Shown here: positions 1 through 64,000 of the stretch, in pieces
Numbering within the stretch: the first letter of the stretch is position 1
Layout: every line of letters starts with the position of its first letter
Assembly (NCBI RefSeq): GCF_002813455.1
Contig: NZ_PHHE01000001.1
Location: forward strand, 5,142,001-5,206,000
Length of the DNA stretch: 64,000 nucleotides
Direction: 5' to 3'
Source: Pseudomonas baetica
Lineage (GTDB): Bacteria > Pseudomonadota > Gammaproteobacteria > Pseudomonadales > Pseudomonadaceae
Notes under the pieces: model-generated
Database searches by the model: none
Seen by the model: the letters and a program-made list of their open reading frames with translations, nothing else
What the model was told of the DNA's origin: nothing
Translations under genes and position numbers: made by a program

Positions 1-57
1 GCGCGTAAATCGCCAGTGGCGATATATACTGCGCGCCATTCTTCAAGGGAGAGCCGT

Positions 58-1191
58 GTGGCCATCGATATTCACTGGATTCGCGACAACGAAAGCCTCG
101 CGCAATTTTGCGCCGAGTGGCAGCAGCTGCCTTTCGTGGCCCTCGACACCGAATTCATGCGGGTCGACACCTTCTATCCCATTGCCGGTCTGCTGCAGAT
201 CGGCGACGGCAAACGCGCCTACCTGATCGATCCGCTGACCATCAACGCCTGGCAACCGCTGGCGGCATTGCTGGAAAACCCGGCGGTGCTCAAAGTCCTG
301 CATGCCTGCAGCGAAGACCTCGAAGTCCTGTTGCGCCTGACCGGCAGCCTGCCGGCACCGATGTTCGACACCCAACTGGGCGCCGCTTATCTGAACCTCG
401 GTTTCTCGATGGGGTACTCGCGTTTGGTGCAGGCCGTGCTCGGCATCGAACTGCCGAAGGGCGAGACTCGCTCCGACTGGTTGCAGCGCCCGTTGTCCGA
501 CACGCAAATCAGCTACGCCGCCGAAGATGCTGTGCATCTGGCGGAGGTTTTCGTACAGCTTCGGCCGAAACTGTCTGACGAAAAATTCGCCTGGGTGCTG
601 GAGGACGGCGCCGAACTGGTCGCCAATCTGCGTCGGGAAACCGATCCGTATGAGGTCTATCGCGAGGCCAAACTGGCGTGGAAACTGTCCCGTGCACAAC
701 TGGCCGTGCTGCGTGAGCTGTGCGCCTGGCGCGAACGCGAGGCCCGTGCCCGTGACCTGCCACGCAACCGCATTGTCCGTGAGCATTCGCTGTGGCCGCT
801 GGCCCGCACGCAACCGGACTCCCTCAGTGCGCTGGGCAAGATCGAAGACATGCACCCGCGTACCGTGCGTCAGGACGGCGAATTTCTGCTTGATCTGATC
901 AAGCGCTCTGGCAGTGTGGGGCCTGACCAATGGCCGCCCGCTGTGCCGGAGCCGTTGCCGATCGAAGCGGCTGCATTGATCAAACAACTGCGCGCCCTGG
1001 GTCAGGCCGAGGCCGAGCGTCTGGACATCGCGCCAGAGCTGATGCTGCGCAAGAAAACCCTCGAGGCGCTGGTCAAAAGCGGCTTCCCCGAGGGCCCTTA
1101 CCAATTGCCTGAGTCGCTGCGTGGCTGGCGCCGCGAACTCATGGGTCAGAAGCTGCTCGACAGCCTGGCCACCGCCGGAGAACAGCCTTGA
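58..1191 (+). CDS. rnd: Ribonuclease D
   Basis: 3'-to-5' exoribonuclease that trims tRNA precursors and other small structured RNAs in the cytoplasm. The DEDD nuclease motifs are visible: Exo I with D30 and E32 (VALDTEF), Exo II near D87 ([10 protein letters not shown]), and Exo III of the YxxxD type near residues 157-161 (YAAEDAVHL). An HRDC-like helical region follows at about 210-290. The length of 377 aa fits the family. I chose the GTG at 58 because a purine-rich GGGAGAG lies just upstream and the protein then begins [15 protein letters not shown], as I recall for Pseudomonas homologues; the frame stays open further upstream. The stop overlaps the start of ycgL, so the two are probably translationally coupled. 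Confidence 0.95.
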
Positions 1192-1481
1192 AACGTATTT
1201 GCTCCATTTACCAAAGCTCGAAACGTAGCGGCATGTACCTTTACGTGCTTAAAAGTGATGCCCTCGAGCGCGTGCCGGAAGCGCTGATGCTGGCCTTCGG
1301 CAAACCGAAACACTCGTTCGATCTGGTGCTTTCGCCGGAGCGCAAACTGGCCAGCGAGGACATCGTCGTGGTTCTGGAAAACCTCGACAAGCAGGGCTAT
1401 CACCTGCAAATGCCACCGGCCGAGGACGAGTACATCGAGCACTTGCCCGAAGAGTTGCTGCGACGCAACGACCCGGTCTGA
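1188..1481 (+). CDS. ycgL: YcgL domain-containing protein
   Basis: Small 97-aa cytoplasmic protein of the YcgL family, whose biochemical role is not established. The N-terminus [20 protein letters not shown] is the family signature. The start is a TTG whose last two bases belong to the TGA stop of rnd (TTGA), giving tight coupling, and rnd-ycgL is a recurring pair in gammaproteobacteria. No signal peptide or membrane segment is visible. The family assignment is firm, the function is unknown, and a role in RNA metabolism is only suggested by the neighbour. Confidence 0.9.
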
Positions 1482-1586
1482 TCGACGAGGCCCTGTTCTG
1501 GGCCTCTGCTAACCCTGGAACTGTTTTTACCGCGATGGCCGCCCTCAATCCGGCGGCTGTCTGCACGGTTTGCGAAAGGTTTGAAG

Positions 1587-2519
1587 ATGCGCGTTCTGAT
1601 TGCTGAACACGACCACGCGATATACGCCCGGCTGCTGCAACAGGCAGCGCCCGAACTCGACGTGCTGACCAGCGGCGACTCCGCTGAGCTGGCTCGTCAG
1701 GCCGCCGATTGCCCCGTATGGCTGGGTCAGCCTGATCTGCTGGCGACCCTGTTGCGTCAGGGCCATCAACCGCAATGGCTGCAATCGACCTGGGCCGGCA
1801 TCACGCCGTTGCTTGCCGGCGGCTTGTGCCGGGATTACCGCTTGACCCGCGCGGTGGGAATTTTCGGCCAGGTGATGGCTGAATACGTGCTGACTTACAT
1901 GCTTGGGCACGAACGCGAAGTGCTGGCGCGACTGGTCAGCCAGGTTGAGCGCAAGTGGGACAACCGCACCGGGCAGAGTCTGGTCGGACGCAAAGTATTG
2001 ATCGTCGGCACCGGTGACATCGGTCAGAGCGTGGCGCAGTTTCTACTGCCGTTCGGCGTCGAGTTGTACGGCATTGCCAGCAGCGCCCGCGAGCAGGCAC
2101 CGTTTGTCGAAGTCGGTTCGATGGCCGATCTGCCACGGCTGGTGGGCGAGGTGGATTACGTGGTCAATCTGCTGCCGAACACGGCGCAGACCCACGATAT
2201 TTATGATGCGGCGTTGTTCAAGCAATTCAAGCCGACCGGGTTGTTCATCAACGTCGGGCGCGGCGTGGCGGTAGTTGATGCGGATCTGGTGGACGCCCTG
2301 AAGGAAGGGCATCTGGCGGGTGCGGTGATCGACGTCTGCCGTCAGGAACCGTTGCCGCAGCGTCATCCGTTCTGGACGGCGTGGGGCTTGCTGCTGACCG
2401 GGCACAGCTCGGCGCCGACTTCACCAGCGTTGATGGTGCAGTTGTTTGTCGACAACCTGAAGGCGTATCAGGCGGGCGAGGCGTTGCGCGGGGAAGTGGA
2501 TTTCAACCGCGGTTATTGA
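1587..2519 (+). CDS. D-2-hydroxyacid dehydrogenase family protein
   Basis: NAD(P)-dependent dehydrogenase of the D-isomer-specific 2-hydroxyacid family (glyoxylate/hydroxypyruvate reductase type), 310 aa. The Rossmann loop VGTGDIGQ lies at about 140-147. The catalytic triad positions are present: Arg in NVGRG (about 225), Glu in CRQEP (about 253) and His in LTGHSS (about 272). The divergent N-terminal half forms the substrate domain. I start at the ATG at 1587; a TTG two codons upstream is possible. It sits alone after a 100-bp gap behind ycgL. Substrate specificity cannot be read from sequence; GhrA-like glyoxylate reduction is the nearest guess. Confidence 0.85.
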   Translation: MRVLIAEHDHAIYARLLQQAAPELDVLTSGDSAELARQAADCPVWLGQPDLLATLLRQGHQPQWLQSTWAGITPLLAGGLCRDYRLTRAVGIFGQVMAEYVLTYMLGHEREVLARLVSQVERKWDNRTGQSLVGRKVLIVGTGDIGQSVAQFLLPFGVELYGIASSAREQAPFVEVGSMADLPRLVGEVDYVVNLLPNTAQTHDIYDAALFKQFKPTGLFINVGRGVAVVDADLVDALKEGHLAGAVIDVCRQEPLPQRHPFWTAWGLLLTGHSSAPTSPALMVQLFVDNLKAYQAGEALRGEVDFNRGY

Positions 2520-2537
2520 GTGTTCCCCTGTCAAAAG

Positions 2538-2625
2538 GTGGGAGCGAGCCTGCTCGCGAAGAGAGTGTGTCAGCCAACATCATTGTTGTCTGACACACCG
2601 CTTTCGCGAGCAGGCTCGCTCCCAC
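2538..2625. repeat. REP pair (REPIN)
   Basis: Inverted pair of REP sequences. The left arm begins GTGGGAGCGAGCCTGCTCGC at 2538 and the right arm is its reverse complement ending at 2625. The inner portions (GTGTGTCAG / CTGACACAC) also pair, so the whole element can fold as one long hairpin. It lies between convergent genes and may double as a transcription stop. Confidence 0.92.
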
Positions 2626-2644
2626 TTTGTTTTTGTGCAGGCTT

Positions 2645-3238
2645 CTATAGGGTGAAATCGCCTTCAGCCGCCAGTTCGCTCAGCGGACGACGCGGGCTCG
2701 GCTCTTCACGGGCTTGCAGGTATTCGGCCAATGTCGCCTTGTCACCCAGCTTGCCCACTGCGACGGCCGCATGCAGCGCATAACCCTCAGGAATACTCAG
2801 CTCCTTGCGCGTCAGCTCCTGATCGAAGCCGGCCATGCCGTGGGTGTGCCAGCCGCTGATGCTTGCTTGCAGTGCCAGATGGCCCCATGCCGAACCGGTG
2901 TCGAAAGTGCTCCACAACGCCGGTGTTTCTTCAGTGGCACCCGGAACGGCGAAGGTGGTTTTCGACATCACGATCACCAGTGCCGAAGCGTGCTGCGCCC
3001 AGCTGCGGTTGAACTCGTTGAGCAGGCCCAAATAACGCTCCCAGTTCGGCGTATCGCGACGCGCGTAGAGAAAACGCCACGGCTGCGAGTTGTAGGCCGA
3101 TGGTGCCCAGCGCGCCGCTTCGAAGAAGCTCAGCAGGGTTTCTTCCGGGATCGCTTCGCCGGTGAAGGCGCGCGGCGACCAGCGATCGGTGAACTGTGGG
3201 TGGATGGCGTAATCGGCAACGCGAGGGTTGGCACTCAT
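2645..3238 (-). CDS. Nitroreductase family protein
   Basis: FMN-dependent NAD(P)H oxidoreductase of the nitroreductase superfamily, 197 aa, cytoplasmic. The N-terminal signature with DRWSPRAF and the FMN-contact segment AARWAPSAYNSQPWRF (about 40-56) are clear. A glycine-containing segment near residue 155 (GYALHAAVAVGKLGD) matches the second FMN-binding region, although the usual GxxPxE form is not exact. No operon partner: a REP pair separates it from the dehydrogenase and ycgN diverges on the other side. The physiological substrate is unknown. Confidence 0.88.
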   Translation of the reverse strand: MSANPRVADYAIHPQFTDRWSPRAFTGEAIPEETLLSFFEAARWAPSAYNSQPWRFLYARRDTPNWERYLGLLNEFNRSWAQHASALVIVMSKTTFAVPGATEETPALWSTFDTGSAWGHLALQASISGWHTHGMAGFDQELTRKELSIPEGYALHAAVAVGKLGDKATLAEYLQAREEPSPRRPLSELAAEGDFTL

Positions 3239-3402
3239 CGAAGATTCCTTGCTGTGTTTGAGTCATGAATTCGTGGCAAAACCCTACTGGGCGGCGATTC
3301 GGCTGACAAGCACGATTTACCGGCAGTCGCCAGCGCTTGGCCCGCAAGGCCTTGGGCACTAGACTGGCGGCCTTTTCACCACCTGATGTTGATGCTTGAG
3401 CC

Positions 3403-3852
3403 ATGGCCGCCAAAGTCGAACCGTTCTGGAAACGCAAAACCCTCGATCAACTGGATCACGAGGAGTGGGAATCGCTGTGCGACGGCTGCGGTCTGTGCTG
3501 CCTGCAAAAACTCGAAGATGAAGAAGACAACAGCGTCTATTACACGCGCATCGCCTGCAAACTGCTGGATCTGAAAACCTGCCAGTGCAGCGATTACCCG
3601 AATCGCATCAAGTTTGTCCCGGACTGTATCCAGCTCACTCCAGGTCAGGCCGAAGAATTCAAATGGCTGCCGCCGACCTGCGGTTATCGACTCGTCAGCG
3701 AGGGCAAGGATCTGCCGCTTTGGCACCACTTGGTGTGCGGCGACCGCGATGCGGTGCACCACGAGCGTATTTCCCAGTCCGGACGCATGCTCGCCGAGGG
3801 CAGCGTGGCGGAGGATGACTGGGAAGATCACCTGATTTTCCGGGCGGGTTAA
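3403..3852 (+). CDS. ycgN: YcgN family cysteine cluster protein
   Basis: Conserved 149-aa cytoplasmic protein of the UPF0260/YcgN family. It carries an N-terminal CDGCGLCCL cluster and later cysteines ([34 protein letters not shown]), so it is probably a metal or Fe-S binder, but no activity is established. Start at the ATG at 3403. It is 36 bp upstream of the following secreted-protein gene and may be cotranscribed with it. It is divergent from the nitroreductase gene with a 164-bp gap that must hold both promoters. Confidence 0.92.
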
Positions 3853-3887
3853 ACGCCCACAGATTCATGTTTCAACAAGGAGTGTGT

Positions 3888-5117
3888 ATGGCTGTGGGAT
3901 TGCGGCGGGTGGTGATTGCCGGGCTGCTGGTGCTGAGTGCGCCGGTGTGGGCGGCGAAGAAAGTCGATCTGGATTATCACGTGCGCCTGTTGCCGCAGAG
4001 CGATCAGGCCGAAGTGCGCCTGACCCTGGCCAAAGGCGAGGCGGTGCGCAGTCTCGATTTCGACCTCGGCGACGGCAGTCACTACAGCGACTTCAAGACC
4101 GACGGCCAATGGCTGCTGACACCGGGCAAGCAGACACGCGGCGTCTGGCGTCCGGCCAACAACCCGTCCAGCCTGACCTATCGCGTGCGCATCAGCCACG
4201 GCCGCAAGAACGGCAGCTTCGACACCCGCATGACGCCGAGCTGGGCGCTGCTGCGCGGTGATGATCTGGTGCCAGCGGCCAAACTCGATCAGCAGGACGG
4301 CACCGAACTGGTCTCGCGTCTGCAATTCGAATTGCCCGACGGCTGGAAAAGCATCGAAACCGCCTGGCCGCGCATCGGCAAAAACAAATTCCGCATCGAC
4401 AACCCCACGCGCCTGTTCGACCGCCCGACCGGATGGATGCTCGCCGGGCACTTGGGCAGCCGTCGCACGCGTCTGGGCGAAACCGAAGTCACCGTGGCCT
4501 CGCCGCAAGGGCAGGGCATGCGCCGCATGGACGTACTGACCTTGCTGACGTTTGTCTGGCCGCAAGTGCAGGCGTTGTATCCACGCCATCCGACGAAACT
4601 GTTGATCGTCGGCGCCAACGATCCGATGTGGCGCGGCAGTGTGGGTGCGCACGAATCGATCTACCTCAACACGCGGTTGCCGTTGGTCAGCGAAAGCGGC
4701 AGCAGTGCGCTGGTGCGCGAGTTGGCGCAGGTGTTCGGGCGGATCAATGACGAGCAGCGCAGCGACTGGATCAGCGAAGGGTTTGCCGAGTATTACGCGA
4801 TCGAGCTGGTGCGCCGGGCGGGCGGCATGAGTGATGAGCGTTATCAGGCTTTGCAGGCGAAACTGGCCAAGGATGGCGCAAAGGTCACGACGCTGCGCGG
4901 CGGGCAGATCAGCCCGGCACAGGTCTCAAGAGCGGTGGCGATGTTGCAGGAGCTGGATGGCGAGATCCGCTTGACGACCCACAACAAGCGCTCGCTGGAT
5001 GACGTGTTGCGTGGGGCGATGCATCTGGGGACGGTGAGTACCAAGGCGTTTGTGCAACTGGCCGAGAGTGTTCTGGGCGAGTCCTCCAAAGTGCTTGATA
5101 GCGCGTTGCTTCAGTAA
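3888..5117 (+). CDS. Secreted peptidase-like protein with degenerate zinc site
   Basis: A 409-aa protein with an N-terminal signal peptide (MAVGLRRVVIAGLLVLSAPVWAA, cleavage about residue 23), so probably periplasmic. The N-terminal beta-rich half and the C-terminal segment DWISEGFAEYYA look like an M61/M1-type gluzincin. Where the HExxH helix should be, it reads R277-E-L-A-Q281, so both zinc-binding histidines are absent while the downstream glutamate (E297 in SEGF) is kept. I infer a non-catalytic peptidase fold rather than an active enzyme. The ATG at 3888 is chosen for the preceding AAGGAG; an in-frame ATG at 3867 has no such site. Function unknown. Confidence 0.75.
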   Translation: MAVGLRRVVIAGLLVLSAPVWAAKKVDLDYHVRLLPQSDQAEVRLTLAKGEAVRSLDFDLGDGSHYSDFKTDGQWLLTPGKQTRGVWRPANNPSSLTYRVRISHGRKNGSFDTRMTPSWALLRGDDLVPAAKLDQQDGTELVSRLQFELPDGWKSIETAWPRIGKNKFRIDNPTRLFDRPTGWMLAGHLGSRRTRLGETEVTVASPQGQGMRRMDVLTLLTFVWPQVQALYPRHPTKLLIVGANDPMWRGSVGAHESIYLNTRLPLVSESGSSALVRELAQVFGRINDEQRSDWISEGFAEYYAIELVRRAGGMSDERYQALQAKLAKDGAKVTTLRGGQISPAQVSRAVAMLQELDGEIRLTTHNKRSLDDVLRGAMHLGTVSTKAFVQLAESVLGESSKVLDSALLQ

Positions 5118-5125
5118 CATCCCCA

Positions 5126-5203
5126 TTCGCGAGCAGGCTCGCTCCCACACTGGTTTTGTGTTCGACACAGATCAAATGTGGGAGCGAGCCTGCTCGCGAA
5201 GAG
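5126..5203. repeat. REP pair, outward-facing arrangement
   Basis: Two REP copies in the order opposite to most others here: a reverse copy (TTCGCGAGCAGGCTCGCTCC) comes first and the forward copy ends at about 5203. The spacer is about 30 nt and lacks the CTGACACAC pairing. It lies between convergent genes. Confidence 0.88.
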
Positions 5204-5230
5204 GCCACAGACCTCACAACAAATTCAGGA

Positions 5231-5608
5231 TCACACCCCGGCTTTCGGCGATTTCACCGAATCATTGCCGGTCACCGTCGCCGTGCTCGTCGCCGCCTCG
5301 GCATTGGCTTTGAGCTTGCTCAGTTCTTCGCCAGCGCGCTCAATCTTGGCCCGCACGTTATTCATGTCCTGACGGCTTTTCTCGAACAGGCTTTTCACCG
5401 AACTGTGCCCGGTAATCCCGCGAGCCATGGCCACACCGCCAATCGCCACCTGAATCAAACCGAACACCCCGCCACGGCGCAAGCCCTTGCCGACCATGAT
5501 CACGCCGCCGGCCAGCGAGCCGATACGCTCCCAGCCCTGTACGTTCTGATCGGTTGGGGACTGAAACGGGGTGGATTCGATACGCTCGACGCGTTTGAGC
5601 TCGGTCAT
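5231..5608 (-). CDS. DUF2892 (YgaP-like) membrane protein
   Basis: A 125-aa protein with a central hydrophobic hairpin (about residues 28-60, GSLAGGVIMVGKGLRRGGVFGLIQVAIGGVAMARG in two stretches) typical of the DUF2892/YgaP-like inner-membrane domain. A charged, helix-prone C-terminus (EKSRQDMNNVRAKIERAGEE) may form a coiled coil. The start at 5608 is set by GGAGAAAGATC immediately upstream; the longer open frame has no such site. Convergent to the preceding gene across a REP pair. Function unknown. Confidence 0.82.
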   Translation of the reverse strand: MTELKRVERIESTPFQSPTDQNVQGWERIGSLAGGVIMVGKGLRRGGVFGLIQVAIGGVAMARGITGHSSVKSLFEKSRQDMNNVRAKIERAGEELSKLKANAEAATSTATVTGNDSVKSPKAGV

Positions 5609-5689
5609 GATCTTTCTCCAGGCAATGAGTAATGGATACACAAGCTGACTGCCGGAGCGGTCAGCTTGTTCCATCGGATGTGCGACGCC

Positions 5690-6160
5690 TCAGCGGAATT
5701 TCGGCCCGGAGCGGGTGTTCAGGCCCTTGGCCATGCGGTCGTAGAGCACGACGTTGACCGTGGCGGCGAGGTTCATACAACCGGTGGTCGGGATGTACAC
5801 GACGTCTTCGCACCAGTCGCGGATCTCTTTATCGAGCGAGCCGTCCTCGGGGCCGAAGATGTACAGCGCGCGATCCGGGTGGGTGTATTCCGGCAGCGGG
5901 CGGGCGCCGTCGACCAGTTCCACGGCAACCGGTACGCAGTTGAGCGGGAGGATTTTTTTCAGATCGTCGATGCCGATCAGCGGGATGTCGTAGTGCACGC
6001 GCTTGGTGTCGGTGACGAAATCGGCGGCTCGTTCATAACGCTTGCCGGTGTAGAACACCGACGCCACGCCGTAACAGCCGGCGGCGCGCATCACCGAACC
6101 GACGTTCTCCGGTGATTTGGGGTTGTACAAACCAATGCAGCTGTAACGTTTGTCTGCCAC
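5690..6160 (-). CDS. SPOUT (TrmH-type) RNA methyltransferase
   Basis: A 156-aa SAM-dependent RNA ribose methylase of the SpoU/TrmH class, cytoplasmic and probably dimeric. The three knot motifs are present: motif 1 ENVGSVMRAAGCYG (N and R), motif 2 YIFGPEDGSLDKEI, motif 3 IPTTGCMNLAATVNVVLYD. It lacks the N-terminal extension of TrmH or RlmB and so resembles the short TrmL-like forms; the target RNA is unknown. I start at the GTG at 6160 (VADKRYSCIGLYNPKSPENV). The frame stays open to 6286, but that extension runs into a REP element and cannot be native coding. Confidence 0.88.
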   Translation of the reverse strand: MADKRYSCIGLYNPKSPENVGSVMRAAGCYGVASVFYTGKRYERAADFVTDTKRVHYDIPLIGIDDLKKILPLNCVPVAVELVDGARPLPEYTHPDRALYIFGPEDGSLDKEIRDWCEDVVYIPTTGCMNLAATVNVVLYDRMAKGLNTRSGPKFR

Positions 6161-6249
6161 GAGCGGGGTGCCTTCGGGAAAAAGAGCGCGATTATACGGG
6201 GATTGGGCAGTTGTAGTCAGATCACGGATTACCGGTGTCTGATCGACCG

Positions 6250-6320
6250 CTTTCGCGAGCAAGCCCGCTCCCACAGGTGAACGCATTCCAACGGTGGGAG
6301 CGGGCTTGGTCGCGAAAGGG
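6250..6320. repeat. REP pair upstream of the SPOUT methylase
   Basis: Reverse copy (TTTCGCGAGCAAGCCCGCTC) then forward copy (GTGGGAGCGGGCTTGGTCGC, one base off consensus), with a spacer of about 18 nt. It lies between two leftward genes. Confidence 0.85.
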
Positions 6321-6342
6321 CCGGGTCAGGCACTGAAAATAT

Positions 6343-6714
6343 TCAGTCTTCTTTCTTCATCAACCCGGCCAGGGCGGCAAACGGGTTATGCGTGGCCTTG
6401 GCAATCTTCGGCGTGCTCAGCGAGCCTTCGCTGAAGTATTGCTGGTCGGTGTAGCGCGAGTGTTCGTTGTCGTGGCAATACAGGCACAGCAACTCCCAGT
6501 TCGAGCCGTCCTGCGGGTTGTTGTCGTGGTTGTGGTCGCGGTGATGCACGGTCAGTTCGCTCAGGCGCTTGCCGGAAAATTCACGGGTGCAGCGGCCACA
6601 GACGTGCGGGTACATCTTCAGGGCCTTGTCGCGGTAGCCCATTTCCTTGTCGCGCTGGTTGTCGGCGAGGATGCGATCCAGCTTCGACGTGTTGGTTGGG
6701 GTGGACGAACTCAT
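6343..6714 (-). CDS. yajD: YajD family HNH nuclease
   Basis: A 123-aa HNH-endonuclease-fold protein. It shows a zinc-binding CGRC near residue 39, the core LTVHHRDHNHDNNPQDGSNW (about 54-73) and a second zinc pair CLYC near 77, followed by HDNEHSRY. Start at the ATG at 6714; the last residues are MKKED. YajD is widespread in gammaproteobacteria and its DNA target and role are not established. It stands alone, with a REP pair downstream and the spermidine-synthase-like gene upstream on the same strand. Confidence 0.9.
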   Translation of the reverse strand: MSSSTPTNTSKLDRILADNQRDKEMGYRDKALKMYPHVCGRCTREFSGKRLSELTVHHRDHNHDNNPQDGSNWELLCLYCHDNEHSRYTDQQYFSEGSLSTPKIAKATHNPFAALAGLMKKED

Positions 6715-6762
6715 GGGTTCACCTTTGTAGAAGACTAATGACGGTTATGTGCAGAGTTTAGC

Positions 6763-7449
6763 TCAGCCCTTGAGCTTCTCGGCAATCCAGATCGTGTGGC
6801 GCGTGCCCTTGTTGCCGTGGGCGAACACCTGGACTTCCTCAGCCTTGAAACCGGCCTTCTTCAATTTGTCGGAAAACAGCCGGTCGGCGCTGGCCGACCA
6901 AACCGCCAGCACACCCTTCGGGCGCAGGGCTTTGGCGCAGGCATTCAGACCAGCGGCGGAGTACAGCCAGCTGTTGGCCTTCTGGGTCAGGCCTTCGGGG
7001 CCGTTATCGACGTCGAGCATGATCGCGTCGAAGCCGTTTGGCTCGCTTTGCAGCACGTTAGCCACGTCGTCCTGACGGATCACCGTGCGCGGATCAAGCA
7101 GCGGCCGACCGGACTTTTCACCGAGCGGGCCACGGTTCCACTCGACCACGCCCGGCACCAGTTCGGCGACCACCACTTCAGCGCTTTTGCCCAGATGCTT
7201 GAGCGCCGAAGCGAGGGTGAAGCCCATGCCCAGGCCGCCGATCAGCACCCGCGAATCCGGCCGGCCAGCGACCTTGCGGCAGGGAATCTCGGCCAGCGCA
7301 TCTTCGGAACCGTGCATGCGTGTGTTCATCAACTGCCCTCCGTCGCCGCCCTGGATCTTGATGACGAAGTCCTCGCCATACTCGAACAGGCACAGGGCAC
7401 CGCCGCTTTCAGGGATCGGGGTGGTGTCGAGCAGAACGAAACGTTTCAT
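6763..7449 (-). CDS. Spermidine-synthase-like methyltransferase-fold protein
   Basis: A 228-aa Rossmann-fold protein of the polyamine aminopropyltransferase-like group. The nucleotide-binding loop LIGGLGMGFTLASAL and the acidic segment DAIMLDVDNGP (equivalent to the catalytic aspartate region of SpeE) are present. It is shorter than classical SpeE (about 285 aa) and lacks most of the N-terminal beta domain and the GGGDG loop, so true spermidine synthesis is uncertain. I start at the ATG at 7449 (MKRFVLLDTTPIPE); 18 upstream codons are open but not convincing. The next gene rightwards diverges. Confidence 0.75.
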   Translation of the reverse strand: MKRFVLLDTTPIPESGGALCLFEYGEDFVIKIQGGDGGQLMNTRMHGSEDALAEIPCRKVAGRPDSRVLIGGLGMGFTLASALKHLGKSAEVVVAELVPGVVEWNRGPLGEKSGRPLLDPRTVIRQDDVANVLQSEPNGFDAIMLDVDNGPEGLTQKANSWLYSAAGLNACAKALRPKGVLAVWSASADRLFSDKLKKAGFKAEEVQVFAHGNKGTRHTIWIAEKLKG

Positions 7450-7527
7450 GGAAATCTCTACAAGGGGGAAGGCAAGCAGGCGCGTTGGGAGTAGCCTGAG
7501 CACAGACTAAGGCCAACGGAGCCCTTG

Positions 7528-7812
7528 ATGAAGCGCACCATTCTAACGGTCATTGCCCTGGCCGCGCTCTCGATTACTGCAGTGCAGGCGCAGCAGACCA
7601 TTCCGGTGAGTCCGGCGCCACAGCCAGGCTCGCCCGGCACCGCAACCCCCACGCCGTATCCGCAGATCACGCCGATCAACATCCCCAAGTCTGGCGCCGG
7701 CAGTGGCAGTCCGCCGCTGGTGCCGATCGAAATGCCCAGCCCGCCAATCAAGGATCAGCCGGTGCCGGGTATTGAACCGAGCGGTACCAAGGCCAAATCC
7801 CCGGTCGGTTAA
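7528..7812 (+). CDS. Small proline-rich secreted protein
   Basis: A 94-aa protein. The first about 21 residues (MKRTILTVIALAALSITAVQA) are a good Sec signal peptide with an AQA-Q junction. The mature 70 residues are low-complexity and rich in Pro, Ser, Gly and Thr without cysteines, so it is probably an unstructured periplasmic or surface peptide. I start at the ATG at 7528; the TTG before it is also in frame. Its stop overlaps the end of the convergent cyclic-nucleotide-binding gene by 4 bp. No recognised family. Confidence 0.7.
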   Translation: MKRTILTVIALAALSITAVQAQQTIPVSPAPQPGSPGTATPTPYPQITPINIPKSGAGSGSPPLVPIEMPSPPIKDQPVPGIEPSGTKAKSPVG

Positions 7813-8282
7813 ACCTGTTGCGCTGCCAGTTGGCCGTCGGCCATGCGCAGGCGTTTGGACAGGGAGACAGCGAGGGCGCGGATGATCTTGGCGGCGATTT
7901 TTGGCGCGTCGTTGAGCATTTTCTCCAGCGAGTCCTTGCCTAGATTGAGCAACTGGCAATGGCTCGCGGCAATGCACGTGGCCGAACGCCGTTCACCGTC
8001 GAGCACGGCCATTTCTCCGAAGGCCCGACCGCTGCGCAGCGTCGCCATTGTGATCACCTGGCCGTCGGGCCCGGTTTTCTGTACCGCGACCTGGCCACTG
8101 TGGAGGATGCACATGAAGCTGCCGGCATCGCCTTCGCGGAAAATCGCTTCGCCTTCAGCCACGGTGCTGATGCTGAAGTAGCCCGAGGCCGCGGCGAAGT
8201 CGGCCAGTTGCAATTGATCGAACAGGCCACAGTCCATCAGCCAGTCGCGGATTTCGTTGTTCAGTAAGGTGGGTTCGGACAT
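7809..8282 (-). CDS. Cyclic nucleotide-binding domain protein
   Basis: A 157-aa single-domain protein with a CRP-type cyclic-nucleotide-binding fold (about residues 25-140). The beta-barrel motifs EGEAIFREGDAGSFMCILHSG and the phosphate-binding cassette FGEMAVLDGERRSAT, with its conserved E and R, are intact. There is no helix-turn-helix, so it is not a transcription factor of the Crp type; it could be a ligand-sensing subunit or regulator of a partner enzyme. It is monocistronic, with a REP pair upstream of its start. Confidence 0.85.
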   Translation of the reverse strand: MSEPTLLNNEIRDWLMDCGLFDQLQLADFAAASGYFSISTVAEGEAIFREGDAGSFMCILHSGQVAVQKTGPDGQVITMATLRSGRAFGEMAVLDGERRSATCIAASHCQLLNLGKDSLEKMLNDAPKIAAKIIRALAVSLSKRLRMADGQLAAQQV

Positions 8283-8332
8283 GTCGTTGCGGTCTTTTTG
8301 TTTTCACATTTTCAAGGCTGTACATTGCCCCA

Positions 8333-8419
8333 GTGGGAGCGAGCCTGCTCGCGAAAGCGTAGTGTCAGTCACCGACGATGTGGATGACAGGTCGCATTCG
8401 CGAGCAGGCTCGCTCCCAC
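8333..8419. repeat. REP pair (REPIN)
   Basis: Forward copy from GTGGGAGCGAGCCTGCTCGC at 8333 and reverse copy ending CCCAC at 8419, with a diverged inner loop. It lies between two leftward genes, upstream of the cyclic-nucleotide-binding gene. Confidence 0.92.
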
Positions 8420-8483
8420 TGGGTTTTGTGTGTTATCGACCACCGGAGTCTTGAGTTAAGACCCAAGTGACCGGCGGAGTTCC

Positions 8484-10538
8484 TCAGGCCAGGCCCAAAA
8501 CCTTGAACACAAATGCATATTCGAGGGCTACGTCACGTAATCCCTGATAGCGCCCGCTCATCCCGCCATGCCCGGCGCCCAGTTCGGTCTTGAGCAGCAG
8601 CAGATTGTCGTCGGTTTTTGTCGCGCGTAATTTCGCCACCCACTTGGCCGCTTCCCAGTACTGCACGCGGCTGTCGTTGTAACCGGCGATCACCAGCGTC
8701 GCGGGATAAGCCTGCGCTGTGACATTTTCGTAAGGCGCGTAGGCCTTGATTCGCTCATAGACGTCCGGTTCTTCAGGATTGCCCCACTCGTCGTATTCGG
8801 TAACGGTCAATGGCAGATCCGGGTCGAGCATGGTGTTGAGCACATCGACGAACGGCACTTCAGCAATCGCCACGCCAAACAGGTCCGGGCGCTGGTTGAG
8901 CACTGCGCCAATCAACAGACCACCCGCGCTGCCGCCGCTGATTGCCAGCTTTTCAGGTGTGGTGATGCCGTTGAAGATCAAGAACTCGGCGCAGGCGATG
9001 AAGTCGCTGAAGGTGTTGTGCTTGTGTTCCTGCTTGCCGGCGCGATACCAGGCTTCGCCCAACTCGCCGCCGCCGCGCACGTGAGCAATGGCGAAGGCCA
9101 TGCCACGATCCAAAAGGCTCAGGCGGGCGTGAGAGAACCACGGATCAAGGCTCGAACCGTAAGCGCCATAGCCATAGAGATACAGCGGCACCGCTTTACC
9201 AACCATTTCGCGCTTCATCACCAGGCTGATCGGCACCTGCGTGCCGTCCGGCGCGGTGGCCCAAAGGCGCTGGCTGACGTAAGCGTCGGCGTCGAACGGG
9301 CCGAGTACCGGGGTCTCTTTCAGCACGGTCTGTTCGCCGCTGGCCAGCATCAGTTGGCGCACTTGGGCCGGGCGATTCAGCGCCTCATAGCGCAGACGAA
9401 TGCGATCGCTTTCAAACTCCAGGCTGTTTTGCACGTAGAGGCTGTAGGCCGCGTCCGGCAATTGCACGCGATAAGACGCCAGACCGTGTGGGTGAACTTC
9501 GATGACTGGCAGGCCGCCTTCGCGCAGACTCAGGGTCATGGCCTCGGTGTTCAGGCTGACGCCATCGAGCATCACCGTGTCGCTGTGCGGGATCAGGTTC
9601 AGCCAATCGGCTTCTGTCGGCGTGATGCCAGTGTCCGGGGCCTGATACAGGGCGTAGTTGATGCCGTCGCGGTTGGTGCGGATAAACCATGTCCACACGC
9701 CATCGAGCACGCCGTGATCGACGTCGTATTCGTGATCCTCGACGCGCGGTGCCAGGCAGGTGAAGGGCAGGTGTGGCTGATTGGCGTCCAGTGCCCAGAC
9801 TTCGCTGGTGGTCTTGCTGCCCAGCGACAGCAGCAATTGCTGTTCGGAGCTTGCGCGGTAGCAATGCAGGAAGAAGCGCCCATCCGGCTCGTGGAAGACT
9901 TCTTCGGCAGCGGTGCCGTCGAGGCGATAACGGAACAGTTTGTGTGGGCGATGGGTGTCGTCGAGCACGCCGAAGAACAAGGTCAGGCTGTCGTTGGCCC
10001 AGGTCATGCTGCCGTCGCAGTCCTCGAATTCCAGTTCGCTGACCTTGTCGTTGGCCAGTTCCTTGACGAACAGCGTGTAGATCTCATCGCCCGAGGCATC
10101 GACGCTGTAGGCCAGGCGCTGGTGATCGGGGCTGATGCTGAACGCGCCCAGTGAGAAGAAGCCGCCATTGGCCAGAACGTTCGGGTCGAGCAGCAGTTGT
10201 TCGCGGCTTTCGTCGAGGGTCAGGCTGTCGTCCGCCGGACGTGGGCAACGATAGTGGCGGGCATATTCGTCGCCAGCGGTGGTGCGGGTGTAATACAGGT
10301 ACGGCCCCCACGGCGAGGGCAGGGACAGATCGGTTTCCAGAATGCGGCCCTTGATCTCTTCGAACAGGGTTTCGCGCAGTTCGGCCTGATCGGCGGTTTG
10401 TGTTTCCTGAAAAGCGTTTTCAGCCTTGAGGTAGTCGAGCACCGCGTCGGTGTCGCGCTCCTGCAGCCAGGCATACGGGTCGGCGCCGGCCGCCTTGTGG
10501 GCAATCGGGGCGCTGGTGACGTTGGCGGATACGGGCAT
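8484..10538 (-). CDS. ptrB: Oligopeptidase B (S9 prolyl oligopeptidase family)
   Basis: A 684-aa serine peptidase that cleaves short peptides after Arg or Lys in the cytoplasm. The N-terminal about 400 residues form the beta-propeller lid, starting with PYAWLQERDTDAVLDYL. The C-terminal alpha/beta hydrolase domain has Ser in GGSAGGLL (about 536), Asp in YNDSRV (about 620) and His in GHGGMSGR (about 655). Acidic pairs in the catalytic domain (DEWGNPEEP) fit basic-residue specificity. Length and start at 10538 agree with the family. No signal peptide. Flanked by REP pairs on both sides and not in an operon. Confidence 0.93.
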   Translation of the reverse strand: MPVSANVTSAPIAHKAAGADPYAWLQERDTDAVLDYLKAENAFQETQTADQAELRETLFEEIKGRILETDLSLPSPWGPYLYYTRTTAGDEYARHYRCPRPADDSLTLDESREQLLLDPNVLANGGFFSLGAFSISPDHQRLAYSVDASGDEIYTLFVKELANDKVSELEFEDCDGSMTWANDSLTLFFGVLDDTHRPHKLFRYRLDGTAAEEVFHEPDGRFFLHCYRASSEQQLLLSLGSKTTSEVWALDANQPHLPFTCLAPRVEDHEYDVDHGVLDGVWTWFIRTNRDGINYALYQAPDTGITPTEADWLNLIPHSDTVMLDGVSLNTEAMTLSLREGGLPVIEVHPHGLASYRVQLPDAAYSLYVQNSLEFESDRIRLRYEALNRPAQVRQLMLASGEQTVLKETPVLGPFDADAYVSQRLWATAPDGTQVPISLVMKREMVGKAVPLYLYGYGAYGSSLDPWFSHARLSLLDRGMAFAIAHVRGGGELGEAWYRAGKQEHKHNTFSDFIACAEFLIFNGITTPEKLAISGGSAGGLLIGAVLNQRPDLFGVAIAEVPFVDVLNTMLDPDLPLTVTEYDEWGNPEEPDVYERIKAYAPYENVTAQAYPATLVIAGYNDSRVQYWEAAKWVAKLRATKTDDNLLLLKTELGAGHGGMSGRYQGLRDVALEYAFVFKVLGLA

Positions 10539-10602
10539 GGAAGGCTCTCGGACAATGTACGGAATAGGGGGTTTCGCAGCTCTGGTTACCAGCGCAAACC
10601 CT

Positions 10603-10689
10603 GTGGGAGCTAGCCTGCTCGCGAAAGCGGTGGGTCAGACAACAATGTTTCAACTGACAGTCCGTATTCGCGAGCAGGCTCGCTCCCAC
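10603..10689. repeat. REP pair (REPIN)
   Basis: Forward copy from 10603 (GTGGGAGCTAGCCTGCTCGC, with one T for G) and reverse copy ending at 10689. It lies in the divergent gap between ptrB and the next rightward gene. Confidence 0.92.
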
Positions 10690-10763
10690 AGGTTGTGTGT
10701 CTATTGGGACAAGCCTGGCGGGCGAAAAGTCGTTACTATAAGCGCCTCTTTGCCTGCCTTGCC

Positions 10764-11261
10764 ATGGACACCATGACCGAGAACGACTATCTGATCGCCT
10801 GGGGCCTCTACGCCTTTGCCGCTGTAGGCTGCCTGTTGGTATGGCTGCGCCTGACCACCTGGATGTGGCGCTGGCTGCGCGAGCCGTTGCGTGTGTTGAT
10901 GGCGGTGTTGCTGTTCAGCCCGACCATCGTTGACCCGGTGAAGGAAAAGGTCGCCCCGGCCATCGCCATCACCGCGCTGGATCTGGCGTTCAAGGTCGGC
11001 AACAACGCCTGGCGCGCAGTCTCCGATCTGTTCATGTACGGCATGATCGCGTTCGGCATCTATCTGATTTACGTGCTGATCCGCTTCCCGATCGAACGGG
11101 CCTCCAAGGCTCGCCGTGAACAGGCCGAAGCGGCCAAAGCAGCAGCCCGCGCCGATGAGCGCGATGACGACCAACCGTTCGGTGGCGCCGGTGATGACCG
11201 TTACGGTCGCCCGCCAGTGCCGAACAATCCGCAGCGCATGCGGGTCGAGCCGCGTCTGTAA
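10764..11261 (+). CDS. Conserved membrane protein of unknown function
   Basis: About 165 aa with three hydrophobic stretches ([50 protein letters not shown]) and a charged, Ala/Glu/Asp-rich cytoplasmic tail from about residue 110, ending in an R/P-rich stretch. The ATG at 10764 is taken; the next ATG at 10773 (MTENDYL) is equally plausible. It leads a run of three closely spaced rightward genes with the YafJ-type amidotransferase and a DUF2937 protein (gaps 17 and 12 bp), so they probably form one transcript. No function can be assigned. Confidence 0.75.
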
Positions 11262-11278
11262 CTCCCGAGAGTCCGCAC

Positions 11279-12055
11279 ATGTGTGAATTACTGGGCATGA
11301 GTGCCAACGTGCCGACTGATATCGTGTTCAGCTTCACCGGGCTGATGCAGCGCGGTGGGCGCACCGGCCCGCACCGCGACGGCTGGGGCATCGCCTTCTA
11401 TGAGGGCCGTGGCCTGCGGCTGTTCCAGGATCCGGCCGCCAGCTGCGAGTCGGAAGTCGCCAATCTGGTGCAGCGTTACCCGATCAAGAGCGAAGTGGTC
11501 ATCGGCCATATCCGCCAGGCCAACGTCGGTAAGGTCTGCCTGTCCAATACCCACCCGTTCGTCCGCGAACTGTGGGGGCGCAACTGGTGCTTCGCACACA
11601 ATGGTCAGCTCGCCGATTTTACCCCGATCAAAAGTTTCTACCGCCCGGTCGGCGATACCGACAGTGAAGCGGCGTTCTGCGATTTGCTCAACCGCGTACG
11701 TGCAGCCTTTCCGGAACCGGTCGATATAGAAGTGCTGCTGCCGGATCTGGTTGCCGCGTGCGCCGAATACCGCAGCAAAGGCGTGTTCAACTGCCTGCTC
11801 AGCGATGGCGACTGGCTGTTCTGCTATTGCTCGACGAAACTGGCGCAGATCACCCGGCGCGCACCGTTCGGCCCGGCGCGGCTCAAGGACGTCGATGTGA
11901 TCGTCGATTTCCAGGCTGAAACCACGCCCAACGATGTGGTGACGGTGATTGCCACCGAACCTCTGACCGAAAACGAAACCTGGACCCGCTACGAACCGGG
12001 CCAATGGAGCCTGTGGCGACGCGGCGAATGCGTCAGCCAAGGCAAGACCGAATAA
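11279..12055 (+). CDS. Class II glutamine amidotransferase (YafJ-like)
   Basis: A 258-aa N-terminal-nucleophile amidotransferase domain without a synthase partner domain. Cys2 (MCELLGM) would be the nucleophile after removal of Met1. Substrate-side motifs [10 protein letters not shown] (about 37-46) and AHNGQLADF (about 106-114) are present. The YafJ family hydrolyses or transfers the glutamine amide, but the acceptor is not known. It starts at 11279, 17 bp after the preceding membrane-protein gene. Cytoplasmic, no signal peptide. Confidence 0.9.
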
Positions 12056-12067
12056 GGATTACACCCC

Positions 12068-12610
12068 ATGTTGCTCAGTTATCTACGGCTGGTGTTATTT
12101 GCGGCGGGCCTGTTGATCGGTGTCCAGGTGCCGGGGTTCATCAACGATTACGCGAAACGTGTCGAGGCCCATCTGATTGAGGCGCAGACCGGTCTGCGCG
12201 GCTTTCAGGGTACGGCCGATCAGTTTTTCAAAGGTGATATGCAGGCACTTGTCGCGCATTACCGCGCCAGTGAAGACCCGGTGTTTCGCAGTGATGCGGA
12301 CAGTCTGAACACGTTGCTCACGCGTCAGTTGGCGCTGGATAAACAATTCCAGGCGATGCAGGGCCCGTGGTACATCCGCTTCCTGCAAGTAGTGCTGGCC
12401 GCCGACCCGGACATCCGCAAGGAAACCTGGAATGGCTACAGCTACCAGATCCTGCTGACCCCGGAGGCGATGATCTGGGGCATGAGCGGCGCATTGCTGT
12501 TGTCGTTCGGCATCGAATGCCTGTTCCGTCTGATCGACTGGGTGGTGCTGGGTGGCAAACGCCTGCGCCAGAGCCGGCCGATTGAAGACCGCGACGTTCG
12601 CGGTCTCTGA
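12068..12610 (+). CDS. DUF2937 family membrane protein
   Basis: A 180-aa protein with an N-terminal hydrophobic segment (LRLVLFAAGLLIGVQVPGF, about 6-25) and a C-terminal membrane segment (MIWGMSGALLLSFGIECLF, about 137-156). Between them is a periplasm-sized helical domain with YAKRVEAHLIEAQTGLRGFQ. This two-anchor architecture is that of DUF2937, whose function is unknown. It is the last gene of the three-gene run and is followed directly by a palindrome that could terminate it. Confidence 0.8.
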   Translation: MLLSYLRLVLFAAGLLIGVQVPGFINDYAKRVEAHLIEAQTGLRGFQGTADQFFKGDMQALVAHYRASEDPVFRSDADSLNTLLTRQLALDKQFQAMQGPWYIRFLQVVLAADPDIRKETWNGYSYQILLTPEAMIWGMSGALLLSFGIECLFRLIDWVVLGGKRLRQSRPIEDRDVRGL

Positions 12611-12643
12611 TGATCGTTCCCACGCGGAGCGTGGGAACGATCA
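12611..12643. repeat. Perfect palindromic repeat TGATCGTTCCCACGC
   Basis: A 33-nt palindrome, TGATCGTTCCCACGC-GGA-GCGTGGGAACGATCA, placed one base after the DUF2937 stop and 3 bp before the end of the convergent LysR gene. A sister copy is at 43174 and a long composite form at 17491. It is probably a dispersed intergenic element that also acts as a hairpin terminator. Confidence 0.85.
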
Positions 12644-12646
12644 TGT

Positions 12647-13561
12647 TCAGTCAGTGAGGGTGATGTAGTCCTTGCCGACCTTCTGCGCATACCCCGCCAA
12701 CACCTGCTGACACAACGTCACAATCTCCTCGACCCACTCCACGCCCACTCGCCACGACACCACCACCTGCAAATTCGGTGGCCGCTGATCAATGGCCAGC
12801 AAAGTCAGTTCCCCCCGCGCCAATTCCTCAGCCACCAGCACCGGCGGCAGCACACCAATACCAAACCCATCGCGCAACAACCGCGTGATCGCCGACACTG
12901 AATTCACGCAATTCAAGCGCGGCGCTATCACGCCGCTCGCCTGCATCAACGCCAGCAGGTCCTGATGCGGCCGGGAGTTTTTCGAGTAGGTAATGATGCG
13001 TTCCTGCGCCAGTTCGGCGAGGTCGGCGTAGTCGCGGTTGTAGATCGAGTTGCTGGCGACGATCCAGCCCAGCGGATGGCTGGCCAGCTCCAGGCTGCGC
13101 ACGCTTTCATGGCGCACCAGATCGGTTTGCAGGATCAGATCGAGAAAGCCTTTTTGCAGCTGATCACAGAGGTTCAGCGAGGTATCGGCCACCAGCTCGA
13201 TTTCCACCCGTGGATACAGATCGGTCATCTGCGCTACCAACGGGCTCAGCCAAGTGTGAATCACCGTGTCCATCACGCCGATGCGCACCCGGCCGACTTT
13301 GCTCGAGCGGGTTTCGATCGACTGCTTGAGCGCGCTCATGGTGTCGAGCATCTGCTCGGCATAGTCCAGCACTTTCAAACCTTCGGGCGTCAGGCTGACA
13401 CCGCGCGAATCACGCACAAACAGCTTCACCCCCAGTTCACCTTCAAGTACTGCAATGCGACTGGAAATCGACGCCTGGGTGGTGAACAGCTTGTCGGCGG
13501 TCAGGCGAAAACTCTTCAGCCGGGCGACCCAGACAAAGGTCTCGAGAAACTTCAGGTTCAT
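12647..13561 (-). CDS. LysR-type regulator divergent from the 5-oxoproline cluster
   Basis: A 304-aa LysR family transcription factor. The helix-turn-helix is at about 4-62 (LETFVWVARLKSFRLTADKL, then TTQASISSRIAVLEGELG), followed by a linker and a periplasmic-binding-like effector domain (about 90-295). The ATG at 13561 is preferred over an in-frame TTG two codons upstream. It diverges from the MFS gene across a 158-bp gap containing a short TTA/TAA dyad. By the usual LysR logic it should control the MFS-pxpABC operon and sense 5-oxoproline or a related acid; this is inferred from position only. Confidence 0.88.
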   Translation of the reverse strand: MNLKFLETFVWVARLKSFRLTADKLFTTQASISSRIAVLEGELGVKLFVRDSRGVSLTPEGLKVLDYAEQMLDTMSALKQSIETRSSKVGRVRIGVMDTVIHTWLSPLVAQMTDLYPRVEIELVADTSLNLCDQLQKGFLDLILQTDLVRHESVRSLELASHPLGWIVASNSIYNRDYADLAELAQERIITYSKNSRPHQDLLALMQASGVIAPRLNCVNSVSAITRLLRDGFGIGVLPPVLVAEELARGELTLLAIDQRPPNLQVVVSWRVGVEWVEEIVTLCQQVLAGYAQKVGKDYITLTD

Positions 13562-13587
13562 GGGCAAGGCTCGGGTGACAAATTTTT

Positions 13588-13599
13588 CTTATGCCTAAG
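13588..13599. promoter_or_regulatory. Candidate LysR operator dyad
   Basis: CTTA-TGCC-TAAG inverted repeat in the divergent gap between the LysR gene and the MFS gene, next to AT-rich flanks (AATTTTT). Position fits an operator, but the dyad is short and could be chance. Confidence 0.3.
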
Positions 13600-13719
13600 G
13601 CGGGTTTTTATTCGTTGGACGCCGTACGGCCAAGCGCCCAAAAATCGGCGCATCCGGTTCCCACGATAGGCGTCGTCGGGACTACGAACAAGACCAATAA
13701 AAGCCTGCGGAGATTTGCC

Positions 13720-15006
13720 ATGAGTGCGCCCGACACCCTCGACCTCCCCAAGTCCACGGCCCGCCCCGGCCCGTTCGACTGGTATCGCAACATCAACAAA
13801 CAGGAACGCCGCACGTTCTGGAGCTGCAAGATCGGCTACGGTCTGGACGGCATGGACACGCAGATGCTCAGCTTCGTGGTGCCAACCCTGATTGCGATGT
13901 GGGGCATTACCACCGGCGAGGCCGGGCTGATTCACACCAGCACTTTGATTGCCTCGGCCATTGGTGGCTGGGTTGCCGGAATCCTCTCCGACCGCATCGG
14001 TCGCGTTCGCACGCTGCAACTCACCGTGTTGTGGTTCGCCTTCTTCACCTTCCTCTGTGGCTTCGCGCAAAACTACGAACAACTGTTGATCGCTCGCACC
14101 CTGATGGGCTTCGGTTTCGGCGGCGAATGGACGGCCGGCGCGGTGCTGATCGGCGAAGTGATCCGCGCGAAGGACCGTGGCAAAGCGGTGGGCATGGTGC
14201 AATCCGGTTGGGCGCTGGGCTGGGGCCTGACGGCAATTCTGTATGCGCTGCTGTTCTCGATCATGCCGCCGGAAGACGCCTGGCGGGCGCTGTTCATTCT
14301 CGGCATCGTGCCGGCGATTTTCGTGGTCTTCGTGCGACGTCTGGTGAAAGACCCGGAGATCTACCGTGAAGCCAAGGCTGCGCAAACTCCGGAGAATCCG
14401 GCGAAGTTCTACGAGATTTTTGCTCCCGGCATGCTGTTCACCACGATCCGCGCCTCCTTGCTGACCACTGGCGCACTCGGCGGTTACTACGCGATCACCT
14501 CCTGGCTGCCGACCTTCCTGAAAAACGAGCGCGGCTTGAGCGTGCTCGGCACCGGCGGTTACCTGGCGATGGTGATTGTCGGTTCCTATGTCGGTTACGT
14601 GATCAGTGCTTATCTGACCGACCTGTTGGGGCGCAAAAAGAACTTCATCCTGTTCGCGGTCGGCTCGTTCACCATCGTTCTGCTCTACACCCAATTGCCG
14701 GTCAGTAATGGCGTGATGCTTTGGCTGGGCTTTCCGCTGGGGTTCTTTGCCTCGGGGATTTTCAGCGGGATGGGTGCGTTTCTCACCGAGTTGTTCCCAA
14801 CGCGGATTCGCGGCTCGGGCCAAGGCTTCTGCTACAACATCGGCCGGGCGCTGGCGGCGCTGTTTCCGCTGCTGATCGGCCTGCTCAGCCAGAAAGTGCC
14901 GTTGAGCGTAGGCATTGGTGCGTTTGCTGCGGTGTCTTACGGCGTGGTGATTCTCGCGGCGCTGAGCCTGCCGGAAACCCGTGGCAAGCAACTCGACGCG
15001 CAGTAA
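13720..15006 (+). CDS. MFS transporter, probable 5-oxoproline uptake
   Basis: A 428-aa major facilitator with twelve predicted membrane segments. The loop 2-3 signature AGILSDRIGRVRTLQL and helix-4/5 text RTLMGFGFGGEWTAGAVLIGE place it with sialate/aromatic-acid:H+ symporters. The ATG at 13720 follows CTGCGGAGATTTGCC and starts a hydrophilic 40-residue N-terminus; the longer open frame is non-coding in composition. It precedes pxpABC by 77 bp and diverges from a LysR gene, which suggests import of 5-oxoproline (pyroglutamate). The substrate is inferred. Confidence 0.85.
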   Translation: MSAPDTLDLPKSTARPGPFDWYRNINKQERRTFWSCKIGYGLDGMDTQMLSFVVPTLIAMWGITTGEAGLIHTSTLIASAIGGWVAGILSDRIGRVRTLQLTVLWFAFFTFLCGFAQNYEQLLIARTLMGFGFGGEWTAGAVLIGEVIRAKDRGKAVGMVQSGWALGWGLTAILYALLFSIMPPEDAWRALFILGIVPAIFVVFVRRLVKDPEIYREAKAAQTPENPAKFYEIFAPGMLFTTIRASLLTTGALGGYYAITSWLPTFLKNERGLSVLGTGGYLAMVIVGSYVGYVISAYLTDLLGRKKNFILFAVGSFTIVLLYTQLPVSNGVMLWLGFPLGFFASGIFSGMGAFLTELFPTRIRGSGQGFCYNIGRALAALFPLLIGLLSQKVPLSVGIGAFAAVSYGVVILAALSLPETRGKQLDAQ

Positions 15007-15023
15007 CTGATAACCTGCGGGGG

Positions 15024-15042
15024 CATTGCCCAAGGGGCGATG
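15024..15042 (+). other. Small hairpin between MFS gene and pxpA
   Basis: CATTGCCC-AAG-GGGCGATG (one G-T pair) in the 77-bp gap between the carrier gene and pxpA. There is no T-run, so it is not a strong terminator; it could modulate message stability between the genes. Confidence 0.3.
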
Positions 15043-15083
15043 TCCTACGGATAGAAAGATAAAAAGCTACAGGAGTGTTTACC

Positions 15084-15836
15084 GTGAGCCGCCTGTTATT
15101 GAATTGCGACATTGGCGAGAGTTTCGGCAGCTGGACCATGGGTCTGGACGCCGAAGTCATGCCCTTCATCGACTGCGCCAACGTGGCTTGCGGCTTCCAC
15201 GCCGGCGACCCGAGCATCATGCGCAAAACCGTCAGCCTGGCGCTAAGCCACGGCGTGCAGATCGGCGCGCATCCGGCCTATCAGGATCTGGTCGGGTTCG
15301 GCCGGCGCTCCATGGCGTATTCCGCGCAGGAGCTGCAAGACATCCTGCATTACCAGATCGGCGCCCTCGACGGCCTCTGCAAGGCGCAGGGCGGCAAGGT
15401 CAGTTACGTCAAACCGCACGGTGCGATGTACAACGACATGATGGCCAACCCGGCGCAGTTGCGCGCAGTGATTCAGGCTGTTGCCGACTATGACCGCAGT
15501 TTGCCGTTGATGCTGATGGCCACCCGCGACAACGCCGCCGCGCAGCAACTTGGCGATGAGTGCGGCGTCACCCTGTGGTTCGAAGCTTTCGCTGACCGCG
15601 CCTATGACAGCGCGGGTCGTCTGGTCTCGCGACAAACGCCGGGCGCCGTCCATCACGACGCCGAGAAAATCATCGAGCAGGCACTGATCATTGCCCGTGG
15701 CGCCAACCTCACCGCCAGCGATGGCAGTGCATTGCACCTGCAAGCCAACACCCTCTGTGTGCACGGCGACAATGCCAGTTCGGTGGCGGCGGTGCGGCGT
15801 ATCCGTGAGGCCCTCAATCAGCAGAGCGCATCATGA
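15084..15836 (+). CDS. pxpA: 5-oxoprolinase subunit PxpA (LamB/YcsF family)
   Basis: Subunit A of the ATP-dependent prokaryotic 5-oxoprolinase, which opens pyroglutamate to glutamate. 250 aa, with family motifs [11 protein letters not shown] at the N-terminus, [12 protein letters not shown] (about 33-44), [11 protein letters not shown] and [12 protein letters not shown] use the GTG at 15084, 8 nt after ACAGGAG; an upstream in-frame GTG at 15075 overlaps that Shine-Dalgarno sequence. The stop overlaps pxpB (ATGA). It is first of the three pxp subunits. Confidence 0.93.
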
Positions 15837-16537
15837 ATCCACGGATTGAAGTCGTGGCGCTGGACTGTCTGATGCTGCGTCTGTTTGACGATATTGCCGA
15901 AGCCAATATGCCGTGGATGCTCGCTGCCAGTGAGCGGTTGCGCGGGGTGTTCGGTGCGCAACTGATCGATCTGGTGCCGTCCTATACAACATTGATGGTG
16001 CATTACGACTTGACCGTTTTGAGCCCGAGTCAGGCTCGGGAGTTGATCGCTGAGGCGTTGATCAATCTGTCGCCGAATGCGCAGGCTGGCGGTCAATGCC
16101 ACGTGCTGCCGGTCTGGTACGACCTGAGCGTTGGCCCGGAACTGAGCCTGCTGTCTGCGCGCAGCGGTCTGGCGGTGACGGAAGTGATCCGCCGTCACAG
16201 TGACCGGGAGTATCAGGTGTTCGCCCTCGGTTTTGCCCCGGGTTTTGCGTTCATGGGGTTGGTCGAAGAAGTTTTGGCCGCGCCACGCCTGAATACCCCA
16301 CGCAAGAAAGTCGCCGCCGGCAGTGTCGGTATCGCCGAGCGGCAGACGGCTGCTTATCCCGTCGTCTCTCCCGGCGGCTGGAACCTGATCGGTCGTACTC
16401 CAGCGAAATTGTTTGATCGCAATCGTGATGGCTACAGCCTGATGCAACCCGGCGACACAGTGCGCTTCGAGGCGGTGAGCCACGCCGAATTCATCCATCT
16501 GGGTGGCGACGACACCCCGCTGGAGGCACAGGCATGA
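15833..16537 (+). CDS. pxpB: 5-oxoprolinase subunit PxpB (KipI family)
   Basis: A 234-aa subunit B of 5-oxoprolinase, carboxyltransferase-fold CT_C_D/KipI family. Seen: the YTTLMVHYD segment, [15 protein letters not shown] (about 129-143), the [17 protein letters not shown] motif and the [11 protein letters not shown] turn. The ATG at 15833 overlaps the pxpA stop and its own stop overlaps pxpC (ATGA), so the three are translationally coupled. It forms a complex with PxpC that carries out the ATP-dependent phosphorylation step. Confidence 0.93.
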
Positions 16538-17457
16538 GTCGACTGACGATTGAAGCGAGTACGCCGCTGTGCCTGTTGCAGGACGCCGGGCGGTTTGGCG
16601 TGCGGCATCTGGGCGTGACCCAGGGCGGCGCGGCGGACTGGCGTTCGATGAGCTGGGCCAATTGGCTACTGGGCAACGGTCTGGATCTGCCGGTGATCGA
16701 AATCACCCTCGGTGGCTTTGCTGTACTGGCCGAAGAAGAATGCCTGCTGGCGCTGGCCGGGGCTGATCTCGGTGCGCAGATCGACGGCCAGCCATTGGCG
16801 CCGTGGCGCAGTTTCAAATTGCACAAAGGGCAGACGCTGAAATTCACTCAACCACTGCTTGGCGCTCGTGCGTATCTGGCAGCACCCGGTGGTTTTGACG
16901 CGCCGAAGGTTCTGGGTAGCAGCGCAACAGTCGTGCGCGAGGAGCTTGGCGGGCTCGATGGCATGGGCCTGCCGTTGGCCAAAGGGGCGATGTTGAGCTA
17001 TCACGGGGAAACCCTGCTGGTTCGTGATATGCCGTTGGCTCATCGTCCGGATTTTCGCCTGAATGCGCCGTTGGACCTGGTACTGGGTGCGCAGATCGGT
17101 CAGTTCAGCGGCCAGAGCCTGTTTGATGTGTTCAATAGTGCGTGGACGCTGGACAGTCGCGCCGATCGAATGGGCATTCGCTTGCTGGGCAAGGCGCTGG
17201 AATATCAGGGGCAGCCGATGATTTCCGAGGGGATTCCTTTGGGCGCGGTGCAGGTGCCACCGGACGGGCAGCCGATTGTGTTGCTCAATGATCGGCAGAC
17301 GATCGGCGGCTATCCGCGATTGGGAGCGTTGACGCCGTTGGCGTTGGCCAGATTGGCACAGTGTCTGCCAGGGGCGCAGGTGAGGTTACGGCCGGTGGTG
17401 CAAGACGTTGCGCATCGCGAGCACATCAAATATCTGCAGCGCTTCAGAAATAGCTAA
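16534..17457 (+). CDS. pxpC: 5-oxoprolinase subunit PxpC (KipA family)
   Basis: A 307-aa subunit C, the biotin-dependent-carboxyltransferase-like CT_A_B/KipA fold. Family text: LLQDAGRFGVRHLGVTQGGAADWRS near the N-terminus, ARAYLAAPGGFD (about 110), SRADRMGIRLLG (about 208) and SEGIPLGAVQVPPDGQPIVLLNDRQTIGGYP (positions about 230-260). Start at the ATG at 16534 within the pxpB stop. It ends the operon and is followed at once by a composite repeat block. Confidence 0.93.
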   Translation: MSRLTIEASTPLCLLQDAGRFGVRHLGVTQGGAADWRSMSWANWLLGNGLDLPVIEITLGGFAVLAEEECLLALAGADLGAQIDGQPLAPWRSFKLHKGQTLKFTQPLLGARAYLAAPGGFDAPKVLGSSATVVREELGGLDGMGLPLAKGAMLSYHGETLLVRDMPLAHRPDFRLNAPLDLVLGAQIGQFSGQSLFDVFNSAWTLDSRADRMGIRLLGKALEYQGQPMISEGIPLGAVQVPPDGQPIVLLNDRQTIGGYPRLGALTPLALARLAQCLPGAQVRLRPVVQDVAHREHIKYLQRFRNS

Positions 17458-17460
17458 AAG

Positions 17461-17593
17461 CATCGCGGGCAAGCCCGCTCCCACAGTGTTGATCGTTTCC
17501 ACGCTCCGCGTGGGAATGCCGCCCGGGACGCTCCGCGTCCCTGTGACGCAGAGCGTCACTGGATGCGTTCCCACGCAGAGCTTGGGAACGATC
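17461..17593. repeat. Single REP plus composite palindromic repeat
   Basis: A lone REP half (TCGCGGGCAAGCCCGCTCCC, from about 17463) is followed by a 103-nt element (17491-17593). The element's outer ends GATCGTTTCC / GGGAACGATC pair, and inside are three hairpins: CCACGCTCCGCGTGG (17499-17513), GGGACGCTCCGCGTCCC (17525-17541) and GTGACGCAGAGCGTCAC (17543-17559). It lies between the convergent pxpC and VWA genes. Confidence 0.85.
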
Positions 17594-17599
17594 TGGTCG

Positions 17600-18778
17600 T
17601 CATTTGGACAAAAACCGCATGCCTTCTTCCAAACCACGCAACGTCAGCGGATACATCTGATCCTCGATCAAGTCCCGCACGATGTTGGTCGACGAGGTGT
17701 AGCCCCAGGTATCTTTCGGGTACGGATTGATCCAGATGAGCTTCTTGTATTTCTCCATGAAGCGCTGCATCCACAGATAACCCGGCTCTTCGTTCCAGTG
17801 CTCGACACTGCCGCCAGCCTGGGTAATTTCATAAGGCGCCATGGCGGCATCGCCGATAAAGATCACTTTGTAGTCGGCGCCGTACTTGTGCAGCAGATCC
17901 TGAGTGGAGAAACGCTCGGAAGTGCGGCGCATGTTGTTCTTCCACACCGATTCATAAATGAAGTTGTGGAAGTAGAAATACTCCAGATGCTTGAACTCGG
18001 TCTTGCAGGCCGAGAACAACTCCTCGCAGATCTTCACGTGTGCATCCATAGAACCGCCGATGTCGAACAGCAACAGCAGCTTCACCGTGTTGCGCCGTTC
18101 CGGGCGCATCTGAATGTTCAGCAGGCCGGCGTCCTTGGCGGTGTGGTCGATGGTGCCGTCGATGTCCAGCTCCTCCGCCGCACCCTGACGGGCGAATTTA
18201 CGCAGGCGGCGCAGGGCGACCTTGATGTTGCGCGTGCCTAGTTCGACGGAATCGTCGAGGTTCTTGTACTCGCGCTGATCCCAGACCTTCACCGCTTTGC
18301 CCTGGCGCTTGCCGGCATCGCCGACCCGAATGCCTTCCGGGTTGAAACCGCCGGAACCGAACGGGCTGGTGCCGCCGGTACCAATCCATTTGTTGCCGCC
18401 GGCGTGACGCTCCTTCTGTTCTTCCAGGCGCTTCTTGAACTCTTCAATCAGTTTGTCCAGCCCGCCGAGGGACTGGATCTGCGCGCGTTCTTCGTCGCTC
18501 AGCGAGCGTTCGAACTCCTTGCGCAACCAATCTTCGGGAATCAGCGCCTGAAGGTGATCGTCGAGTTTTTCCAGGCCATTGAAGTAGGCGCCGAACGCAC
18601 GGTCGAACTTGTCGAAATGCCGTTCGTCCTTCACCAGAATCGCCCGCGACAAGTAATAGAACTCGTCCATGTCGGCGAAGATCACGCGCTGTTTCAGCGC
18701 GTTGATCAGGTCGAGCAGCTCGCGCACCGACACCGGCACCTTGGCTGCACGCATTTCATTGAACAGGTTGAGCAACAT
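17600..18778 (-). CDS. VWA domain-containing protein (CoxE-like)
   Basis: A 392-aa cytoplasmic protein. The C-terminal about 170 residues form a von Willebrand A domain (VKLLLLFDIGGSMDAH). Its metal site reads D239-I-G-G-S243, where the usual motif is DxSxS, so the first serine is glycine. The N-terminal half is helical (MLLNLFNEMRAAKVPVSVRE). A Gly-rich linker (KWIGTGGTSPFGSGGFNPEG) joins them. It is the downstream partner of the MoxR ATPase (12-bp gap), a pair that usually acts as a chaperone inserting cofactors or remodelling partner complexes. The client is unknown. Confidence 0.88.
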   Translation of the reverse strand: MLLNLFNEMRAAKVPVSVRELLDLINALKQRVIFADMDEFYYLSRAILVKDERHFDKFDRAFGAYFNGLEKLDDHLQALIPEDWLRKEFERSLSDEERAQIQSLGGLDKLIEEFKKRLEEQKERHAGGNKWIGTGGTSPFGSGGFNPEGIRVGDAGKRQGKAVKVWDQREYKNLDDSVELGTRNIKVALRRLRKFARQGAAEELDIDGTIDHTAKDAGLLNIQMRPERRNTVKLLLLFDIGGSMDAHVKICEELFSACKTEFKHLEYFYFHNFIYESVWKNNMRRTSERFSTQDLLHKYGADYKVIFIGDAAMAPYEITQAGGSVEHWNEEPGYLWMQRFMEKYKKLIWINPYPKDTWGYTSSTNIVRDLIEDQMYPLTLRGLEEGMRFLSK

Positions 18779-18790
18779 GGCATCAGCCTC

Positions 18791-19636
18791 TTAGCGGGTG
18801 CCGCGACGGCTCATGAACGCCAGGCGCTCAAGCAGTTGCACGTCTTGCTCGTTTTTCACCAAGGCGCCGGCCAGCGGCGGAATCGCTTTGGTCGGATCGC
18901 GTTCGCGCAATACGGCTTCGCCGATGTTGTCGGCCATCAGCAGTTTCAGCCAGTCGACCAGCTCCGACGTTGATGGCTTCTTCTTCAGGCCCGGCACCTT
19001 GCGCACGTCGAAGAACACGTCCAGCGCTTCGCTGACCAGATCCTTCTTGATGTCCGGGTAGTGCACGTCGACGATTTTCTGCAGGGTGGTGCGGTCGGGG
19101 AAGGCGATGTAGTGGAAGAAGCAGCGACGCAGGAAGGCGTCCGGCAGCTCTTTCTCGTTGTTGGAGGTAATGATGATGATCGGGCGCTTTTTCGCCTTGA
19201 TGGTCTCGTCGATCTCGTAAACGTAGAACTCCATCTTGTCGAGTTCTTGCAGCAGGTCGTTGGGGAACTCGATGTCGGCCTTGTCGATTTCGTCGATCAG
19301 CAAAATGACCCGCTCTTCAGACTCGAACGCCTCCCAGAGCTTGCCTTTCTTCAAGTAGTTACGAACATCGTGGACTTTTTCGTTGCCCAGTTGCGAATCG
19401 CGCAGACGGCTGACCGCGTCGTACTCGTACAGGCCTTGGTGGGCCTTGGTGGTGGACTTGATGTGCCAGGTGATCAACCTGGCATTGAATGATTCGGCCA
19501 GTTGCTCGGCGAGCATGGTCTTGCCGGTGCCCGGTTCGCCCTTGACCAGCAGCGGCCGCTCCAGGGTGATGGCGGCGTTGACCGCCAGCTTCAGGTCATC
19601 GGTGGCGACGTAGGCCTGGGTGCCTTCGAACTTCAT
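18791..19636 (-). CDS. MoxR-family AAA ATPase
   Basis: A 281-aa AAA+ ATPase of the MoxR group. Walker A is GEPGTGKT (33-40), Walker B is VILLIDEIDKAD (about 110-121), sensor 1 is IIITSNNEKELPDAFLRRC with the arginine-finger position, and a C-terminal lid is present. MoxR ATPases pair with VWA proteins to activate or mature target enzymes. The gene is first in a two-gene leftward operon with the CoxE-like VWA gene. Start at the ATG at 19636 (MKFEGTQAYVATDDL). Cytoplasmic. Confidence 0.92.
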   Translation of the reverse strand: MKFEGTQAYVATDDLKLAVNAAITLERPLLVKGEPGTGKTMLAEQLAESFNARLITWHIKSTTKAHQGLYEYDAVSRLRDSQLGNEKVHDVRNYLKKGKLWEAFESEERVILLIDEIDKADIEFPNDLLQELDKMEFYVYEIDETIKAKKRPIIIITSNNEKELPDAFLRRCFFHYIAFPDRTTLQKIVDVHYPDIKKDLVSEALDVFFDVRKVPGLKKKPSTSELVDWLKLLMADNIGEAVLRERDPTKAIPPLAGALVKNEQDVQLLERLAFMSRRGTR

Positions 19637-19823
19637 CTGCTAATCCTCGAACGGTAACGCCGACCTGAACGGGCAGGGCGGGGGCGAAAAATCGGATGCC
19701 CGACTATAACGCGCGACCCGGTCGACTGTGAACGCAGACGGCTTATTCAGTCTCTGAATGGGGCGTCACATGTTGACTCGGTTTCGGCCGATACCCTTCA
19801 TCGGGAGGTGCTGGCGCAAAGCC

Positions 19824-20900
19824 TTAACCTTCATCCGGCTTCGGTCGCTCATACCGTGCATTGAAAGCCTGAACAAATCCATTGCGCAAAATCTGCAAAA
19901 ACGCTTCGAACCCGTTGATATTTTGCTGGTGCACGTTACCGCTGAGTTGCACGCGGGTAGCGAACTGGTTTTTGATCTGGTTTTTCAACACGGTTTCGGT
20001 ACCACCGACCAGTGCTTCCCAGACCGAGCGGAACAGACCTTTATTCTTGTTTTCAACGTCTTGCTGCCAGTCGAACACATCGACATCGCGCAGCAACGGT
20101 TTGATGTAACCGGTCACTTTGGCTTTTTCGGCTTTTGCTTCAATCACCACGTCGCCATGCCCGGCGTTGAAGTCGAACTTGCCATAAGCCGAGGCGAAGT
20201 CATTCATGCGCTTGAGCTCGATGTCTTTTGCGCGAAGGCGAAACTCGAAGTCTTCGAAGTTGCTCAGCGGATCGAAGGTCGCGGTGGTTTCCAGAGGGGC
20301 GTGGCCCAACAACAAAGCTTTGCCTTCGAAACGCGCATCGCGTTTGCCCTCTTTGTCGACCACGTTGGTCAAGTTGTAGATGCTGGCGTCGACGTTGGTG
20401 GCGTTCATGTTAACGGGCGGTTTGGAGTTGAAATTGCGGAATGTGACGCGACCATCGTGGATCTGGACTTCATCGAGGGTAATCGGCAGCAACTTGCCCA
20501 GTTGCTCGCGCCAGTCAGTGCCCTGACCGGTCTGGGAATTCTGCTTGTTGGCCCCACCGTCAACGAAATTCACTTCCGGTTTGATGAACTGCACCTGCGC
20601 TACCACGGCATGGTCGTACCAGAGCGAATGCCAGCTCACTGACAGATCAATCAGCGGCGCATTGACGAAAGGCACAGGCACTTTGCCGTCGACCTTGACG
20701 ATCTTCAGGCCGTTGATCTTGTAAGCACCGCGCCACCACGCCAGGTCGACATCGGTGATCTGTCCACGGTAGTCGCCCATGTTCGCCAGCTTGCCGTTCA
20801 GATAGTCGCGCACCAGATAGGGCAGGGCGATGTGCGCTGCGATCAGCAGCACGACAACGCCTGCAAATGTCCATAACGGCCAGCTGTAACGACGCTTCAT
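19824..20900 (-). CDS. DUF748 / AsmA-like envelope protein
   Basis: A 358-aa protein with a single N-terminal membrane anchor (YSWPLWTFAGVVVLLIAAHIAL, about 5-26) and a long periplasmic region of beta-strand repeats, as in the AsmA-like DUF748 family (DYLNGKLANMGDYRGQITDVDLAWWRGAY and similar short strand patterns). Such proteins are bridge-like envelope lipid-transfer candidates in related families, but no function is proven for this one. Start at the ATG at 20900. It diverges from cysK, leaving 126 bp for both promoters. Confidence 0.82.
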   Translation of the reverse strand: MKRRYSWPLWTFAGVVVLLIAAHIALPYLVRDYLNGKLANMGDYRGQITDVDLAWWRGAYKINGLKIVKVDGKVPVPFVNAPLIDLSVSWHSLWYDHAVVAQVQFIKPEVNFVDGGANKQNSQTGQGTDWREQLGKLLPITLDEVQIHDGRVTFRNFNSKPPVNMNATNVDASIYNLTNVVDKEGKRDARFEGKALLLGHAPLETTATFDPLSNFEDFEFRLRAKDIELKRMNDFASAYGKFDFNAGHGDVVIEAKAEKAKVTGYIKPLLRDVDVFDWQQDVENKNKGLFRSVWEALVGGTETVLKNQIKNQFATRVQLSGNVHQQNINGFEAFLQILRNGFVQAFNARYERPKPDEG

Positions 20901-21026
20901 GACGACAATTCCCGAACGGTGTAATCGATTGACTGCCCGTCGCCGCAGACGTTCGACCCGACTGGACTGTGATGGGCAACAGGCATACCTTGGGCGCTGA
21001 ATTCAATGCTGCATAAGGACCCAGCC

Positions 21027-22001
21027 ATGAGCCGTATTTTTGCTGACAACGCCCATTCCATCGGTAACACGCCGCTGGTGCAGATCAATCGCATCGCGCC
21101 GCGTGGCGTGACCATCCTGGCCAAGATCGAGGGGCGTAACCCCGGTTATTCGGTCAAGTGTCGTATCGGCGCCAACATGATCTGGGACGCTGAAAGCAGC
21201 GGCAAACTCAAACCAGGCATGACCATCGTCGAGCCGACGTCGGGTAATACCGGCATCGGTCTGGCTTTCGTGGCTGCCGCCCGTGGCTACAAGTTGATGC
21301 TGACCATGCCGGCGTCGATGAGCATCGAGCGGCGCAAAGTCCTCAAGGCGCTGGGCGCCGAACTGGTGCTGACCGAACCGGCCAAAGGCATGAAAGGTGC
21401 GATCCAGAAGGCCACTGAGATTGTTGCCAGCGATACAGGCAAATACTTCATGCCGGCGCAGTTCGATAACCCCGCCAACCCGGCGATTCACGAAAAAACC
21501 ACCGGCCCGGAAATCTGGAACGACACCGATGGCGCGGTCGATGTGCTGGTGGCGGGTGTCGGTACCGGCGGAACCATCACCGGTGTTTCGCGGTATATCA
21601 AGAATACCCAGGGCAAACCGATTCTCTCTGTGGCCGTCGAGCCGGTGTCTTCACCGGTCATTACTCAGGCCCTGGCTGGCGAAGAAATCAAGCCGAGCCC
21701 GCACAAGATTCAGGGCATCGGTGCCGGTTTTGTACCGAAGAACCTGGACTTGTCGATGGTTGACCGGGTAGAGCGGGTTACCGACGAAGAGTCCAAGGCG
21801 ATGGCTCTGCGCTTGATGCAGGAAGAAGGCATCTTGTGCGGTATTTCCTGCGGCGCGGCCATGGCGGTCGCGGTGCGTCTGGCCGAAACGCCTGAGATGC
21901 AGGGCAAGACCATCGTGGTGATTCTGCCGGACTCCGGTGAACGCTACCTGTCGAGCATGCTGTTCAGCGATCTGTTCACCGAGCAGGAGAACCAGCGGTA
22001 A
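21027..22001 (+). CDS. cysK: Cysteine synthase A
   Basis: PLP enzyme that makes L-cysteine from O-acetylserine and sulfide in the cytoplasm. 324 aa, as in E. coli CysK. The PLP lysine is K44 in [13 protein letters not shown]; the substrate loop EPTSGNTGI, the phosphate-binding [10 protein letters not shown] and the C-terminal PDSGERYLS are intact. I use the ATG at 21027 ([17 protein letters not shown]); an in-frame ATG seven codons earlier overlaps the ATAAGGAC ribosome-binding region. Monocistronic. CysK rather than CysM because of length and the close match along its whole course. Confidence 0.93.
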
Positions 22002-22185
22002 TCGATTTGACTCAGGTCAGCCCAGGTTCAGGGTGCTTATGTTAATAAATGCTTTGTTGCGCAATTCTTAACACTGAATCTTGGGCTGAACGGGTTTTGT
22101 ACCAGGCCGGTAGTGTTTATCATGGCCGGCTGCCATGTCGGGTAAAGGGCATTGCGCAGCGTTGTCTTTATTCAAGGAGTCGTTG

Positions 22186-23124
22186 ATGACCTTTTCGTTA
22201 GCCGCCAAGGTGTTGGTGTTGCTGCTGTTTGTGGGCAGCATCCTCTATGTGCATTTGCGCGGTAAGGCGCGCCTGCCGGTGCTGCGCCAGTTCGTCAACC
22301 ACTCGGCATTGTTCGCCCCGTATAACACCTTGATGTACTTGTTCTCGGGTGTACCGTCCAAGCCTTATCTGGATCGCAGCAAGTTCCCGGAACTGGACGT
22401 ACTGCGCGATAACTGGGAAACCATCCGCGACGAAGCCATGCACCTGTTCGACGAGGGTTACATCCGCGCCGCCGAGAAGAACAACGACGCCGGTTTCGGC
22501 TCGTTCTTCAAGAAGGGCTGGAAGCGTTTCTATCTCAAGTGGTACGACAAACCGCTGCCATCGGCTGAAACCTTGTGCCCGAAAACCGTGGCGCTGGTCA
22601 GTGCCATCCCTAACGTCAAAGGCGCCATGTTCGCGCTGTTGCCGGGCGGCAGCCACCTTAACCCGCACCGCGATCCGTTCGCCGGTTCCCTGCGTTATCA
22701 CCTCGGCCTGTCGACACCGAACTCCGACGATTGCCGGATCTTCGTCGACGGTCAGGTTTACGCCTGGCGCGACGGTGAGGACGTGATGTTCGACGAGACC
22801 TACGTGCATTGGGTCAAGAACGAAACCGACAAGACCCGCGTCATCCTGTTCTGCGACATCGAACGTCCGCTGAGCAACCGTCTGATGACCCGCATCAACC
22901 GCTTCATCAGTGGCTGGCTCGGCCGCGCGACTGCGCCACAGAATCTTGATGATGAACGCGTCGGCGGGATCAACCAGGCCTACGCCTGGAGCAAGAGCTT
23001 CAGTGACAAGTTCAGCGGTGTGGTCAAACAGTGGAAACGCCGCAATCCCAAGGCCTACCGTGTGTTGCGGCCAGTGCTGGCGGTGGTGGTGCTGACATTG
23101 CTGGGGTATTGGCTGTTTGGTTGA
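22186..23124 (+). CDS. lpxO: Lipid A 2-hydroxylase LpxO-type dioxygenase
   Basis: A 312-aa Fe(II)/2-oxoglutarate dioxygenase of the aspartyl/asparaginyl beta-hydroxylase fold that 2-hydroxylates lipid A acyl chains at the inner membrane. The iron ligands H161-x-D163 (NPHRDPF) and H208 (VHWVKNETDKTRVIL) are present with the 2-oxoglutarate arginine nearby. Hydrophobic segments at both ends (LAAKVLVLLLFVGSILYV; VLAVVVLTLLGYWLF) anchor it. The ATG at 22186 follows AAGGAG. A strong terminator follows. A related family member acting on another substrate cannot be excluded. Confidence 0.87.
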   Translation: MTFSLAAKVLVLLLFVGSILYVHLRGKARLPVLRQFVNHSALFAPYNTLMYLFSGVPSKPYLDRSKFPELDVLRDNWETIRDEAMHLFDEGYIRAAEKNNDAGFGSFFKKGWKRFYLKWYDKPLPSAETLCPKTVALVSAIPNVKGAMFALLPGGSHLNPHRDPFAGSLRYHLGLSTPNSDDCRIFVDGQVYAWRDGEDVMFDETYVHWVKNETDKTRVILFCDIERPLSNRLMTRINRFISGWLGRATAPQNLDDERVGGINQAYAWSKSFSDKFSGVVKQWKRRNPKAYRVLRPVLAVVVLTLLGYWLFG

Positions 23125-23347
23125 GGGCTAACCAGAAATGAAAAACCGCTCCTTGTGAGCGGTTTTTTGATGATGGGAACGCGAAAGAGGCGCCCGCGAG
23201 AATACCGCCTCGCTCCTCAACGGCTGGATTTGCCAATGCCTCCCTGATTCGCTGCAACTCCTTTTCAGACAACTCTCCAGAAGACCGCTTTCTATTGGCC
23301 TTTGTTGATTTGGCGTCTGAGGCCTTGTTTTCAACGACAGCTTTCAT
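23024..23347 (-). CDS. Possible small gene, possibly a remnant
   Basis: The open frame begins at an ATG at 23347 with GGAG five bases upstream and encodes MKAVVENKASDAKSTKANRK followed by a helical SGELSEKELQRIREALANPA segment, which looks like real protein. After about 60 residues it runs through the lpxO terminator and 100 bp antisense to lpxO, giving composition typical of non-coding sequence (SAPPPPALAATHGRPWDCG). The 5' half may therefore be the start of a gene whose end was lost by deletion. It lies 49 bp downstream of an acetyltransferase-like remnant on the same strand. Family unknown. Confidence 0.35.
   Translation of the reverse strand: MKAVVENKASDAKSTKANRKRSSGELSEKELQRIREALANPAVEERGGILAGASFAFPSSKNRSQGAVFHFWLALNQTANTPAMSAPPPPALAATHGRPWDCGVSTV
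23141..23168 (+). terminator. Rho-independent terminator after lpxO
   Basis: AACCGCTC (23144-23151), 5-nt loop, GAGCGGTT (23157-23164) followed by TTTT, and preceded by an A-run. A clean intrinsic terminator. Confidence 0.92.
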
Positions 23348-23396
23348 GGTGTCTCCGGCGTTGATCATTAAATGAGCAGTTGCCCCGATACTAGTC

Positions 23397-23513
23397 TTAG
23401 TCAATAAGCTTCACAAGCCGACCCTCTGAATCGAACTCAAAGCCCAGTTGCTGGTAGAGAGAGATGACCCCTGGGAGAGGCTCCTGAATTTCAATTTGTT
23501 TGCTGCCACCAGC
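23397..23513 (-). pseudogene. C-terminal remnant of a GNAT-like acetyltransferase
   Basis: A 38-codon stretch ending in TAA at 23397 translates to GGSKQIEIQEPLPGVISL then YQQLGFEFDSEGRLVKLID. The YxxLGFE pattern near the C-terminus is typical of GNAT acetyltransferases. A TAG lies immediately upstream in frame and there is no plausible start, so only the tail survives. Too short for the family to be certain. Confidence 0.4.
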
Positions 23514-23598
23514 CTATCCACCTCCCTTCAGCCTGTCGCTACTGGCCCTTTGTCCAAATCATTGCAATCCATGTCCCGCGCTGGTTATAGTCGGCGCT

Positions 23599-23618
23599 CG
23601 TGAGTCATACGACTCACG
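23599..23618. promoter_or_regulatory. Palindrome in the leader of the short ORF
   Basis: CGTGAGTC-ATAC-GACTCACG, an 8-bp perfect inverted repeat with a 4-nt loop. It sits just after GGTTATAGTC (a fair -10 box, with TTGCAA upstream) and 30 bp before a short ORF. Either an operator or an RNA hairpin near the 5' end of the transcript. Confidence 0.55.
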
Positions 23619-23648
23619 TTCCAACCCCTTCAAAAAAGATCTGCCCCA

Positions 23649-23813
23649 ATGCCTGCATCCCTCATCAACGCGGTAGTCGATTCAGCGGTCAACGCTGGCG
23701 TCGTGCCGTGCGGGAATCAGCAGCCCAAGCGGATCAGTCATTACCCCCCACCTGTCAGTAGCACGCCGGTGTGCGCAGTCGTATCACCGCCGGGCGTTGG
23801 CGTTTCGGGCTGA
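23649..23813 (+). CDS. Short ORF, possible leader peptide upstream of a DMT exporter
   Basis: A 54-codon frame: MPASLINAVVDSAVNAGVVP then CGNQQPKRISHYPPPVSSTP and VCAVVSPPGVGVSG. It has two Cys and a PPP run, no membrane segment and a weak Shine-Dalgarno. It lies between a palindrome (23599-23618) and the exporter at 23909, about 95 bp upstream of that start. Its balanced composition, unlike the surrounding non-coding sequence, and the PPP stall-prone segment suggest a conserved small protein or a regulatory leader. I have an unverifiable impression that similar peptides recur in Pseudomonas. Confidence 0.45.
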   Translation: MPASLINAVVDSAVNAGVVPCGNQQPKRISHYPPPVSSTPVCAVVSPPGVGVSG

Positions 23814-23908
23814 TCGGCAGTTTCTGCTGACCCCTGTGCCCGCCGCAAAAATCTACTGAATTTCAGCTTCGGCTGAGTTGGCTATTTGCCTGACTACAGG
23901 TGGTATTC

Positions 23909-24772
23909 ATGTTTGTCCTTTCGAAAAAGTCCGCGCTCGCGGCGGCGTCCACGAGCCTGTTCGTTCTGCTGTGGAGCAGCGGGGCGATTTTCTCCAAATG
24001 GGGCCTGGCCCACGCGTCACCGTTTGCCTTTCTGTTGATCCGCTTTGCCATCGCCCTGTGCGGGTTGGTGCTGCTGATGCCGTTGCTCAAGCTGAAGTTG
24101 CCCAAGGGCGGCCGGCCGATGCTGTTTGCGATTGCCACCGGTGTGGTGTTGTTGGGGGCGTATCAGATTTTCTATCTGTTGGCTCTGAACACCAAAGTCA
24201 CCCCGGGGGTGATGGCGACCATCATGGGCGTGCAGCCGATTCTCACCGTTGTACTGATGGAGCGGCAGCGCTCGGCGAGCCGGATGTTTGGTCTGGCGTT
24301 GGGGCTGGCCGGGCTGATCATGGTGGTGTATCAGGGCATCGGGCTGGCCGGGATGTCGTGGGCGGGGATGCTGTTCGGTCTGCTGGCGCTGGCGAGCATG
24401 ACGCTGGGTTCGATCATGCAGAAACGCATCACCGACAATCCCCTCGGCACGCTACCGGTGCAGTACCTGGCCGGACTGTTGTTGTGCGCGATCTTTGTGC
24501 CGTTCCAGCCGTTTCACTTCGAGCACACTGCCGGTTTCATCGTGCCGGTGTTGTGGATGGGGCTGGTGGTGTCGGTGCTGGCGACGCTGTTGCTGTATCG
24601 GCTGATCGCACGGGGCAATCTGGTGAATGTCACCAGTCTGTTCTATTTGGTGCCGGCGGTGACGGCAGTGATGGACTACCTGATTTTCGGCAACCGACTG
24701 GCGACGTTGAGCTTGTTCGGCATGCTGTTGATCGTCATTGGTCTGGCATTCGTCTTCCGTAAAACAGCGTAA
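23909..24772 (+). CDS. DMT superfamily (EamA) transporter
   Basis: A 287-aa inner-membrane exporter with ten membrane segments in two EamA repeats (first about 10-140, second about 150-285). Typical features are LLWSSGAIFSKWGLAHASPF at helix 1 and the start of repeat 2 at LLALASMTLGSIMQKR. Substrates of such proteins are usually amino acids or metabolites; none can be named. I start at the ATG at 23909 (MFVLSKKSALAAAS); a GTG three codons upstream is possible. It ends at a bidirectional terminator shared with the convergent LysR gene. Confidence 0.87.
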   Translation: MFVLSKKSALAAASTSLFVLLWSSGAIFSKWGLAHASPFAFLLIRFAIALCGLVLLMPLLKLKLPKGGRPMLFAIATGVVLLGAYQIFYLLALNTKVTPGVMATIMGVQPILTVVLMERQRSASRMFGLALGLAGLIMVVYQGIGLAGMSWAGMLFGLLALASMTLGSIMQKRITDNPLGTLPVQYLAGLLLCAIFVPFQPFHFEHTAGFIVPVLWMGLVVSVLATLLLYRLIARGNLVNVTSLFYLVPAVTAVMDYLIFGNRLATLSLFGMLLIVIGLAFVFRKTA

Positions 24773-24780
24773 ACCGCAAA

Positions 24781-24809
24781 AAGCCCGGAGCCATTCTCCG
24801 GGCCTTTTT
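24781..24809. terminator. Bidirectional intrinsic terminator
   Basis: GCCCGGAG (24783-24790), CCATT loop, CTCCGGGC (24796-24803), with a T-run on the right and an A-run on the left, so it can stop both the rightward DMT gene and the leftward tctCBA-lysR transcript. Confidence 0.92.
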
Positions 24810-25750
24810 CATTTGCTCAACGCATGTTCGGCCCGTACCGAATTCATGAACGCCTGCATCGCCGACGATTGAATCCGATGACGGCGGGTGATCAGGCCGA
24901 ACGGTGGCAGGCGCGCCTCAAACTTGATCGGCAGCACCGCCAGCAGATCGCGACCAGGATAGTCCTCGACCACCGACACCGGCGTCACACCGAGCATGTC
25001 GGTCTGCTGGATCAATGATAACAAGGTCATGATCGAGGTGGTTTCGACGATGCTGCTGGGGATGTCGACCCGGGCGTTGTGGAACACCTGATTGATGATC
25101 GCACGCATCGGGCTTGGCTGCTGTTGCAGCACCCAGGTCATGTTTTGCAGTTCCGCCCAGCTGAGGTTTTTCTCTTTTGCCAGTGGATTCTGCGCGCCGG
25201 CAATCACACACAAGGCTTCTTCGCCGAGGCTGTCGAAGAGCAATTCTTCTGCCCGCGCTCCGGCGGGAATTCGGCCCAGCACGATGTCCAGTTGATCCTG
25301 CAACAGCGCCTGCACCAGCACGTCGCTGGTGTCGACCTGGATGCTCATCGACAGGCGCGGATGGCTTTGCTTCAAGGTCGCAATGGTGCGCGTCAGCAAA
25401 CCCGAGGCCAGCGCCGGAATCGCCCCGACCGCTACCCGTCCGAGATTGCCCGACTCCAGCGCTACCAATTCTTCACGCATGCCGCTGAGTTCGGCGAAGA
25501 CCATGCGTGCGTAATAGATCACCGTCTCGCCAAACGGCGTCGAGCGCATGCCCCGGGGCAAGCGCTCGAACAGCTCGACGCCGAGCAAATCCTCGGCCTC
25601 GTGGAGCATTTTGGTCGCCGCCGGTTGGGTCATGCCGATGTGGTCGGCGGCGCGGCGCAGCGAGCCGAATTCCTGCAACGCCAGCATCAGCCGCAACTGG
25701 CGCAGACGCAGGCGGCTGTGGATCACGTTGGCATCAGGAATTCGGGTCAT
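24809..25750 (-). CDS. LysR-type regulator of the sugar-acid island
   Basis: A 313-aa LysR regulator. The HTH is at about 17-76 (RLRLRQLRLMLALQEFGSLR, RAADHIGMTQPAATKMLHEA), followed by a substrate-binding-like domain starting near 100 (GRVAVGAIPALASGLLTRTI), most like the GbpR subgroup that responds to sugars or sugar acids. It lies 67 bp downstream of tctA on the same strand and is probably the last gene of tctC-tctB-tctA-lysR. It is the obvious candidate to bind the GGTTATCGC elements at 29060-29252 and 34839. From memory, P. aeruginosa PAO1 has a similar regulator (PA2206) beside a like gene set. Confidence 0.87.
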   Translation of the reverse strand: MTRIPDANVIHSRLRLRQLRLMLALQEFGSLRRAADHIGMTQPAATKMLHEAEDLLGVELFERLPRGMRSTPFGETVIYYARMVFAELSGMREELVALESGNLGRVAVGAIPALASGLLTRTIATLKQSHPRLSMSIQVDTSDVLVQALLQDQLDIVLGRIPAGARAEELLFDSLGEEALCVIAGAQNPLAKEKNLSWAELQNMTWVLQQQPSPMRAIINQVFHNARVDIPSSIVETTSIMTLLSLIQQTDMLGVTPVSVVEDYPGRDLLAVLPIKFEARLPPFGLITRRHRIQSSAMQAFMNSVRAEHALSK

Positions 25751-25817
25751 GGGCCGTGCTCGCGAAAAAGACAGGTGGCCAGCCTGACAACAAATGTCAG
25801 GCAGTGCCAGTCCTGTG

Positions 25818-27347
25818 TCACAGCACCGATTTTGGCTTGGCCCCAGGGGCCTTGCGCAAACCGACCATGACTTGCAGCGCCTTGGAGATCAACGGCCAGA
25901 ACAGCATCAGCAACGCCGCCGTGGTCAGGCAGCCCACCAGCGGGTTGGACCAGAAGATGCCCAAGTGCCCGTCGGAGAACAGCATCGATTGGCGGAACGC
26001 ATCTTCAGCCTTGTCGCCCAGCACCGCCGCGAGCACCAGCGGCGCGATCGGGTAGCCGAGTTTCTTGAACAGATAACCCAGCGCGCCGAAGCCGAGCATC
26101 AGCACCACGTCGACGAACGAGTTGTGTACCGAGTAGGCACCGATGGCACAGACCATGATGATGATCGGCGCAATGATCGAGAACGGAATGCGCAGGATCG
26201 AGGCGAACAACGGCACGGTGGCCAACACCACGATCAGACTCACCACGTTGCCCAGGTACATGCTGGCGATCAGGCCCCAGACAAAATCATGCTGCTCGAC
26301 GAACAGCGTAGGGCCGGGGTGCAGGCCCCAGATCATCAAGCCGCCGAGCATCACCGCAGCGGTGGCCGAACCGGGAATGCCCAGGGTCAGCATCGGCAGC
26401 AAGGCGCTGGTGCCGGCGGAATGGTCGGCGGTTTCCGGGGCGATCACGCCTTCCAGTTCACCCTTGCCGAAGTTGTCGCGATTCTTCGAGAAACGCCGCG
26501 CCAGGCTGTAGCTCATGAACGACGCCGCCGTCGGCCCGCCCGGGGTGATGCCCATCCAGCAACCGACCAACGTGCTGCGCACAATGGTCAGCCAGTAACG
26601 TGGCAGTTTCGCCCAGGTACGCAAGATCACCATCGGTGTGATGCGCGCATGTTCGCCGCGAAACACCAAGCCTTCCTCAACCGTGCAGAGGATTTCGCCG
26701 ATGCCGAACAGGCCGATCACCGCCACTTCGAAGCTGATCCCGGTCATCAGCGCAGGTTGGTCGAAGGTCAGGCGCAGGTTGCCGGACACGGTGTCCATGC
26801 CCACCGCCGCCATGGCGAAACCGATCATCATTGCTACTACGGTTTTCAACGGCGGATTCTTGCTCATGCCGATGAAGGTGCAGAAGGCCAACAGATACAC
26901 CGCAAAGAATTCCGGTGAGCTGAAGGACATCGCGAACGCGGCGATCTTGGTCGACAGGAACGTCAGCAGCAACACGCCGGCCAGTGCGCCGATCAGCGCC
27001 GAACTGAACGCGGCGGTGAGGGCTTCGGCGGCGCGACCTTCGCGGGCCATCGGGTAGCCGTCGAAGGTGGTCGCCACCGATGACGGCTCGCCGGGGATGT
27101 TGAACAGAATCGAGGTGATCGACCCGCCGAACAACGCCCCCCAATACATGCACGACAACAGGATGATCGCCGACACCGGCGACATGGTGAAGGTCAGCGG
27201 CAGCAGCAGCGCCACGCCGTTGGGGGCACCGAGGCCGGGCAACACACCGACCAGGATGCCCAGCAGCACGCCGATCACCATCAGGCCGATATGGCCCGGG
27301 GTCATGATCAGGTTCATGCCTTGCATCAGGGAATCGAATTCGCTCAT
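25818..27347 (-). CDS. tctA: Tripartite tricarboxylate transporter, large membrane subunit TctA
   Basis: A 509-aa permease with about twelve membrane segments. The family loop GLGAPNGVALLLPLTF (about 31-46) and its inverted-repeat partner GWITPGG-like segment (GITPGGPTAASFMSYS, middle of the protein) are present. With TctB and the periplasmic TctC it forms a secondary importer for carboxylates. The ATG at 27347 overlaps the tctB stop (ATGA). Substrate unknown; the context suggests an aldonate, lactone or dicarboxylate feeding the adjacent catabolic genes. Confidence 0.93.
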   Translation of the reverse strand: MSEFDSLMQGMNLIMTPGHIGLMVIGVLLGILVGVLPGLGAPNGVALLLPLTFTMSPVSAIILLSCMYWGALFGGSITSILFNIPGEPSSVATTFDGYPMAREGRAAEALTAAFSSALIGALAGVLLLTFLSTKIAAFAMSFSSPEFFAVYLLAFCTFIGMSKNPPLKTVVAMMIGFAMAAVGMDTVSGNLRLTFDQPALMTGISFEVAVIGLFGIGEILCTVEEGLVFRGEHARITPMVILRTWAKLPRYWLTIVRSTLVGCWMGITPGGPTAASFMSYSLARRFSKNRDNFGKGELEGVIAPETADHSAGTSALLPMLTLGIPGSATAAVMLGGLMIWGLHPGPTLFVEQHDFVWGLIASMYLGNVVSLIVVLATVPLFASILRIPFSIIAPIIIMVCAIGAYSVHNSFVDVVLMLGFGALGYLFKKLGYPIAPLVLAAVLGDKAEDAFRQSMLFSDGHLGIFWSNPLVGCLTTAALLMLFWPLISKALQVMVGLRKAPGAKPKSVL

Positions 27348-27877
27348 TTGAAATTTCTCCCGGCGAGGACAATCCAGTCGCCCATCGGGCCGGCATCCAG
27401 CGGCACCTTGAACCACAGCGCGAAGATCAGATAACTGGCGAGCACCGCGCCGAGCGAGACCGTGCCGATCATCCATTTGCCATAGGGTTTGGCGCGCACT
27501 TTGTCGCGCCACATGAACCAGGCGATGAACGCCGCCGAGGCCACATAGATGCCGGTGAAGGGCATGGCCGCGACGAACAGCGCAATCGGCAGGAACACCG
27601 ATAACACTTGCCGAAACGCGCTGCGGCTGACGAACGCAATGCTCAGAGCCTGCCAGCGCACCACGGTCAGAATGCCGTTGCCTACGCTGGCAGCGCTGAG
27701 CATCAGGCCGATGTAGAAGGGGAAGTAACCCGGCTCAGGCCCGGCGTCACCCCAGCCGATGCCTTGTTCCAGGCTGCCGTACATCACCACCGCGCCGATC
27801 AGCGTGGTGAACAGGGTCAGGCCGAGTTCGACCCAACGGGTGCCGACCAGCGCCGGTGAATCCGAAGAATGAGACAT
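27344..27877 (-). CDS. tctB: Tripartite tricarboxylate transporter, small membrane subunit TctB
   Basis: A 177-aa protein with four hydrophobic segments (LGLTLFTTLIGAVVMYGSL; YFPFYIGLMLSAASVGNGIL; VFLPIALFVAAMPFTGIYV; WMIGTVSLGAVLASYLIFAL) and the family element GPGYFP-like DAGPEPGYFPF. It pairs with TctA. The start at 27877 follows a GGAGGTGTTTC sequence. It is separated from tctC by 53 bp that hold a perfect 8-bp hairpin, and overlaps tctA by 4 bp. Confidence 0.92.
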   Translation of the reverse strand: MSHSSDSPALVGTRWVELGLTLFTTLIGAVVMYGSLEQGIGWGDAGPEPGYFPFYIGLMLSAASVGNGILTVVRWQALSIAFVSRSAFRQVLSVFLPIALFVAAMPFTGIYVASAAFIAWFMWRDKVRAKPYGKWMIGTVSLGAVLASYLIFALWFKVPLDAGPMGDWIVLAGRNFK

Positions 27878-27896
27878 GAAACACCTCCAGCAGGTG

Positions 27897-27922
27897 ACGG
27901 CCGCGCATCATCGAGCGGCCGT
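27897..27922 (-). other. Intra-operon hairpin between tctC and tctB
   Basis: Perfect inverted repeat ACGGCCGC (27897-27904) / GCGGCCGT (27915-27922) with a 10-nt loop and no T-run. Placed just after the binding-protein gene, it could protect the tctC message or partially attenuate tctBA, giving excess binding protein. Confidence 0.6.
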
Positions 27923-27930
27923 GGACGACC

Positions 27931-28944
27931 TCAGTTTTTCAGCCAGCCGGCTTCTTTGAACACCGGCGTGACACGGGCGGTGTCGTGCTCGATGTAAGCG
28001 GTCAGCGGCTCGCCTTCGAGGAAGGTCGGCACCAGCGCGTTCTGTTTCACGTACGCCTGGAATTCGGGAGTCTGGGTCACTTTGCGCATCAGCTCGACAT
28101 AGAACGCGCGCTGTTCGGCGGTGACTTCGCCGGGCATGAATACGGTACGCGGGAAGCGGTACTGATCGATGCCCAAGCCCTGTTCATGACAGGTCGGGAC
28201 GTCCGCCCAGGATTTGTCGCCGGCGACTTTTTCGGTGTAAGCCATGCGTTCCTTACTGAACACGCACAGCGGCTCGACCTGATCACCGCGCCATTGGCTG
28301 ATGCTTTCGCTGGGGTTGTTGACGTTGGCGGCGATGTGTTTGCCGGCCAGTTGTGTGGCGGCTTCGCTGCCGCTCTTGAACGGGATATACACCAGTTTGC
28401 TGTTGTTGGTCTGGTTGAGCAGCAGGGTCAGGGTCTGGTCGACGTCCTTGGACTGGCTGCCGCCCATGCGCAGTTTCGACGGGTCGGTTTTCACCGCCTC
28501 ATAGAAGCCCTTGGCGTCTTTCCACGGCGCGTCCTTGTAGCTCCAGAGAATGAAGTCGTCTTCGGCGACGGCAGCCACCGGGGTCAGTTCCTGCCATTGG
28601 TAACCGAGCTTGGACACCAGCGGCAGCAGGTAGATGTTGTTGGTGCCGATCACCAGTTTTTCCGCATCGCCCTTGTTCATTTTCAGGTCGAGGAAGGCTT
28701 CGGCGCCGTTGCCGCCGCCCTTGTTGAGGACGATGGTGTTGACCTCAAGCAACTTGTGGGTGGTGATGATCGACTGGATCAGGCGACCGAGCTGGTCGGT
28801 GCCGCCACCGGGGCCGCCGGCAACGACGATCTCGACGTTCTTGTCCGGTTGCCAGGCGTGGGCGAGAGAGGGGAGGACACCGGCCGCGAGCAGGGCAGAA
28901 CCCAGCAGCAGACGGGAGGTGCGACGGACGAATGCAGTACGCAT
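27931..28944 (-). CDS. tctC: Tripartite tricarboxylate transporter substrate-binding protein TctC
   Basis: A 337-aa periplasmic solute-binding protein. Signal peptide MRTAFVRRTSRLLLGSALLA then AGVLPSLAHA, cleaved about residue 30. The mature protein begins WQPDKNVEIVVAGGPGGGTD, the typical BUG/TctC start, with the GGGTDQLGR ligand loop. The ATG at 28944 has GAGG upstream. It is the first gene of the leftward operon and faces the MFS operon across 377 bp rich in inverted repeats. Ligand unknown, probably a carboxylate related to the neighbouring pathway. Confidence 0.92.
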   Translation of the reverse strand: MRTAFVRRTSRLLLGSALLAAGVLPSLAHAWQPDKNVEIVVAGGPGGGTDQLGRLIQSIITTHKLLEVNTIVLNKGGGNGAEAFLDLKMNKGDAEKLVIGTNNIYLLPLVSKLGYQWQELTPVAAVAEDDFILWSYKDAPWKDAKGFYEAVKTDPSKLRMGGSQSKDVDQTLTLLLNQTNNSKLVYIPFKSGSEAATQLAGKHIAANVNNPSESISQWRGDQVEPLCVFSKERMAYTEKVAGDKSWADVPTCHEQGLGIDQYRFPRTVFMPGEVTAEQRAFYVELMRKVTQTPEFQAYVKQNALVPTFLEGEPLTAYIEHDTARVTPVFKEAGWLKN

Positions 28945-29059
28945 GGGAGGCCTCATTCTTGTAGTTGTTATGAGTGACTTGTCTGCGCTCGAAAGCCGCA
29001 AGCCTGGCCTGAGTGTGGGAAGGTATGAAGGCGGCGTCTACTCAAAACAAAACATACAC

Positions 29060-29078
29060 CGATAGCCTGGGGTTATCG
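29060..29078. promoter_or_regulatory. Operator candidate 1, CGATA-N9-TATCG
   Basis: CGATAGCCTGGGGTTATCG: perfect 5-bp arms with a 9-nt spacer, in the divergent tctC/MFS gap about 115 bp upstream of tctC. It includes GGTTATCGC. Confidence 0.5.
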
Positions 29079-29190
29079 CTCAGGCGCCGATCAATCACCC
29101 AAACGAGGGCAGACTTTGCCGTAGAGCGTTTCAGGCGCACATTCATTGTCATGGCTGGCGTTGTAAGCCTGATGAAAGATCGGCATGACA

Positions 29191-29206
29191 TAACCCGAGG
29201 CTATCG
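29191..29206. promoter_or_regulatory. Operator candidate 2, inverted copy of candidate 1
   Basis: TAACCCGAGGCTATCG is the reverse complement of positions 29060-29075 with one mismatch (15 of 16). The two copies face each other about 115 bp apart in the same divergent gap. Confidence 0.5.
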
Positions 29207-29233
29207 CCTGATTTCAAGTTTTGATTAGACGGT

Positions 29234-29252
29234 TATCGCAGGGCCTTCGATA
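29234..29252. promoter_or_regulatory. Operator candidate 3, TATCG-N9-CGATA
   Basis: TATCGCAGGGCCTTCGATA repeats the same half-sites in mirrored order, 70 bp upstream of the MFS start at 29322. It too is preceded by GG T to give GGTTATCGC (29231-29239). Confidence 0.5.
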
Positions 29253-29321
29253 GTGCCCACCGGATGCCGTGAAACAGCGGCGTGGCGACACCCACAAAAA
29301 TAATAAATCGAGGTACGCACC

Positions 29322-30662
29322 ATGGCTCGTCCCAGTGCTTCCCTGCATCTGTCTGTCGCAGGTGCCCTCCCGACGGCAGCGGCGGCTGCGCTGACCGCCA
29401 GTGATAAGGCCAGTAACGTGCGCTGGCGGATCTTCGCGATTGTCTTCGCGCTGACCATGGTCAACCTGATCGATCGGGTGTCGTTGTCGATTGCGATGCC
29501 GACCATCGCTACCGAATTTTCCCTGTCGCCGAGTCTGCAAGGCTTGATCCTCAGCAGCTTCTTCTGGGCCTATGCGCTGTTGCAGATTCCCGGCGGCTGG
29601 CTGATCGACCGTTACGGGCCGCGCCGGGTCATCACCTGGTCGACCGGTTTGTGGGGCACCTTTCAGGTGTTGGCGGCATTCGCCACTGGCGGTCTGTCGT
29701 TGTTGTTTGCCCGGGTCGCCTTGGGCGCTGCGGAAGCGCCGCTGTTTCCGTCTGGCGGCAAACTGATTTCCCTGTGGCTGGCCCCCGGCGAGCGCAGTCG
29801 CGGAGCAGTGTTGATGGACAGCGGCAGCCCGTTGGGCGTGGCGCTGGGCGGGTTGATCATCGCTTACCTGATTGCCTCGCTGAACTCCTGGCGCCTGGCG
29901 TTCGTGATCGCCGGCATCGCCACTTTGGTCTTGGCGTGGCTGGCCTGGCGTTATCTGCGTGACGATCCGGCCTGTCACCCGCAAGTGAATGCGCCGGAGC
30001 TGGAAAAGATCAACGCCGGCCGCGCCACGCCTGCTGCCGAAGCGGCGCGGGCACCGGTCAAGGGCCTGGGCATTGCCGCACGTTCACTCAGTGGTTTGCT
30101 GCTCGGGCGGGCCAGTTGGGCGATGGTTTATTTCGGGCTGCTGACCTGGGGGCCGACCTATTTGTCCCAGGCGCGCGGCTTCGACATCAAGGGCATTGGT
30201 TTCGCCACGTTTGTGATTTTTGTCTGCGGCGCGCTCGGCTCGCTGACCGGTGGTTTTCTCTGCGACGGGTTGATTCGCAAAGGCGTGAGCCGTGGAGTGG
30301 CAGTCAAAAGTCTGTTGGCGTTTTCCGGCCTGATCGCGCTCGGCGCGTTCCTGCTGCTGCCGACCTTGAGCAACCCTTTTGCGGCGGTGGCGCTGTTGGC
30401 CATGACCGCGTTTTTCCTGATGTGGGGCAGCCTCTACTGGAGCTTCCCGGCGCTGCTCGCGGCGCCGGCAAGGGTTGGCCTGATCGGTGGGGTGATGAAC
30501 ATGGCCGGCAGCGTCGGCGGGATCACCGTGCCGATTCTGGTCGGTGTGATCCTGCAGGTGGCCGGCGGGTTCGCCCCGGTACTCGGTTTCTTCGCGGTGT
30601 GTTCGGCGGTGTTTGTGCTGGCCACGCTGTTCATTGCACTGGACGAGGTGCGCCATGACTGA
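29322..30662 (+). CDS. MFS transporter (anion:cation symporter family), first operon
   Basis: A 446-aa major facilitator with twelve membrane segments after a hydrophilic 35-residue N-terminus. The opening VNLIDRVSLSIAMPTIATEF and the loop GGWLIDRYGPRRVI are typical of the ACS family that takes up galactonate, glucarate, tartrate and similar acids. Start at the ATG at 29322 with CGAGG upstream. It overlaps the amidohydrolase gene by 8 bp and heads the operon MFS-amidohydrolase-PdxA. A sugar acid or its lactone is the likely substrate. Confidence 0.88.
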   Translation: MARPSASLHLSVAGALPTAAAAALTASDKASNVRWRIFAIVFALTMVNLIDRVSLSIAMPTIATEFSLSPSLQGLILSSFFWAYALLQIPGGWLIDRYGPRRVITWSTGLWGTFQVLAAFATGGLSLLFARVALGAAEAPLFPSGGKLISLWLAPGERSRGAVLMDSGSPLGVALGGLIIAYLIASLNSWRLAFVIAGIATLVLAWLAWRYLRDDPACHPQVNAPELEKINAGRATPAAEAARAPVKGLGIAARSLSGLLLGRASWAMVYFGLLTWGPTYLSQARGFDIKGIGFATFVIFVCGALGSLTGGFLCDGLIRKGVSRGVAVKSLLAFSGLIALGAFLLLPTLSNPFAAVALLAMTAFFLMWGSLYWSFPALLAAPARVGLIGGVMNMAGSVGGITVPILVGVILQVAGGFAPVLGFFAVCSAVFVLATLFIALDEVRHD

Positions 30663-31623
30663 GCAGAACCGCCCGCTGTGGGACGGCCCGATCATCGATG
30701 CCCATCATCACTTCTGGGATCCGGCGATCAACGATCACCCATGGCTCGCGCCCGAGGCCAACATCCCGTTTCGCTATGGCGATTACAGCGCGATCAAGCG
30801 CCGCTATTTTCCCGAGGATTACTTCGCCGACGCGGCGCAGCACCAGGTGGTGCAGACCGTCTACATCGAGACCGAATGGAACCCGCAGGATCCGATCGGC
30901 GAGACCCGTTTCATCGAACAACTGGCCGCCCGTTATGGCGTGCCGAACGCGGTGGTGGCCCAGGCCTGGCTCGATCATCCGGACGCCATCGATGTGCTCA
31001 CCGAGCAGGCGCGTTTCAAGCATGTGCGCAGCGTGCGGCACAAACCCGGCGGGCCGACGTCACCCGCGCAAGTCGGGCGTTCGCGCAGCCTGATGAGCGA
31101 CGAGCACTGGCGGCGCAGTTACGCCGCACTGCAAGGTTTGGGGCTGCACTTCGATTTGCAGACACCGTGGTGGAACCTGCCGGAAGCCGAGCGACTGGCC
31201 CGGGATTTCCCCGGCACTGCGCTGATTCTCAACCACGCCGGCCTGCCCAGCGACCGCAGTGCCGAAGGTTTGGCCGGTTGGCGCAAGGCCATGGCGCGAC
31301 TGGCCGAGTACCCGAACGTGCAGGTGAAGATTTCCGGCCTCGGTCAGGCTGGCCGCGCGTGGCGGGCCATCGACAACGCGTGGATCGTGCGCGAGATCAT
31401 CGCCATGTTCGGCAGCACGCGAGCGATGTTCGCCAGCAACTTCCCGGTCGACAGCCTGTGCGGCTCGTTCGACAGCATTTACAGCGGTTTCAAACACATC
31501 GTCGCCGATCTGCCACGGGCCGATCAGCAATGTCTGTTCTATAGCAACGCGCAGCGGGTCTACCGCTGCGAACCTGGTGTCCTTGAGCGCGCCGGGTCTG
31601 AGCCTTTGAGGAGTCAAGCATGA
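30655..31623 (+). CDS. Amidohydrolase family protein, probable sugar lactonase
   Basis: A 322-aa TIM-barrel hydrolase of the amidohydrolase-2 group. The metal motif HxH is H17-x-H19 (IIDAHHHFWDP), with a later strand LILNHAGLP and the terminal aspartate in FASNFPVDSL. This lineage includes L-fuconolactone and L-rhamnonolactone hydrolases, so I infer opening of an aldonolactone to the acid used by the dehydratase in the next operon. The ATG at 30655 lies inside the MFS gene end; its stop overlaps the PdxA start (ATGA), so translation is coupled. Other ring-opening activities are possible. Confidence 0.82.
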   Translation: MTEQNRPLWDGPIIDAHHHFWDPAINDHPWLAPEANIPFRYGDYSAIKRRYFPEDYFADAAQHQVVQTVYIETEWNPQDPIGETRFIEQLAARYGVPNAVVAQAWLDHPDAIDVLTEQARFKHVRSVRHKPGGPTSPAQVGRSRSLMSDEHWRRSYAALQGLGLHFDLQTPWWNLPEAERLARDFPGTALILNHAGLPSDRSAEGLAGWRKAMARLAEYPNVQVKISGLGQAGRAWRAIDNAWIVREIIAMFGSTRAMFASNFPVDSLCGSFDSIYSGFKHIVADLPRADQQCLFYSNAQRVYRCEPGVLERAGSEPLRSQA

Positions 31624-32624
31624 ACAAAACCACGATCGCCATGGTCCTCGGTGACCCAGCGGGTATTGGCCCGGAACTGATTGCGCGGTTGCTCGGCGAG
31701 CCCGCGGTGCGCAGTCAGGCGCAGGTGATTCTGATCGCCGATGAAGCCGAGATGCAGCGCGGCATGCGCATCGCCGGCGTGACGTTTCCCTACCGCCGGA
31801 TCGAGTCGCTGGAACACCTGGATTTTGCCGATGACACGCCACTGTTCTACAACGTTCGCGGCGATACCGTGGGCGAGTTTCCCCGCAGCGAAGCCAGCGC
31901 CATCGGCGGCCGTTACAGCCTCGATACGCTGGAAATCGCCCTGCGCCTGACCCAGGCGGGCACCACCGATGCGGTGCTGTTCGGGCCGCTGAACAAAACC
32001 TCGCTGCACATGGCCGGCATGGCCCACAGCGACGAGTTGCACTGGTTCGCCGAACTGTTGGATTTCCACGGGCCGTTCTGCGAATTCAACGTCCTCGATA
32101 ACCTGTGGACGTCGCGGGTGACGTCACACGTGGCGCTGGCCGATGTGCCGGGGCTGCTCAGCCAGGAGCGGGTGGGCGAGGCGATCCGCCTGATCGACAC
32201 CGCGCTTAAACGCAACGGCCTGGAGAAACCGCGCATTGGTGTGTGTGGCCTCAACCCGCACAACGGCGACAACGGCTCGTTCGGCCGTGAAGAACTCGAC
32301 ATCATCAGCCCGGCAGTGCGCACCGCTCAGGCTCAAGGCATCGCGGCGGAAGGGCCGTATCCCGGCGACACGATTTTCCTCAAGGTGCAGGGCGATGCCA
32401 GCGCATTTGATGCGGTGGTCACCATGTATCACGACCAGGGCCAGATCGCGATCAAGCTGATGGGCTTCTCCCGTGGCGTGACGGTGCAGGGCGGTCTGCC
32501 GATCCCGATCACCACCCCGGCCCATGGCACCGCGTTTGATATTGCGGGGCAGGGCAAGGCCAACGTCGGGGCGATTCGCCAGGCGTTCGAAATTGCCTGC
32601 CGGATGGGCGCCAACAGCTACTGA
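31620..32624 (+). CDS. PdxA-like 4-phosphohydroxy-acid dehydrogenase (PdxA2 group)
   Basis: A 334-aa NAD-dependent metal enzyme of the PdxA fold. The divalent-metal histidines are kept: VTSH, LNPHNG and MYHDQG. The substrate-phosphate loop differs from true PdxA, reading MAHSDELHWF where 4-hydroxythreonine-phosphate dehydrogenase has GHTE. PdxA2 paralogues usually act on phosphorylated C4 sugar acids made by a DUF1537 kinase, but no such kinase is in this window. It is therefore probably catabolic rather than a pyridoxal-synthesis gene. It ends the operon; the tandem REP array begins 33 bp after its stop. Confidence 0.85.
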   Translation: MNKTTIAMVLGDPAGIGPELIARLLGEPAVRSQAQVILIADEAEMQRGMRIAGVTFPYRRIESLEHLDFADDTPLFYNVRGDTVGEFPRSEASAIGGRYSLDTLEIALRLTQAGTTDAVLFGPLNKTSLHMAGMAHSDELHWFAELLDFHGPFCEFNVLDNLWTSRVTSHVALADVPGLLSQERVGEAIRLIDTALKRNGLEKPRIGVCGLNPHNGDNGSFGREELDIISPAVRTAQAQGIAAEGPYPGDTIFLKVQGDASAFDAVVTMYHDQGQIAIKLMGFSRGVTVQGGLPIPITTPAHGTAFDIAGQGKANVGAIRQAFEIACRMGANSY

Positions 32625-32656
32625 TCTGCGCTCTTCAGAACAACATCACTTCTTCT

Positions 32657-34775
32657 GTGGGAGCGGGCTTGCTCGCGAAAGCGGTGGATCAGACGGCATC
32701 AATGTCGACTGACACACCCTCTTCGCGAGCAGGCTCGCTCCCACTTTTGTTTTGTGTGTGGCAAATAATTCAATCTGCCAGGAGATGGCTTTTTCCCGTA
32801 TCCAGAACAACGTCAAATTACCCCTGTGGGAGCGGGCTTGCTCGCGAAAGCGGTGGGTCAGGCGGCATCAATGTCGACTGACACACCCTCTTCGCGAGCA
32901 GGCTCGCTCCCACTTTTGTTTTGTGTGTGGCAAATAATTCAATCTGCCAGGAGATGGCTTTTTCCCGTATCCAGAACAACGTCACATTCCCCCGGTGGGA
33001 GCGAGCCTGCTCGCGAAAGCGGTGGGTCAGACGGCATCAATGTCGACTGACACACCCTCTTCGCGAGCAGGCTCGCTCCCACTTTTGTTTTGTGTGTGGC
33101 AAATAATTCAATCTGCCAGGAGATGGCTTTTTCCCGTATCCAGAACAACGTCACATTCCCCCGGTGGGAGCGAGCCTGCTCGCGAAAGCGGTGGGTCAGA
33201 CGGCATCAATGTCGACTGACACACCCTCTTCGCGAGCAGGCTCGCTCCCACTTTTGTTTTGTGTGTGGCAAATAATTCAATCTGCCAGGAGATGGCTTTT
33301 TCCCGTATCCAGAACAACATCACATCTCCTGTGGGAGCGGGCTTGCTCGCGAAAGCGGTGTGTCAGACGACATCAATGTCGACTGACACACCCTCTTCGC
33401 GAGCAGGCTCGCTCTCACTTTTGTTTTGTGTGTGGCAAATAATTCAATCGGCCTGGAGATGGCTTTTTTCCGTATCCAGAACAACGTCACATTACCCCCG
33501 GTGGGAGCGAGCCTGCTCGCGAAAGCGGTGGGTCAGAGGGCATCAATGTCGACTGACACACCCTCTTCGCGAGCAGGCTCGCTCCCACTTTTGTTTTGTG
33601 TGTGGCAAATAATTCAATCTGCCAGGAGATGGCTTTTTCCCGTATCCAGAACAACGTCACATTACCCCCGGTGGGAGCGAGCCTGCTCGCGAAAGCGGTG
33701 GGTCAGAGGGCATCAATGTCGACTGACACACCCTCTTCGCGAGCAGGCTCGCTCCCACTTTTGTTTTGTGTGTGGCAAATAATTCAATCTGCCAGGAGAT
33801 GGCTTTTTCCCGTATCCAGAACAACGTCACATTCCCCCGGTGGGAGCGGGCTTGCTCGCGAAAGCGGTGGGTCAGACGGCATCAATGTCGACTGACACAC
33901 CCTCTTCGCGAGCAGGCTCGCTCCCACTTTTGTTTTGTGTGTGGCAAATAATTCAATCGGCCTGGAGATGGCTTTTTCCCGTATCCAGAACAACGTCACA
34001 TTCCCCCTGTGGGAGCGGGCTTGCTCGCGAAAGCGGTGTGTCAGACGACATCAATGTCGACTGACACACCCTCTTCGCGAGCAGGCCCGCTCTCACTTTT
34101 GTTTTGTGTGTGGCAAATAATTCAATCGGCCTGGAGATGGCTTTTTTCCGTATCCAGAACAACGTCACATTACCCCCGGTGGGAGCGAGCCTGCTCGCGA
34201 ATGCAGTGGGTCAGATGGCATCAATGTCGACTGACACACCCTCTTCGCGAGCAGGCTCGCTCCCACTTTTGTTTTGTGTGTGGCAAATAATTCAATCTGC
34301 CAGGAGATGGCTTTTTCCCGTATCCAGAACAACGTCACATTCCCCCCGGTCGGAGCGAGCCTGCTCGCGAAAGCGGTGGGTCAGAGGGCATCAATGTCGA
34401 CTGACACACCCTCTTCGCGAGCAGGCTCGCTCCCACTTTTGTTTTGTGTGTGGCAAATAATTCAATCTGCCAGGAGATGGCTTTTTCCCGTATCCAGAAC
34501 AACGTCACATTCCCCCTGTGGGAGCGGGCTTGCTCGCGAAAGCGGTGTGTCAGACGACATCAATGTCGACTGACACACCCTCTTCGCGAGCAGGCCCGCT
34601 CTCACTTTTGTTTTGTGTGTGGCAAATAATTCAATCGGCCTGGAGATGGCTTTTTTCCGTATCCAGAACAACGTCACATTACCCCCGGTGGGAGCGAGCC
34701 TGCTCGCGAAAGCGGTGGGCCAGATGGCATCAATGTCGACTGACACACCCTCTTCGCGAGCAGGCTCGCTCCCAC
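32657..34775. repeat. Tandem array of 13 REP-pair units
   Basis: Thirteen units starting at 32657, 32826, 32995, 33164, 33331, 33501, 33671, 33840, 34009, 34179, 34349, 34518 and 34688 (period 167-170 bp; the last ends at its right arm). Each has a left REP arm (GTGGGAGCG...), a conserved core ATCAATGTCGACTGACACAC, a right arm (...GCTCGCTCCCAC) and an about 80-nt spacer with AAATAATTCAATCTGCC and TATCCAGAACAACGTCAC. Two spacer types alternate irregularly (CTGCCAGG versus CGGCCTGG), and units 9-10 closely match 12-13, showing block duplication. No credible gene lies inside; open frames recur only because the sequence repeats. Confidence 0.95.
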
Positions 34776-34838
34776 ATTTTTTTGTGTGCAGCCCTGATAA
34801 CCCTATTTGCCTATAAATCACTTGATGCGATCACCGCA

Positions 34839-34873
34839 GGTTATCGCCGGATACGCATAAGTGATTATCCGGC
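34839..34873. promoter_or_regulatory. Operator candidate upstream of the second operon
   Basis: GGTTATCGC (34839-34847) overlaps a perfect inverted repeat GCCGGATA (34846-34853) / TATCCGGC (34866-34873) with a 12-nt spacer, about 120 bp before the MFS start at 34995. The GGTTATCGC core matches the elements at 29071 and 29231. Confidence 0.5.
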
Positions 34874-34994
34874 AGCCCTTCGCGCTGGCTACAGTCGCTC
34901 CATCGACTGAACGCCTGTTCAGGCGCCCAACAACTACAAAAAGCCCGCCCTGTCACTTCCGCAGGGCACATACCGGCAGCAAAGGAACCTTCAC

Positions 34995-36320
34995 ATGACC
35001 CGTCCAGATTCCGCCCTGGCTCTGTCCAGTGCCATCGCCAAAAGCCGGCTGCGCCTGCTGCCGTTTCTGATCCTGATGTACATCCTCGCCTTTATCGACC
35101 GCTCCAACGTCGGCTTCGCCAAAGCGGCGCTGCAGGCCGATACCGGGCTGGGGGATGCGGCGTTCGCCTTCGGCGCGAGCATCTTTTTCATCGGTTACGC
35201 GTTCTTCGAAGTGCCGAGCAACTACATGCTCCATCGCCTCGGCGCCAAGGTCTGGCTGTGCCGGATCATGGTCACCTGGGGCCTGGTCTCGGCGGCGATG
35301 ATGTTTGCCCACAACGCCGAAACCTTCTACGTCCTGCGCTTCATGCTCGGTGTGGCCGAAGCCGGTTTCTTCCCGGGCATCATTCTTTACCTCACCTACT
35401 GGTTCCCGGCGCAGAGTCGTGGTCAGGCGCTCGGGCTGTTCTATTTCGGCCTGCCGCTGGCGCTGGTACTGGGCAGCCCGTTGTCCGGCTGGTTGCTGGA
35501 CTTCCATGGCGTATTCGGCCTGACCAACTGGCAGTGGCTGTTCGTCGTCGAAGGCTTGATGGCCTCGGTGGTGGGCATCGCCGCGTACTTCTATCTGGTC
35601 AACCGTCCGGCCCAGGCGACATGGTTGAGTGCCGAAGAAAAGCAGGCGCTGCAAACGGCGCTCGATGAAGAAGACGCGAAGAAAAAAGACTCCAGCCCCC
35701 ACGGTTTTCTGAGTGCCTTGCGCAACCCGCGAGTGCTGCAATTCTGCCTGGCGTATTTCACCATTCAGATGAGTGTTTACGGCGTGGTGTTCTACCTGCC
35801 GACGCGCATTGCCGGGTTGCTCGACGGTCATGTCGGTTTGAACGTCGGCCTGATCACGGCGATCCCGTGGATCTGCGCGCTGATCGTCACCCGCATCGTC
35901 ACTCGTTACGCCGACCGCACCGGCCAGCACCGCCGCCTCGCCGTGTGCATGTTGACCATGGCCGCCCTTGGCATCGCGGCGTCGGCCTTGGGTACCAGCA
36001 TGGTGCCGGTGGTGCTCGCCTTCTGCTTCGCGGCCGCCGGATTCGTTTCGGTGCAGCCACTGTTCTGGACCATTCCCACCAGTTACCTCAGTGGTGCTGC
36101 CGCCGCTGGCGGGATCGCCCTGATCAACTCCATCGGCAACCTCGGCGGCTTCGTCGCGCCGAACCTGAAAACCGTGATGGAAACCTCGTTTGCCGACCCC
36201 CGTGCCGGGATGTTTGCCCTGGCTTTGGTCGGCCTCGTTGGCGCCGTCCTGTTGTCCCGACTTCGCACCACGCAAACCCCTGTTTCTCCCTCGCAGCTCA
36301 CACCGGCTCAGGTTGGCTGA
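34995..36320 (+). CDS. MFS transporter (anion:cation symporter family), second operon
   Basis: A 441-aa major facilitator, twelve membrane segments. Opening text ILMYILAFIDRSNVGFAKAA, the helix-4 region FMLGVAEAGFFPGIILYLTY and WFPAQSRGQALGLFY are characteristic of the ACS family (tartrate, phthalate, galactonate type). Start at the ATG at 34995. It leads the operon MFS-dehydratase-AraD1-aldehyde dehydrogenase with gaps of 33, 55 and 24 bp. It probably brings in the same or a related aldonate as the other carrier; why the island has two MFS carriers and a TctABC system is unclear. Confidence 0.88.
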   Translation: MTRPDSALALSSAIAKSRLRLLPFLILMYILAFIDRSNVGFAKAALQADTGLGDAAFAFGASIFFIGYAFFEVPSNYMLHRLGAKVWLCRIMVTWGLVSAAMMFAHNAETFYVLRFMLGVAEAGFFPGIILYLTYWFPAQSRGQALGLFYFGLPLALVLGSPLSGWLLDFHGVFGLTNWQWLFVVEGLMASVVGIAAYFYLVNRPAQATWLSAEEKQALQTALDEEDAKKKDSSPHGFLSALRNPRVLQFCLAYFTIQMSVYGVVFYLPTRIAGLLDGHVGLNVGLITAIPWICALIVTRIVTRYADRTGQHRRLAVCMLTMAALGIAASALGTSMVPVVLAFCFAAAGFVSVQPLFWTIPTSYLSGAAAAGGIALINSIGNLGGFVAPNLKTVMETSFADPRAGMFALALVGLVGAVLLSRLRTTQTPVSPSQLTPAQVG

Positions 36321-36353
36321 TCACTACTTAAGCGTTAGCAAGGAACCGTATTC

Positions 36354-37529
36354 ATGAAAATCAAAGCGATCCGTACCCGCGTCTTCGAATGGAAAGGCAA
36401 AGTCGTGCCACCACAGGCGCACTTTTGCACCAACGCCAGTGACATTCTCTTCGAGCGTGGCGATGCCATGGGCTCGTTCCGTTTCCACGGCTGGCTGGTG
36501 GTGGAAATCGAAACCGACACCGGTCTGGTCGGCATCGGCAACTGCGCCCTGGCACCGCGTGTGGCCAAGGAAATCATTGACACCTATCTGGCGCCGATTG
36601 CGATCGGCGAGGACCCGTTCGACAACGAGTACATCTGGCAGAAGATGTACCGACAGAGCCACGCCTGGGGCCGTAAAGGCATCGGCATGGCGGCGATCTC
36701 GGCCATCGACATCGCCATCTGGGACATCATGGGCAAAGCAGTGAACAAGCCGGTGTTCAAACTGCTCGGTGGGCGCACCAAGGAAAAGATCTGGACCTAC
36801 GCCTCCAAGCTCTACGCCAATGACAACCTCGACCTGTTTCTTGAAGAGGCGCAGGGCTATCTGAACCAGGGTTTCACCGCGCTGAAAATGCGCTTCGGCT
36901 ACGGCCCGAAAGACGGCCCGGCCGGCATGCGCAAAAACATCGAGCAAGTGCGCGCCCTGCGTGAACTGGCCGGCCCCGACGTCGACATCATGCTCGAGTG
37001 CTACATGGGCTGGACCCTCGAATACGCCCGCCGGATGCTACCGAAACTGGCCGAGTTCGAACCGCGCTGGCTGGAAGAACCGGTGATCGCCGACGACATC
37101 GAAGGCTACATCGAGCTGAAAAAAATGGGCATCATGCCGATCTCCGGCGGTGAGCATGAATTCACTTCTTACGGCTTCAAGGACTTGCTCGAACGTCGCG
37201 CCATCGACGTCATCCAGTACGACACCAACCGCGTCGGCGGCATCACCGCCGCGCGCAAGATCAACGCCATGGCCGAAGCGTGGTCGGTGCCGGTGATCCC
37301 CCACGCCGGGCAGATGCACAATTACCACCTGACCATGTCCACCACGGCCTCGCCGATGGCCGAGTTCTTTCCGGTGTTCGACGTCGAGGTCGGCAACGAA
37401 CTCTTCTACTACGTGTTCAAGGGCGAGCCGCAACCGGTCAACGGCTATATCCAGCTCGACGACCACAAGCCGGGCCTGGGCCTGGAAATCTCCGATGAGT
37501 ATTTGAGCGACTTCAACATCATCGAATGA
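36354..37529 (+). CDS. Enolase-superfamily sugar-acid dehydratase (rhamnonate-dehydratase-like)
   Basis: A 391-aa TIM-barrel enzyme of the mandelate-racemase subgroup. Acid ligands for Mg lie in [21 protein letters not shown] and [12 protein letters not shown]; the general base pair is His in [12 protein letters not shown] and Asp in [20 protein letters not shown] is like that of L-rhamnonate dehydratases. It should dehydrate an aldonate to its 2-keto-3-deoxy form. Operon partners that produce and oxidise 2-oxoglutarate semialdehyde favour a C5 acid. From memory, an L-lyxonate dehydratase was reported in P. aeruginosa in a like cluster; I could not check that. Starts at 36354 after AAGGAACC. 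Confidence 0.85.
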
Positions 37530-37584
37530 CCTGCCGGGCGTCGCCTGCGGGCGGCGCCATCCATGTATTTCCGGAGGGCCGCAC

Positions 37585-38580
37585 ATGCGCCTGATTCAAT
37601 TTGAAAACACCGCTGGCCAGCGCCAGGTCGGGCTCGTCGAGGGCTCGCAGGTTCACGTCGTGCGCAACACCGTCAGCACCCGCGAACTCGCGCTGGCGGC
37701 GATTCGCGCCCGCCACGGTCTGCCAGAGCAAGTGGCCCTGCGTGGCACTGAGCTCGGCCCCGATTACGCCGAGCTGCTGCAACAGGGGCGGGTTCTGCCG
37801 CCGCTGGATCACGAAGATCCGGCCCACTGCCTGATCAGCGGCACCGGCCTGACCCACTTGGGCAGCGCCTCGGCCCGAGACAAAATGCACCAGCACTATG
37901 GCGCCGTCGAAGCGGGCATGACCGACACCATGCGCATCTTCAAGTGGGGCATCGAGGGCGGCAAACCGCCGGCCGGCGAAGTCGGTGCGCAGCCGGAATG
38001 GTTCTACAAGGGCGACGGCAACATCGTCGTGCGCCCCGGCGCGGATTTCCCGGTGCCGCCGTTTGCCGAAGACGCGGGCGAAGAACCAGAGCTGGCCGGC
38101 CTCTACGTGATCGGCGACGACGGTCTGCCGTATCGCCTCGGTTATGCGCTGGGCAACGAGTTTTCCGACCACATCATGGAGCGGCGTAATTACCTGTACC
38201 TGGCCCATTCCAAACTGCGCTTCTGTGCCTACGGCCCGGAGCTGCGGGTCGGCGCGTTGCCTACCGATCTGGCCGGCACCAGCCGCATCCTGCGTGACGG
38301 CGAAGTGCTGTGGGAGAAACCGTTCCTCAGTGGCGAAGACAATATGTGCCACAGCCTCGCCAACCTCGAATTCCACCACTTCAAATACGCGCAGTTCCTG
38401 CGTCCCGGCGATGTCCATGTGCATTACTTCGGCACCGCCACGCTGTCGTTTGCTGACGGCATAAAAACCCGTCCGGGTGACCGCTTCCAGATAAGCCTCG
38501 ACGCGTTCGGCGCGCCGCTGGAAAACGGCATCGGCGAAAGCGCCCAGCCGCTGGCCATCGGTCAGGTACGTGCGCTGTAA
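37585..38580 (+). CDS. AraD1/FAH-superfamily 2-keto-3-deoxy acid dehydratase
   Basis: A 331-aa protein of the AraD1/GguC group of the fumarylacetoacetate-hydrolase superfamily. Metal-site text is GYALGNEFSDHIMERRNYLY (about 187-206), preceded by ISGTGLTHLGSA and followed by GEDNMCHSLANLEFHHFKY. In this setting the expected reaction is dehydration of a 2-keto-3-deoxy pentonate to 2-oxoglutarate semialdehyde; an aldol-type cleavage is the alternative. Start at the ATG at 37585 after CCGGAGGGCC. It sits between the dehydratase and aldehyde dehydrogenase genes, in pathway order. Confidence 0.82.
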   Translation: MRLIQFENTAGQRQVGLVEGSQVHVVRNTVSTRELALAAIRARHGLPEQVALRGTELGPDYAELLQQGRVLPPLDHEDPAHCLISGTGLTHLGSASARDKMHQHYGAVEAGMTDTMRIFKWGIEGGKPPAGEVGAQPEWFYKGDGNIVVRPGADFPVPPFAEDAGEEPELAGLYVIGDDGLPYRLGYALGNEFSDHIMERRNYLYLAHSKLRFCAYGPELRVGALPTDLAGTSRILRDGEVLWEKPFLSGEDNMCHSLANLEFHHFKYAQFLRPGDVHVHYFGTATLSFADGIKTRPGDRFQISLDAFGAPLENGIGESAQPLAIGQVRAL

Positions 38581-38604
38581 CGCCCAATTGTTTGAGGAAT
38601 TGCC

Positions 38605-40185
38605 ATGACATCGCTACTGGGTCACAACTACATCGGCGGCCGCCGCAGCGCCCAAGGCAACGTGCAGCTGCAAAGTCTCGATGCCACCACGGGTGAGGCG
38701 CTGCCGGGGCATTTCGTCCAGGCCACCGAAGCCGAGGTGGACGCTGCTGCCAAAGCCGCCGCTGCTGCCTATCCGGTTTACCGCAACCTCAGCGCGGAAA
38801 AACGCGCGTTGTTCCTTGATGCCATCGCCGATGAAATCGACGGCCTCGGCGATGAGTTCGTCGCTACCGTATGCCGTGAAACCGCATTGCCCGCTGCCCG
38901 TATCCAGGGCGAGCGCGGACGCACCAGCGGCCAGTTGCGGCTGTTTGCCAAAGTCCTGCGCCGGGGCGATTTCTACGGTGCGCGGATTGATCGGGCGCTA
39001 CCTGAGCGTCAGCCGTTGCCACGTCCGGATCTGCGCCAATACCGCATTGCCCTCGGTCCGGTGGCGGTGTTCGGTGCGAGCAACTTTCCGCTGGCGTTTT
39101 CCACCGCGGGTGGCGATACCGCCTCGGCGCTGGCCGCTGGTTGCCCGGTGGTGTTCAAGGCCCACAGCGGCCACATGGCCACGGCCGAGTGGGTGGCGGA
39201 CGCGATCATCCGTGCCGCCGAACGCTGCGAAATGCCTGCCGGTGTATTCAACATGGTCTACGGCGGCGGAGTCGGTGAATGGCTGGTCAAGCATCCGGCG
39301 ATCCAGGCGGTAGGGTTCACCGGTTCGCTCAAGGGCGGCAATGCCCTGAGCCAGATGGCCGCGAGCCGCGCGCAACCGATCCCGGTGTTCGCCGAGATGT
39401 CGAGCATCAACCCGGTGTTCCTGCTGCCTGAAGCGTTGGACGTGCGCGGCGAGCAGATCGCCGCGCAGCTGGCCGGTTCGGTGACACTGGGTTGCGGGCA
39501 GTTCTGCACCAATCCCGGTCTGGTGATCGGTTTGCGCTCACCGCAATTCAGCACGTTTGTCCGGCGCTTCTGCGCCAATATGAGCGGCCAACCGGCACAG
39601 ACCATGCTCAATGCCGGCGCCTTGGCCAGTTACAGCAAAGGCCTTGGCGAGTTGCACGAGCATCCGGGATTGACACATCTGGCCGGTCATCCGCAGCAAG
39701 GCAATCAGGCCCAGCCGCAGGTGTTTCAGGCCCACGTCAGCCTGTTGCTCAACGGCGATGCGCTACTGCAGGAAGAAGTCTTCGGCCCGACTACCATCAT
39801 CATTGAAGTGGAGGATCAGGTGCAGTTGGCGCAAGCGCTGCAAGGTTTGCGCGGGCAACTGACGGCGACGTTGATCGGTGAGGCGGGGGAGTTGCTGGAG
39901 TACCGCTGGCTGGCCGAGCTGTTGCAGGAAAAGGTCGGGCGGATTCTGTTCAACGGTTATCCGACCGGGGTCGAAGTGTGTGAGGCCATGGTGCATGGCG
40001 GGCCGTATCCGGCGACCTCGGATGCGCGCGGGACGTCGGTGGGGACGCTGGCGATCGATCGGTTCTTGCGGCCGGTGTGCTTCCAGAATTACCCGGATGC
40101 GTTGTTGCCCGAGGCGTTGCAGGATGCCAATCCGCTGGGGATTCGGCGGTTGGTGGATGGCGAGGTGAGTGAACTGGCGCTGTAG
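38605..40185 (+). CDS. 2-oxoglutarate semialdehyde dehydrogenase (NADP+) family
   Basis: A 526-aa aldehyde dehydrogenase of the type-III ketoglutarate-semialdehyde group. Opening LLGHNYIGGRRS, the nucleotide-binding FGASNFPLAFSTAGGDTASA, catalytic Glu in FAEMSSINPVFLL and catalytic Cys in GCGQFCTNPGL are all as in that group. It should oxidise 2-oxoglutarate semialdehyde to 2-oxoglutarate, the end of a Weimberg-type route. Start at the ATG at 38605 with GAGGAATTGCC upstream. Last gene of the operon; a REP pair follows. Confidence 0.9.
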   Translation: MTSLLGHNYIGGRRSAQGNVQLQSLDATTGEALPGHFVQATEAEVDAAAKAAAAAYPVYRNLSAEKRALFLDAIADEIDGLGDEFVATVCRETALPAARIQGERGRTSGQLRLFAKVLRRGDFYGARIDRALPERQPLPRPDLRQYRIALGPVAVFGASNFPLAFSTAGGDTASALAAGCPVVFKAHSGHMATAEWVADAIIRAAERCEMPAGVFNMVYGGGVGEWLVKHPAIQAVGFTGSLKGGNALSQMAASRAQPIPVFAEMSSINPVFLLPEALDVRGEQIAAQLAGSVTLGCGQFCTNPGLVIGLRSPQFSTFVRRFCANMSGQPAQTMLNAGALASYSKGLGELHEHPGLTHLAGHPQQGNQAQPQVFQAHVSLLLNGDALLQEEVFGPTTIIIEVEDQVQLAQALQGLRGQLTATLIGEAGELLEYRWLAELLQEKVGRILFNGYPTGVEVCEAMVHGGPYPATSDARGTSVGTLAIDRFLRPVCFQNYPDALLPEALQDANPLGIRRLVDGEVSELAL

Positions 40186-40209
40186 ATTTTCAGTGCCTGT
40201 GCGGGCCTC

Positions 40210-40285
40210 TTCGCGGGCAAGCCCGCTCCCACAGGGATCTATGTTGCTGCACAGATCCAGTGTGGGAGCGGGCTTGCCCGCGAAG
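40210..40285. repeat. REP pair, GCGGGCAAGCCCGC variant
   Basis: Reverse copy TTCGCGGGCAAGCCCGCTCC then forward copy GTGGGAGCGGGCTTGCCCGC ending near 40285, spacer about 30 nt. This CCGC-ended variant is shared only with the single half at 17463. It separates two convergent genes. Confidence 0.88.
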
Positions 40286-40308
40286 ACGGTTTCAGCAGCC
40301 CCGACAAA

Positions 40309-41217
40309 CTAGCGGGCCGCTACCTCGGTAGTCTTCACCACCGCCGGCTTCAACACCAGCCACAACGCAATGGCAATCAACACCCCGCCATACAGATGCG
40401 CCATCGACAGCGGTTCATCCAGCAACGATGCCCCCCACAACACGCCGAACGCCGGGATCATGAAGGTCACGGTCATCGACTTCACCGGTCCGATGGAGCT
40501 GAGCAGGCGGAAGTAGATGATGTAGGCAAACGCCGTGCAGCCCAGACCCAGGCCCAGCAGCGACAGCCAGACATTCCAGCCGCCCCAGCTGGCCGGTGGC
40601 GCGGTGATCACGCTGTAGCCGAACAGCGGCAACAGAAACAGCGTTGCGCCGAGCATGCTGCCCACCGCCGACAAGCGGCTGTCGAGCCCGCCGGCCTGAT
40701 CCAGCCAGCGTCGCGCGAGGAATCCTGCGAAGCCGTAACAAGTGGTCGCTAGCAGACAGGCGAGGGCGCCCATCAGCAGTTGCAGATCGAATGCCACCGG
40801 GCCTGCGCGGGTGAGCACGCCGACACCGAACAGTCCGAGGAACACGCCGCTGAGCTTGGCAGCGGTGAGTTTTTCACTGAAGAACAACCCGCCAATCAAC
40901 ACACCCATCAACGGCGTGGTGGCGTTGAAGATCGCCGAGTAACCCGCCGGCAGCACCTGCGCCGCCACCGAATACAGCGTCGCCGGAATCCCCGAGTTGA
41001 TCACACCCAGCAACATCACGGTTTTCAGCTTGCCTTTGAAATCCCAGCTGATACGCATCAGCCCGAGGATCACCAGCAGCCCGACGGCCGCAATCGACAC
41101 GCGAAAAAATGCTGTCGGAATCGTACCGATCACCGGCGCAATAATGCGCATGAACAGGAAGCTTGCGCCCCAGATGGCTGCCAGCGACAGCATGCGGAAA
41201 ATATCGACAGGGCTCAC
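40309..41217 (-). CDS. DMT superfamily (EamA) transporter
   Basis: A 302-aa inner-membrane protein with ten helices in two EamA repeats. Opening FRMLSLAAIWGASFLFMRII and second-repeat text LGLGCTAFAYIIYFRLLSSI are typical. The GTG at 41217 is preferred because AAGGAG stands seven bases upstream; the longer frame is open into the aceK promoter region but lacks coding character. Divergent from aceK. Substrate unknown. Confidence 0.87.
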   Translation of the reverse strand: MSPVDIFRMLSLAAIWGASFLFMRIIAPVIGTIPTAFFRVSIAAVGLLVILGLMRISWDFKGKLKTVMLLGVINSGIPATLYSVAAQVLPAGYSAIFNATTPLMGVLIGGLFFSEKLTAAKLSGVFLGLFGVGVLTRAGPVAFDLQLLMGALACLLATTCYGFAGFLARRWLDQAGGLDSRLSAVGSMLGATLFLLPLFGYSVITAPPASWGGWNVWLSLLGLGLGCTAFAYIIYFRLLSSIGPVKSMTVTFMIPAFGVLWGASLLDEPLSMAHLYGGVLIAIALWLVLKPAVVKTTEVAAR

Positions 41218-41444
41218 GACAGCACTCCTTCCTTGATCGGGACGAGAGTGTTGCCGAGCGCCCTGACGATGGCAACCGCTAATCAGGCATTTAATTTTGG
41301 TCTGACCGGTCCATTGTTTACGCCGGCAACGAATAATCCCTGCCGTGTGCAACTACGACGAGGTTTTGGCCGAAATTGCACTTCTCCTCTGGCCGGTTCC
41401 GTGGCTAAGCTCAAGCATTCCACATGCACGCAGAGGTTTGATCT

Positions 41445-43166
41445 ATGCCGCAGCCATGGCCCGCCACCGATATCGCCCGCATGATCCTCGATGGCTTCGA
41501 CGATTACCGCGAGCATTTCCGCCGGATCACCGACGGCGCGCGGGAGCGCTTCGAGCAGGCGCGCTGGCAGGAGATCCAGACGGCGTCGGCGGCGCGGATC
41601 AATCTCTACGAAGAAAAGGTCGGCGAAACCATCGCTCGGCTGCGTGAACATTTCGACGAAGAAGCACTGATGAACGTCAGTTGCTGGCCGCTGGTGAAAA
41701 GCGCCTACATCAGCGTCATCGACCTGCGCTTCGACGATGAATTGTCCGAGACCTGGTACAACTCGATTTTCTGCGGGCTGTTCAGCCATGACCTGATCAG
41801 CGACGGCTGCATGTTCATCCACACCACCCGGCCAAGCCTGCGCCGTGCCCGCGCCGCGCAAACCCGCACGTACAAACCGCAGGGCCAGTTGTCGGGGATG
41901 CTGGCGAGCATTTTTGCCGACTACCGCTTCAGTGAGGATTACGCCGACCTGCCGGGCGACCTGCGCCGCCTCGAAGCGCAACTGCGCGAGAACCTGCCGG
42001 ACTGGGTATGCAAAGACCCGGAGCTGAGCGTCGAGCTGTTTTCCTCGGTGCTGTACCGCAACAAAGGCGCGTATCTGGTCGGGCGCATCTACACTCGCGA
42101 CGAGCAGTGGCCGCTGGTGATTCCGCTGCTGCACCGCGAAGGTCGCGGGATTCAGATCGATGCGCTGATCACCGACGAAGCCGACGTGTCGATCATCTTC
42201 TCCTTCACCCGCTCGTATTTCATGGTCGACGTGCCGGTGCCGGCGGAATTCATCGGCTTCTTGCGGCGGATCCTGCCGGGCAAGCACATTGCCGAACTGT
42301 ACACCTCGATCGGCTTCTACAAGCACGGCAAGTCCGAGTTCTACCGGGCGCTGATCAATCACCTGGCCAGCACCGATGACCAATTCATCATGGCCCCGGG
42401 CGTGCGCGGCATGGTCATGAGCGTATTCACGCTGCCGGGTTTCAACACCGTATTCAAAATCATCAAGGACCGCTTCTCGCCGTCGAAAAACGTCGACCGC
42501 GCCACGGTGATCGAGAAGTACCGTTTGGTGAAAAGTGTCGACCGGGTCGGGCGCATGGCCGACACCCAGGAGTTCGCCGATTTCCGCTTTCCCCTGAGCA
42601 AGTTCGACCCCGCGTGCCTGGAAGAACTGCTGGACGTTGCGCCGTCGACGGTGTCGGTGGAAGACGACACCGTGCTGATCCGCCACTGCTGGACCGAGCG
42701 ACGCATGACACCGCTCAACCTCTACCTGGAAAACGCCAACGATGCGCAGGTGCGTGAGGCGCTGGAGGATTATGGGCTGGCGATCAAGCAGCTGGCGGCG
42801 GCGAACATCTTTCCCGGTGACATGCTGCTGAAGAACTTCGGCGTCACCCGGCACGGGCGCGTGGTGTTTTATGACTATGACGAGATCTGTTTTCTGACCG
42901 AGGCCAACTTCCGCCACATCCCGCAGCCGCGCACGCCGGAGGATGAAATGGCCTCCGAGCCGTGGTACTCGATCGGGCCGCTGGATGTATTCCCCGAGGA
43001 GTTTCCGCCGTTTCTGTTTGCCGATTCGGGGCAACGCAAGTTGTTCGATCAGTTGCATGGCGAGTTGTACAACGCCGATTACTGGAAGAGCCTGCAGGAG
43101 GCGATTCGGGCGGGGAAGGTGATTGATGTGTTTCCGTATCGGCGTAAGGGCCTGGATAACGAATAA
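41445..43166 (+). CDS. aceK: Isocitrate dehydrogenase kinase/phosphatase
   Basis: A bifunctional enzyme that phosphorylates and dephosphorylates isocitrate dehydrogenase, controlling flux between the TCA cycle and glyoxylate shunt. 573 aa, the full family length. Recognisable family segments: [12 protein letters not shown] near the N-terminus, the ATP-loop region [19 protein letters not shown] (positions about 363-381), [19 protein letters not shown] and [14 protein letters not shown] in the C-terminal kinase fold. Start at the ATG at 41445. It is not beside aceA/aceB here, as usual in Pseudomonas. Cytoplasmic. Confidence 0.95.
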
Positions 43167-43173
43167 CCCACGC

Positions 43174-43206
43174 TGATCGTTCCCACGCTCTGCGTGGGAA
43201 CGATCA
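43174..43206. repeat. Perfect palindromic repeat TGATCGTTCCCACGC
   Basis: A 33-nt palindrome identical to that at 12611 except the central triplet (TCT). It lies between aceK and hrpA and probably acts as the aceK terminator. Confidence 0.85.
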
Positions 43207-43270
43207 CACGGTGCCGCAAATCTGCGACAATCGCCCCCCTGCGCCACTAGACGACCGAATTGCGTACCTG

Positions 43271-46200
43271 ATGACCGACGAATCGCCCTCCATCGACAAA
43301 CTGCTGAAAAACCTCGATCACGCCATGCTCGCTGACCGTCACCGGCTGCGGCGGCAGTTGCTTGAGCTGCGCAAGAAACCCGATGAGGCCAAACTGGCCC
43401 AGTGGGTGGTGCGCATGCAGGCGTCCTGCGATCAAGTGCTGGCGCGCAAGGCCAGCCTGCCGGTGATCCGTTACGACGACAGCCTGCCGATCGCCGCCAA
43501 GCGCGACGAAATCAAAAAAGCGCTGGAACAGCATCAGGTGCTGATCATCGCTGGCGAAACCGGCTCGGGTAAAACCACGCAGTTGCCGAAAATCTGTCTG
43601 GAAATCGGTCGCGGCCAGCACGGTTTGATCGGCCACACCCAGCCACGGCGGATCGCGGCGCGCAGTGTTGCCAGCCGGGTTGCCGAAGAACTCGCCACGC
43701 CCCTAGGTTCACTGGTCGGTTATCAGGTGCGTTTCGAAGACCAGAGTGATTCCAACACCCTGATCAAACTGATGACCGACGGCATCCTGCTGGCGGAAAC
43801 CCAGAACGACCGCTATTTGGAACGCTACGACACGATCATCGTCGACGAGGCTCACGAACGCAGCCTCAACATCGATTTCCTGCTCGGTTACTTGAAAACC
43901 CTGCTGCCGCGTCGTCCGGATCTGAAAGTCATCATCACGTCGGCGACCATCGATCTGGAGCGTTTCTCCAAGCATTTCGACGACGCGCCGATTGTTGAAG
44001 TCTCGGGCCGCACCTTTCCGGTGGACACCTGGTATCGCCCGCTGACGCTGGAACAGGACGAAGAAGGCAACCGCGTCGAAGATGACCTGACCGTGGATCA
44101 GGCGATTCTCGCCACCCTCGACGAAATCGCCGCTTACGAGCGCAGCGAACGTCGCAGCCCCGGCGATGTGCTGGTGTTCCTGCCCGGTGAGCGCGAGATT
44201 CGCGACGCCGCCGATATGCTGCGCAAAGCCCAGATCAAGCACACCGAGATTCTGCCGCTGTACGCGCGCCTGTCACCGGCCGAACAGCAGCGGATTTTCC
44301 AGTCGCACCCGGGCCGTCGTGTGGTGCTGGCGACCAACGTTGCTGAAACCTCGTTGACCGTGCCGGGCATCCGTTACGTGATTGACAGTGGCACCGCGCG
44401 CATCAGCCGTTACAGCTACCGCGCCAAGGTGCAGCGCCTGCCCATCGAAGCGATTTCCCAGGCCAGCGCCAACCAGCGTAAGGGCCGCTGCGGCCGGGTC
44501 GAGCCGGGCATCTGCATACGTTTGTACAGCGAAGAAGATTTTCTCGGCCGCCCGGAATTCACCGACCCGGAGATTCTGCGCACCAACCTCGCCGCCGTTA
44601 TCTTGCAGATGCTCCATCTGCGCCTCGGCGAAATCACTGCGTTCCCGTTCATCGAGCCGCCCGACGGCAAGGCGATCAGCGACGGTTTCAACCTGCTGCA
44701 AGAACTCTCGGCGGTGGATCGCAACAGCCAGTTGACCCCGCTGGGTCGCCAGTTGGCGCGCCTGCCGGTCGACCCGCGCATGGGCCGCATGCTGCTTGAA
44801 GCGGCGAAGCTCGGTAGCTTGCAGGAAGTGCTGATCGTCGCCAGTGCCATGTCGATTCAGGACCCGCGCGAGCGTCCGCCGGAACGCCAGCAAGCGGCCG
44901 ATCAGGCCCACGCACAATGGAAGGATGTCGATTCCGACTTCGCCGGGCTGGTCAATCTGTGGCGCGGTTTTGAAGAGCAGCGCCAAGCGTTGACCGCCAG
45001 CCCGTTGCGCAACTGGTGCCGCAAGAACTTCCTCAATTACCTGCGCCTGCGCGAATGGCGCGACTCGCATCGGCAGTTGAGTCTGATCTGCCGCGACATG
45101 CAGTTGAGCCTCAATAAAGAGCCGGCGGATTACCCGAAACTGCACAAAGCCGTGCTGGTCGGTCTGCTCAGCCAGATCGGCCAGAAAACCGAGGATGGCG
45201 ACTACCTCGGCGCCCGTCAGCGACGCTTCTGGATTCATCCGTCATCGGGCATTGGCAAGAAGCGCCCGCAATGGCTGATGACCGCCGAGCTGGTGGAAAC
45301 CACCAAGCTCTACGCGCGCATGGTCGCCAAGATCGACGCCGACTGGATCGAGCCGCTGGCCGGGCACCTGATCAAGAAAAACCACTTCGAACCGCACTGG
45401 GAGAAGAAGCGCGGCCAGGTCGTGGCATTTGAACAGATCACTCTGTTCGGGCTGATCGTGGTCGGCCGTCGCCCGGTGCATTACGGCCCGGTGGATCCGG
45501 TGGTCTCGCGTGAGTTGTTTATCCGCGAAGGTCTGGTGCGTGGCGAGATTCAGTCCCGAGCCAAGTGCCTGACGGCCAACAAGCAGTTGCTGGAACAGCT
45601 CGACGAACTCGAAGCCAAGGCCCGTCGTCGCGACATTCTGGCCGACGAAGAAACCTTGTACGCCTACTACGATGCGCGGCTGCCGGCGGAGATTCACCAG
45701 ACTGCGACCTTCGACAGCTGGTATCGCGTCACCAGCCAAAAAGATCCGCAGCTGTTGATCATGCGCGAAGAAGACGTGCTGGCCCGCGAGGCCAGTGAAG
45801 TCACCGCACGCGATTACCCGGACACGCTGCACATCGGCGATCTGGAACTGGCGCTGACTTACCACTTCGAACCCAATCACCCGCGCGACGGCGTGACCTT
45901 GCGCGTGCCGGCGCCGCTGTTGCCGATGTTGCCGCCGGAGCGTCTGGAGTGGCTGGTGCCGGGGCTGATCGAAGCCAAGTGCATCGCCCTTGTGCGTAAC
46001 CTGCCCAAAGCGCTGCGCAAGAATTTCGTGCCGGTGCCGGACTTCATCAAGGCTGCGTTGCAACGGATGACCTTCGCCGAGGGCTCGCTACCGCAGGCGC
46101 TGGGCCGTGAGCTGTTGCGCATGACTGGCGCACGGGTCAGCGATGAAGCGTGGGCGGAGGCTGCGCAGCAAGTCGAAGGGCATCTGCGCATGAACCTGGA

Positions 46201-47182
46201 AATCGTCGACGGCCAGGGCAAGTTCCTCGGCGAAGGGCGTGATCTGGCCGAGCTGACTGCACGCTTCGCTGAAGCCAGTCAGGCGGCGTTGGCGGTGCCG
46301 CAGAGTGCGAAAAGTCAGCAACCGGTGGAAGCCAAGGTTTTCGCACCGGTAGCGGAAAAGACTCAGCAGAAGATTGCCGGGCTGTCGATGACGGTGTACC
46401 CGGCGCTGGTGGAAGAGGGCGGCACGGTCAAGGAAGGGCGTTTCTCGACCCCGGCCGAAGCCGAGTTCCAGCACCGTCGCGCCTTGCAGCGGCTGTTGAT
46501 GCAGCAATTGGCCGAGCCGGCCAAGTTCCTGCGTGGCAAGTTGCCGGGGCAGACTGAGCTGGGCTTGCTGTATCGCGAGCTGGGTCGGGTCGATGCGCTG
46601 GTCGAAGACATTCTGCTGGCCAGTCTCGATAGCTGCATTCTGGAAGGCGAAGACCCGTTGCCGCGTGATGGCGCCGGGTTGGCAGCCTTGGCCGAACGCA
46701 AACGTGGCAGTTGGACTGAACACGCCGAGCGCGTGGCGCGGTTGACACTGGATATCCTGAAAATCTGGCACGGTCTGCAAAAACGCTTCAAGGGCAAGAT
46801 CGATCTGGCGCAAGCCGTGGCGCTCAACGACATCAAGCAGCAGATCAACAATCTGGTCTATCCGGGATTCGTCCGGGAAACGCCGATGCAGTGGCTCAAG
46901 GAGTTGCCGCGTTATCTGAAAGCGGTCGAACAGCGCTTCGAAAAGCTGGGCGCGCAGGTGCAGAAGGATCGGGTCTGGAGCGGCGAACTCGCCGGCCTGT
47001 GGGCGCAATACCAGACCCGCGCCGCCAAGCACGCGCAGGAAGGCAAGCGCGATCCGCAGCTTGAGTTGTATCGCTGGTGGCTGGAGGAATACCGGGTTTC
47101 ACTGTTCGCCCAGCAGTTGGGGACGAAAGTGCCGATCTCCGACAAACGCCTGAATAAACAGTGGACCCAGGTCGAGCCCTGA
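43271..47182 (+). CDS. hrpA: ATP-dependent RNA helicase HrpA
   Basis: A 1303-aa DEAH-box helicase that acts in RNA metabolism and, in E. coli, resolves stalled ribosomes; the latter is family knowledge. Walker A GETGSGKTTQ (about 96-105), DEAH box VDEAHERS (D192), SATIDLERF, helicase C motifs VVLATNVAETSLTVPGI and QRKGRCGR, then a helicase-associated domain, OB fold and the long C-terminal DUF3418 region. The ATG at 43271 (MTDESPSIDKLLKNLDHAML) is chosen by homologue start; no good Shine-Dalgarno is visible and the frame is open to 43211. Confidence 0.94.
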   Translation: MTDESPSIDKLLKNLDHAMLADRHRLRRQLLELRKKPDEAKLAQWVVRMQASCDQVLARKASLPVIRYDDSLPIAAKRDEIKKALEQHQVLIIAGETGSGKTTQLPKICLEIGRGQHGLIGHTQPRRIAARSVASRVAEELATPLGSLVGYQVRFEDQSDSNTLIKLMTDGILLAETQNDRYLERYDTIIVDEAHERSLNIDFLLGYLKTLLPRRPDLKVIITSATIDLERFSKHFDDAPIVEVSGRTFPVDTWYRPLTLEQDEEGNRVEDDLTVDQAILATLDEIAAYERSERRSPGDVLVFLPGEREIRDAADMLRKAQIKHTEILPLYARLSPAEQQRIFQSHPGRRVVLATNVAETSLTVPGIRYVIDSGTARISRYSYRAKVQRLPIEAISQASANQRKGRCGRVEPGICIRLYSEEDFLGRPEFTDPEILRTNLAAVILQMLHLRLGEITAFPFIEPPDGKAISDGFNLLQELSAVDRNSQLTPLGRQLARLPVDPRMGRMLLEAAKLGSLQEVLIVASAMSIQDPRERPPERQQAADQAHAQWKDVDSDFAGLVNLWRGFEEQRQALTASPLRNWCRKNFLNYLRLREWRDSHRQLSLICRDMQLSLNKEPADYPKLHKAVLVGLLSQIGQKTEDGDYLGARQRRFWIHPSSGIGKKRPQWLMTAELVETTKLYARMVAKIDADWIEPLAGHLIKKNHFEPHWEKKRGQVVAFEQITLFGLIVVGRRPVHYGPVDPVVSRELFIREGLVRGEIQSRAKCLTANKQLLEQLDELEAKARRRDILADEETLYAYYDARLPAEIHQTATFDSWYRVTSQKDPQLLIMREEDVLAREASEVTARDYPDTLHIGDLELALTYHFEPNHPRDGVTLRVPAPLLPMLPPERLEWLVPGLIEAKCIALVRNLPKALRKNFVPVPDFIKAALQRMTFAEGSLPQALGRELLRMTGARVSDEAWAEAAQQVEGHLRMNLEIVDGQGKFLGEGRDLAELTARFAEASQAALAVPQSAKSQQPVEAKVFAPVAEKTQQKIAGLSMTVYPALVEEGGTVKEGRFSTPAEAEFQHRRALQRLLMQQLAEPAKFLRGKLPGQTELGLLYRELGRVDALVEDILLASLDSCILEGEDPLPRDGAGLAALAERKRGSWTEHAERVARLTLDILKIWHGLQKRFKGKIDLAQAVALNDIKQQINNLVYPGFVRETPMQWLKELPRYLKAVEQRFEKLGAQVQKDRVWSGELAGLWAQYQTRAAKHAQEGKRDPQLELYRWWLEEYRVSLFAQQLGTKVPISDKRLNKQWTQVEP

Positions 47183-47207
47183 TCTTGCTCCCCTACGCAA
47201 TCCCCCT

Positions 47208-47294
47208 GTGGGAGCGAGCCTGCTCGCGAAAGCAGAGTGTCAGTCAACGCAATAGCGACTGATACGACGCAATCGCGAGCAGGCTCGCTCCCAC
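47208..47294. repeat. REP pair (REPIN)
   Basis: Forward copy from GTGGGAGCGAGCCTGCTCGC at 47208, reverse copy ending CCCAC at 47294, immediately downstream of hrpA. Confidence 0.92.
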
Positions 47295-47512
47295 ATCGGG
47301 ATTTGGGTTGTGCTTGAGAAAGGCGCCAAATGTCCGGGTTTATGGCAAACTTCGCGACCATAAACGCCAGTTTCGCGACCCAGAGCCTTCGGCTCGGTCG
47401 CGGATCGGAATAAAGCGATGCCAGGTTTGCGTCCCCCGGATGGGAATAGACCCTTTGTGTGTTGGTACGACGGTTCCAGCACTTTCTGCCTGAACAGATT
47501 AGAGAAACGACC

Positions 47513-48634
47513 ATGCATAACGTCGTCATCAGCGGCACCGGCCTGTACACCCCGGCCAACAGCATCTCCAACGAAGAGCTGGTGCAGTCTTTCAATACCT
47601 ACGTCGCCCAGTTCAACGCCGACAATGCCGACGCCATCGCCAGCGGCGAAGTCCAGGCCCTGACCGAATCCAGCGCCTCGTTCATCGAAAAAGCTTCGGG
47701 CATCAAAAGCCGCTTTGTCATGGACAAGGACGGCATCCTCGACCCGCAACGCATGGCCCCACGTCTGCCGGAGCGCTCCAACGACGAATGGTCGGTACTT
47801 TGCCAAATGGCCATCGGCGCTGCCGAGCAAGCCTTGCAGCGTGCCGGCAAGACCGCCGCGGACATCGACGGCGTCATCGTCGCCTGTTCCAACCTGCAAC
47901 GCGCCTACCCGGCCATCGCCATTGAAGTCCAGGAAGCGCTGGGCATTCAGGGTTTCGGTTTCGACATGAACGTGGCCTGCTCCTCGGCGACTTTCGGCAT
48001 CCAGGCCGCGGCCAACAGCGTGCAACTGGGCCAGGCCCGGGCGATCCTGATGGTCAACCCGGAAGTCTGCACCGGTCACCTGAACTTCCGTGACCGCGAC
48101 AGCCACTTCATCTTCGGCGACGCCGCCACTGCGGTGATCATCGAGCGCGCTGATCTGGCCACCTCCAAGCATCAATTCGACGTGGTCAGCACCAAACTGC
48201 TGACCAAGTTCTCCAACAATATCCGCAACAACTTCGGCTTCCTCAACCGCGCAGCGGAAGAGGGCATCGGCACCCGCGACAAGCTGTTCGTGCAGGAAGG
48301 CCGCAAGGTGTTCAAGGATGTTTGCCCGATGGTTGCCGAACTGATCGGTGAGCATCTGCAAGAGAACCAGCTCAACGTCGGCGATGTGAAGCGTTTCTGG
48401 CTGCACCAGGCCAACCTGAGCATGAACCACCTGATCGTGCGCAAGCTGCTGGGCCGCGAGGCCACTGAAGAAGAGGCACCGGTGATCCTCGACACCTACG
48501 CCAACACCAGCTCTGCCGGTTCGGTGATTGCCTTTCACAAGCATCAGGACGATCTGGCCGCCGGTTCGTTGGCCGTGCTGAGTTCGTTTGGTGCCGGTTA
48601 TTCGATCGGTAGCGTGATTCTGCGTAAACGTTGA
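47513..48634 (+). CDS. Beta-ketoacyl-ACP synthase III family protein (FabH-like)
   Basis: A 373-aa thiolase-fold condensing enzyme, longer than canonical FabH (about 317 aa). The catalytic triad is intact: C156 in NVACSSATFG, H298 in WLHQANLSMNH and N331 in YANTSSAGSV. From memory, the P. aeruginosa homologue PA3286 feeds beta-oxidation intermediates into fatty-acid synthesis and neighbours an ECF sigma gene, as here; I could not check this. The ATG at 47513 follows AGAGAAACGACC; upstream codons in frame are non-coding. A hairpin repeat separates it from the sigma-factor gene. Confidence 0.9.
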   Translation: MHNVVISGTGLYTPANSISNEELVQSFNTYVAQFNADNADAIASGEVQALTESSASFIEKASGIKSRFVMDKDGILDPQRMAPRLPERSNDEWSVLCQMAIGAAEQALQRAGKTAADIDGVIVACSNLQRAYPAIAIEVQEALGIQGFGFDMNVACSSATFGIQAAANSVQLGQARAILMVNPEVCTGHLNFRDRDSHFIFGDAATAVIIERADLATSKHQFDVVSTKLLTKFSNNIRNNFGFLNRAAEEGIGTRDKLFVQEGRKVFKDVCPMVAELIGEHLQENQLNVGDVKRFWLHQANLSMNHLIVRKLLGREATEEEAPVILDTYANTSSAGSVIAFHKHQDDLAAGSLAVLSSFGAGYSIGSVILRKR

Positions 48635-48642
48635 TTGCGCCC

Positions 48643-48711
48643 AAAAGATCGTAGCCTTCGGCAGCTCCTGCACTGACCCCCTGTAGGAGTTGCTGCAGGC
48701 TGCGATCTTTT
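48643..48711. repeat. Hairpin repeat AAAAGATCG...CGATCTTTT
   Basis: Long imperfect hairpin: AAAAGATCGTAGCCTTCGGC and its partner GCTGCAGGCTGCGATCTTTT enclose GCTCCTGC / GTAGGAGT. A second dispersed repeat family (a related core is at 49573). The T-run on the plus strand makes it a probable terminator for the FabH-like gene. Confidence 0.8.
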
Positions 48712-48730
48712 GCTTTTAGAGAGGTAATAC

Positions 48731-49345
48731 ATGCCCGCAAAAGACGACACCCAATTGCTCGAACGCCTGTTGGCCGGCGAGCAAAAGGCATTCAAGGAAC
48801 TGGTCAGCGCTTACCAGGGCGCAATGCGCGCTGTGGCTTTTGCCATCGTCGGGCAGCGGCATGTCGAAGAGGTCGTGCAGGACGCCTGGCTGTCGGTGGT
48901 GCGCCATATCGGCAGCTTCGAAGGGCGCTGCAGTCTCAAGACCTGGCTGTTGACCATCACCGCCAACTCGGCCAAGAGCCGCTACAAGCAGAACCGCCGA
49001 GAGGTGCTGCTCGACGACCTGCCTTCGCCCCACGGCATCATCGATGACGACCGTTTTTCTGCCGGTGACGGCCATTGGCTGGTCGCACCCTACACCTGGC
49101 ACCAGGACACCCCGGAGGCATTGTTGACCGAAGGCGAACTGCGCGAGTGCCTGGAGCGCACGCTGCTGAGTCTGTCGGAGTTGCAACGCAGCGTTTTGCT
49201 GCTGCGCGAGCGGCAGGGCCTGGAACTGGAAGAGATCTGTAATCTTCTGGATATCTCGCTCTCCAATGTCCGCGTGTTACTGCATCGTGCGCGGTTGAAA
49301 GTCTTCGCCACGGTGGAGCATTTTGAGGAGACCGGCGAATGCTGA
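48731..49345 (+). CDS. ECF-type RNA polymerase sigma factor
   Basis: A 204-aa sigma-70-family extracytoplasmic-function factor. Region 2 lies at about 20-90 (HVEEVVQDAWLSVVRHIGSF, CSLKTWLLTITANSAKSRYK), and region 4 at about 138-195 (LERTLLSLSELQRSVLLLRE, LEEICNLLDISLSNVRVLLH). An unusually long inter-region linker (about 95-137, with SPHGIIDDDRFSAGDGHWL) separates them. The stop overlaps the zinc anti-sigma gene by 7 bp, making a classic pair. Start at the ATG at 48731 after GAGAGGT. Regulon not predictable. Confidence 0.92.
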   Translation: MPAKDDTQLLERLLAGEQKAFKELVSAYQGAMRAVAFAIVGQRHVEEVVQDAWLSVVRHIGSFEGRCSLKTWLLTITANSAKSRYKQNRREVLLDDLPSPHGIIDDDRFSAGDGHWLVAPYTWHQDTPEALLTEGELRECLERTLLSLSELQRSVLLLRERQGLELEEICNLLDISLSNVRVLLHRARLKVFATVEHFEETGEC

Positions 49346-49578
49346 CCTGTAGGCAACAAGTGGCGAGCTCCAGCGATTATCTCGATGGCCAGCTGAGCTT
49401 TCGCCAGAAACTGATGGTGCGTCATCACCTGATGTTTTGCCTCAACTGTCGGCGTTTCATTCGCCAGATGAAACTGATGCAAGCGACGCTGAAAGCAATG
49501 CCGGAAAAGCCTGAAGACGGAGTCGATGCTCTGGCCGAACGCCTGGCATCTCAACGACGCAAAGACAATCCTCTGTAG
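49339..49578 (+). CDS. Zinc-finger anti-sigma factor
   Basis: A 79-aa soluble protein with the zf-HC2 anti-sigma motif: C4 near the N-terminus (MLTCRQQVASSSDYLDGQLS) and HxxxCxxC (HLMFCLNC) at about 30-38. There is no membrane segment, so it is a cytoplasmic ZAS-type sensor, possibly of redox or zinc. It starts inside the sigma gene, so the two are coupled. Its stop codon sits within the left arm of a following hairpin repeat. Confidence 0.88.
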   Translation: MLTCRQQVASSSDYLDGQLSFRQKLMVRHHLMFCLNCRRFIRQMKLMQATLKAMPEKPEDGVDALAERLASQRRKDNPL

Positions 49579-49617
49579 GCGCTGCCGAGTGAAACGAGGC
49601 TGCGGCAGCTCCTACAG
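49573..49617. repeat. Hairpin repeat CTGTAGGCGCTGCCG
   Basis: CTGTAGGCGCTGCCG (49573-49587) pairs with CGGCAGCTCCTACAG (49603-49617) with one mismatch. It shares the TGTAGGAG/CTGC core with the repeat at 48643 and overlaps the anti-sigma stop. Confidence 0.75.
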
Positions 49618-49633
49618 GGGAGCAAGCAGTGAA

Positions 49634-49693
49634 ATAGCCCGGCGCGGGTGAGACGAACGGATGATGGGGATCGTCGCGCCCGCACCGGGCTAT
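49634..49693. terminator. Large imperfect hairpin between convergent genes
   Basis: ATAGCCCGGCGCGGG (49634-49648) and CCCGCACCGGGCTAT (49679-49693) form a long stem with a single mismatch around an about 30-nt top. It lies between the anti-sigma gene and the porin gene; it may end both transcripts, though neither side has a long T-run. Confidence 0.6.
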
Positions 49694-49707
49694 AGGATGA
49701 AGCGCTT

Positions 49708-51030
49708 TTAGAACTTGGCTTCCGCATCCAGCTGCAGGGTGTTGGCGTCTGCGTCACGCTGGGTACGGCTGGCGAAGTCGGCCTTGGTCAGGAAGTAGGT
49801 GGCACCGATGGCGAAGTTCTTGTCGATGTCGTAACCGACCTTGAACTTGTGCCCACGGGAGCCGGTGGTGCCGTTGGCGAAGTCGGAGTCGGTGAAGGCG
49901 CCGACCACAGCATTACGCTGCACGTCACGATAGTTGTAGTCGAGGTTCAGGCCGAAGACTTTCGACTTGGCACCCAACAGCCACGCGGTGTCCTGATCGG
50001 TCACGGCATCGTTGTTCTTCACGTATTGGCCGTAGAACGACAACGGCATCGGCAGACCGCCGATGTCGACCTGGCTGAAGCCTTCATACAGACGGAATTC
50101 GTTGTTGGCCGAGTTGCCGTTGACCGCCAGGGCGCACGGCGTGGATGTGCCGGTGCAGCGGCTGTCTTCGTCGTTCTGGTAGGCGTAGACGCTGCCGCCC
50201 AGCGTCAGTTTCAGGTTATCGGTGATGTTGAAGCGGCTACCCAACTGGCCTGCGGTCAGACGCAGGTCGTGACGAAATTGCACGCCATCGCCGTCAACGT
50301 TGTCCTTGAGGTTGTAGTTACCCAGGCTGCCGAACAGTTCGGCGCTGCTGCCCAACGGGTATTTGTAGGTAACGGCCAGACCTTCCGGGTTGATGTCGCT
50401 GTCCCAGATCACGTCGCCCATGCTGACCCACGGCTGCAGCATCTTGCCGCCGATGATGTGCAGGTTCTTGATCTGATCGGGGTGGTAGTCGATGTAGCCG
50501 AGGTCGAGCCAGATCTGCTTCTTGTCGAAGTAGTTGTCCTGATCCTGGTTGGTCGAACGAGCGTCATCGCCGCCGCCGGTGGCGATACGGATGCCGGTGT
50601 CGACTTGTGGGTTGATCTCGGTGTAAGCGCCCAGACGGGCACGGATGCGCTGGCGATCCTTGTCGCGGCCGCCGTTGTTCGGTTCGCCGTCGATCTTGAT
50701 GGTTTCCTGACGAATACGCACATCGCCCTTGAACTGGGTCTTGGCAGCCCAGGCCAGTTTCTGGTCGAAGACGCTTTGTTCGTTGGTTTTCTTCGCAACA
50801 GCGGCGACTTGTTCGTTGGTCTCTTGCTGCGCCTGCTGGGCGATTTGCTGAGCCTTCTGATCCTTGGCCAGTTCAGTTTGCAGTTCGATGTACTGCGCCT
50901 GGGAAATGGAACCGTTAGCCTTGAGCATGTCGAGCAGTTTGGCGTCGACTGCGGCACTGGCCGGAACACTCATGGCCAGCAACAGGCCACCGCACAGGGC
51001 CGCCGCAGTTTTCGTGGAAGCAAGACGCAT
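49708..51030 (-). CDS. Putative outer-membrane porin (Porin_5 type)
   Basis: A 440-aa beta-barrel protein. Signal peptide MRLASTKTAAALCGGLLLAM then SVPASA, cleaved about residue 26. A short helical coiled-coil stretch (about 30-75, YIELQTELAKDQKAQQIAQQ) precedes the barrel, which begins near KTQFKGDVRIRQE and ends with the aromatic terminus LQLDAEAKF. This layout matches the uncharacterised putative porin family. The ATG at 51030 has GGAG upstream. One Cys pair (CTGTSTPC) probably makes a loop disulfide. It may be regulated by the nearby ECF pair, but only position hints at that. Confidence 0.83.
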   Translation of the reverse strand: MRLASTKTAAALCGGLLLAMSVPASAAVDAKLLDMLKANGSISQAQYIELQTELAKDQKAQQIAQQAQQETNEQVAAVAKKTNEQSVFDQKLAWAAKTQFKGDVRIRQETIKIDGEPNNGGRDKDRQRIRARLGAYTEINPQVDTGIRIATGGGDDARSTNQDQDNYFDKKQIWLDLGYIDYHPDQIKNLHIIGGKMLQPWVSMGDVIWDSDINPEGLAVTYKYPLGSSAELFGSLGNYNLKDNVDGDGVQFRHDLRLTAGQLGSRFNITDNLKLTLGGSVYAYQNDEDSRCTGTSTPCALAVNGNSANNEFRLYEGFSQVDIGGLPMPLSFYGQYVKNNDAVTDQDTAWLLGAKSKVFGLNLDYNYRDVQRNAVVGAFTDSDFANGTTGSRGHKFKVGYDIDKNFAIGATYFLTKADFASRTQRDADANTLQLDAEAKF

Positions 51031-51310
51031 AGCAATCTCCGAATAAGAGGGATGGCTGAACCATCCCGGGCACAACCGACGGTTGAAGGTCGGAAAACAG
51101 TGTCCGGGTAGAACCCGGCGCTCTAAAAACAGGCGCCAGTATCGCGATGGTTTATGACAGTGCAGTGGCACGGTGATGGCAGGTTGATGACGGTGCAGGT
51201 TTGCCGTGAACTATTGATCTAGAGCGCTGTCGGCGCGATGGCGGGTGTGTAATGCAGCGCAATCGGCGATACTCGCCGGGCGCTGAAACCCAGATGTGGA
51301 GAGCTTGTTG

Positions 51311-52435
51311 ATGCCGCTGCAACGCCTGCAAAACCTGTCAGAAATTGCTTCGACAACATGGGATGCGCTGGTGCCCGAGAATCAGCCATTTCTGCGTCAT
51401 GCCTTTCTCAGTGCACTGGAAGACAGCGGCAGTGTCGGGCCTCATACCGGTTGGCAGCCGGAGCATTTGCTGCACCTTGAAAATGAGCGGCTGATCGCCG
51501 CACTGCCCAGTTACCGCAAATGGCATTCCTACGGCGAGTACGTGTTCGATCACGGCTGGGCCGATGCCTGCGCACGCGCCGGCATCGATTACTACCCCAA
51601 GCTGTTGACGGCGGTGCCGTTCAGTCCGGTCAGTGGCCCTCGGCTGTTGGCGGCAAATGCCGAAGACGGCTTTGAACTGCTCAAGAGCCTGCCGGGTTAT
51701 CTGGAAATCGAAGGGCTTTCCAGTGCCCACATCAACTTCACCGACCCGTTCACCGATGCCGCCATGGCCGAACAACCGGGCTGGCTGCAGCGCATCGGCT
51801 GTCAGTATCACTGGCAGAATCGCGGCTACCGCGATTTTCAGGATTTTCTCGACGTGCTCAGTTCGCGCAAGCGCAAACAGATGCGCAAAGAGCGTGAGCA
51901 GGTGGCAGGGCAGGGTTTCGAGTTCGAATGGCTGGAAGGTCGTGAGCTGGACGAGAAACAGTGGGACTTCGTCTACGCCTGCTACGCCAACACCTATGCG
52001 GTACGTCGGCAAACGCCGTATCTGACGCGAGAATTCTTCAGCTTGCTGGCCGAGCGCATGCCCGAATCGATTCGCGTGGTGCTGGCCAGACAGGGTTCAC
52101 GGCCGGTGGCCATGGCCTTCAGCCTGGTCGGTGGCGATAGTTTTTACGGACGCTATTGGGGCTGTCTGGCCGAGTTCGACCGACTGCATTTCGAGACATG
52201 CTTTTATCAGGGCATGGATTACGCGATTGCGCAGGGTTATCAGCGGTTTGATGCCGGTGCTCAGGGCGAGCACAAACTGATTCGCGGCTTTGAGCCGGTG
52301 ATCACCCATTCGTGGCATTACCTGCGGCATCCGGGGCTGAAAGCGGCGGTGAAAGATTTCCTGCAACAGGAACGCGCCGGCATCCTCGCCTACGCCGAAG
52401 AAGCCAGAACAGCCTTGCCCTACCGCCAGACATAA
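51311..52435 (+). CDS. GNAT-fold protein (peptidogalycan-biosynthesis family, DUF482)
   Basis: A 374-aa cytoplasmic protein of the COG3146/DUF482 group, two GNAT-like folds. Visible features are ENQPFLRHAFLSALEDSGSV near the N-terminus, the basic FLDVLSSRKRKQMRKEREQV segment and FYGRYWGCLAEFDRLHFETC then FYQGMDYAIAQGYQRFDAGA near the C-terminus. Related proteins transfer amino acyl or acyl groups, but the activity here is unproven. The ATG at 51311 follows GGAGAGC and an in-frame ATG five codons upstream. Monocistronic, with a REP pair after it. Confidence 0.83.
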   Translation: MPLQRLQNLSEIASTTWDALVPENQPFLRHAFLSALEDSGSVGPHTGWQPEHLLHLENERLIAALPSYRKWHSYGEYVFDHGWADACARAGIDYYPKLLTAVPFSPVSGPRLLAANAEDGFELLKSLPGYLEIEGLSSAHINFTDPFTDAAMAEQPGWLQRIGCQYHWQNRGYRDFQDFLDVLSSRKRKQMRKEREQVAGQGFEFEWLEGRELDEKQWDFVYACYANTYAVRRQTPYLTREFFSLLAERMPESIRVVLARQGSRPVAMAFSLVGGDSFYGRYWGCLAEFDRLHFETCFYQGMDYAIAQGYQRFDAGAQGEHKLIRGFEPVITHSWHYLRHPGLKAAVKDFLQQERAGILAYAEEARTALPYRQT

Positions 52436-52441
52436 ATCCCT

Positions 52442-52528
52442 GTGGGAGCGAGCCTGCTCGCGAAGGAGTTGGGTCAGTCGGCATATACGTTACTGACACA
52501 ACGTCTTCGCGAGCAGGCTCGCTCCCAC
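52442..52528. repeat. REP pair (REPIN)
   Basis: Forward copy from GTGGGAGCGAGCCTGCTCGC at 52442, reverse copy ending at 52528, between convergent genes. Confidence 0.92.
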
Positions 52529-52548
52529 AAAGGGATCTCAGGCACCCC

Positions 52549-53245
52549 TCAGGTTTCTTCTTTGCCCAACCAGCGATAGATTCCGCCACCGACCACCGCG
52601 CCAATCAACGGCGCGACCCAGAACATCCACAACTGCGCGATCGCCCAGCCGCCGACCATCAGCGCCGGGCCGGTGCTGCGCGCCGGGTTCACCGAAGTAT
52701 TGGTCACGGGAATCGAGATCAGGTGGATCAACGTCAACGCCAGGCCGATGGCAATCGGTGCCAGCCCTGGCGGAGCGCGTTTGTCGGTGGCGCCCAGAAT
52801 GATGATCACGAACATCGCGGTCATCACCAGTTCGGTGACAAACCCGGCGGCCATCGAATACTTGCCGGGCGAGTGCTCGCCATAACCGTTGGAGGCCAGG
52901 CCAGCGGCGATGTCAAACCCCTCCTTGCCGCTGGCAATATGGGCGATCAGGGCGGCAGCGAGGATTGCCCCCGACACTTGGGCGATGATGTAAGCAGGTA
53001 ACTCTTTGGCCGGGAACCGGCCCCCCGACGAAAAGACCGACCGACACGGCCGGATTGAGATGACATCCGCTGATGTGGCCGATGGCAAAGGCCATGGTCA
53101 GCACCGTCAGGCCAAACGCCAGGGCCACACCCAGCACCCCGATTCCCAACGGTGAAGACGCGGCGATCACCGCACTGCCACAACCGCCCAATACCAACCA
53201 GAACGTGCCTAACAACTCAGTGACTGAACGTTTGAACAGAGACAT
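52549..53245 (-). pseudogene. aqpZ: Aquaporin Z gene with a single-base frameshift
   Basis: Reads as the water channel AqpZ (about 231 aa if intact, six membrane helices). The N-terminal part from 53245 ([20 protein letters not shown]) has the first NPA box in [16 protein letters not shown]; the rest, in another frame, continues [20 protein letters not shown] and has the second box [10 protein letters not shown]. The switch falls at C6 (53021-53026, G6 on the coding strand): five G would restore GGRFPAKEL. So there is one extra base in a homopolymer, either a true inactivating or phase-variable change or a sequencing error. No other lesion is visible. Confidence 0.88.
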
Positions 53246-53444
53246 GAGAAGCGTCCTTGATAGCCCTGCTATCGAGACTGCATCGAGTTGTGCGTCCTTG
53301 CAGACTTACTACAGATTCCCTGCTGGAACCTTGGCTGAGTACAGCACGCTTTGGATGGATTTCCAGCAGCCGATAAAAAACCGCCAGCGCCCGTGGTTAA
53401 AGGGCTGTGGCGGATCTCAGTCGTTCAGGATCACTGCGAGTCCT

Positions 53445-53532
53445 GTGGGAGCGAGCCTGCTCGCGAAAGCGGTATGTCTGACAACAATGATGGTGTCTGA
53501 CACTCCGCCTTCGCGAGCAGGCTCGCTCCCAC
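53445..53532. repeat. REP pair (REPIN)
   Basis: Forward copy from 53445 and reverse copy ending 53532, with GTATGTCTGAC / GTCTGACAC inner pairing. It lies in the 311-bp gap between aqpZ and the ABC exporter gene; no gene is seen in that gap. Confidence 0.92.
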
Positions 53533-53556
53533 ATTGGAATTGTATTGACCCAATGA

Positions 53557-55389
53557 TCAATCGATGCCGACAAACCCGCCGGTCTGGTGCGCCCACAAGC
53601 GCGCATACAACCCGCGATGGGCGAGCAATTCAGCGTGGGTGCCGCTCTCGGCGATCTTGCCGTTTTCCAGCACTACCAACCGATCCATGCGGGCAATAGT
53701 CGAGAGGCGGTGGGCAATCGCGATCACGGTTTTGCCTTGCATCAGGGTTTCGAGGCTTTCCTGAATCGCGGCCTCGACTTCCGAATCCAGTGCAGAGGTC
53801 GCTTCGTCCATGATCAGGATGGGCGCATCCTTGAGCAGCACTCGCGCAATCGCGATGCGCTGGCGCTGGCCGCCGGACAGTTTCACCCCGCGTTCGCCCA
53901 CATGCGCGTCAAACCCGGTGCGGCCTTCAGCGTCCGACAGCAGCGGGATGAACTCATCGGCGCGGGCCTTGCGCACCGCCTCCCACAACTCGGCGTCCGT
54001 GGCGTCAGGCTTGCCGTACAGCAAGTTGTCGCGAATCGAGCGGTGCAGCAAGGACGTGTCCTGGGTGATCATGCCGATGCGCGCGCGCAGGCTTTCCTGG
54101 CCGACTTCGGCGATGTTCTGTCCGTCGATCAGAATGCGCCCGCCTTCGACGTCGTACAGGCGCAACAGCAGGTTGACCAAGGTCGACTTACCGGCGCCGG
54201 ACGGCCCGATCAGGCCGATTTTTTCACCCGGCTTAATGTCCAGGTTGAGGCCGCCGATGATGCCTTTCTTCTTGCCGTAGTGAAAATCAACGTGCTCGAA
54301 ACGCACTTCGCCACGGGCCACGGCCAGCGGTTTGGCCTGCTCGTGATCGGTGACGCTGACCGGTTGCGAGATGGTGCGCAAACCGTCCTGAACCATGCCG
54401 ATATTCTCGAAGATGCCGGTGACCACCCACATGATCCAGCCGGACATGTTGACGATACGGATCACCAGGCCGGTCGCCAGGGCAATCGCGCCAACGGTGA
54501 TCAGCGATTGCGTCCACAACCACAATGCCAGCGCCGTGGTGCCGACAATCAGCAAGCCATTCATCGCGGTGATCGCGACGTCCATGCTGGTCACAACACG
54601 GCCGGCCATCTGCGCTTTGACGGTCTGCTCTTCGATGGCTTCCTTGGCGTAGTGCTGTTCGAAATTGGTGTGGGCAAACAGCTTCAAAGTGGCGATGTTG
54701 GTGTAGCCATCGACGATGCGGCCCATCAGTTTCGAGCGCGCGTCGGAGGCTTCCACCGAGCGATCCTTCACCCGTGGCACGAAGTAGTAAAGCGCACCGA
54801 TGTACGCGGCGATCCACATCAGCAGCGGGATCATCAGGCGCCAGTCGGCCTCGGCGAACAGCACCAGCGCACTGATCGCGTAGATCACCACGTGCCACAG
54901 CGCATCCACTGCTTGCACCGCCGAGTCACGCAGCGAGTTGCCGGTTTGCATGATGCGTTGGGCGATGCGCCCGGCGAAGTCGTTCTGGAAGAAGTTCAGG
55001 CTCTGCTTGAGCACGTAGCTGTGGTTCTGCCAGCGGATCATGCTGGTCATGCCCGGGCTCAACGTCTGGTGCACCAGCAAATCGTGCAGGCCAAAGAAAA
55101 TCGGCCGCAAAACCAGGGCAACCACCACCATCCAGGTCAATTCGAGGGCGTGGTCGCTGAAGAAATTCGGGTTCGGCGTGCCTTGCGCCAGGTCGATGAT
55201 GCGGCTCAGGTAACTGAACAGCGCCACTTCGATCAGCGCGGCAAACAGGCCGACCACCAGCAGGGCGGCGAAACTCGGCCAGACCTGCTTGAGGTAATAG
55301 GTATAGAAGGGGAGCACGCGGTCCGGCGGAGACGCTGTCGGGGCGTCGCGGAATATGTCGATCAGTTGTTCGAAACGGCGATAGAGCAT
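53557..55389 (-). CDS. ABC exporter, fused permease and ATPase
   Basis: A 610-aa half-transporter that should dimerise in the inner membrane. Membrane domain about 30-330 with six helices; nucleotide-binding domain about 355-600 with Walker A GPSGAGKST, Q-loop MITQDTSLL, signature LSGGQRQRIAIARVL, Walker B ILIMDEATSALD and H-loop IAHRLST. It resembles MsbA/multidrug-type exporters. An N-terminal soluble stretch of about 25 residues precedes helix 1. Start at the ATG at 55389. Substrate unknown. Confidence 0.9.
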   Translation of the reverse strand: MLYRRFEQLIDIFRDAPTASPPDRVLPFYTYYLKQVWPSFAALLVVGLFAALIEVALFSYLSRIIDLAQGTPNPNFFSDHALELTWMVVVALVLRPIFFGLHDLLVHQTLSPGMTSMIRWQNHSYVLKQSLNFFQNDFAGRIAQRIMQTGNSLRDSAVQAVDALWHVVIYAISALVLFAEADWRLMIPLLMWIAAYIGALYYFVPRVKDRSVEASDARSKLMGRIVDGYTNIATLKLFAHTNFEQHYAKEAIEEQTVKAQMAGRVVTSMDVAITAMNGLLIVGTTALALWLWTQSLITVGAIALATGLVIRIVNMSGWIMWVVTGIFENIGMVQDGLRTISQPVSVTDHEQAKPLAVARGEVRFEHVDFHYGKKKGIIGGLNLDIKPGEKIGLIGPSGAGKSTLVNLLLRLYDVEGGRILIDGQNIAEVGQESLRARIGMITQDTSLLHRSIRDNLLYGKPDATDAELWEAVRKARADEFIPLLSDAEGRTGFDAHVGERGVKLSGGQRQRIAIARVLLKDAPILIMDEATSALDSEVEAAIQESLETLMQGKTVIAIAHRLSTIARMDRLVVLENGKIAESGTHAELLAHRGLYARLWAHQTGGFVGID

Positions 55390-55477
55390 CAGATAACCGC
55401 CCGAATTACGGGCTCTCCTTTTATCGGTGTGAGCGGCGTGGGGTTGAGTTCACGCCGCTCGAAACGCCCTGTACAGC

Positions 55478-56041
55478 TTAGTCGATGACTTTGGCCGACT
55501 TGATGATCACAGGGTCGACAGGCACGTTTTGCATGCCGCCTTTGGTAGTGGTTTGCGAGTTGACGATGATGTCGACCACGTCCATGCCCTTGACCACTTT
55601 GGCGAACACGGCGTAACCGGCGTCACGACCTGGATCGAGGAAAGCGTTGTCGGCGACGTTGATGAAGAACTGGCTGGTGGCCGAATCAGGGTTGGAGGTA
55701 CGCGCCATCGACAAGGTGCCACGAACGTTATGCAGGCCGTTGCTGGCTTCGTTCTTGATCGGTGCCTTGGTGTCTTTTTGCTGCATTTGCTGGGTGAAAC
55801 CGCCGCCCTGAGCCATGAAGCCCGGGATCACACGGTGGAAAATCGTGTTGGTGTAAAAGCCGCTGTTGACGTAATCGAGAAAGTTCTTGGTACTGATCGG
55901 TGCCTTGACCGGGTCCAGCTCGATTTCGATCTGGCCGTTGGTGGTGTCCAGCAGCACGTGCGGCGCTTTGGTCGGCGTGGCAGCCATCAGGTTGGCAGCG
56001 AACAGCACGGTACCGGCAGCGAGGGCGAGTTTTTTCAGCAT
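55478..56041 (-). CDS. ppiA: Periplasmic peptidylprolyl isomerase (cyclophilin)
   Basis: A 187-aa cyclophilin that catalyses prolyl cis-trans isomerisation during periplasmic protein folding. Signal peptide [20 protein letters not shown], mature start about 22. Cyclophilin motifs: [19 protein letters not shown] (catalytic R in HRVIPGFM), [20 protein letters not shown] and [15 protein letters not shown]. It lacks the tryptophan loop of eukaryotic cyclophilin, as bacterial PpiA does. It lies 3 bp downstream of an alpha/beta-hydrolase gene and may be cotranscribed with it. Confidence 0.9.
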
Positions 56042-56044
56042 GGG

Positions 56045-56848
56045 TCAGTGATCCTGAGATTGAATATCGGCTGTGGCAAGAAACTCCAGCAGCGTTTGAT
56101 TGAAGCGTTCGGGTTGATCGAGCGGGGTGGCATGTCGCGAATCGGCGATCACCACCAGCCGCGCATCGGGCAGCAGTTTTACATAGGTTTCTTTCAGTGC
56201 CACCGGTGTGTAGTCACGGTCGGCGCTGACGATGAGGGTTGGACAGGTCACTCGGGAAAGTCGTTCCTGAACCCCCCAGCCCACAATCGCATCGAAGCTG
56301 GCGAGATAAGCACGTTTGTCGTTTTTTGCCCAGCGTTCAGCCATTTTCTGCCGCAGATCGGCCTGTTCCGGCTTGGGGAAAAGTTTGCCACCCAGCGCCT
56401 TGCCAATGGTTGCCAGGCTCAGCACACGCATCAGGCTCCAGCGTTTGAACCACTGCCAGTAGTCGTCGCGGCTACGCAATTTGACCTCGGGCGCGCTGTT
56501 GACGATGGTCAGGCTCTTGAGCATCTGCGGTTGATCGACGCCAAGCTGAAAACCGATCATGCCGCCCATGGATAAACCAACATAGTGCACCGGGCCGAGT
56601 TGCAAATGCTCGATCAGTGCAACCAGATCGGCGCTGAACCCGGCGATGCTGTAGCGCTCGCGGGGTTTGTCCGAACGCCCGTGGCCGCGAATGTCCGGGA
56701 CGATCACCCGGTAATGCGCGGCCAGTGCCGGGATCTGCATTTCCCAGTCCAGCGTGCTCGAACCCAGCCCGTGGACCAGCAGCAACGGCGTGCCGTGGCC
56801 ATATTCCTCGTAGTGCAGGTTGCAACCGTCGTGCTCGAAATACGCCAT
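56045..56848 (-). CDS. Alpha/beta hydrolase
   Basis: A 267-aa single-domain serine hydrolase. HG dipeptide in LLLVHGLGSS, nucleophile elbow GLSMGGMIG (Ser about 96), Asp in VSADRDYTPV (about 214) and His in DSRHATPLDQP (about 242). It resembles 3-oxoadipate enol-lactonase-like and esterase-like proteins, but there are no aromatic-catabolism neighbours, so the substrate is unknown. Cytoplasmic. It begins at 56848, 14 bp after the upstream LysR gene on the same strand, suggesting a LysR-hydrolase-cyclophilin transcript. Confidence 0.88.
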   Translation of the reverse strand: MAYFEHDGCNLHYEEYGHGTPLLLVHGLGSSTLDWEMQIPALAAHYRVIVPDIRGHGRSDKPRERYSIAGFSADLVALIEHLQLGPVHYVGLSMGGMIGFQLGVDQPQMLKSLTIVNSAPEVKLRSRDDYWQWFKRWSLMRVLSLATIGKALGGKLFPKPEQADLRQKMAERWAKNDKRAYLASFDAIVGWGVQERLSRVTCPTLIVSADRDYTPVALKETYVKLLPDARLVVIADSRHATPLDQPERFNQTLLEFLATADIQSQDH

Positions 56849-56862
56849 CGGTGAACTCCGTG

Positions 56863-57786
56863 TCAGGCTTGTTCGGGGGCGGCGAACGGTGCGTCCAGCG
56901 GCAAGGTGTCGAAGGTACGCAGCAGTTCGATAAGGATTTGCGTGGCCGGGCCCAGCGGTTTGTCCTTGTTTGAATACAGGTAGAAACTCGGGTTGCGGCT
57001 GCCGCCCTGATCCAACGGTAGCAGCTTGAGCGAACCTTCCTTCAGTTCCCGCTCGATCATGTGCCGTGGCAGCCAGGCGAACCCCAGGCCGCTGCTGACA
57101 AACGTGGCGGCGGTGGCAAGACTGCCGACGGTCCAGCGCTGCTCGGCGCCGAGCCAGCCGACGTCCCGTGGTTGCTGGCGACCGGAATCGCGGATGACCA
57201 CTTGCATCTGGGTTTCCAGATCCTGAAAACTCAGTTCCCGGTTGAGACGATGCAGGGCGTGGTCGGGGTGAGCGACGGCGACAAACTCGACGTCGCTCAA
57301 TTCAGCACCGAGGTAGCCCGGGATACCCATGCCGGTGATGGCCAGATCGGCCACGCCTTCGAGCAGCACTTCTTCCACACCCGACAGCACTTCTTCACGC
57401 AGACGCACGCGGCAGCCACGGCTTTGCGGCATGAACGCGGTCAGTGCCCGCACGATGCGCGCACTCGGATAGGCCGCGTCGACCACCAGCCGTACTTCGG
57501 CTTCCCAGCCTTGTTCCATATGGTGGGCAAGGTCTTCCAGTTGGCTGGCCTGTTTCACCAGTTGCCGCGAGCGGCGCAGCAGCACGCCGCCGGCTTCGGT
57601 CAGCACCGCTTTACGCCCATCAATGCGCAGCAACGGCACGCCGAGCTGATCCTGCATACGGGCGACGGTGTAGCTCACCGACGATTGCGAACGGTGCAGG
57701 GCCTCGGCGGCCTGGGCGAAGCCGCCGTGGTCGACCACGGCCTGCAATGTTCGCCATTGATCAAGGGTCACGCGGGGCGCTTTCAT
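56863..57786 (-). CDS. LysR-type transcriptional regulator
   Basis: A 307-aa LysR regulator. HTH at about 6-65 (LDQWRTLQAVVDHGGFAQAA, LHRSQSSVSYTVARMQDQLG), effector domain from about 90. I start at the ATG at 57786 (MKAPRVTLDQW), preceded by GAGGAGCTATTG; a TTG directly upstream is in frame. It lies upstream of an alpha/beta hydrolase on its own strand and 600 bp from the divergent azoreductase gene, with a small secreted-protein gene between, so either could be a target. Confidence 0.88.
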   Translation of the reverse strand: MKAPRVTLDQWRTLQAVVDHGGFAQAAEALHRSQSSVSYTVARMQDQLGVPLLRIDGRKAVLTEAGGVLLRRSRQLVKQASQLEDLAHHMEQGWEAEVRLVVDAAYPSARIVRALTAFMPQSRGCRVRLREEVLSGVEEVLLEGVADLAITGMGIPGYLGAELSDVEFVAVAHPDHALHRLNRELSFQDLETQMQVVIRDSGRQQPRDVGWLGAEQRWTVGSLATAATFVSSGLGFAWLPRHMIERELKEGSLKLLPLDQGGSRNPSFYLYSNKDKPLGPATQILIELLRTFDTLPLDAPFAAPEQA

Positions 57787-57835
57787 CAATAGCTCCTCTT
57801 GTCCTAAGCTGGCGGTCCCTCATGGAGACTGCCGA

Positions 57836-58150
57836 ATGAAAAAATTCTGTTGTGTGTTGCTGGCACTGCTGCCGCTGACGGCGTTTGCGTATCCGATCGA
57901 CGTGGAAAAAGACCTCAATGGCCTGAAGATCGACTTCGAGACGTTCGCCACCGATAACGACATCGGCTCGATTCGAGTGGCCAACTACGGCGACGTCGAT
58001 GCAGTCTGCAAGGCCGTGTTCAGCAACGGCCCGGAAGCACCGCGCACCCGCACCATCGAAGTGCCGGCCGGCAAACATAAAAACGCCACGGCCAAGTTCA
58101 CCCGCGAGATCATCAAGCTGCGCATCAAGCTGACCTGCACCCCGAAATAA
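57836..58150 (+). CDS. Small secreted protein of unknown function
   Basis: A 104-aa protein with a signal peptide (MKKFCCVLLALLPLTAFA, mature from about Y19). The mature part YPIDVEKDLNGLKIDFETFA is beta-rich with two cysteines (AVCKAVF and LTCTPK) likely to form a disulfide. It starts at 57836 with an ATG shortly after the divergent LysR start (49-bp gap). No recognised family; some Pseudomonas databases label similar short proteins as 3-phosphoglycerate kinase, which the sequence does not support. Confidence 0.72.
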   Translation: MKKFCCVLLALLPLTAFAYPIDVEKDLNGLKIDFETFATDNDIGSIRVANYGDVDAVCKAVFSNGPEAPRTRTIEVPAGKHKNATAKFTREIIKLRIKLTCTPK

Positions 58151-58164
58151 CACCGTAGTTACCT

Positions 58165-58252
58165 GTGGGAGCGAGCCTGCTCGCGAAGGCGGTGTGTCAG
58201 TAAACACATTCCTTGACTGACACACCGCCTTCGCGAGCAGGCTCGCTCCCAC
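58165..58252. repeat. REP pair (REPIN)
   Basis: Forward copy from 58165, reverse copy ending 58252; the inner arms GGCGGTGTGTCAGT and its complement also pair, so nearly the whole element is one hairpin. Confidence 0.92.
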
Positions 58253-58381
58253 AGGGTATGAGGTGAATCTAAACGAATTATTCGATGCTTTGCAGCAATT
58301 ATTTGCGCTTTTTCATCGATTCGACTCTGTTTAACCTTCACTCCATCGACCTACAACATTCTCGGATGGAGGCTACACAAC

Positions 58382-58981
58382 ATGTCCCGCGTTCTGATCA
58401 TCGAAAGCAGCGCCCGCCAGCAAGACTCGGTGTCCCGCCAGTTGACCCAGACCTTCATCAAACAGTGGAAAGCTGCGCACCCTGCCGATCAGATCACCGT
58501 GCGTGACCTCGCCGTGAATCCGGTGCCGCACCTGGACATCAACCTGCTGGGTGGCTGGATGAAACCCGCTGAGCAGCGCAACGACAGCGAGCAATCTTCG
58601 CTGGACCGCTCCAATGAATTGACCGACGAACTGCTGGCCGCCGACGTGCTGGTGATGGCCGCGCCGATGTACAACTTCGCCATCCCGAGCACCCTCAAGG
58701 CCTGGCTCGACCATGTGCTGCGTGCCGGCGTGACCTTCAAGTACACCGAAACCGGCCCGCAAGGCCTGCTCAGCGGCAAACGTGCCTACGTGCTGACGGC
58801 TCGCGGTGGCATCTACGCTGGCGGCCCGGCGGATCATCAGGAACCGTACCTGCGTCAGGTCATGGGTTTCATCGGTATCCACGACGTGACCTTCATCCAT
58901 GCCGAAGGCATGAACCTGGGTGGCGATTTCCAGGAGAAGGGCCTGAACCAGGCCAACGCCAAACTGGCCTCGGTCGCTTGA
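58382..58981 (+). CDS. azoR: FMN-dependent NADH-azoreductase
   Basis: A 199-aa flavodoxin-fold quinone/azo reductase using FMN and NADH in the cytoplasm. N-terminal phosphate loop ESSARQQDSVSRQL, FMN-ring contact PMYNFAIPSTLKAWLDHV (about 95-112) and ARGGIYAGG (about 141-149). Length is as in AzoR homologues. Start at the ATG at 58382 (GGAGGCTACACAAC upstream). It stands between a REP pair and a clear terminator, so it is a single-gene unit; the nearby LysR gene is a possible regulator. Confidence 0.93.
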   Translation: MSRVLIIESSARQQDSVSRQLTQTFIKQWKAAHPADQITVRDLAVNPVPHLDINLLGGWMKPAEQRNDSEQSSLDRSNELTDELLAADVLVMAAPMYNFAIPSTLKAWLDHVLRAGVTFKYTETGPQGLLSGKRAYVLTARGGIYAGGPADHQEPYLRQVMGFIGIHDVTFIHAEGMNLGGDFQEKGLNQANAKLASVA

Positions 58982-59090
58982 TATGTTAATCGCCAGATAA
59001 TCGCCGATTGTTTTAGTGACCTGGCGCAACCCCTTCAAGGCTTTACGCGCATCGAACCTCCCTTTGCACTTGTTGCTCCTGAGTGCTGTA

Positions 59091-59127
59091 GCCCGATCGA
59101 ACGCATTAGCGAGATCGGGCTTTTTTT
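59091..59127 (+). terminator. Rho-independent terminator after azoR
   Basis: GCCCGATC (59091-59098) and GATCGGGC (59113-59120) followed by seven T. The stem begins 110 bp after the azoR stop. Confidence 0.9.
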
Positions 59128-59160
59128 GCCTGTGATTTCTTGAGCGACGCAAAACTCCTT

Positions 59161-59247
59161 GTGGGAGCGAGCCTGCTCGCGAAAACGGTCTATCAGACAA
59201 GTCTCTGTCGCCTGACACTCTGCCTTCGCGAGCAGGTTCGCTCCCAC
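59161..59247. repeat. REP pair (REPIN)
   Basis: Forward copy at 59161, reverse copy ending 59247 with one variant base (GAGCAGGTTCGCTCCCAC). Upstream of the next DMT gene. Confidence 0.92.
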
Positions 59248-59327
59248 AGGGAATTTTTGTGTTTCCGGCTATTCGCAGTGACCGGAAAAAACCGCTATCG
59301 TCGCCGCCATTCGAAACAGAGGCGACC

Positions 59328-60194
59328 ATGGGCTATCTACTTTTTGTCACGCTGATCCAGGCGTTTTCCTTCAGTCTGATCGGCGAATACCTGGCAGGGC
59401 ACGTCGACAGTTACTTCGCGGTGCTGGTGCGTGTCGTGCTGGCCGGGCTGGTGTTCATCCCGCTGACCCGCTGGCGTTCGGTGGAACCGGCGTTCATGCG
59501 CGGCATGCTGCTGATCGGCGCGCTGCAGTTCGGCGTGACCTACGTCTGCCTGTACCTGAGCTTCCGGGTGCTGACGGTGCCGGAAGTGTTGCTGTTCACC
59601 ATCCTCACGCCACTGCACGTGACCCTGATCGAAGACGCGCTCAACCGGCGCTTCAACCCATGGGCACTGATCGCCGCGCTGGTGGCGGTGGGCGGCGCGG
59701 CGGTGATTCGTTTTGACAGCATCAATCCGGACTTCTTCATGGGCTTTTTGCTGCTGCAACTGGCCAACTTCACCTACGCCGCCGGGCAGGTGCTGTACAA
59801 ACATCTGGTGGCGAAACACCCGAGCGACCTGCCGCATTACCGGCGCTTCGGCTTCTTCTACCTCGGCGCGCTGGCGGTGGTGCTACCGGCATTCCTGCTG
59901 TTCGGCAAAGCCAACTTCCTGCCGGAAGCACCGCTGCAATGGGGCGTGTTGCTGTTCCTCGGCCTGGTCTCGACGGCGCTGGGCCTGTACTGGTGGAACA
60001 AAGGCGCGTGCATGGTCAACGGCGGTACGCTGGCGGTGATGAACAACCTGCATGTGCCAGTGGGGCTTTTGCTTAACCTGCTGATCTGGAATCAGCATGA
60101 GGAACTGGGCAGGCTGTTCCTCGGCGGCAGTGTGATTCTGGCGGCGGTGTGGATCAGTCGGTTGGGTATCCGCAAATCTGCGGCCACTACCTGA
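59328..60194 (+). CDS. DMT superfamily (EamA) transporter, carboxylate/amino-acid type
   Basis: A 288-aa protein with ten membrane helices in two EamA units. Typical text: FSFSLIGEYLAGHVDSYFAV at helix 1, FSFRVLTVPEVLLFTILTPL-like segment near residue 75, and LGLYWWNKGACMVNGGTLAV in repeat 2. I start at the ATG at 59328 after CAGAGGCGACC; the open frame extends 23 codons upstream, partly into the REP vicinity. Third DMT exporter in the window, not closely alike to the others. Substrate unknown. Confidence 0.87.
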   Translation: MGYLLFVTLIQAFSFSLIGEYLAGHVDSYFAVLVRVVLAGLVFIPLTRWRSVEPAFMRGMLLIGALQFGVTYVCLYLSFRVLTVPEVLLFTILTPLHVTLIEDALNRRFNPWALIAALVAVGGAAVIRFDSINPDFFMGFLLLQLANFTYAAGQVLYKHLVAKHPSDLPHYRRFGFFYLGALAVVLPAFLLFGKANFLPEAPLQWGVLLFLGLVSTALGLYWWNKGACMVNGGTLAVMNNLHVPVGLLLNLLIWNQHEELGRLFLGGSVILAAVWISRLGIRKSAATT

Positions 60195-60199
60195 TCCCT

Positions 60200-60285
60200 G
60201 TGGGAGGGGGCTTGCTCCCGAAGTCGGTGTGTCAGATAAAAATGGACTGGCTGACACACTGCTTTCGGGAGCAAGCCCCCTCCCT
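60200..60285. repeat. REP pair of a second subtype
   Basis: GTGGGAGGGGGCTTGCTCCC at 60200 with its complement (GGGAGCAAGCCCCCTCCC) ending at 60285. The stem is changed on both sides (GGGGGCTTGCTCCC) compared with the GCGAGCCTGCTCGC type, so pairing is preserved. Only one such pair is seen here. Confidence 0.88.
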
Positions 60286-60294
60286 CATTGGGTA

Positions 60295-61593
60295 TCACAT
60301 CAGGTGTTTTTCTGGCTCGGGAATGTGGCTCGCGCCCAGCACCGCCGGCAGTAACCCGGTACGCAAATCCCCACCACTCGGCTGCTGATACAGGCTCAAC
60401 CCAAACTCCGGCAGCACCGCCAGCAGATAATCGAAAATATCCCCCTGAATGCGCTCGTAATCGGCCCACACCGTGGTCGTCGTGAAGCAGTAGATCTCCA
60501 GCGGAATACCCTGCGCCGTGGTTTGCATCTGGCGCACCATGCAGGTCATGTTCGGTTGCACCTCCGGATGGCTCTTCAGATAAGCCAGTGCGTACGCGCG
60601 AAAGGTACCGATGTTGGTCATGCGCCGACGGTTGGCTGACATCGCCGCGACATTGCCCTGCGCCTCGTTCCACGCCTTGAGTTCGGCTTTCTTGCGGCTC
60701 ATGTAGCCGGTCAGCAGATGCACCTGGCTCAACTTCTCTTCTTCATCGTCACGGATGAAGCGCACGCCGCTGGCATCGATGAACACGCTGCGCTTGATCC
60801 GTCGGCCACCGGACTGCTGCATGCCGCGCCAGTTTCTGAACGATTCCGACATCAGGCGCCAGGTCGGGATCGAGACGATGGTCTTGTCGAAATTCTGCAC
60901 CTTGACCGTGTGCAGGGTGATGTCGACCACGTCACCGTCGGCGCCGACTTGCGGCATCTCGATCCAGTCGCCGACCCGCAGCATGTCGTTACTGGTCAGT
61001 TGCACGCTGGCCACGAACGACAGCAGCGTGTCCTTGTAAACCAACAGAATCACCGCCGACATCGCACCCAGACCCGACAGCAGTAACAGCGGCGAGCGGT
61101 CGATCAAGGTGGCGACGATGATGATCGCGCCGAACACGTACAAAACCATCTTCGCCAGTTGCACGTAGCCCTTGATCGAGCGGGTGCGGGCGTGTTCGGT
61201 GCGCGCGTAGATGTCGAGCAAGGCATTGAGCAGGGCGCTGATCGACAGCAGCAGGAACAGGATGGTGAACGACAGCGCGACGTTGCCCAGAAAGGTCATC
61301 GCGGTTTTGCTCAGTTCCGGCACCAGATGCAGGCCGAACTGGATCACCAGCGACGGCGTCATCTGCGCCAGGCGCTGAAACACCTTGTTGTGGCGAAAGT
61401 CGTTGAGCCAGTGCAGCGCCGGCTGGCGACCGAGCATGCGGCTGGCGTGCAGGATCAGATAACGCGCCACTCGTCCGAGCACCAGGGCGATCACCAAAAG
61501 CAGGATCAGCGCCAGGCCCGATTGCAGAAACGGGTGTTGTTCGAGGGTGCCCCAGAGGTCTTGGGCTTTGAGCCAGAGCTGTTTGAAATCCAT
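60295..61593 (-). CDS. Mechanosensitive ion channel, YbdG/MscM-like
   Basis: A 432-aa inner-membrane channel protein. Five hydrophobic segments in the first 200 residues (LALILLLVIALVLGRVARYL; FLGNVALSFTILFLLLSISA; MVLYVFGAIIIVATLI; LLLLSGLGAMSAVILLVYKD), then the MscS beta domain (VQLTSNDMLRVGDWIEMPQV), a YbdG-type insertion (about 265-340) and a C-terminal domain. The extended size and insertion set it apart from short MscS. It should release solutes under membrane tension. Start at the ATG at 61593. Divergent from the DEAD-box gene. Confidence 0.9.
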   Translation of the reverse strand: MDFKQLWLKAQDLWGTLEQHPFLQSGLALILLLVIALVLGRVARYLILHASRMLGRQPALHWLNDFRHNKVFQRLAQMTPSLVIQFGLHLVPELSKTAMTFLGNVALSFTILFLLLSISALLNALLDIYARTEHARTRSIKGYVQLAKMVLYVFGAIIIVATLIDRSPLLLLSGLGAMSAVILLVYKDTLLSFVASVQLTSNDMLRVGDWIEMPQVGADGDVVDITLHTVKVQNFDKTIVSIPTWRLMSESFRNWRGMQQSGGRRIKRSVFIDASGVRFIRDDEEEKLSQVHLLTGYMSRKKAELKAWNEAQGNVAAMSANRRRMTNIGTFRAYALAYLKSHPEVQPNMTCMVRQMQTTAQGIPLEIYCFTTTTVWADYERIQGDIFDYLLAVLPEFGLSLYQQPSGGDLRTGLLPAVLGASHIPEPEKHLM

Positions 61594-61784
61594 GAGAGAA
61601 CCGGTTCTTCTGTAAGACGCGATGGGCGATTAGAGCATTTAAGCCGCTGTGTATTACCGTAAGAGACAAATCGAGCAACAAAAAAGCCACTGATTCACGC
61701 CGTTTGTATAAAGAAACTCGGCCTGAGCGCTCGAAACCGGTAACCTATGCAGCTGTTTTTTTGCATATCTTCGAGGTAGCACCC

Positions 61785-63125
61785 GTGTTTTCCCAATTCG
61801 CCCTGCACGAACGCCTGCTTAAAGCTGTGGCCGAGCTGAAATTTGTCGAGCCAACGCCTGTGCAAGCTGCGGCCATTCCGCTGGCGCTCCAAGGGCGTGA
61901 TTTGCGGGTGACTGCGCAAACCGGTAGCGGCAAAACCGCCGCTTTCGTTCTGCCGATCCTCAACCGACTGATCGGCCCGGCCAAGGTCCGCGTCAGCATC
62001 AAGACGCTGATCCTGCTGCCGACCCGTGAACTGGCCCAGCAAACCCTGAAAGAAGTTGAACGCTTTTCGCAGTTCACCTTCATCAAATCCGGCCTGATCA
62101 CCGGCGGTGAAGACTTCAAGGTCCAGGCCGCGATGCTGCGCAAAGTGCCGGACATCCTCATCGGCACCCCGGGCCGGATGATCGAGCAACTCAACGCCGG
62201 CAACCTCGACCTCAAAGAAGTCGAAGTGCTGGTGCTCGACGAAGCCGACCGCATGCTCGACATGGGTTTCGCCGAAGACGTGCAGCGTCTGGTTGACGAA
62301 TGCCCGAACCGTCAGCAGACCATGCTGTTCTCCGCCACCACCGGCGGTTCCGGCCTGCGCGAGATGATCGGCAAAGTGCTGAACAACCCTGAGCACTTGC
62401 AGCTCAACGCGGTCAGCCAGTTGAACTCGACCACTCGTCAGCAAATCATCACCGCCGACCACAACCAGCACAAAGAACAGATCGTGAACTGGCTGCTGGC
62501 CAACGAGACCTATCAGAAAGCCATCGTTTTCACCAACACCCGCGCCATGGCCGATCGCATTTACGGTCGTCTGGTGGCTCAGGAATACAAGGCGTTCGTG
62601 CTGCACGGCGAAAAAGACCAGAAGGATCGCAAACTGGCGATCGATCGTCTGAAGCAGGGCGGCGTGAAGATCCTGGTGGCCACCGACGTGGCGGCCCGTG
62701 GTCTGGACGTTGATGGCCTGGACCTGGTGATCAACTTCGACATGCCACGCAGCGGCGACGAATACGTCCACCGTATCGGTCGTACCGGCCGTGCCGGTAA
62801 CGACGGTCTGGCGATCTCGCTGATCTGCCACGGCGACTGGAACCTGATGTCGAGCATCGAGCGTTATCTGAAGCAGAGCTTCGAGCGCCGCACCATCAAG
62901 GAAGTCAAAGGCACCTACGGCGGGCCGAAAAAGGTCAAGGCCTCGGGTAAGGCCGTTGGCGTGAAGAAGAAAAAGACCGACGCCAAGGGCGACAAGAAGA
63001 AAACCGCCGCCAAGACGCCGACCAAGCGCAAGAGCGTCAACCGTCCGAAGCCGGATTCTCTGGTGAGCAGCGACGGCATGGCGCCACTCAAGCGTCGTAA
63101 GCCGGCAGAGCCTGCGGCTGAGTAA
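61785..63125 (+). CDS. DEAD-box ATP-dependent RNA helicase
   Basis: A 446-aa RNA helicase. Q motif near LKFVEPTPVQAAAIPLALQG, motif I AQTGSGKT (about 45-52), Ia PTRELAQQ, II DEAD (D152-D155), III SAT, V ARGLDVDG and VI HRIGRTGRAG. The last about 65 residues are a Lys-rich tail (GVKKKKTDAKGDKKKTAAKT) as in RhlE/SrmB-like enzymes, probably for RNA binding. The GTG at 61785 follows CGAGGTAGC; upstream in-frame codons look untranslated. Ends in a strong terminator. Exact orthology (RhlB, RhlE or SrmB) left open. Confidence 0.92.
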   Translation: MFSQFALHERLLKAVAELKFVEPTPVQAAAIPLALQGRDLRVTAQTGSGKTAAFVLPILNRLIGPAKVRVSIKTLILLPTRELAQQTLKEVERFSQFTFIKSGLITGGEDFKVQAAMLRKVPDILIGTPGRMIEQLNAGNLDLKEVEVLVLDEADRMLDMGFAEDVQRLVDECPNRQQTMLFSATTGGSGLREMIGKVLNNPEHLQLNAVSQLNSTTRQQIITADHNQHKEQIVNWLLANETYQKAIVFTNTRAMADRIYGRLVAQEYKAFVLHGEKDQKDRKLAIDRLKQGGVKILVATDVAARGLDVDGLDLVINFDMPRSGDEYVHRIGRTGRAGNDGLAISLICHGDWNLMSSIERYLKQSFERRTIKEVKGTYGGPKKVKASGKAVGVKKKKTDAKGDKKKTAAKTPTKRKSVNRPKPDSLVSSDGMAPLKRRKPAEPAAE

Positions 63126-63143
63126 GGCGTTTCTGACAGGTAC

Positions 63144-63174
63144 AAAAAAACCCGGACAATGTCCGGGTTTTTTT
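63144..63174. terminator. Intrinsic terminator after the DEAD-box gene
   Basis: CCCGGAC (63151-63157), AAT loop, GTCCGGG (63161-63167), T-run to the right and A-run to the left, so it can act in both directions for the helicase gene and the convergent gene at 63189. Confidence 0.93.
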
Positions 63175-63188
63175 ATGGCTTATGTTTA

Positions 63189-63788
63189 TCAGCTACCAAG
63201 CAGCCCGCTGGTGTCGGCATCAAAACGTTGCTTTGCCTTGTCGGCGGCCGGTTTAAGTAGAGCGAGCAGCGCAGCCTCGCTGTACAACCGTGTGGCCGCC
63301 AACTCCTTCGGCGTTGGCTCGATTGGAATCAGCACATCTTCACCGTCGGCGTGCAGCCAGATCGCCACAACGTGCAGTGCCGAAACAAACAACAACCGCG
63401 GTTCCACGGTTTTGCCCTGCAATTGCGGCGATTGCTCGGCCAGTTTCAGCGCACCGACCGTAGCGGCCGCCAGACCGCCATGGTTCAACGAAGCGAACTC
63501 GACATGGCCGCGCACTTCGGCCAACTGCGCATCGGCAATGGTCACGCCATCGGCGAACACCAGGTAATGCCAATCGCCGATTCGGGCATCTTTCAGACCT
63601 TTGCCGTTGCTCAAGTCCTCCAGACTCAGCGAGTAACTACGCCAGGCTTCGCCGAGGCTGATCTTTGCCGCAGTCGCGTTGGCAAACTGCCGGTTGGCGC
63701 CGAAGCCCTGGGTTTGCAATGCGGCTTGCAGCGCCGGACGCAGTGTCTGTACGCCGTTGGAAGGCGCCTTTGGATAAGTCAGTTGCAT
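63189..63788 (-). CDS. Unknown protein downstream of a papain-like protease
   Basis: A 199-aa protein without signal peptide or membrane segment. The N-terminus is MQLTYPKAPSNGVQTLRPAL; the middle has GLKDARIGDWHYLVFADGVT and a small-residue helix NHGGLAAATVGALKLAE. I do not recognise the family. It follows the partial protease-like gene by 12 bp on the same strand, so the two form an operon, and it ends at a terminator. A partner, chaperone or immunity role for the protease-like protein is possible but only suggested by position. Confidence 0.72.
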   Translation of the reverse strand: MQLTYPKAPSNGVQTLRPALQAALQTQGFGANRQFANATAAKISLGEAWRSYSLSLEDLSNGKGLKDARIGDWHYLVFADGVTIADAQLAEVRGHVEFASLNHGGLAAATVGALKLAEQSPQLQGKTVEPRLLFVSALHVVAIWLHADGEDVLIPIEPTPKELAATRLYSEAALLALLKPAADKAKQRFDADTSGLLGS

Positions 63789-63800
63789 GATGTCGCCCTC

Positions 63801-64000
63801 CTAGTTTTTCGCGGTGAAGTAAGTGTGGGTCCAGTTGCCGCCGCCGTTGTACGAACCCGGGAATGAGTTCAGCGCGCGGGTCGAGTAACCGTAGATCGAG
63901 TCGGCGACCAGCACGTAGTTGCCGTTGGTGCCGTAGATCGCCAGGAAGTGCGCACCACCCCCGTACCAGGCGCAGCGCAGGCCGACCGGTCGGCCCATGT
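63801..64000 (-). CDS. C-terminal part of a papain-like cysteine protease (partial)
   Basis: The gene enters from beyond the right edge; only the last 65 or so codons are seen. They contain RCAWYGGGAHFLAIYGTNGN followed by VLVADSIYGYSTRALNSFPG and a C-terminal aromatic segment WTHTYF. The G-x-H-F-x-x-I-x-G strand followed by an aspartate in a DSIYG turn matches the His and Asp/Asn of papain-like or C39/C70-type peptidases. The catalytic Cys and start would be outside the window, so the call rests on the second half of the domain only. Confidence 0.6.
   Translation of the reverse strand, partial: MGRPVGLRCAWYGGGAHFLAIYGTNGNYVLVADSIYGYSTRALNSFPGSYNGGGNWTHTYFTAKN

Follow-up and report, generated by a model that had tools for sequence, protein, structure and literature searches.

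The intergenic region between a PdxA-like gene and a gene for an MFS transporter, both on the + strand, carries a tandem array of 13 units, which extends from position 32636 to 34788 of the window, i.e. the whole 64-kb stretch of DNA that was analysed. Each unit is composed of a REPIN with its own flanking DNA, in the order f1, REPIN, f2. Judged from its sequence and from that of its orthologs, the array is a tandem REPIN cluster, in which a REPIN probably placed by a RAYT transposase would have captured its flanks and been expanded by repeat instability, and in which the REPIN and the adjoining T-tract probably form the 3' end of the pdxA-like transcript. The locus provides a clear before-and-after case of the birth of such a cluster, the single-copy orthologs suggesting which flanks were captured.

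Structure of the array and of its REPINs

Tandem Repeats Finder detected one array in the window, with a period of 169 bp, 12.7 copies and 95% matches. Splitting on the left REP arm yielded 13 units of 167-170 bp, which start at positions 32660, 32829, 32998, 33167, 33334, 33504, 33674, 33843, 34012, 34182, 34352, 34521 and 34691 and are thus spaced by 169, 169, 169, 167, 170, 170, 169, 169, 170, 170, 169 and 170 bp. Both approaches confirm the 13 units with a 167-170-bp period reported in a preliminary description of this DNA. As was also stated there, it is the whole unit, REP and spacer, that was amplified and not the REP alone, and none of the REPs elsewhere in the window is in tandem. The array is 2.15 kb long, and chance was ruled out by inspection (13 copies, 95% identity).

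All features of the locus are on the + strand. The PdxA-like gene (31620..32624; it scores 255.8 bits, the pdxA cut-off being 290.35) ends 32 nt before the first hairpin and is followed by a single-copy left flank (32636..32656), which is homologous to the f1 of the internal units (CAGAACAAC...) and is also present in the relative L131. Next come the REPIN hairpin of unit 1 (32657..32744), the f2 of this unit (32745..32801), comprised of the T-tract and of 42 nt colinear with a conserved block found 3' of the REPIN in relatives, and the f1 of unit 2 (32802..32825), a copy of the 5' flank. The hairpins of units 2-12 start at 32826, 32995, 33164, 33331, 33501, 33671, 33840, 34009, 34179, 34349 and 34518, and copies of f2 stand after units 1-12. 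The hairpin of the last unit, unit 13 (34688..34775), is followed by a T-tract (34776..34784) and by the conserved block (34796..34845, or to 34870 with CATAAGTGATTA), which has a GATAACC...GGTTATC dyad, lies in the upstream region of the downstream operon and is not broken by the array. The MFS transporter gene (34995..36320; no model above its cut-off) is the first gene of that operon.

Every unit contains one REPIN of 82 bp (between the outer arm bases). The left arm is GTGGGAGCGGGCTTGCTCGCGAA or GTGGGAGCGAGCCTGCTCGCGAA and the right arm has the second of these forms, GTGGGAGCGAGCCTGCTCGCGAA, except that the left arm of unit 11 has one base of its own and that the right arms of units 5, 9 and 12 are altered; bar this base of unit 11, all left arms are identical to PF9 or PF10 as given in Table 1 of Nunvar 2013. 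The inverted REPs of all 13 units form one hairpin each, with RNA folding energies of -64.8 to -74.6 kcal/mol, which bears out the 13 strong hairpins predicted earlier for read-through RNA; DNA folding of four of the 13 gave z-scores of -9.8 to -11.5. Arms of the PF9/PF10 class have a high copy number in the genome (801 forward and 779 reverse with at most one mismatch; 0 for the reversed-pattern control), and REPs of the class adjoin both of the two RAYT genes scoring above the NF047646 cut-off, the pairing of this REP class with a cognate RAYT being read from adjacency. Since similar REPINs are scattered in the same genome (up to 94% over 93 nt), we do not claim orthology between the REPIN loop of the array and the loops found in relatives. 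The window also contains REP pairs in a reverse arrangement, with the right arm first and the left arm 44-54 bp on (5127-5199, 6253-6315 and 40211-40283), unlike its nine isolated ordinary REPINs.

A coding role was rejected, the long frames across the array being by-products of the repeat without support, and a comparison of the window with Rfam, made at gathering thresholds, yielded no hit.

Variation and probable exchange among units

Unit 9 has the same sequence as unit 12, units 3/4 and units 6/7 differ at the unit junction only, and unit 1 is the most diverged. Unit 5 (33334..33503) belongs to a type with GTGTGTCAGACGAC and CGGCCTGG, and units 9 and 12 (34012-34181 and 34521-34690) are of the same type. 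The left part and the spacer had been described as switching together, which holds for units 5, 9 and 12, but the linkage is incomplete because unit 8 has only the spacer half of the type. Similarly, units 9-10 had been matched with units 12-13: units 9 and 12 agree fully, but units 10 and 13 share one marker and differ at others. A second-order period of 509 bp, proposed on this basis, was not upheld. It reflects one event only, a single exact run of 238 bp at offset 509 (33964-34201), and offset 169 has a longer run, of 287 bp. In permutations of the unit order lag 3 did not stand out (fraction 0.0625), lag 4 having the lower value of 0.004 as one of six lags tested.

Among 12 informative two-state sites in units 1-12, all four combinations of states occur in 17 of 66 site pairs, and variants were therefore probably exchanged among units, as had been suggested, barring two independent origins of one and the same change. 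As read from the units, the history of the array is one of block duplications and exchange, with no second period. The alternative that most of the array is an assembly artefact, the true locus having one or a few units, draws on the near identity of the units and on a length of 2.15 kb that exceeds short reads. We consider it very improbable in view of the ordered private and shared variants of the units, of a genome assembled as a single contig of 6.90 Mb, and of several other arrays of different units that were resolved in the same assembly.

The same site in related species

Orthologous sites were collected through the PdxA-like proteins of named genomes (of 80 loci retained, the 31 Pseudomonas-named ones, L026-L054, L063 and L089, were used and the 49 others not), from 57 genomes of relatives (PdxA-like protein match in four, own genome included), and through the conserved block in 398 genomes of the genus. 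The block matched in 41 of the latter including the own genome; 30 of these 41 were taken as loci, the own locus L128 being left out, and 11 were not. From the resulting 64 entries, three without a pdxA hit (L146, L149 and L153) and eight in which the block was missing or the contig cut (L030, L038, L039, L040, L050, L052, L053 and L063) were dropped. The 53 left included nine identical duplicates, which gave 44 distinct intergenic sites, i.e. the window and 43 relatives; the gene end in L151 was extrapolated from a partial hit. The genome collections compared hold one genome per species.

The distance from the gene to the ATAAGTGATTA motif is 2231 bp in the window versus 154-581 bp in the other stretches. 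At least one palindrome arm of four classes (PF9/PF10-like, PF3-like, PF13-like and PF20-like, at most two mismatches) is present at the site in 35 of the 43 relatives (36 of 44 with the window), while those of L129 and L157 are PF4-like by eye. No arm of the four classes was found in eight relatives (L025, L041, L044, L046-L049 and L051), of which L041 and L044 have other strong hairpins at the site. Exactly one arm pair in REPIN order occurs in 25 of the 43 relatives (e.g. L023, L033 and L137), and at least two regularly spaced REPINs were found in the window (13), in L031 and its duplicate L147 (four), in L036 (four), and in L136, L138 and L143 (two each). The four-REPIN arrays of L031 and L036 (133 bp) have spacers unlike those of the window, and expansion at this same site therefore happened more than once. 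The spacers of L031, L036, L138 and L143 are partly alike by eye, that of the window being different, and these four may derive from one older duplication. REPINs of mixed class were seen in L026, L031, L035, L138 and L143; the four-REPIN array of L031 (L031:7003-7583) has REPINs with a PF3-like left arm and a PF10-like right arm.

The conserved block (34796-34870, with its dyad and CATAAGTGATTA), present in the 41 of 398 genus genomes mentioned above, is likely an operator or promoter of the downstream operon. An MFS gene follows it only in some species (L033, L034 and L129-L133, versus L023, L026 and L027); in other species, such as L023, the block stands directly before the start of a dehydratase gene, which is located at 36354 in the window.

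An array of this anatomy, resembling the BIME-2 of E. coli, in which gyrase cleaves the tandem REPs in living cells (PMC6379681, PMC2817692), might by analogy be a gyrase or topology element between co-oriented operons, with the number of repeats setting the strength of binding. We regard such a role as unlikely, most relatives having one REPIN at the same site. Binding of IHF, also proposed for the array, found no support: region 32625-34994 has no exact consensus site and one site with one mismatch, against a mean of 1.9 in base shuffles, whereas the IHF-binding BIME-1 or RIB elements have an IHF site between the REPs.

Origin of the spacer

When the 82-nt spacer was searched in the 398 genus genomes, it was found 12 times in the own genome, and outside it only as a single 31-nt match of 87% in G372, around which no pdxA-like or related context was seen; on the strength of this search, a source at another locus was rejected. 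The own right flank was rejected too, its match to the spacer being no better than shuffles (725 of 1000 plain base shuffles as good).

Many relatives have a T-tract after their last REPIN, with GATAAC...CTATCACCCCAGGTTATCG next in line, and in the alignment the unit spacer is colinear with this post-REPIN stretch. The 42-nt core of the spacer scores 32, 31, 29 and 29 against L155, L027, L043 and L129, with 14-15 +- 3 for base shuffles, none of 300 shuffles being as good in these four of the 43 relatives (best 32 versus 14.5 +- 2.8). Against seven further relatives 2-8 of 300 shuffles were as good, and against 32 of the 43 there was no clear excess, at least 29 of 300 plain base shuffles being as good. 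The closing portion of the spacer (CAGAACAAC...) has its match in the left flank, both in the window and in L131. Because the spacer matches both the 3' block and the left flank, f1-REPIN-f2 is the most fitting description of the amplified unit, an arrangement depicted in Figure S7 of Bertels & Rainey 2011 (PMC3116915). The spacer looks like an ancestral 3' flank, comprising the T-tract and half of the conserved promoter block, that was joined to the 5' flank. The new detail is that the array 'spacer' does not look like unrelated DNA, as its counterparts appear to survive in some relatives; the junction of the first duplication can be placed approximately, not to the base. A CRISPR array, which has unique spacers, was rejected as well, the spacers of the array being near-identical to each other and resembling the flank of the locus in relatives.

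The series of events that we propose would have begun with a RAYT transposase placing a REPIN 3' of the PdxA-like gene, where a REPIN of the PF9/PF10 class now stands between the stop codon, about 32 nt away, and an immediately adjacent T-tract. A first duplication would have brought f2 next to f1, a few bases at most being shared at the join, and unequal homologous recombination or slippage would then have led to 13 units, with variants becoming mixed among them.

Tandem arrays in the genome and the genus

More than ten other tandem REP or REPIN arrays are present in the same genome, among them 190 bp x 7.0 copies (at 764 kb), 217 x 5.0 (826 kb), 144 x 4.8 (4.69 Mb), 134 x 2.9 and 134 x 5.6 flanking a RAYT gene (1.50 Mb), 69 x 15.9 (4.95 Mb), 69 x 12.5 (5.26 Mb), 102 x 4.4 (5.30 Mb), 134 x 5.8 (5.82 Mb), 198 x 10.0 (6.23 Mb) and 134 x 11.2 (6.53 Mb). 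Within the set of own-genome arrays found with the same exact patterns, the array of the window has the most full REPINs (13 versus 11 and 10). Across the genus, same-direction arm pairs 110-170 bp apart were found in 140 of 398 genomes, own included, with up to 319 per genome and 0 in every genome row of the reversed-pattern control; not every such pair is a duplicated REPIN, and the count is confined to this arm class and to assembled sequence, without the gaps of drafts. Neither in its genome nor in its genus does the array stand out.

A REPIN unit of 134 bp with one spacer forms arrays at three places, at 1.50 Mb around the RAYT gene, at 1.69 Mb and at 6.53 Mb (L111:1233-2951, L112:1069-1317 and L121:1646-3090; 81-95% identity to the query unit, the query itself aside), and the array or the flanked unit therefore moved between loci. 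The single-REP 69-bp arrays (L115:706-1801 and L116:1211-2070, with 15.9 and 12.5 copies) are of a tandem type unlike the REPIN arrays.

T-tract and likely role at the 3' end of the pdxA-like transcript

A T-tract, defined as at least six T in the 8-nt window just after the hairpin, follows 23 of the 25 REPINs scored at the site (the window counts among the 23; L028 and L089 lack it), compared with 4 of 52 control flanks (Fisher p about 2e-13, a value that overstates the evidence because the species are related and the counts not independent). The 25 scored are the stretches with a last REPIN that fitted one search pattern, and the controls are the 52 flanks of 26 isolated REPINs elsewhere; three of the four control flanks with a T-tract belong to three of the nine isolated REPINs of the window itself. 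In the array, a GC-rich hairpin is followed immediately by 7 T in 8 nt in 13/13 units, as in an intrinsic terminator, while for the seven other arrays of the genome in which REPINs could be recognised and scored the count was 6 T in one (where the T-tract begins several bases further on) and no more than 5 in the others. When a hairpin with a T-tract was sought in 41 of the 44 stretches (the window was deliberately set aside, L031 and L036 were too long), 36 of 41 reached -15 kcal/mol or lower versus 76 of 410 shuffles, and 29 of 41 reached -50 kcal/mol or lower versus none of 410 (lowest shuffle -40.9), the latter line having been set after seeing the data; the folded stretch of up to 100 nt may contain more than one hairpin. 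A simple consensus terminator scan, which ignores long imperfect stems, gave one site in the region versus 2.8 in shuffles. Stems as long as those of the array's REPINs are not classical intrinsic terminators. We propose that the REPIN hairpin and the T-tract would act through termination and/or through protection from 3' exonucleases.

As hairpin and T-tract are kept in 13/13 units, a 3'-end role of the REPIN is likely, i.e. the REPIN likely helps to form the 3' end of the pdxA-like operon; we claim no novelty in print for a terminator role of REPINs. In other species, palindromes of other classes would fill the same role at this site. Since a single REPIN serves in most relatives, selection probably did not act on the copy number of 13 as such; the 12 additional units are probably neutral and most likely by-products of repeat instability. 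More speculatively, the conserved T-tract may repeatedly be served by any mobile palindrome of the host (PF9/10, PF3, PF13, PF20 and others), as an interchangeable terminator that would here have been multiplied 13-fold into a barrier in front of the downstream operon. If the terminator reading is true, the spread of RAYT-associated mobile DNA would be tied to a host function at transcript 3' ends.

A purely selfish or neutral repeat, where a REPIN landed by chance and was amplified with no role in transcription, is a serious contender, although we do not favour it. Tandem arrays are common in the genome and in the genus (the 140 of 398 genomes), the seven other arrays scored have no adjoining T-tract of such strength, and the number of REPINs at the site varies by species (13, 4, 4, 2, 2, 2 or mostly 1), all of which agrees with neutrality, but a palindrome arm of interchangeable class at the site in 35 of 43 relatives and a T-tract that mostly follows the scored site REPINs and not the control REPINs argue for a function. 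Since this alternative keeps the origin part of the preferred reading and denies the function only, the probabilities of the two overlap.

Comparison with known systems

Tandem REPIN clusters that include flanking DNA were described in P. fluorescens SBW25 by Bertels & Rainey 2011 (PMC3116915), and the array of the window has the same head-to-tail units with flanking DNA. The largest ordered REPIN cluster described there is composed of four REPINs and one REP and exceeds 700 bp, and tandem arrays of 12 single REPs were reported too; compared with these ordered clusters, the window has 13 REPINs over 2.15 kb and a different REP class (PF9/PF10). Large clusters of GTAG REPs, likewise with flanking DNA, were covered in the general survey of Di Nocera 2013 (PMC3733652), to which the present locus contributes a series of orthologs that show the single-copy state, together with a probable source of the spacer. 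For E. coli and S. maltophilia, REPs have been described as influencing mRNA stability as well as Rho-dependent termination. With intrinsic terminators the array shares a GC-rich hairpin and 7 T in 8 nt at an operon 3' end, 13 times over, but its hairpin is far longer than the classical one and is known here from sequence. With the BIME-2 of E. coli it shares tandem REP pairs between genes, whereas the REP sequences differ and gyrase cleavage is known for BIME-2.
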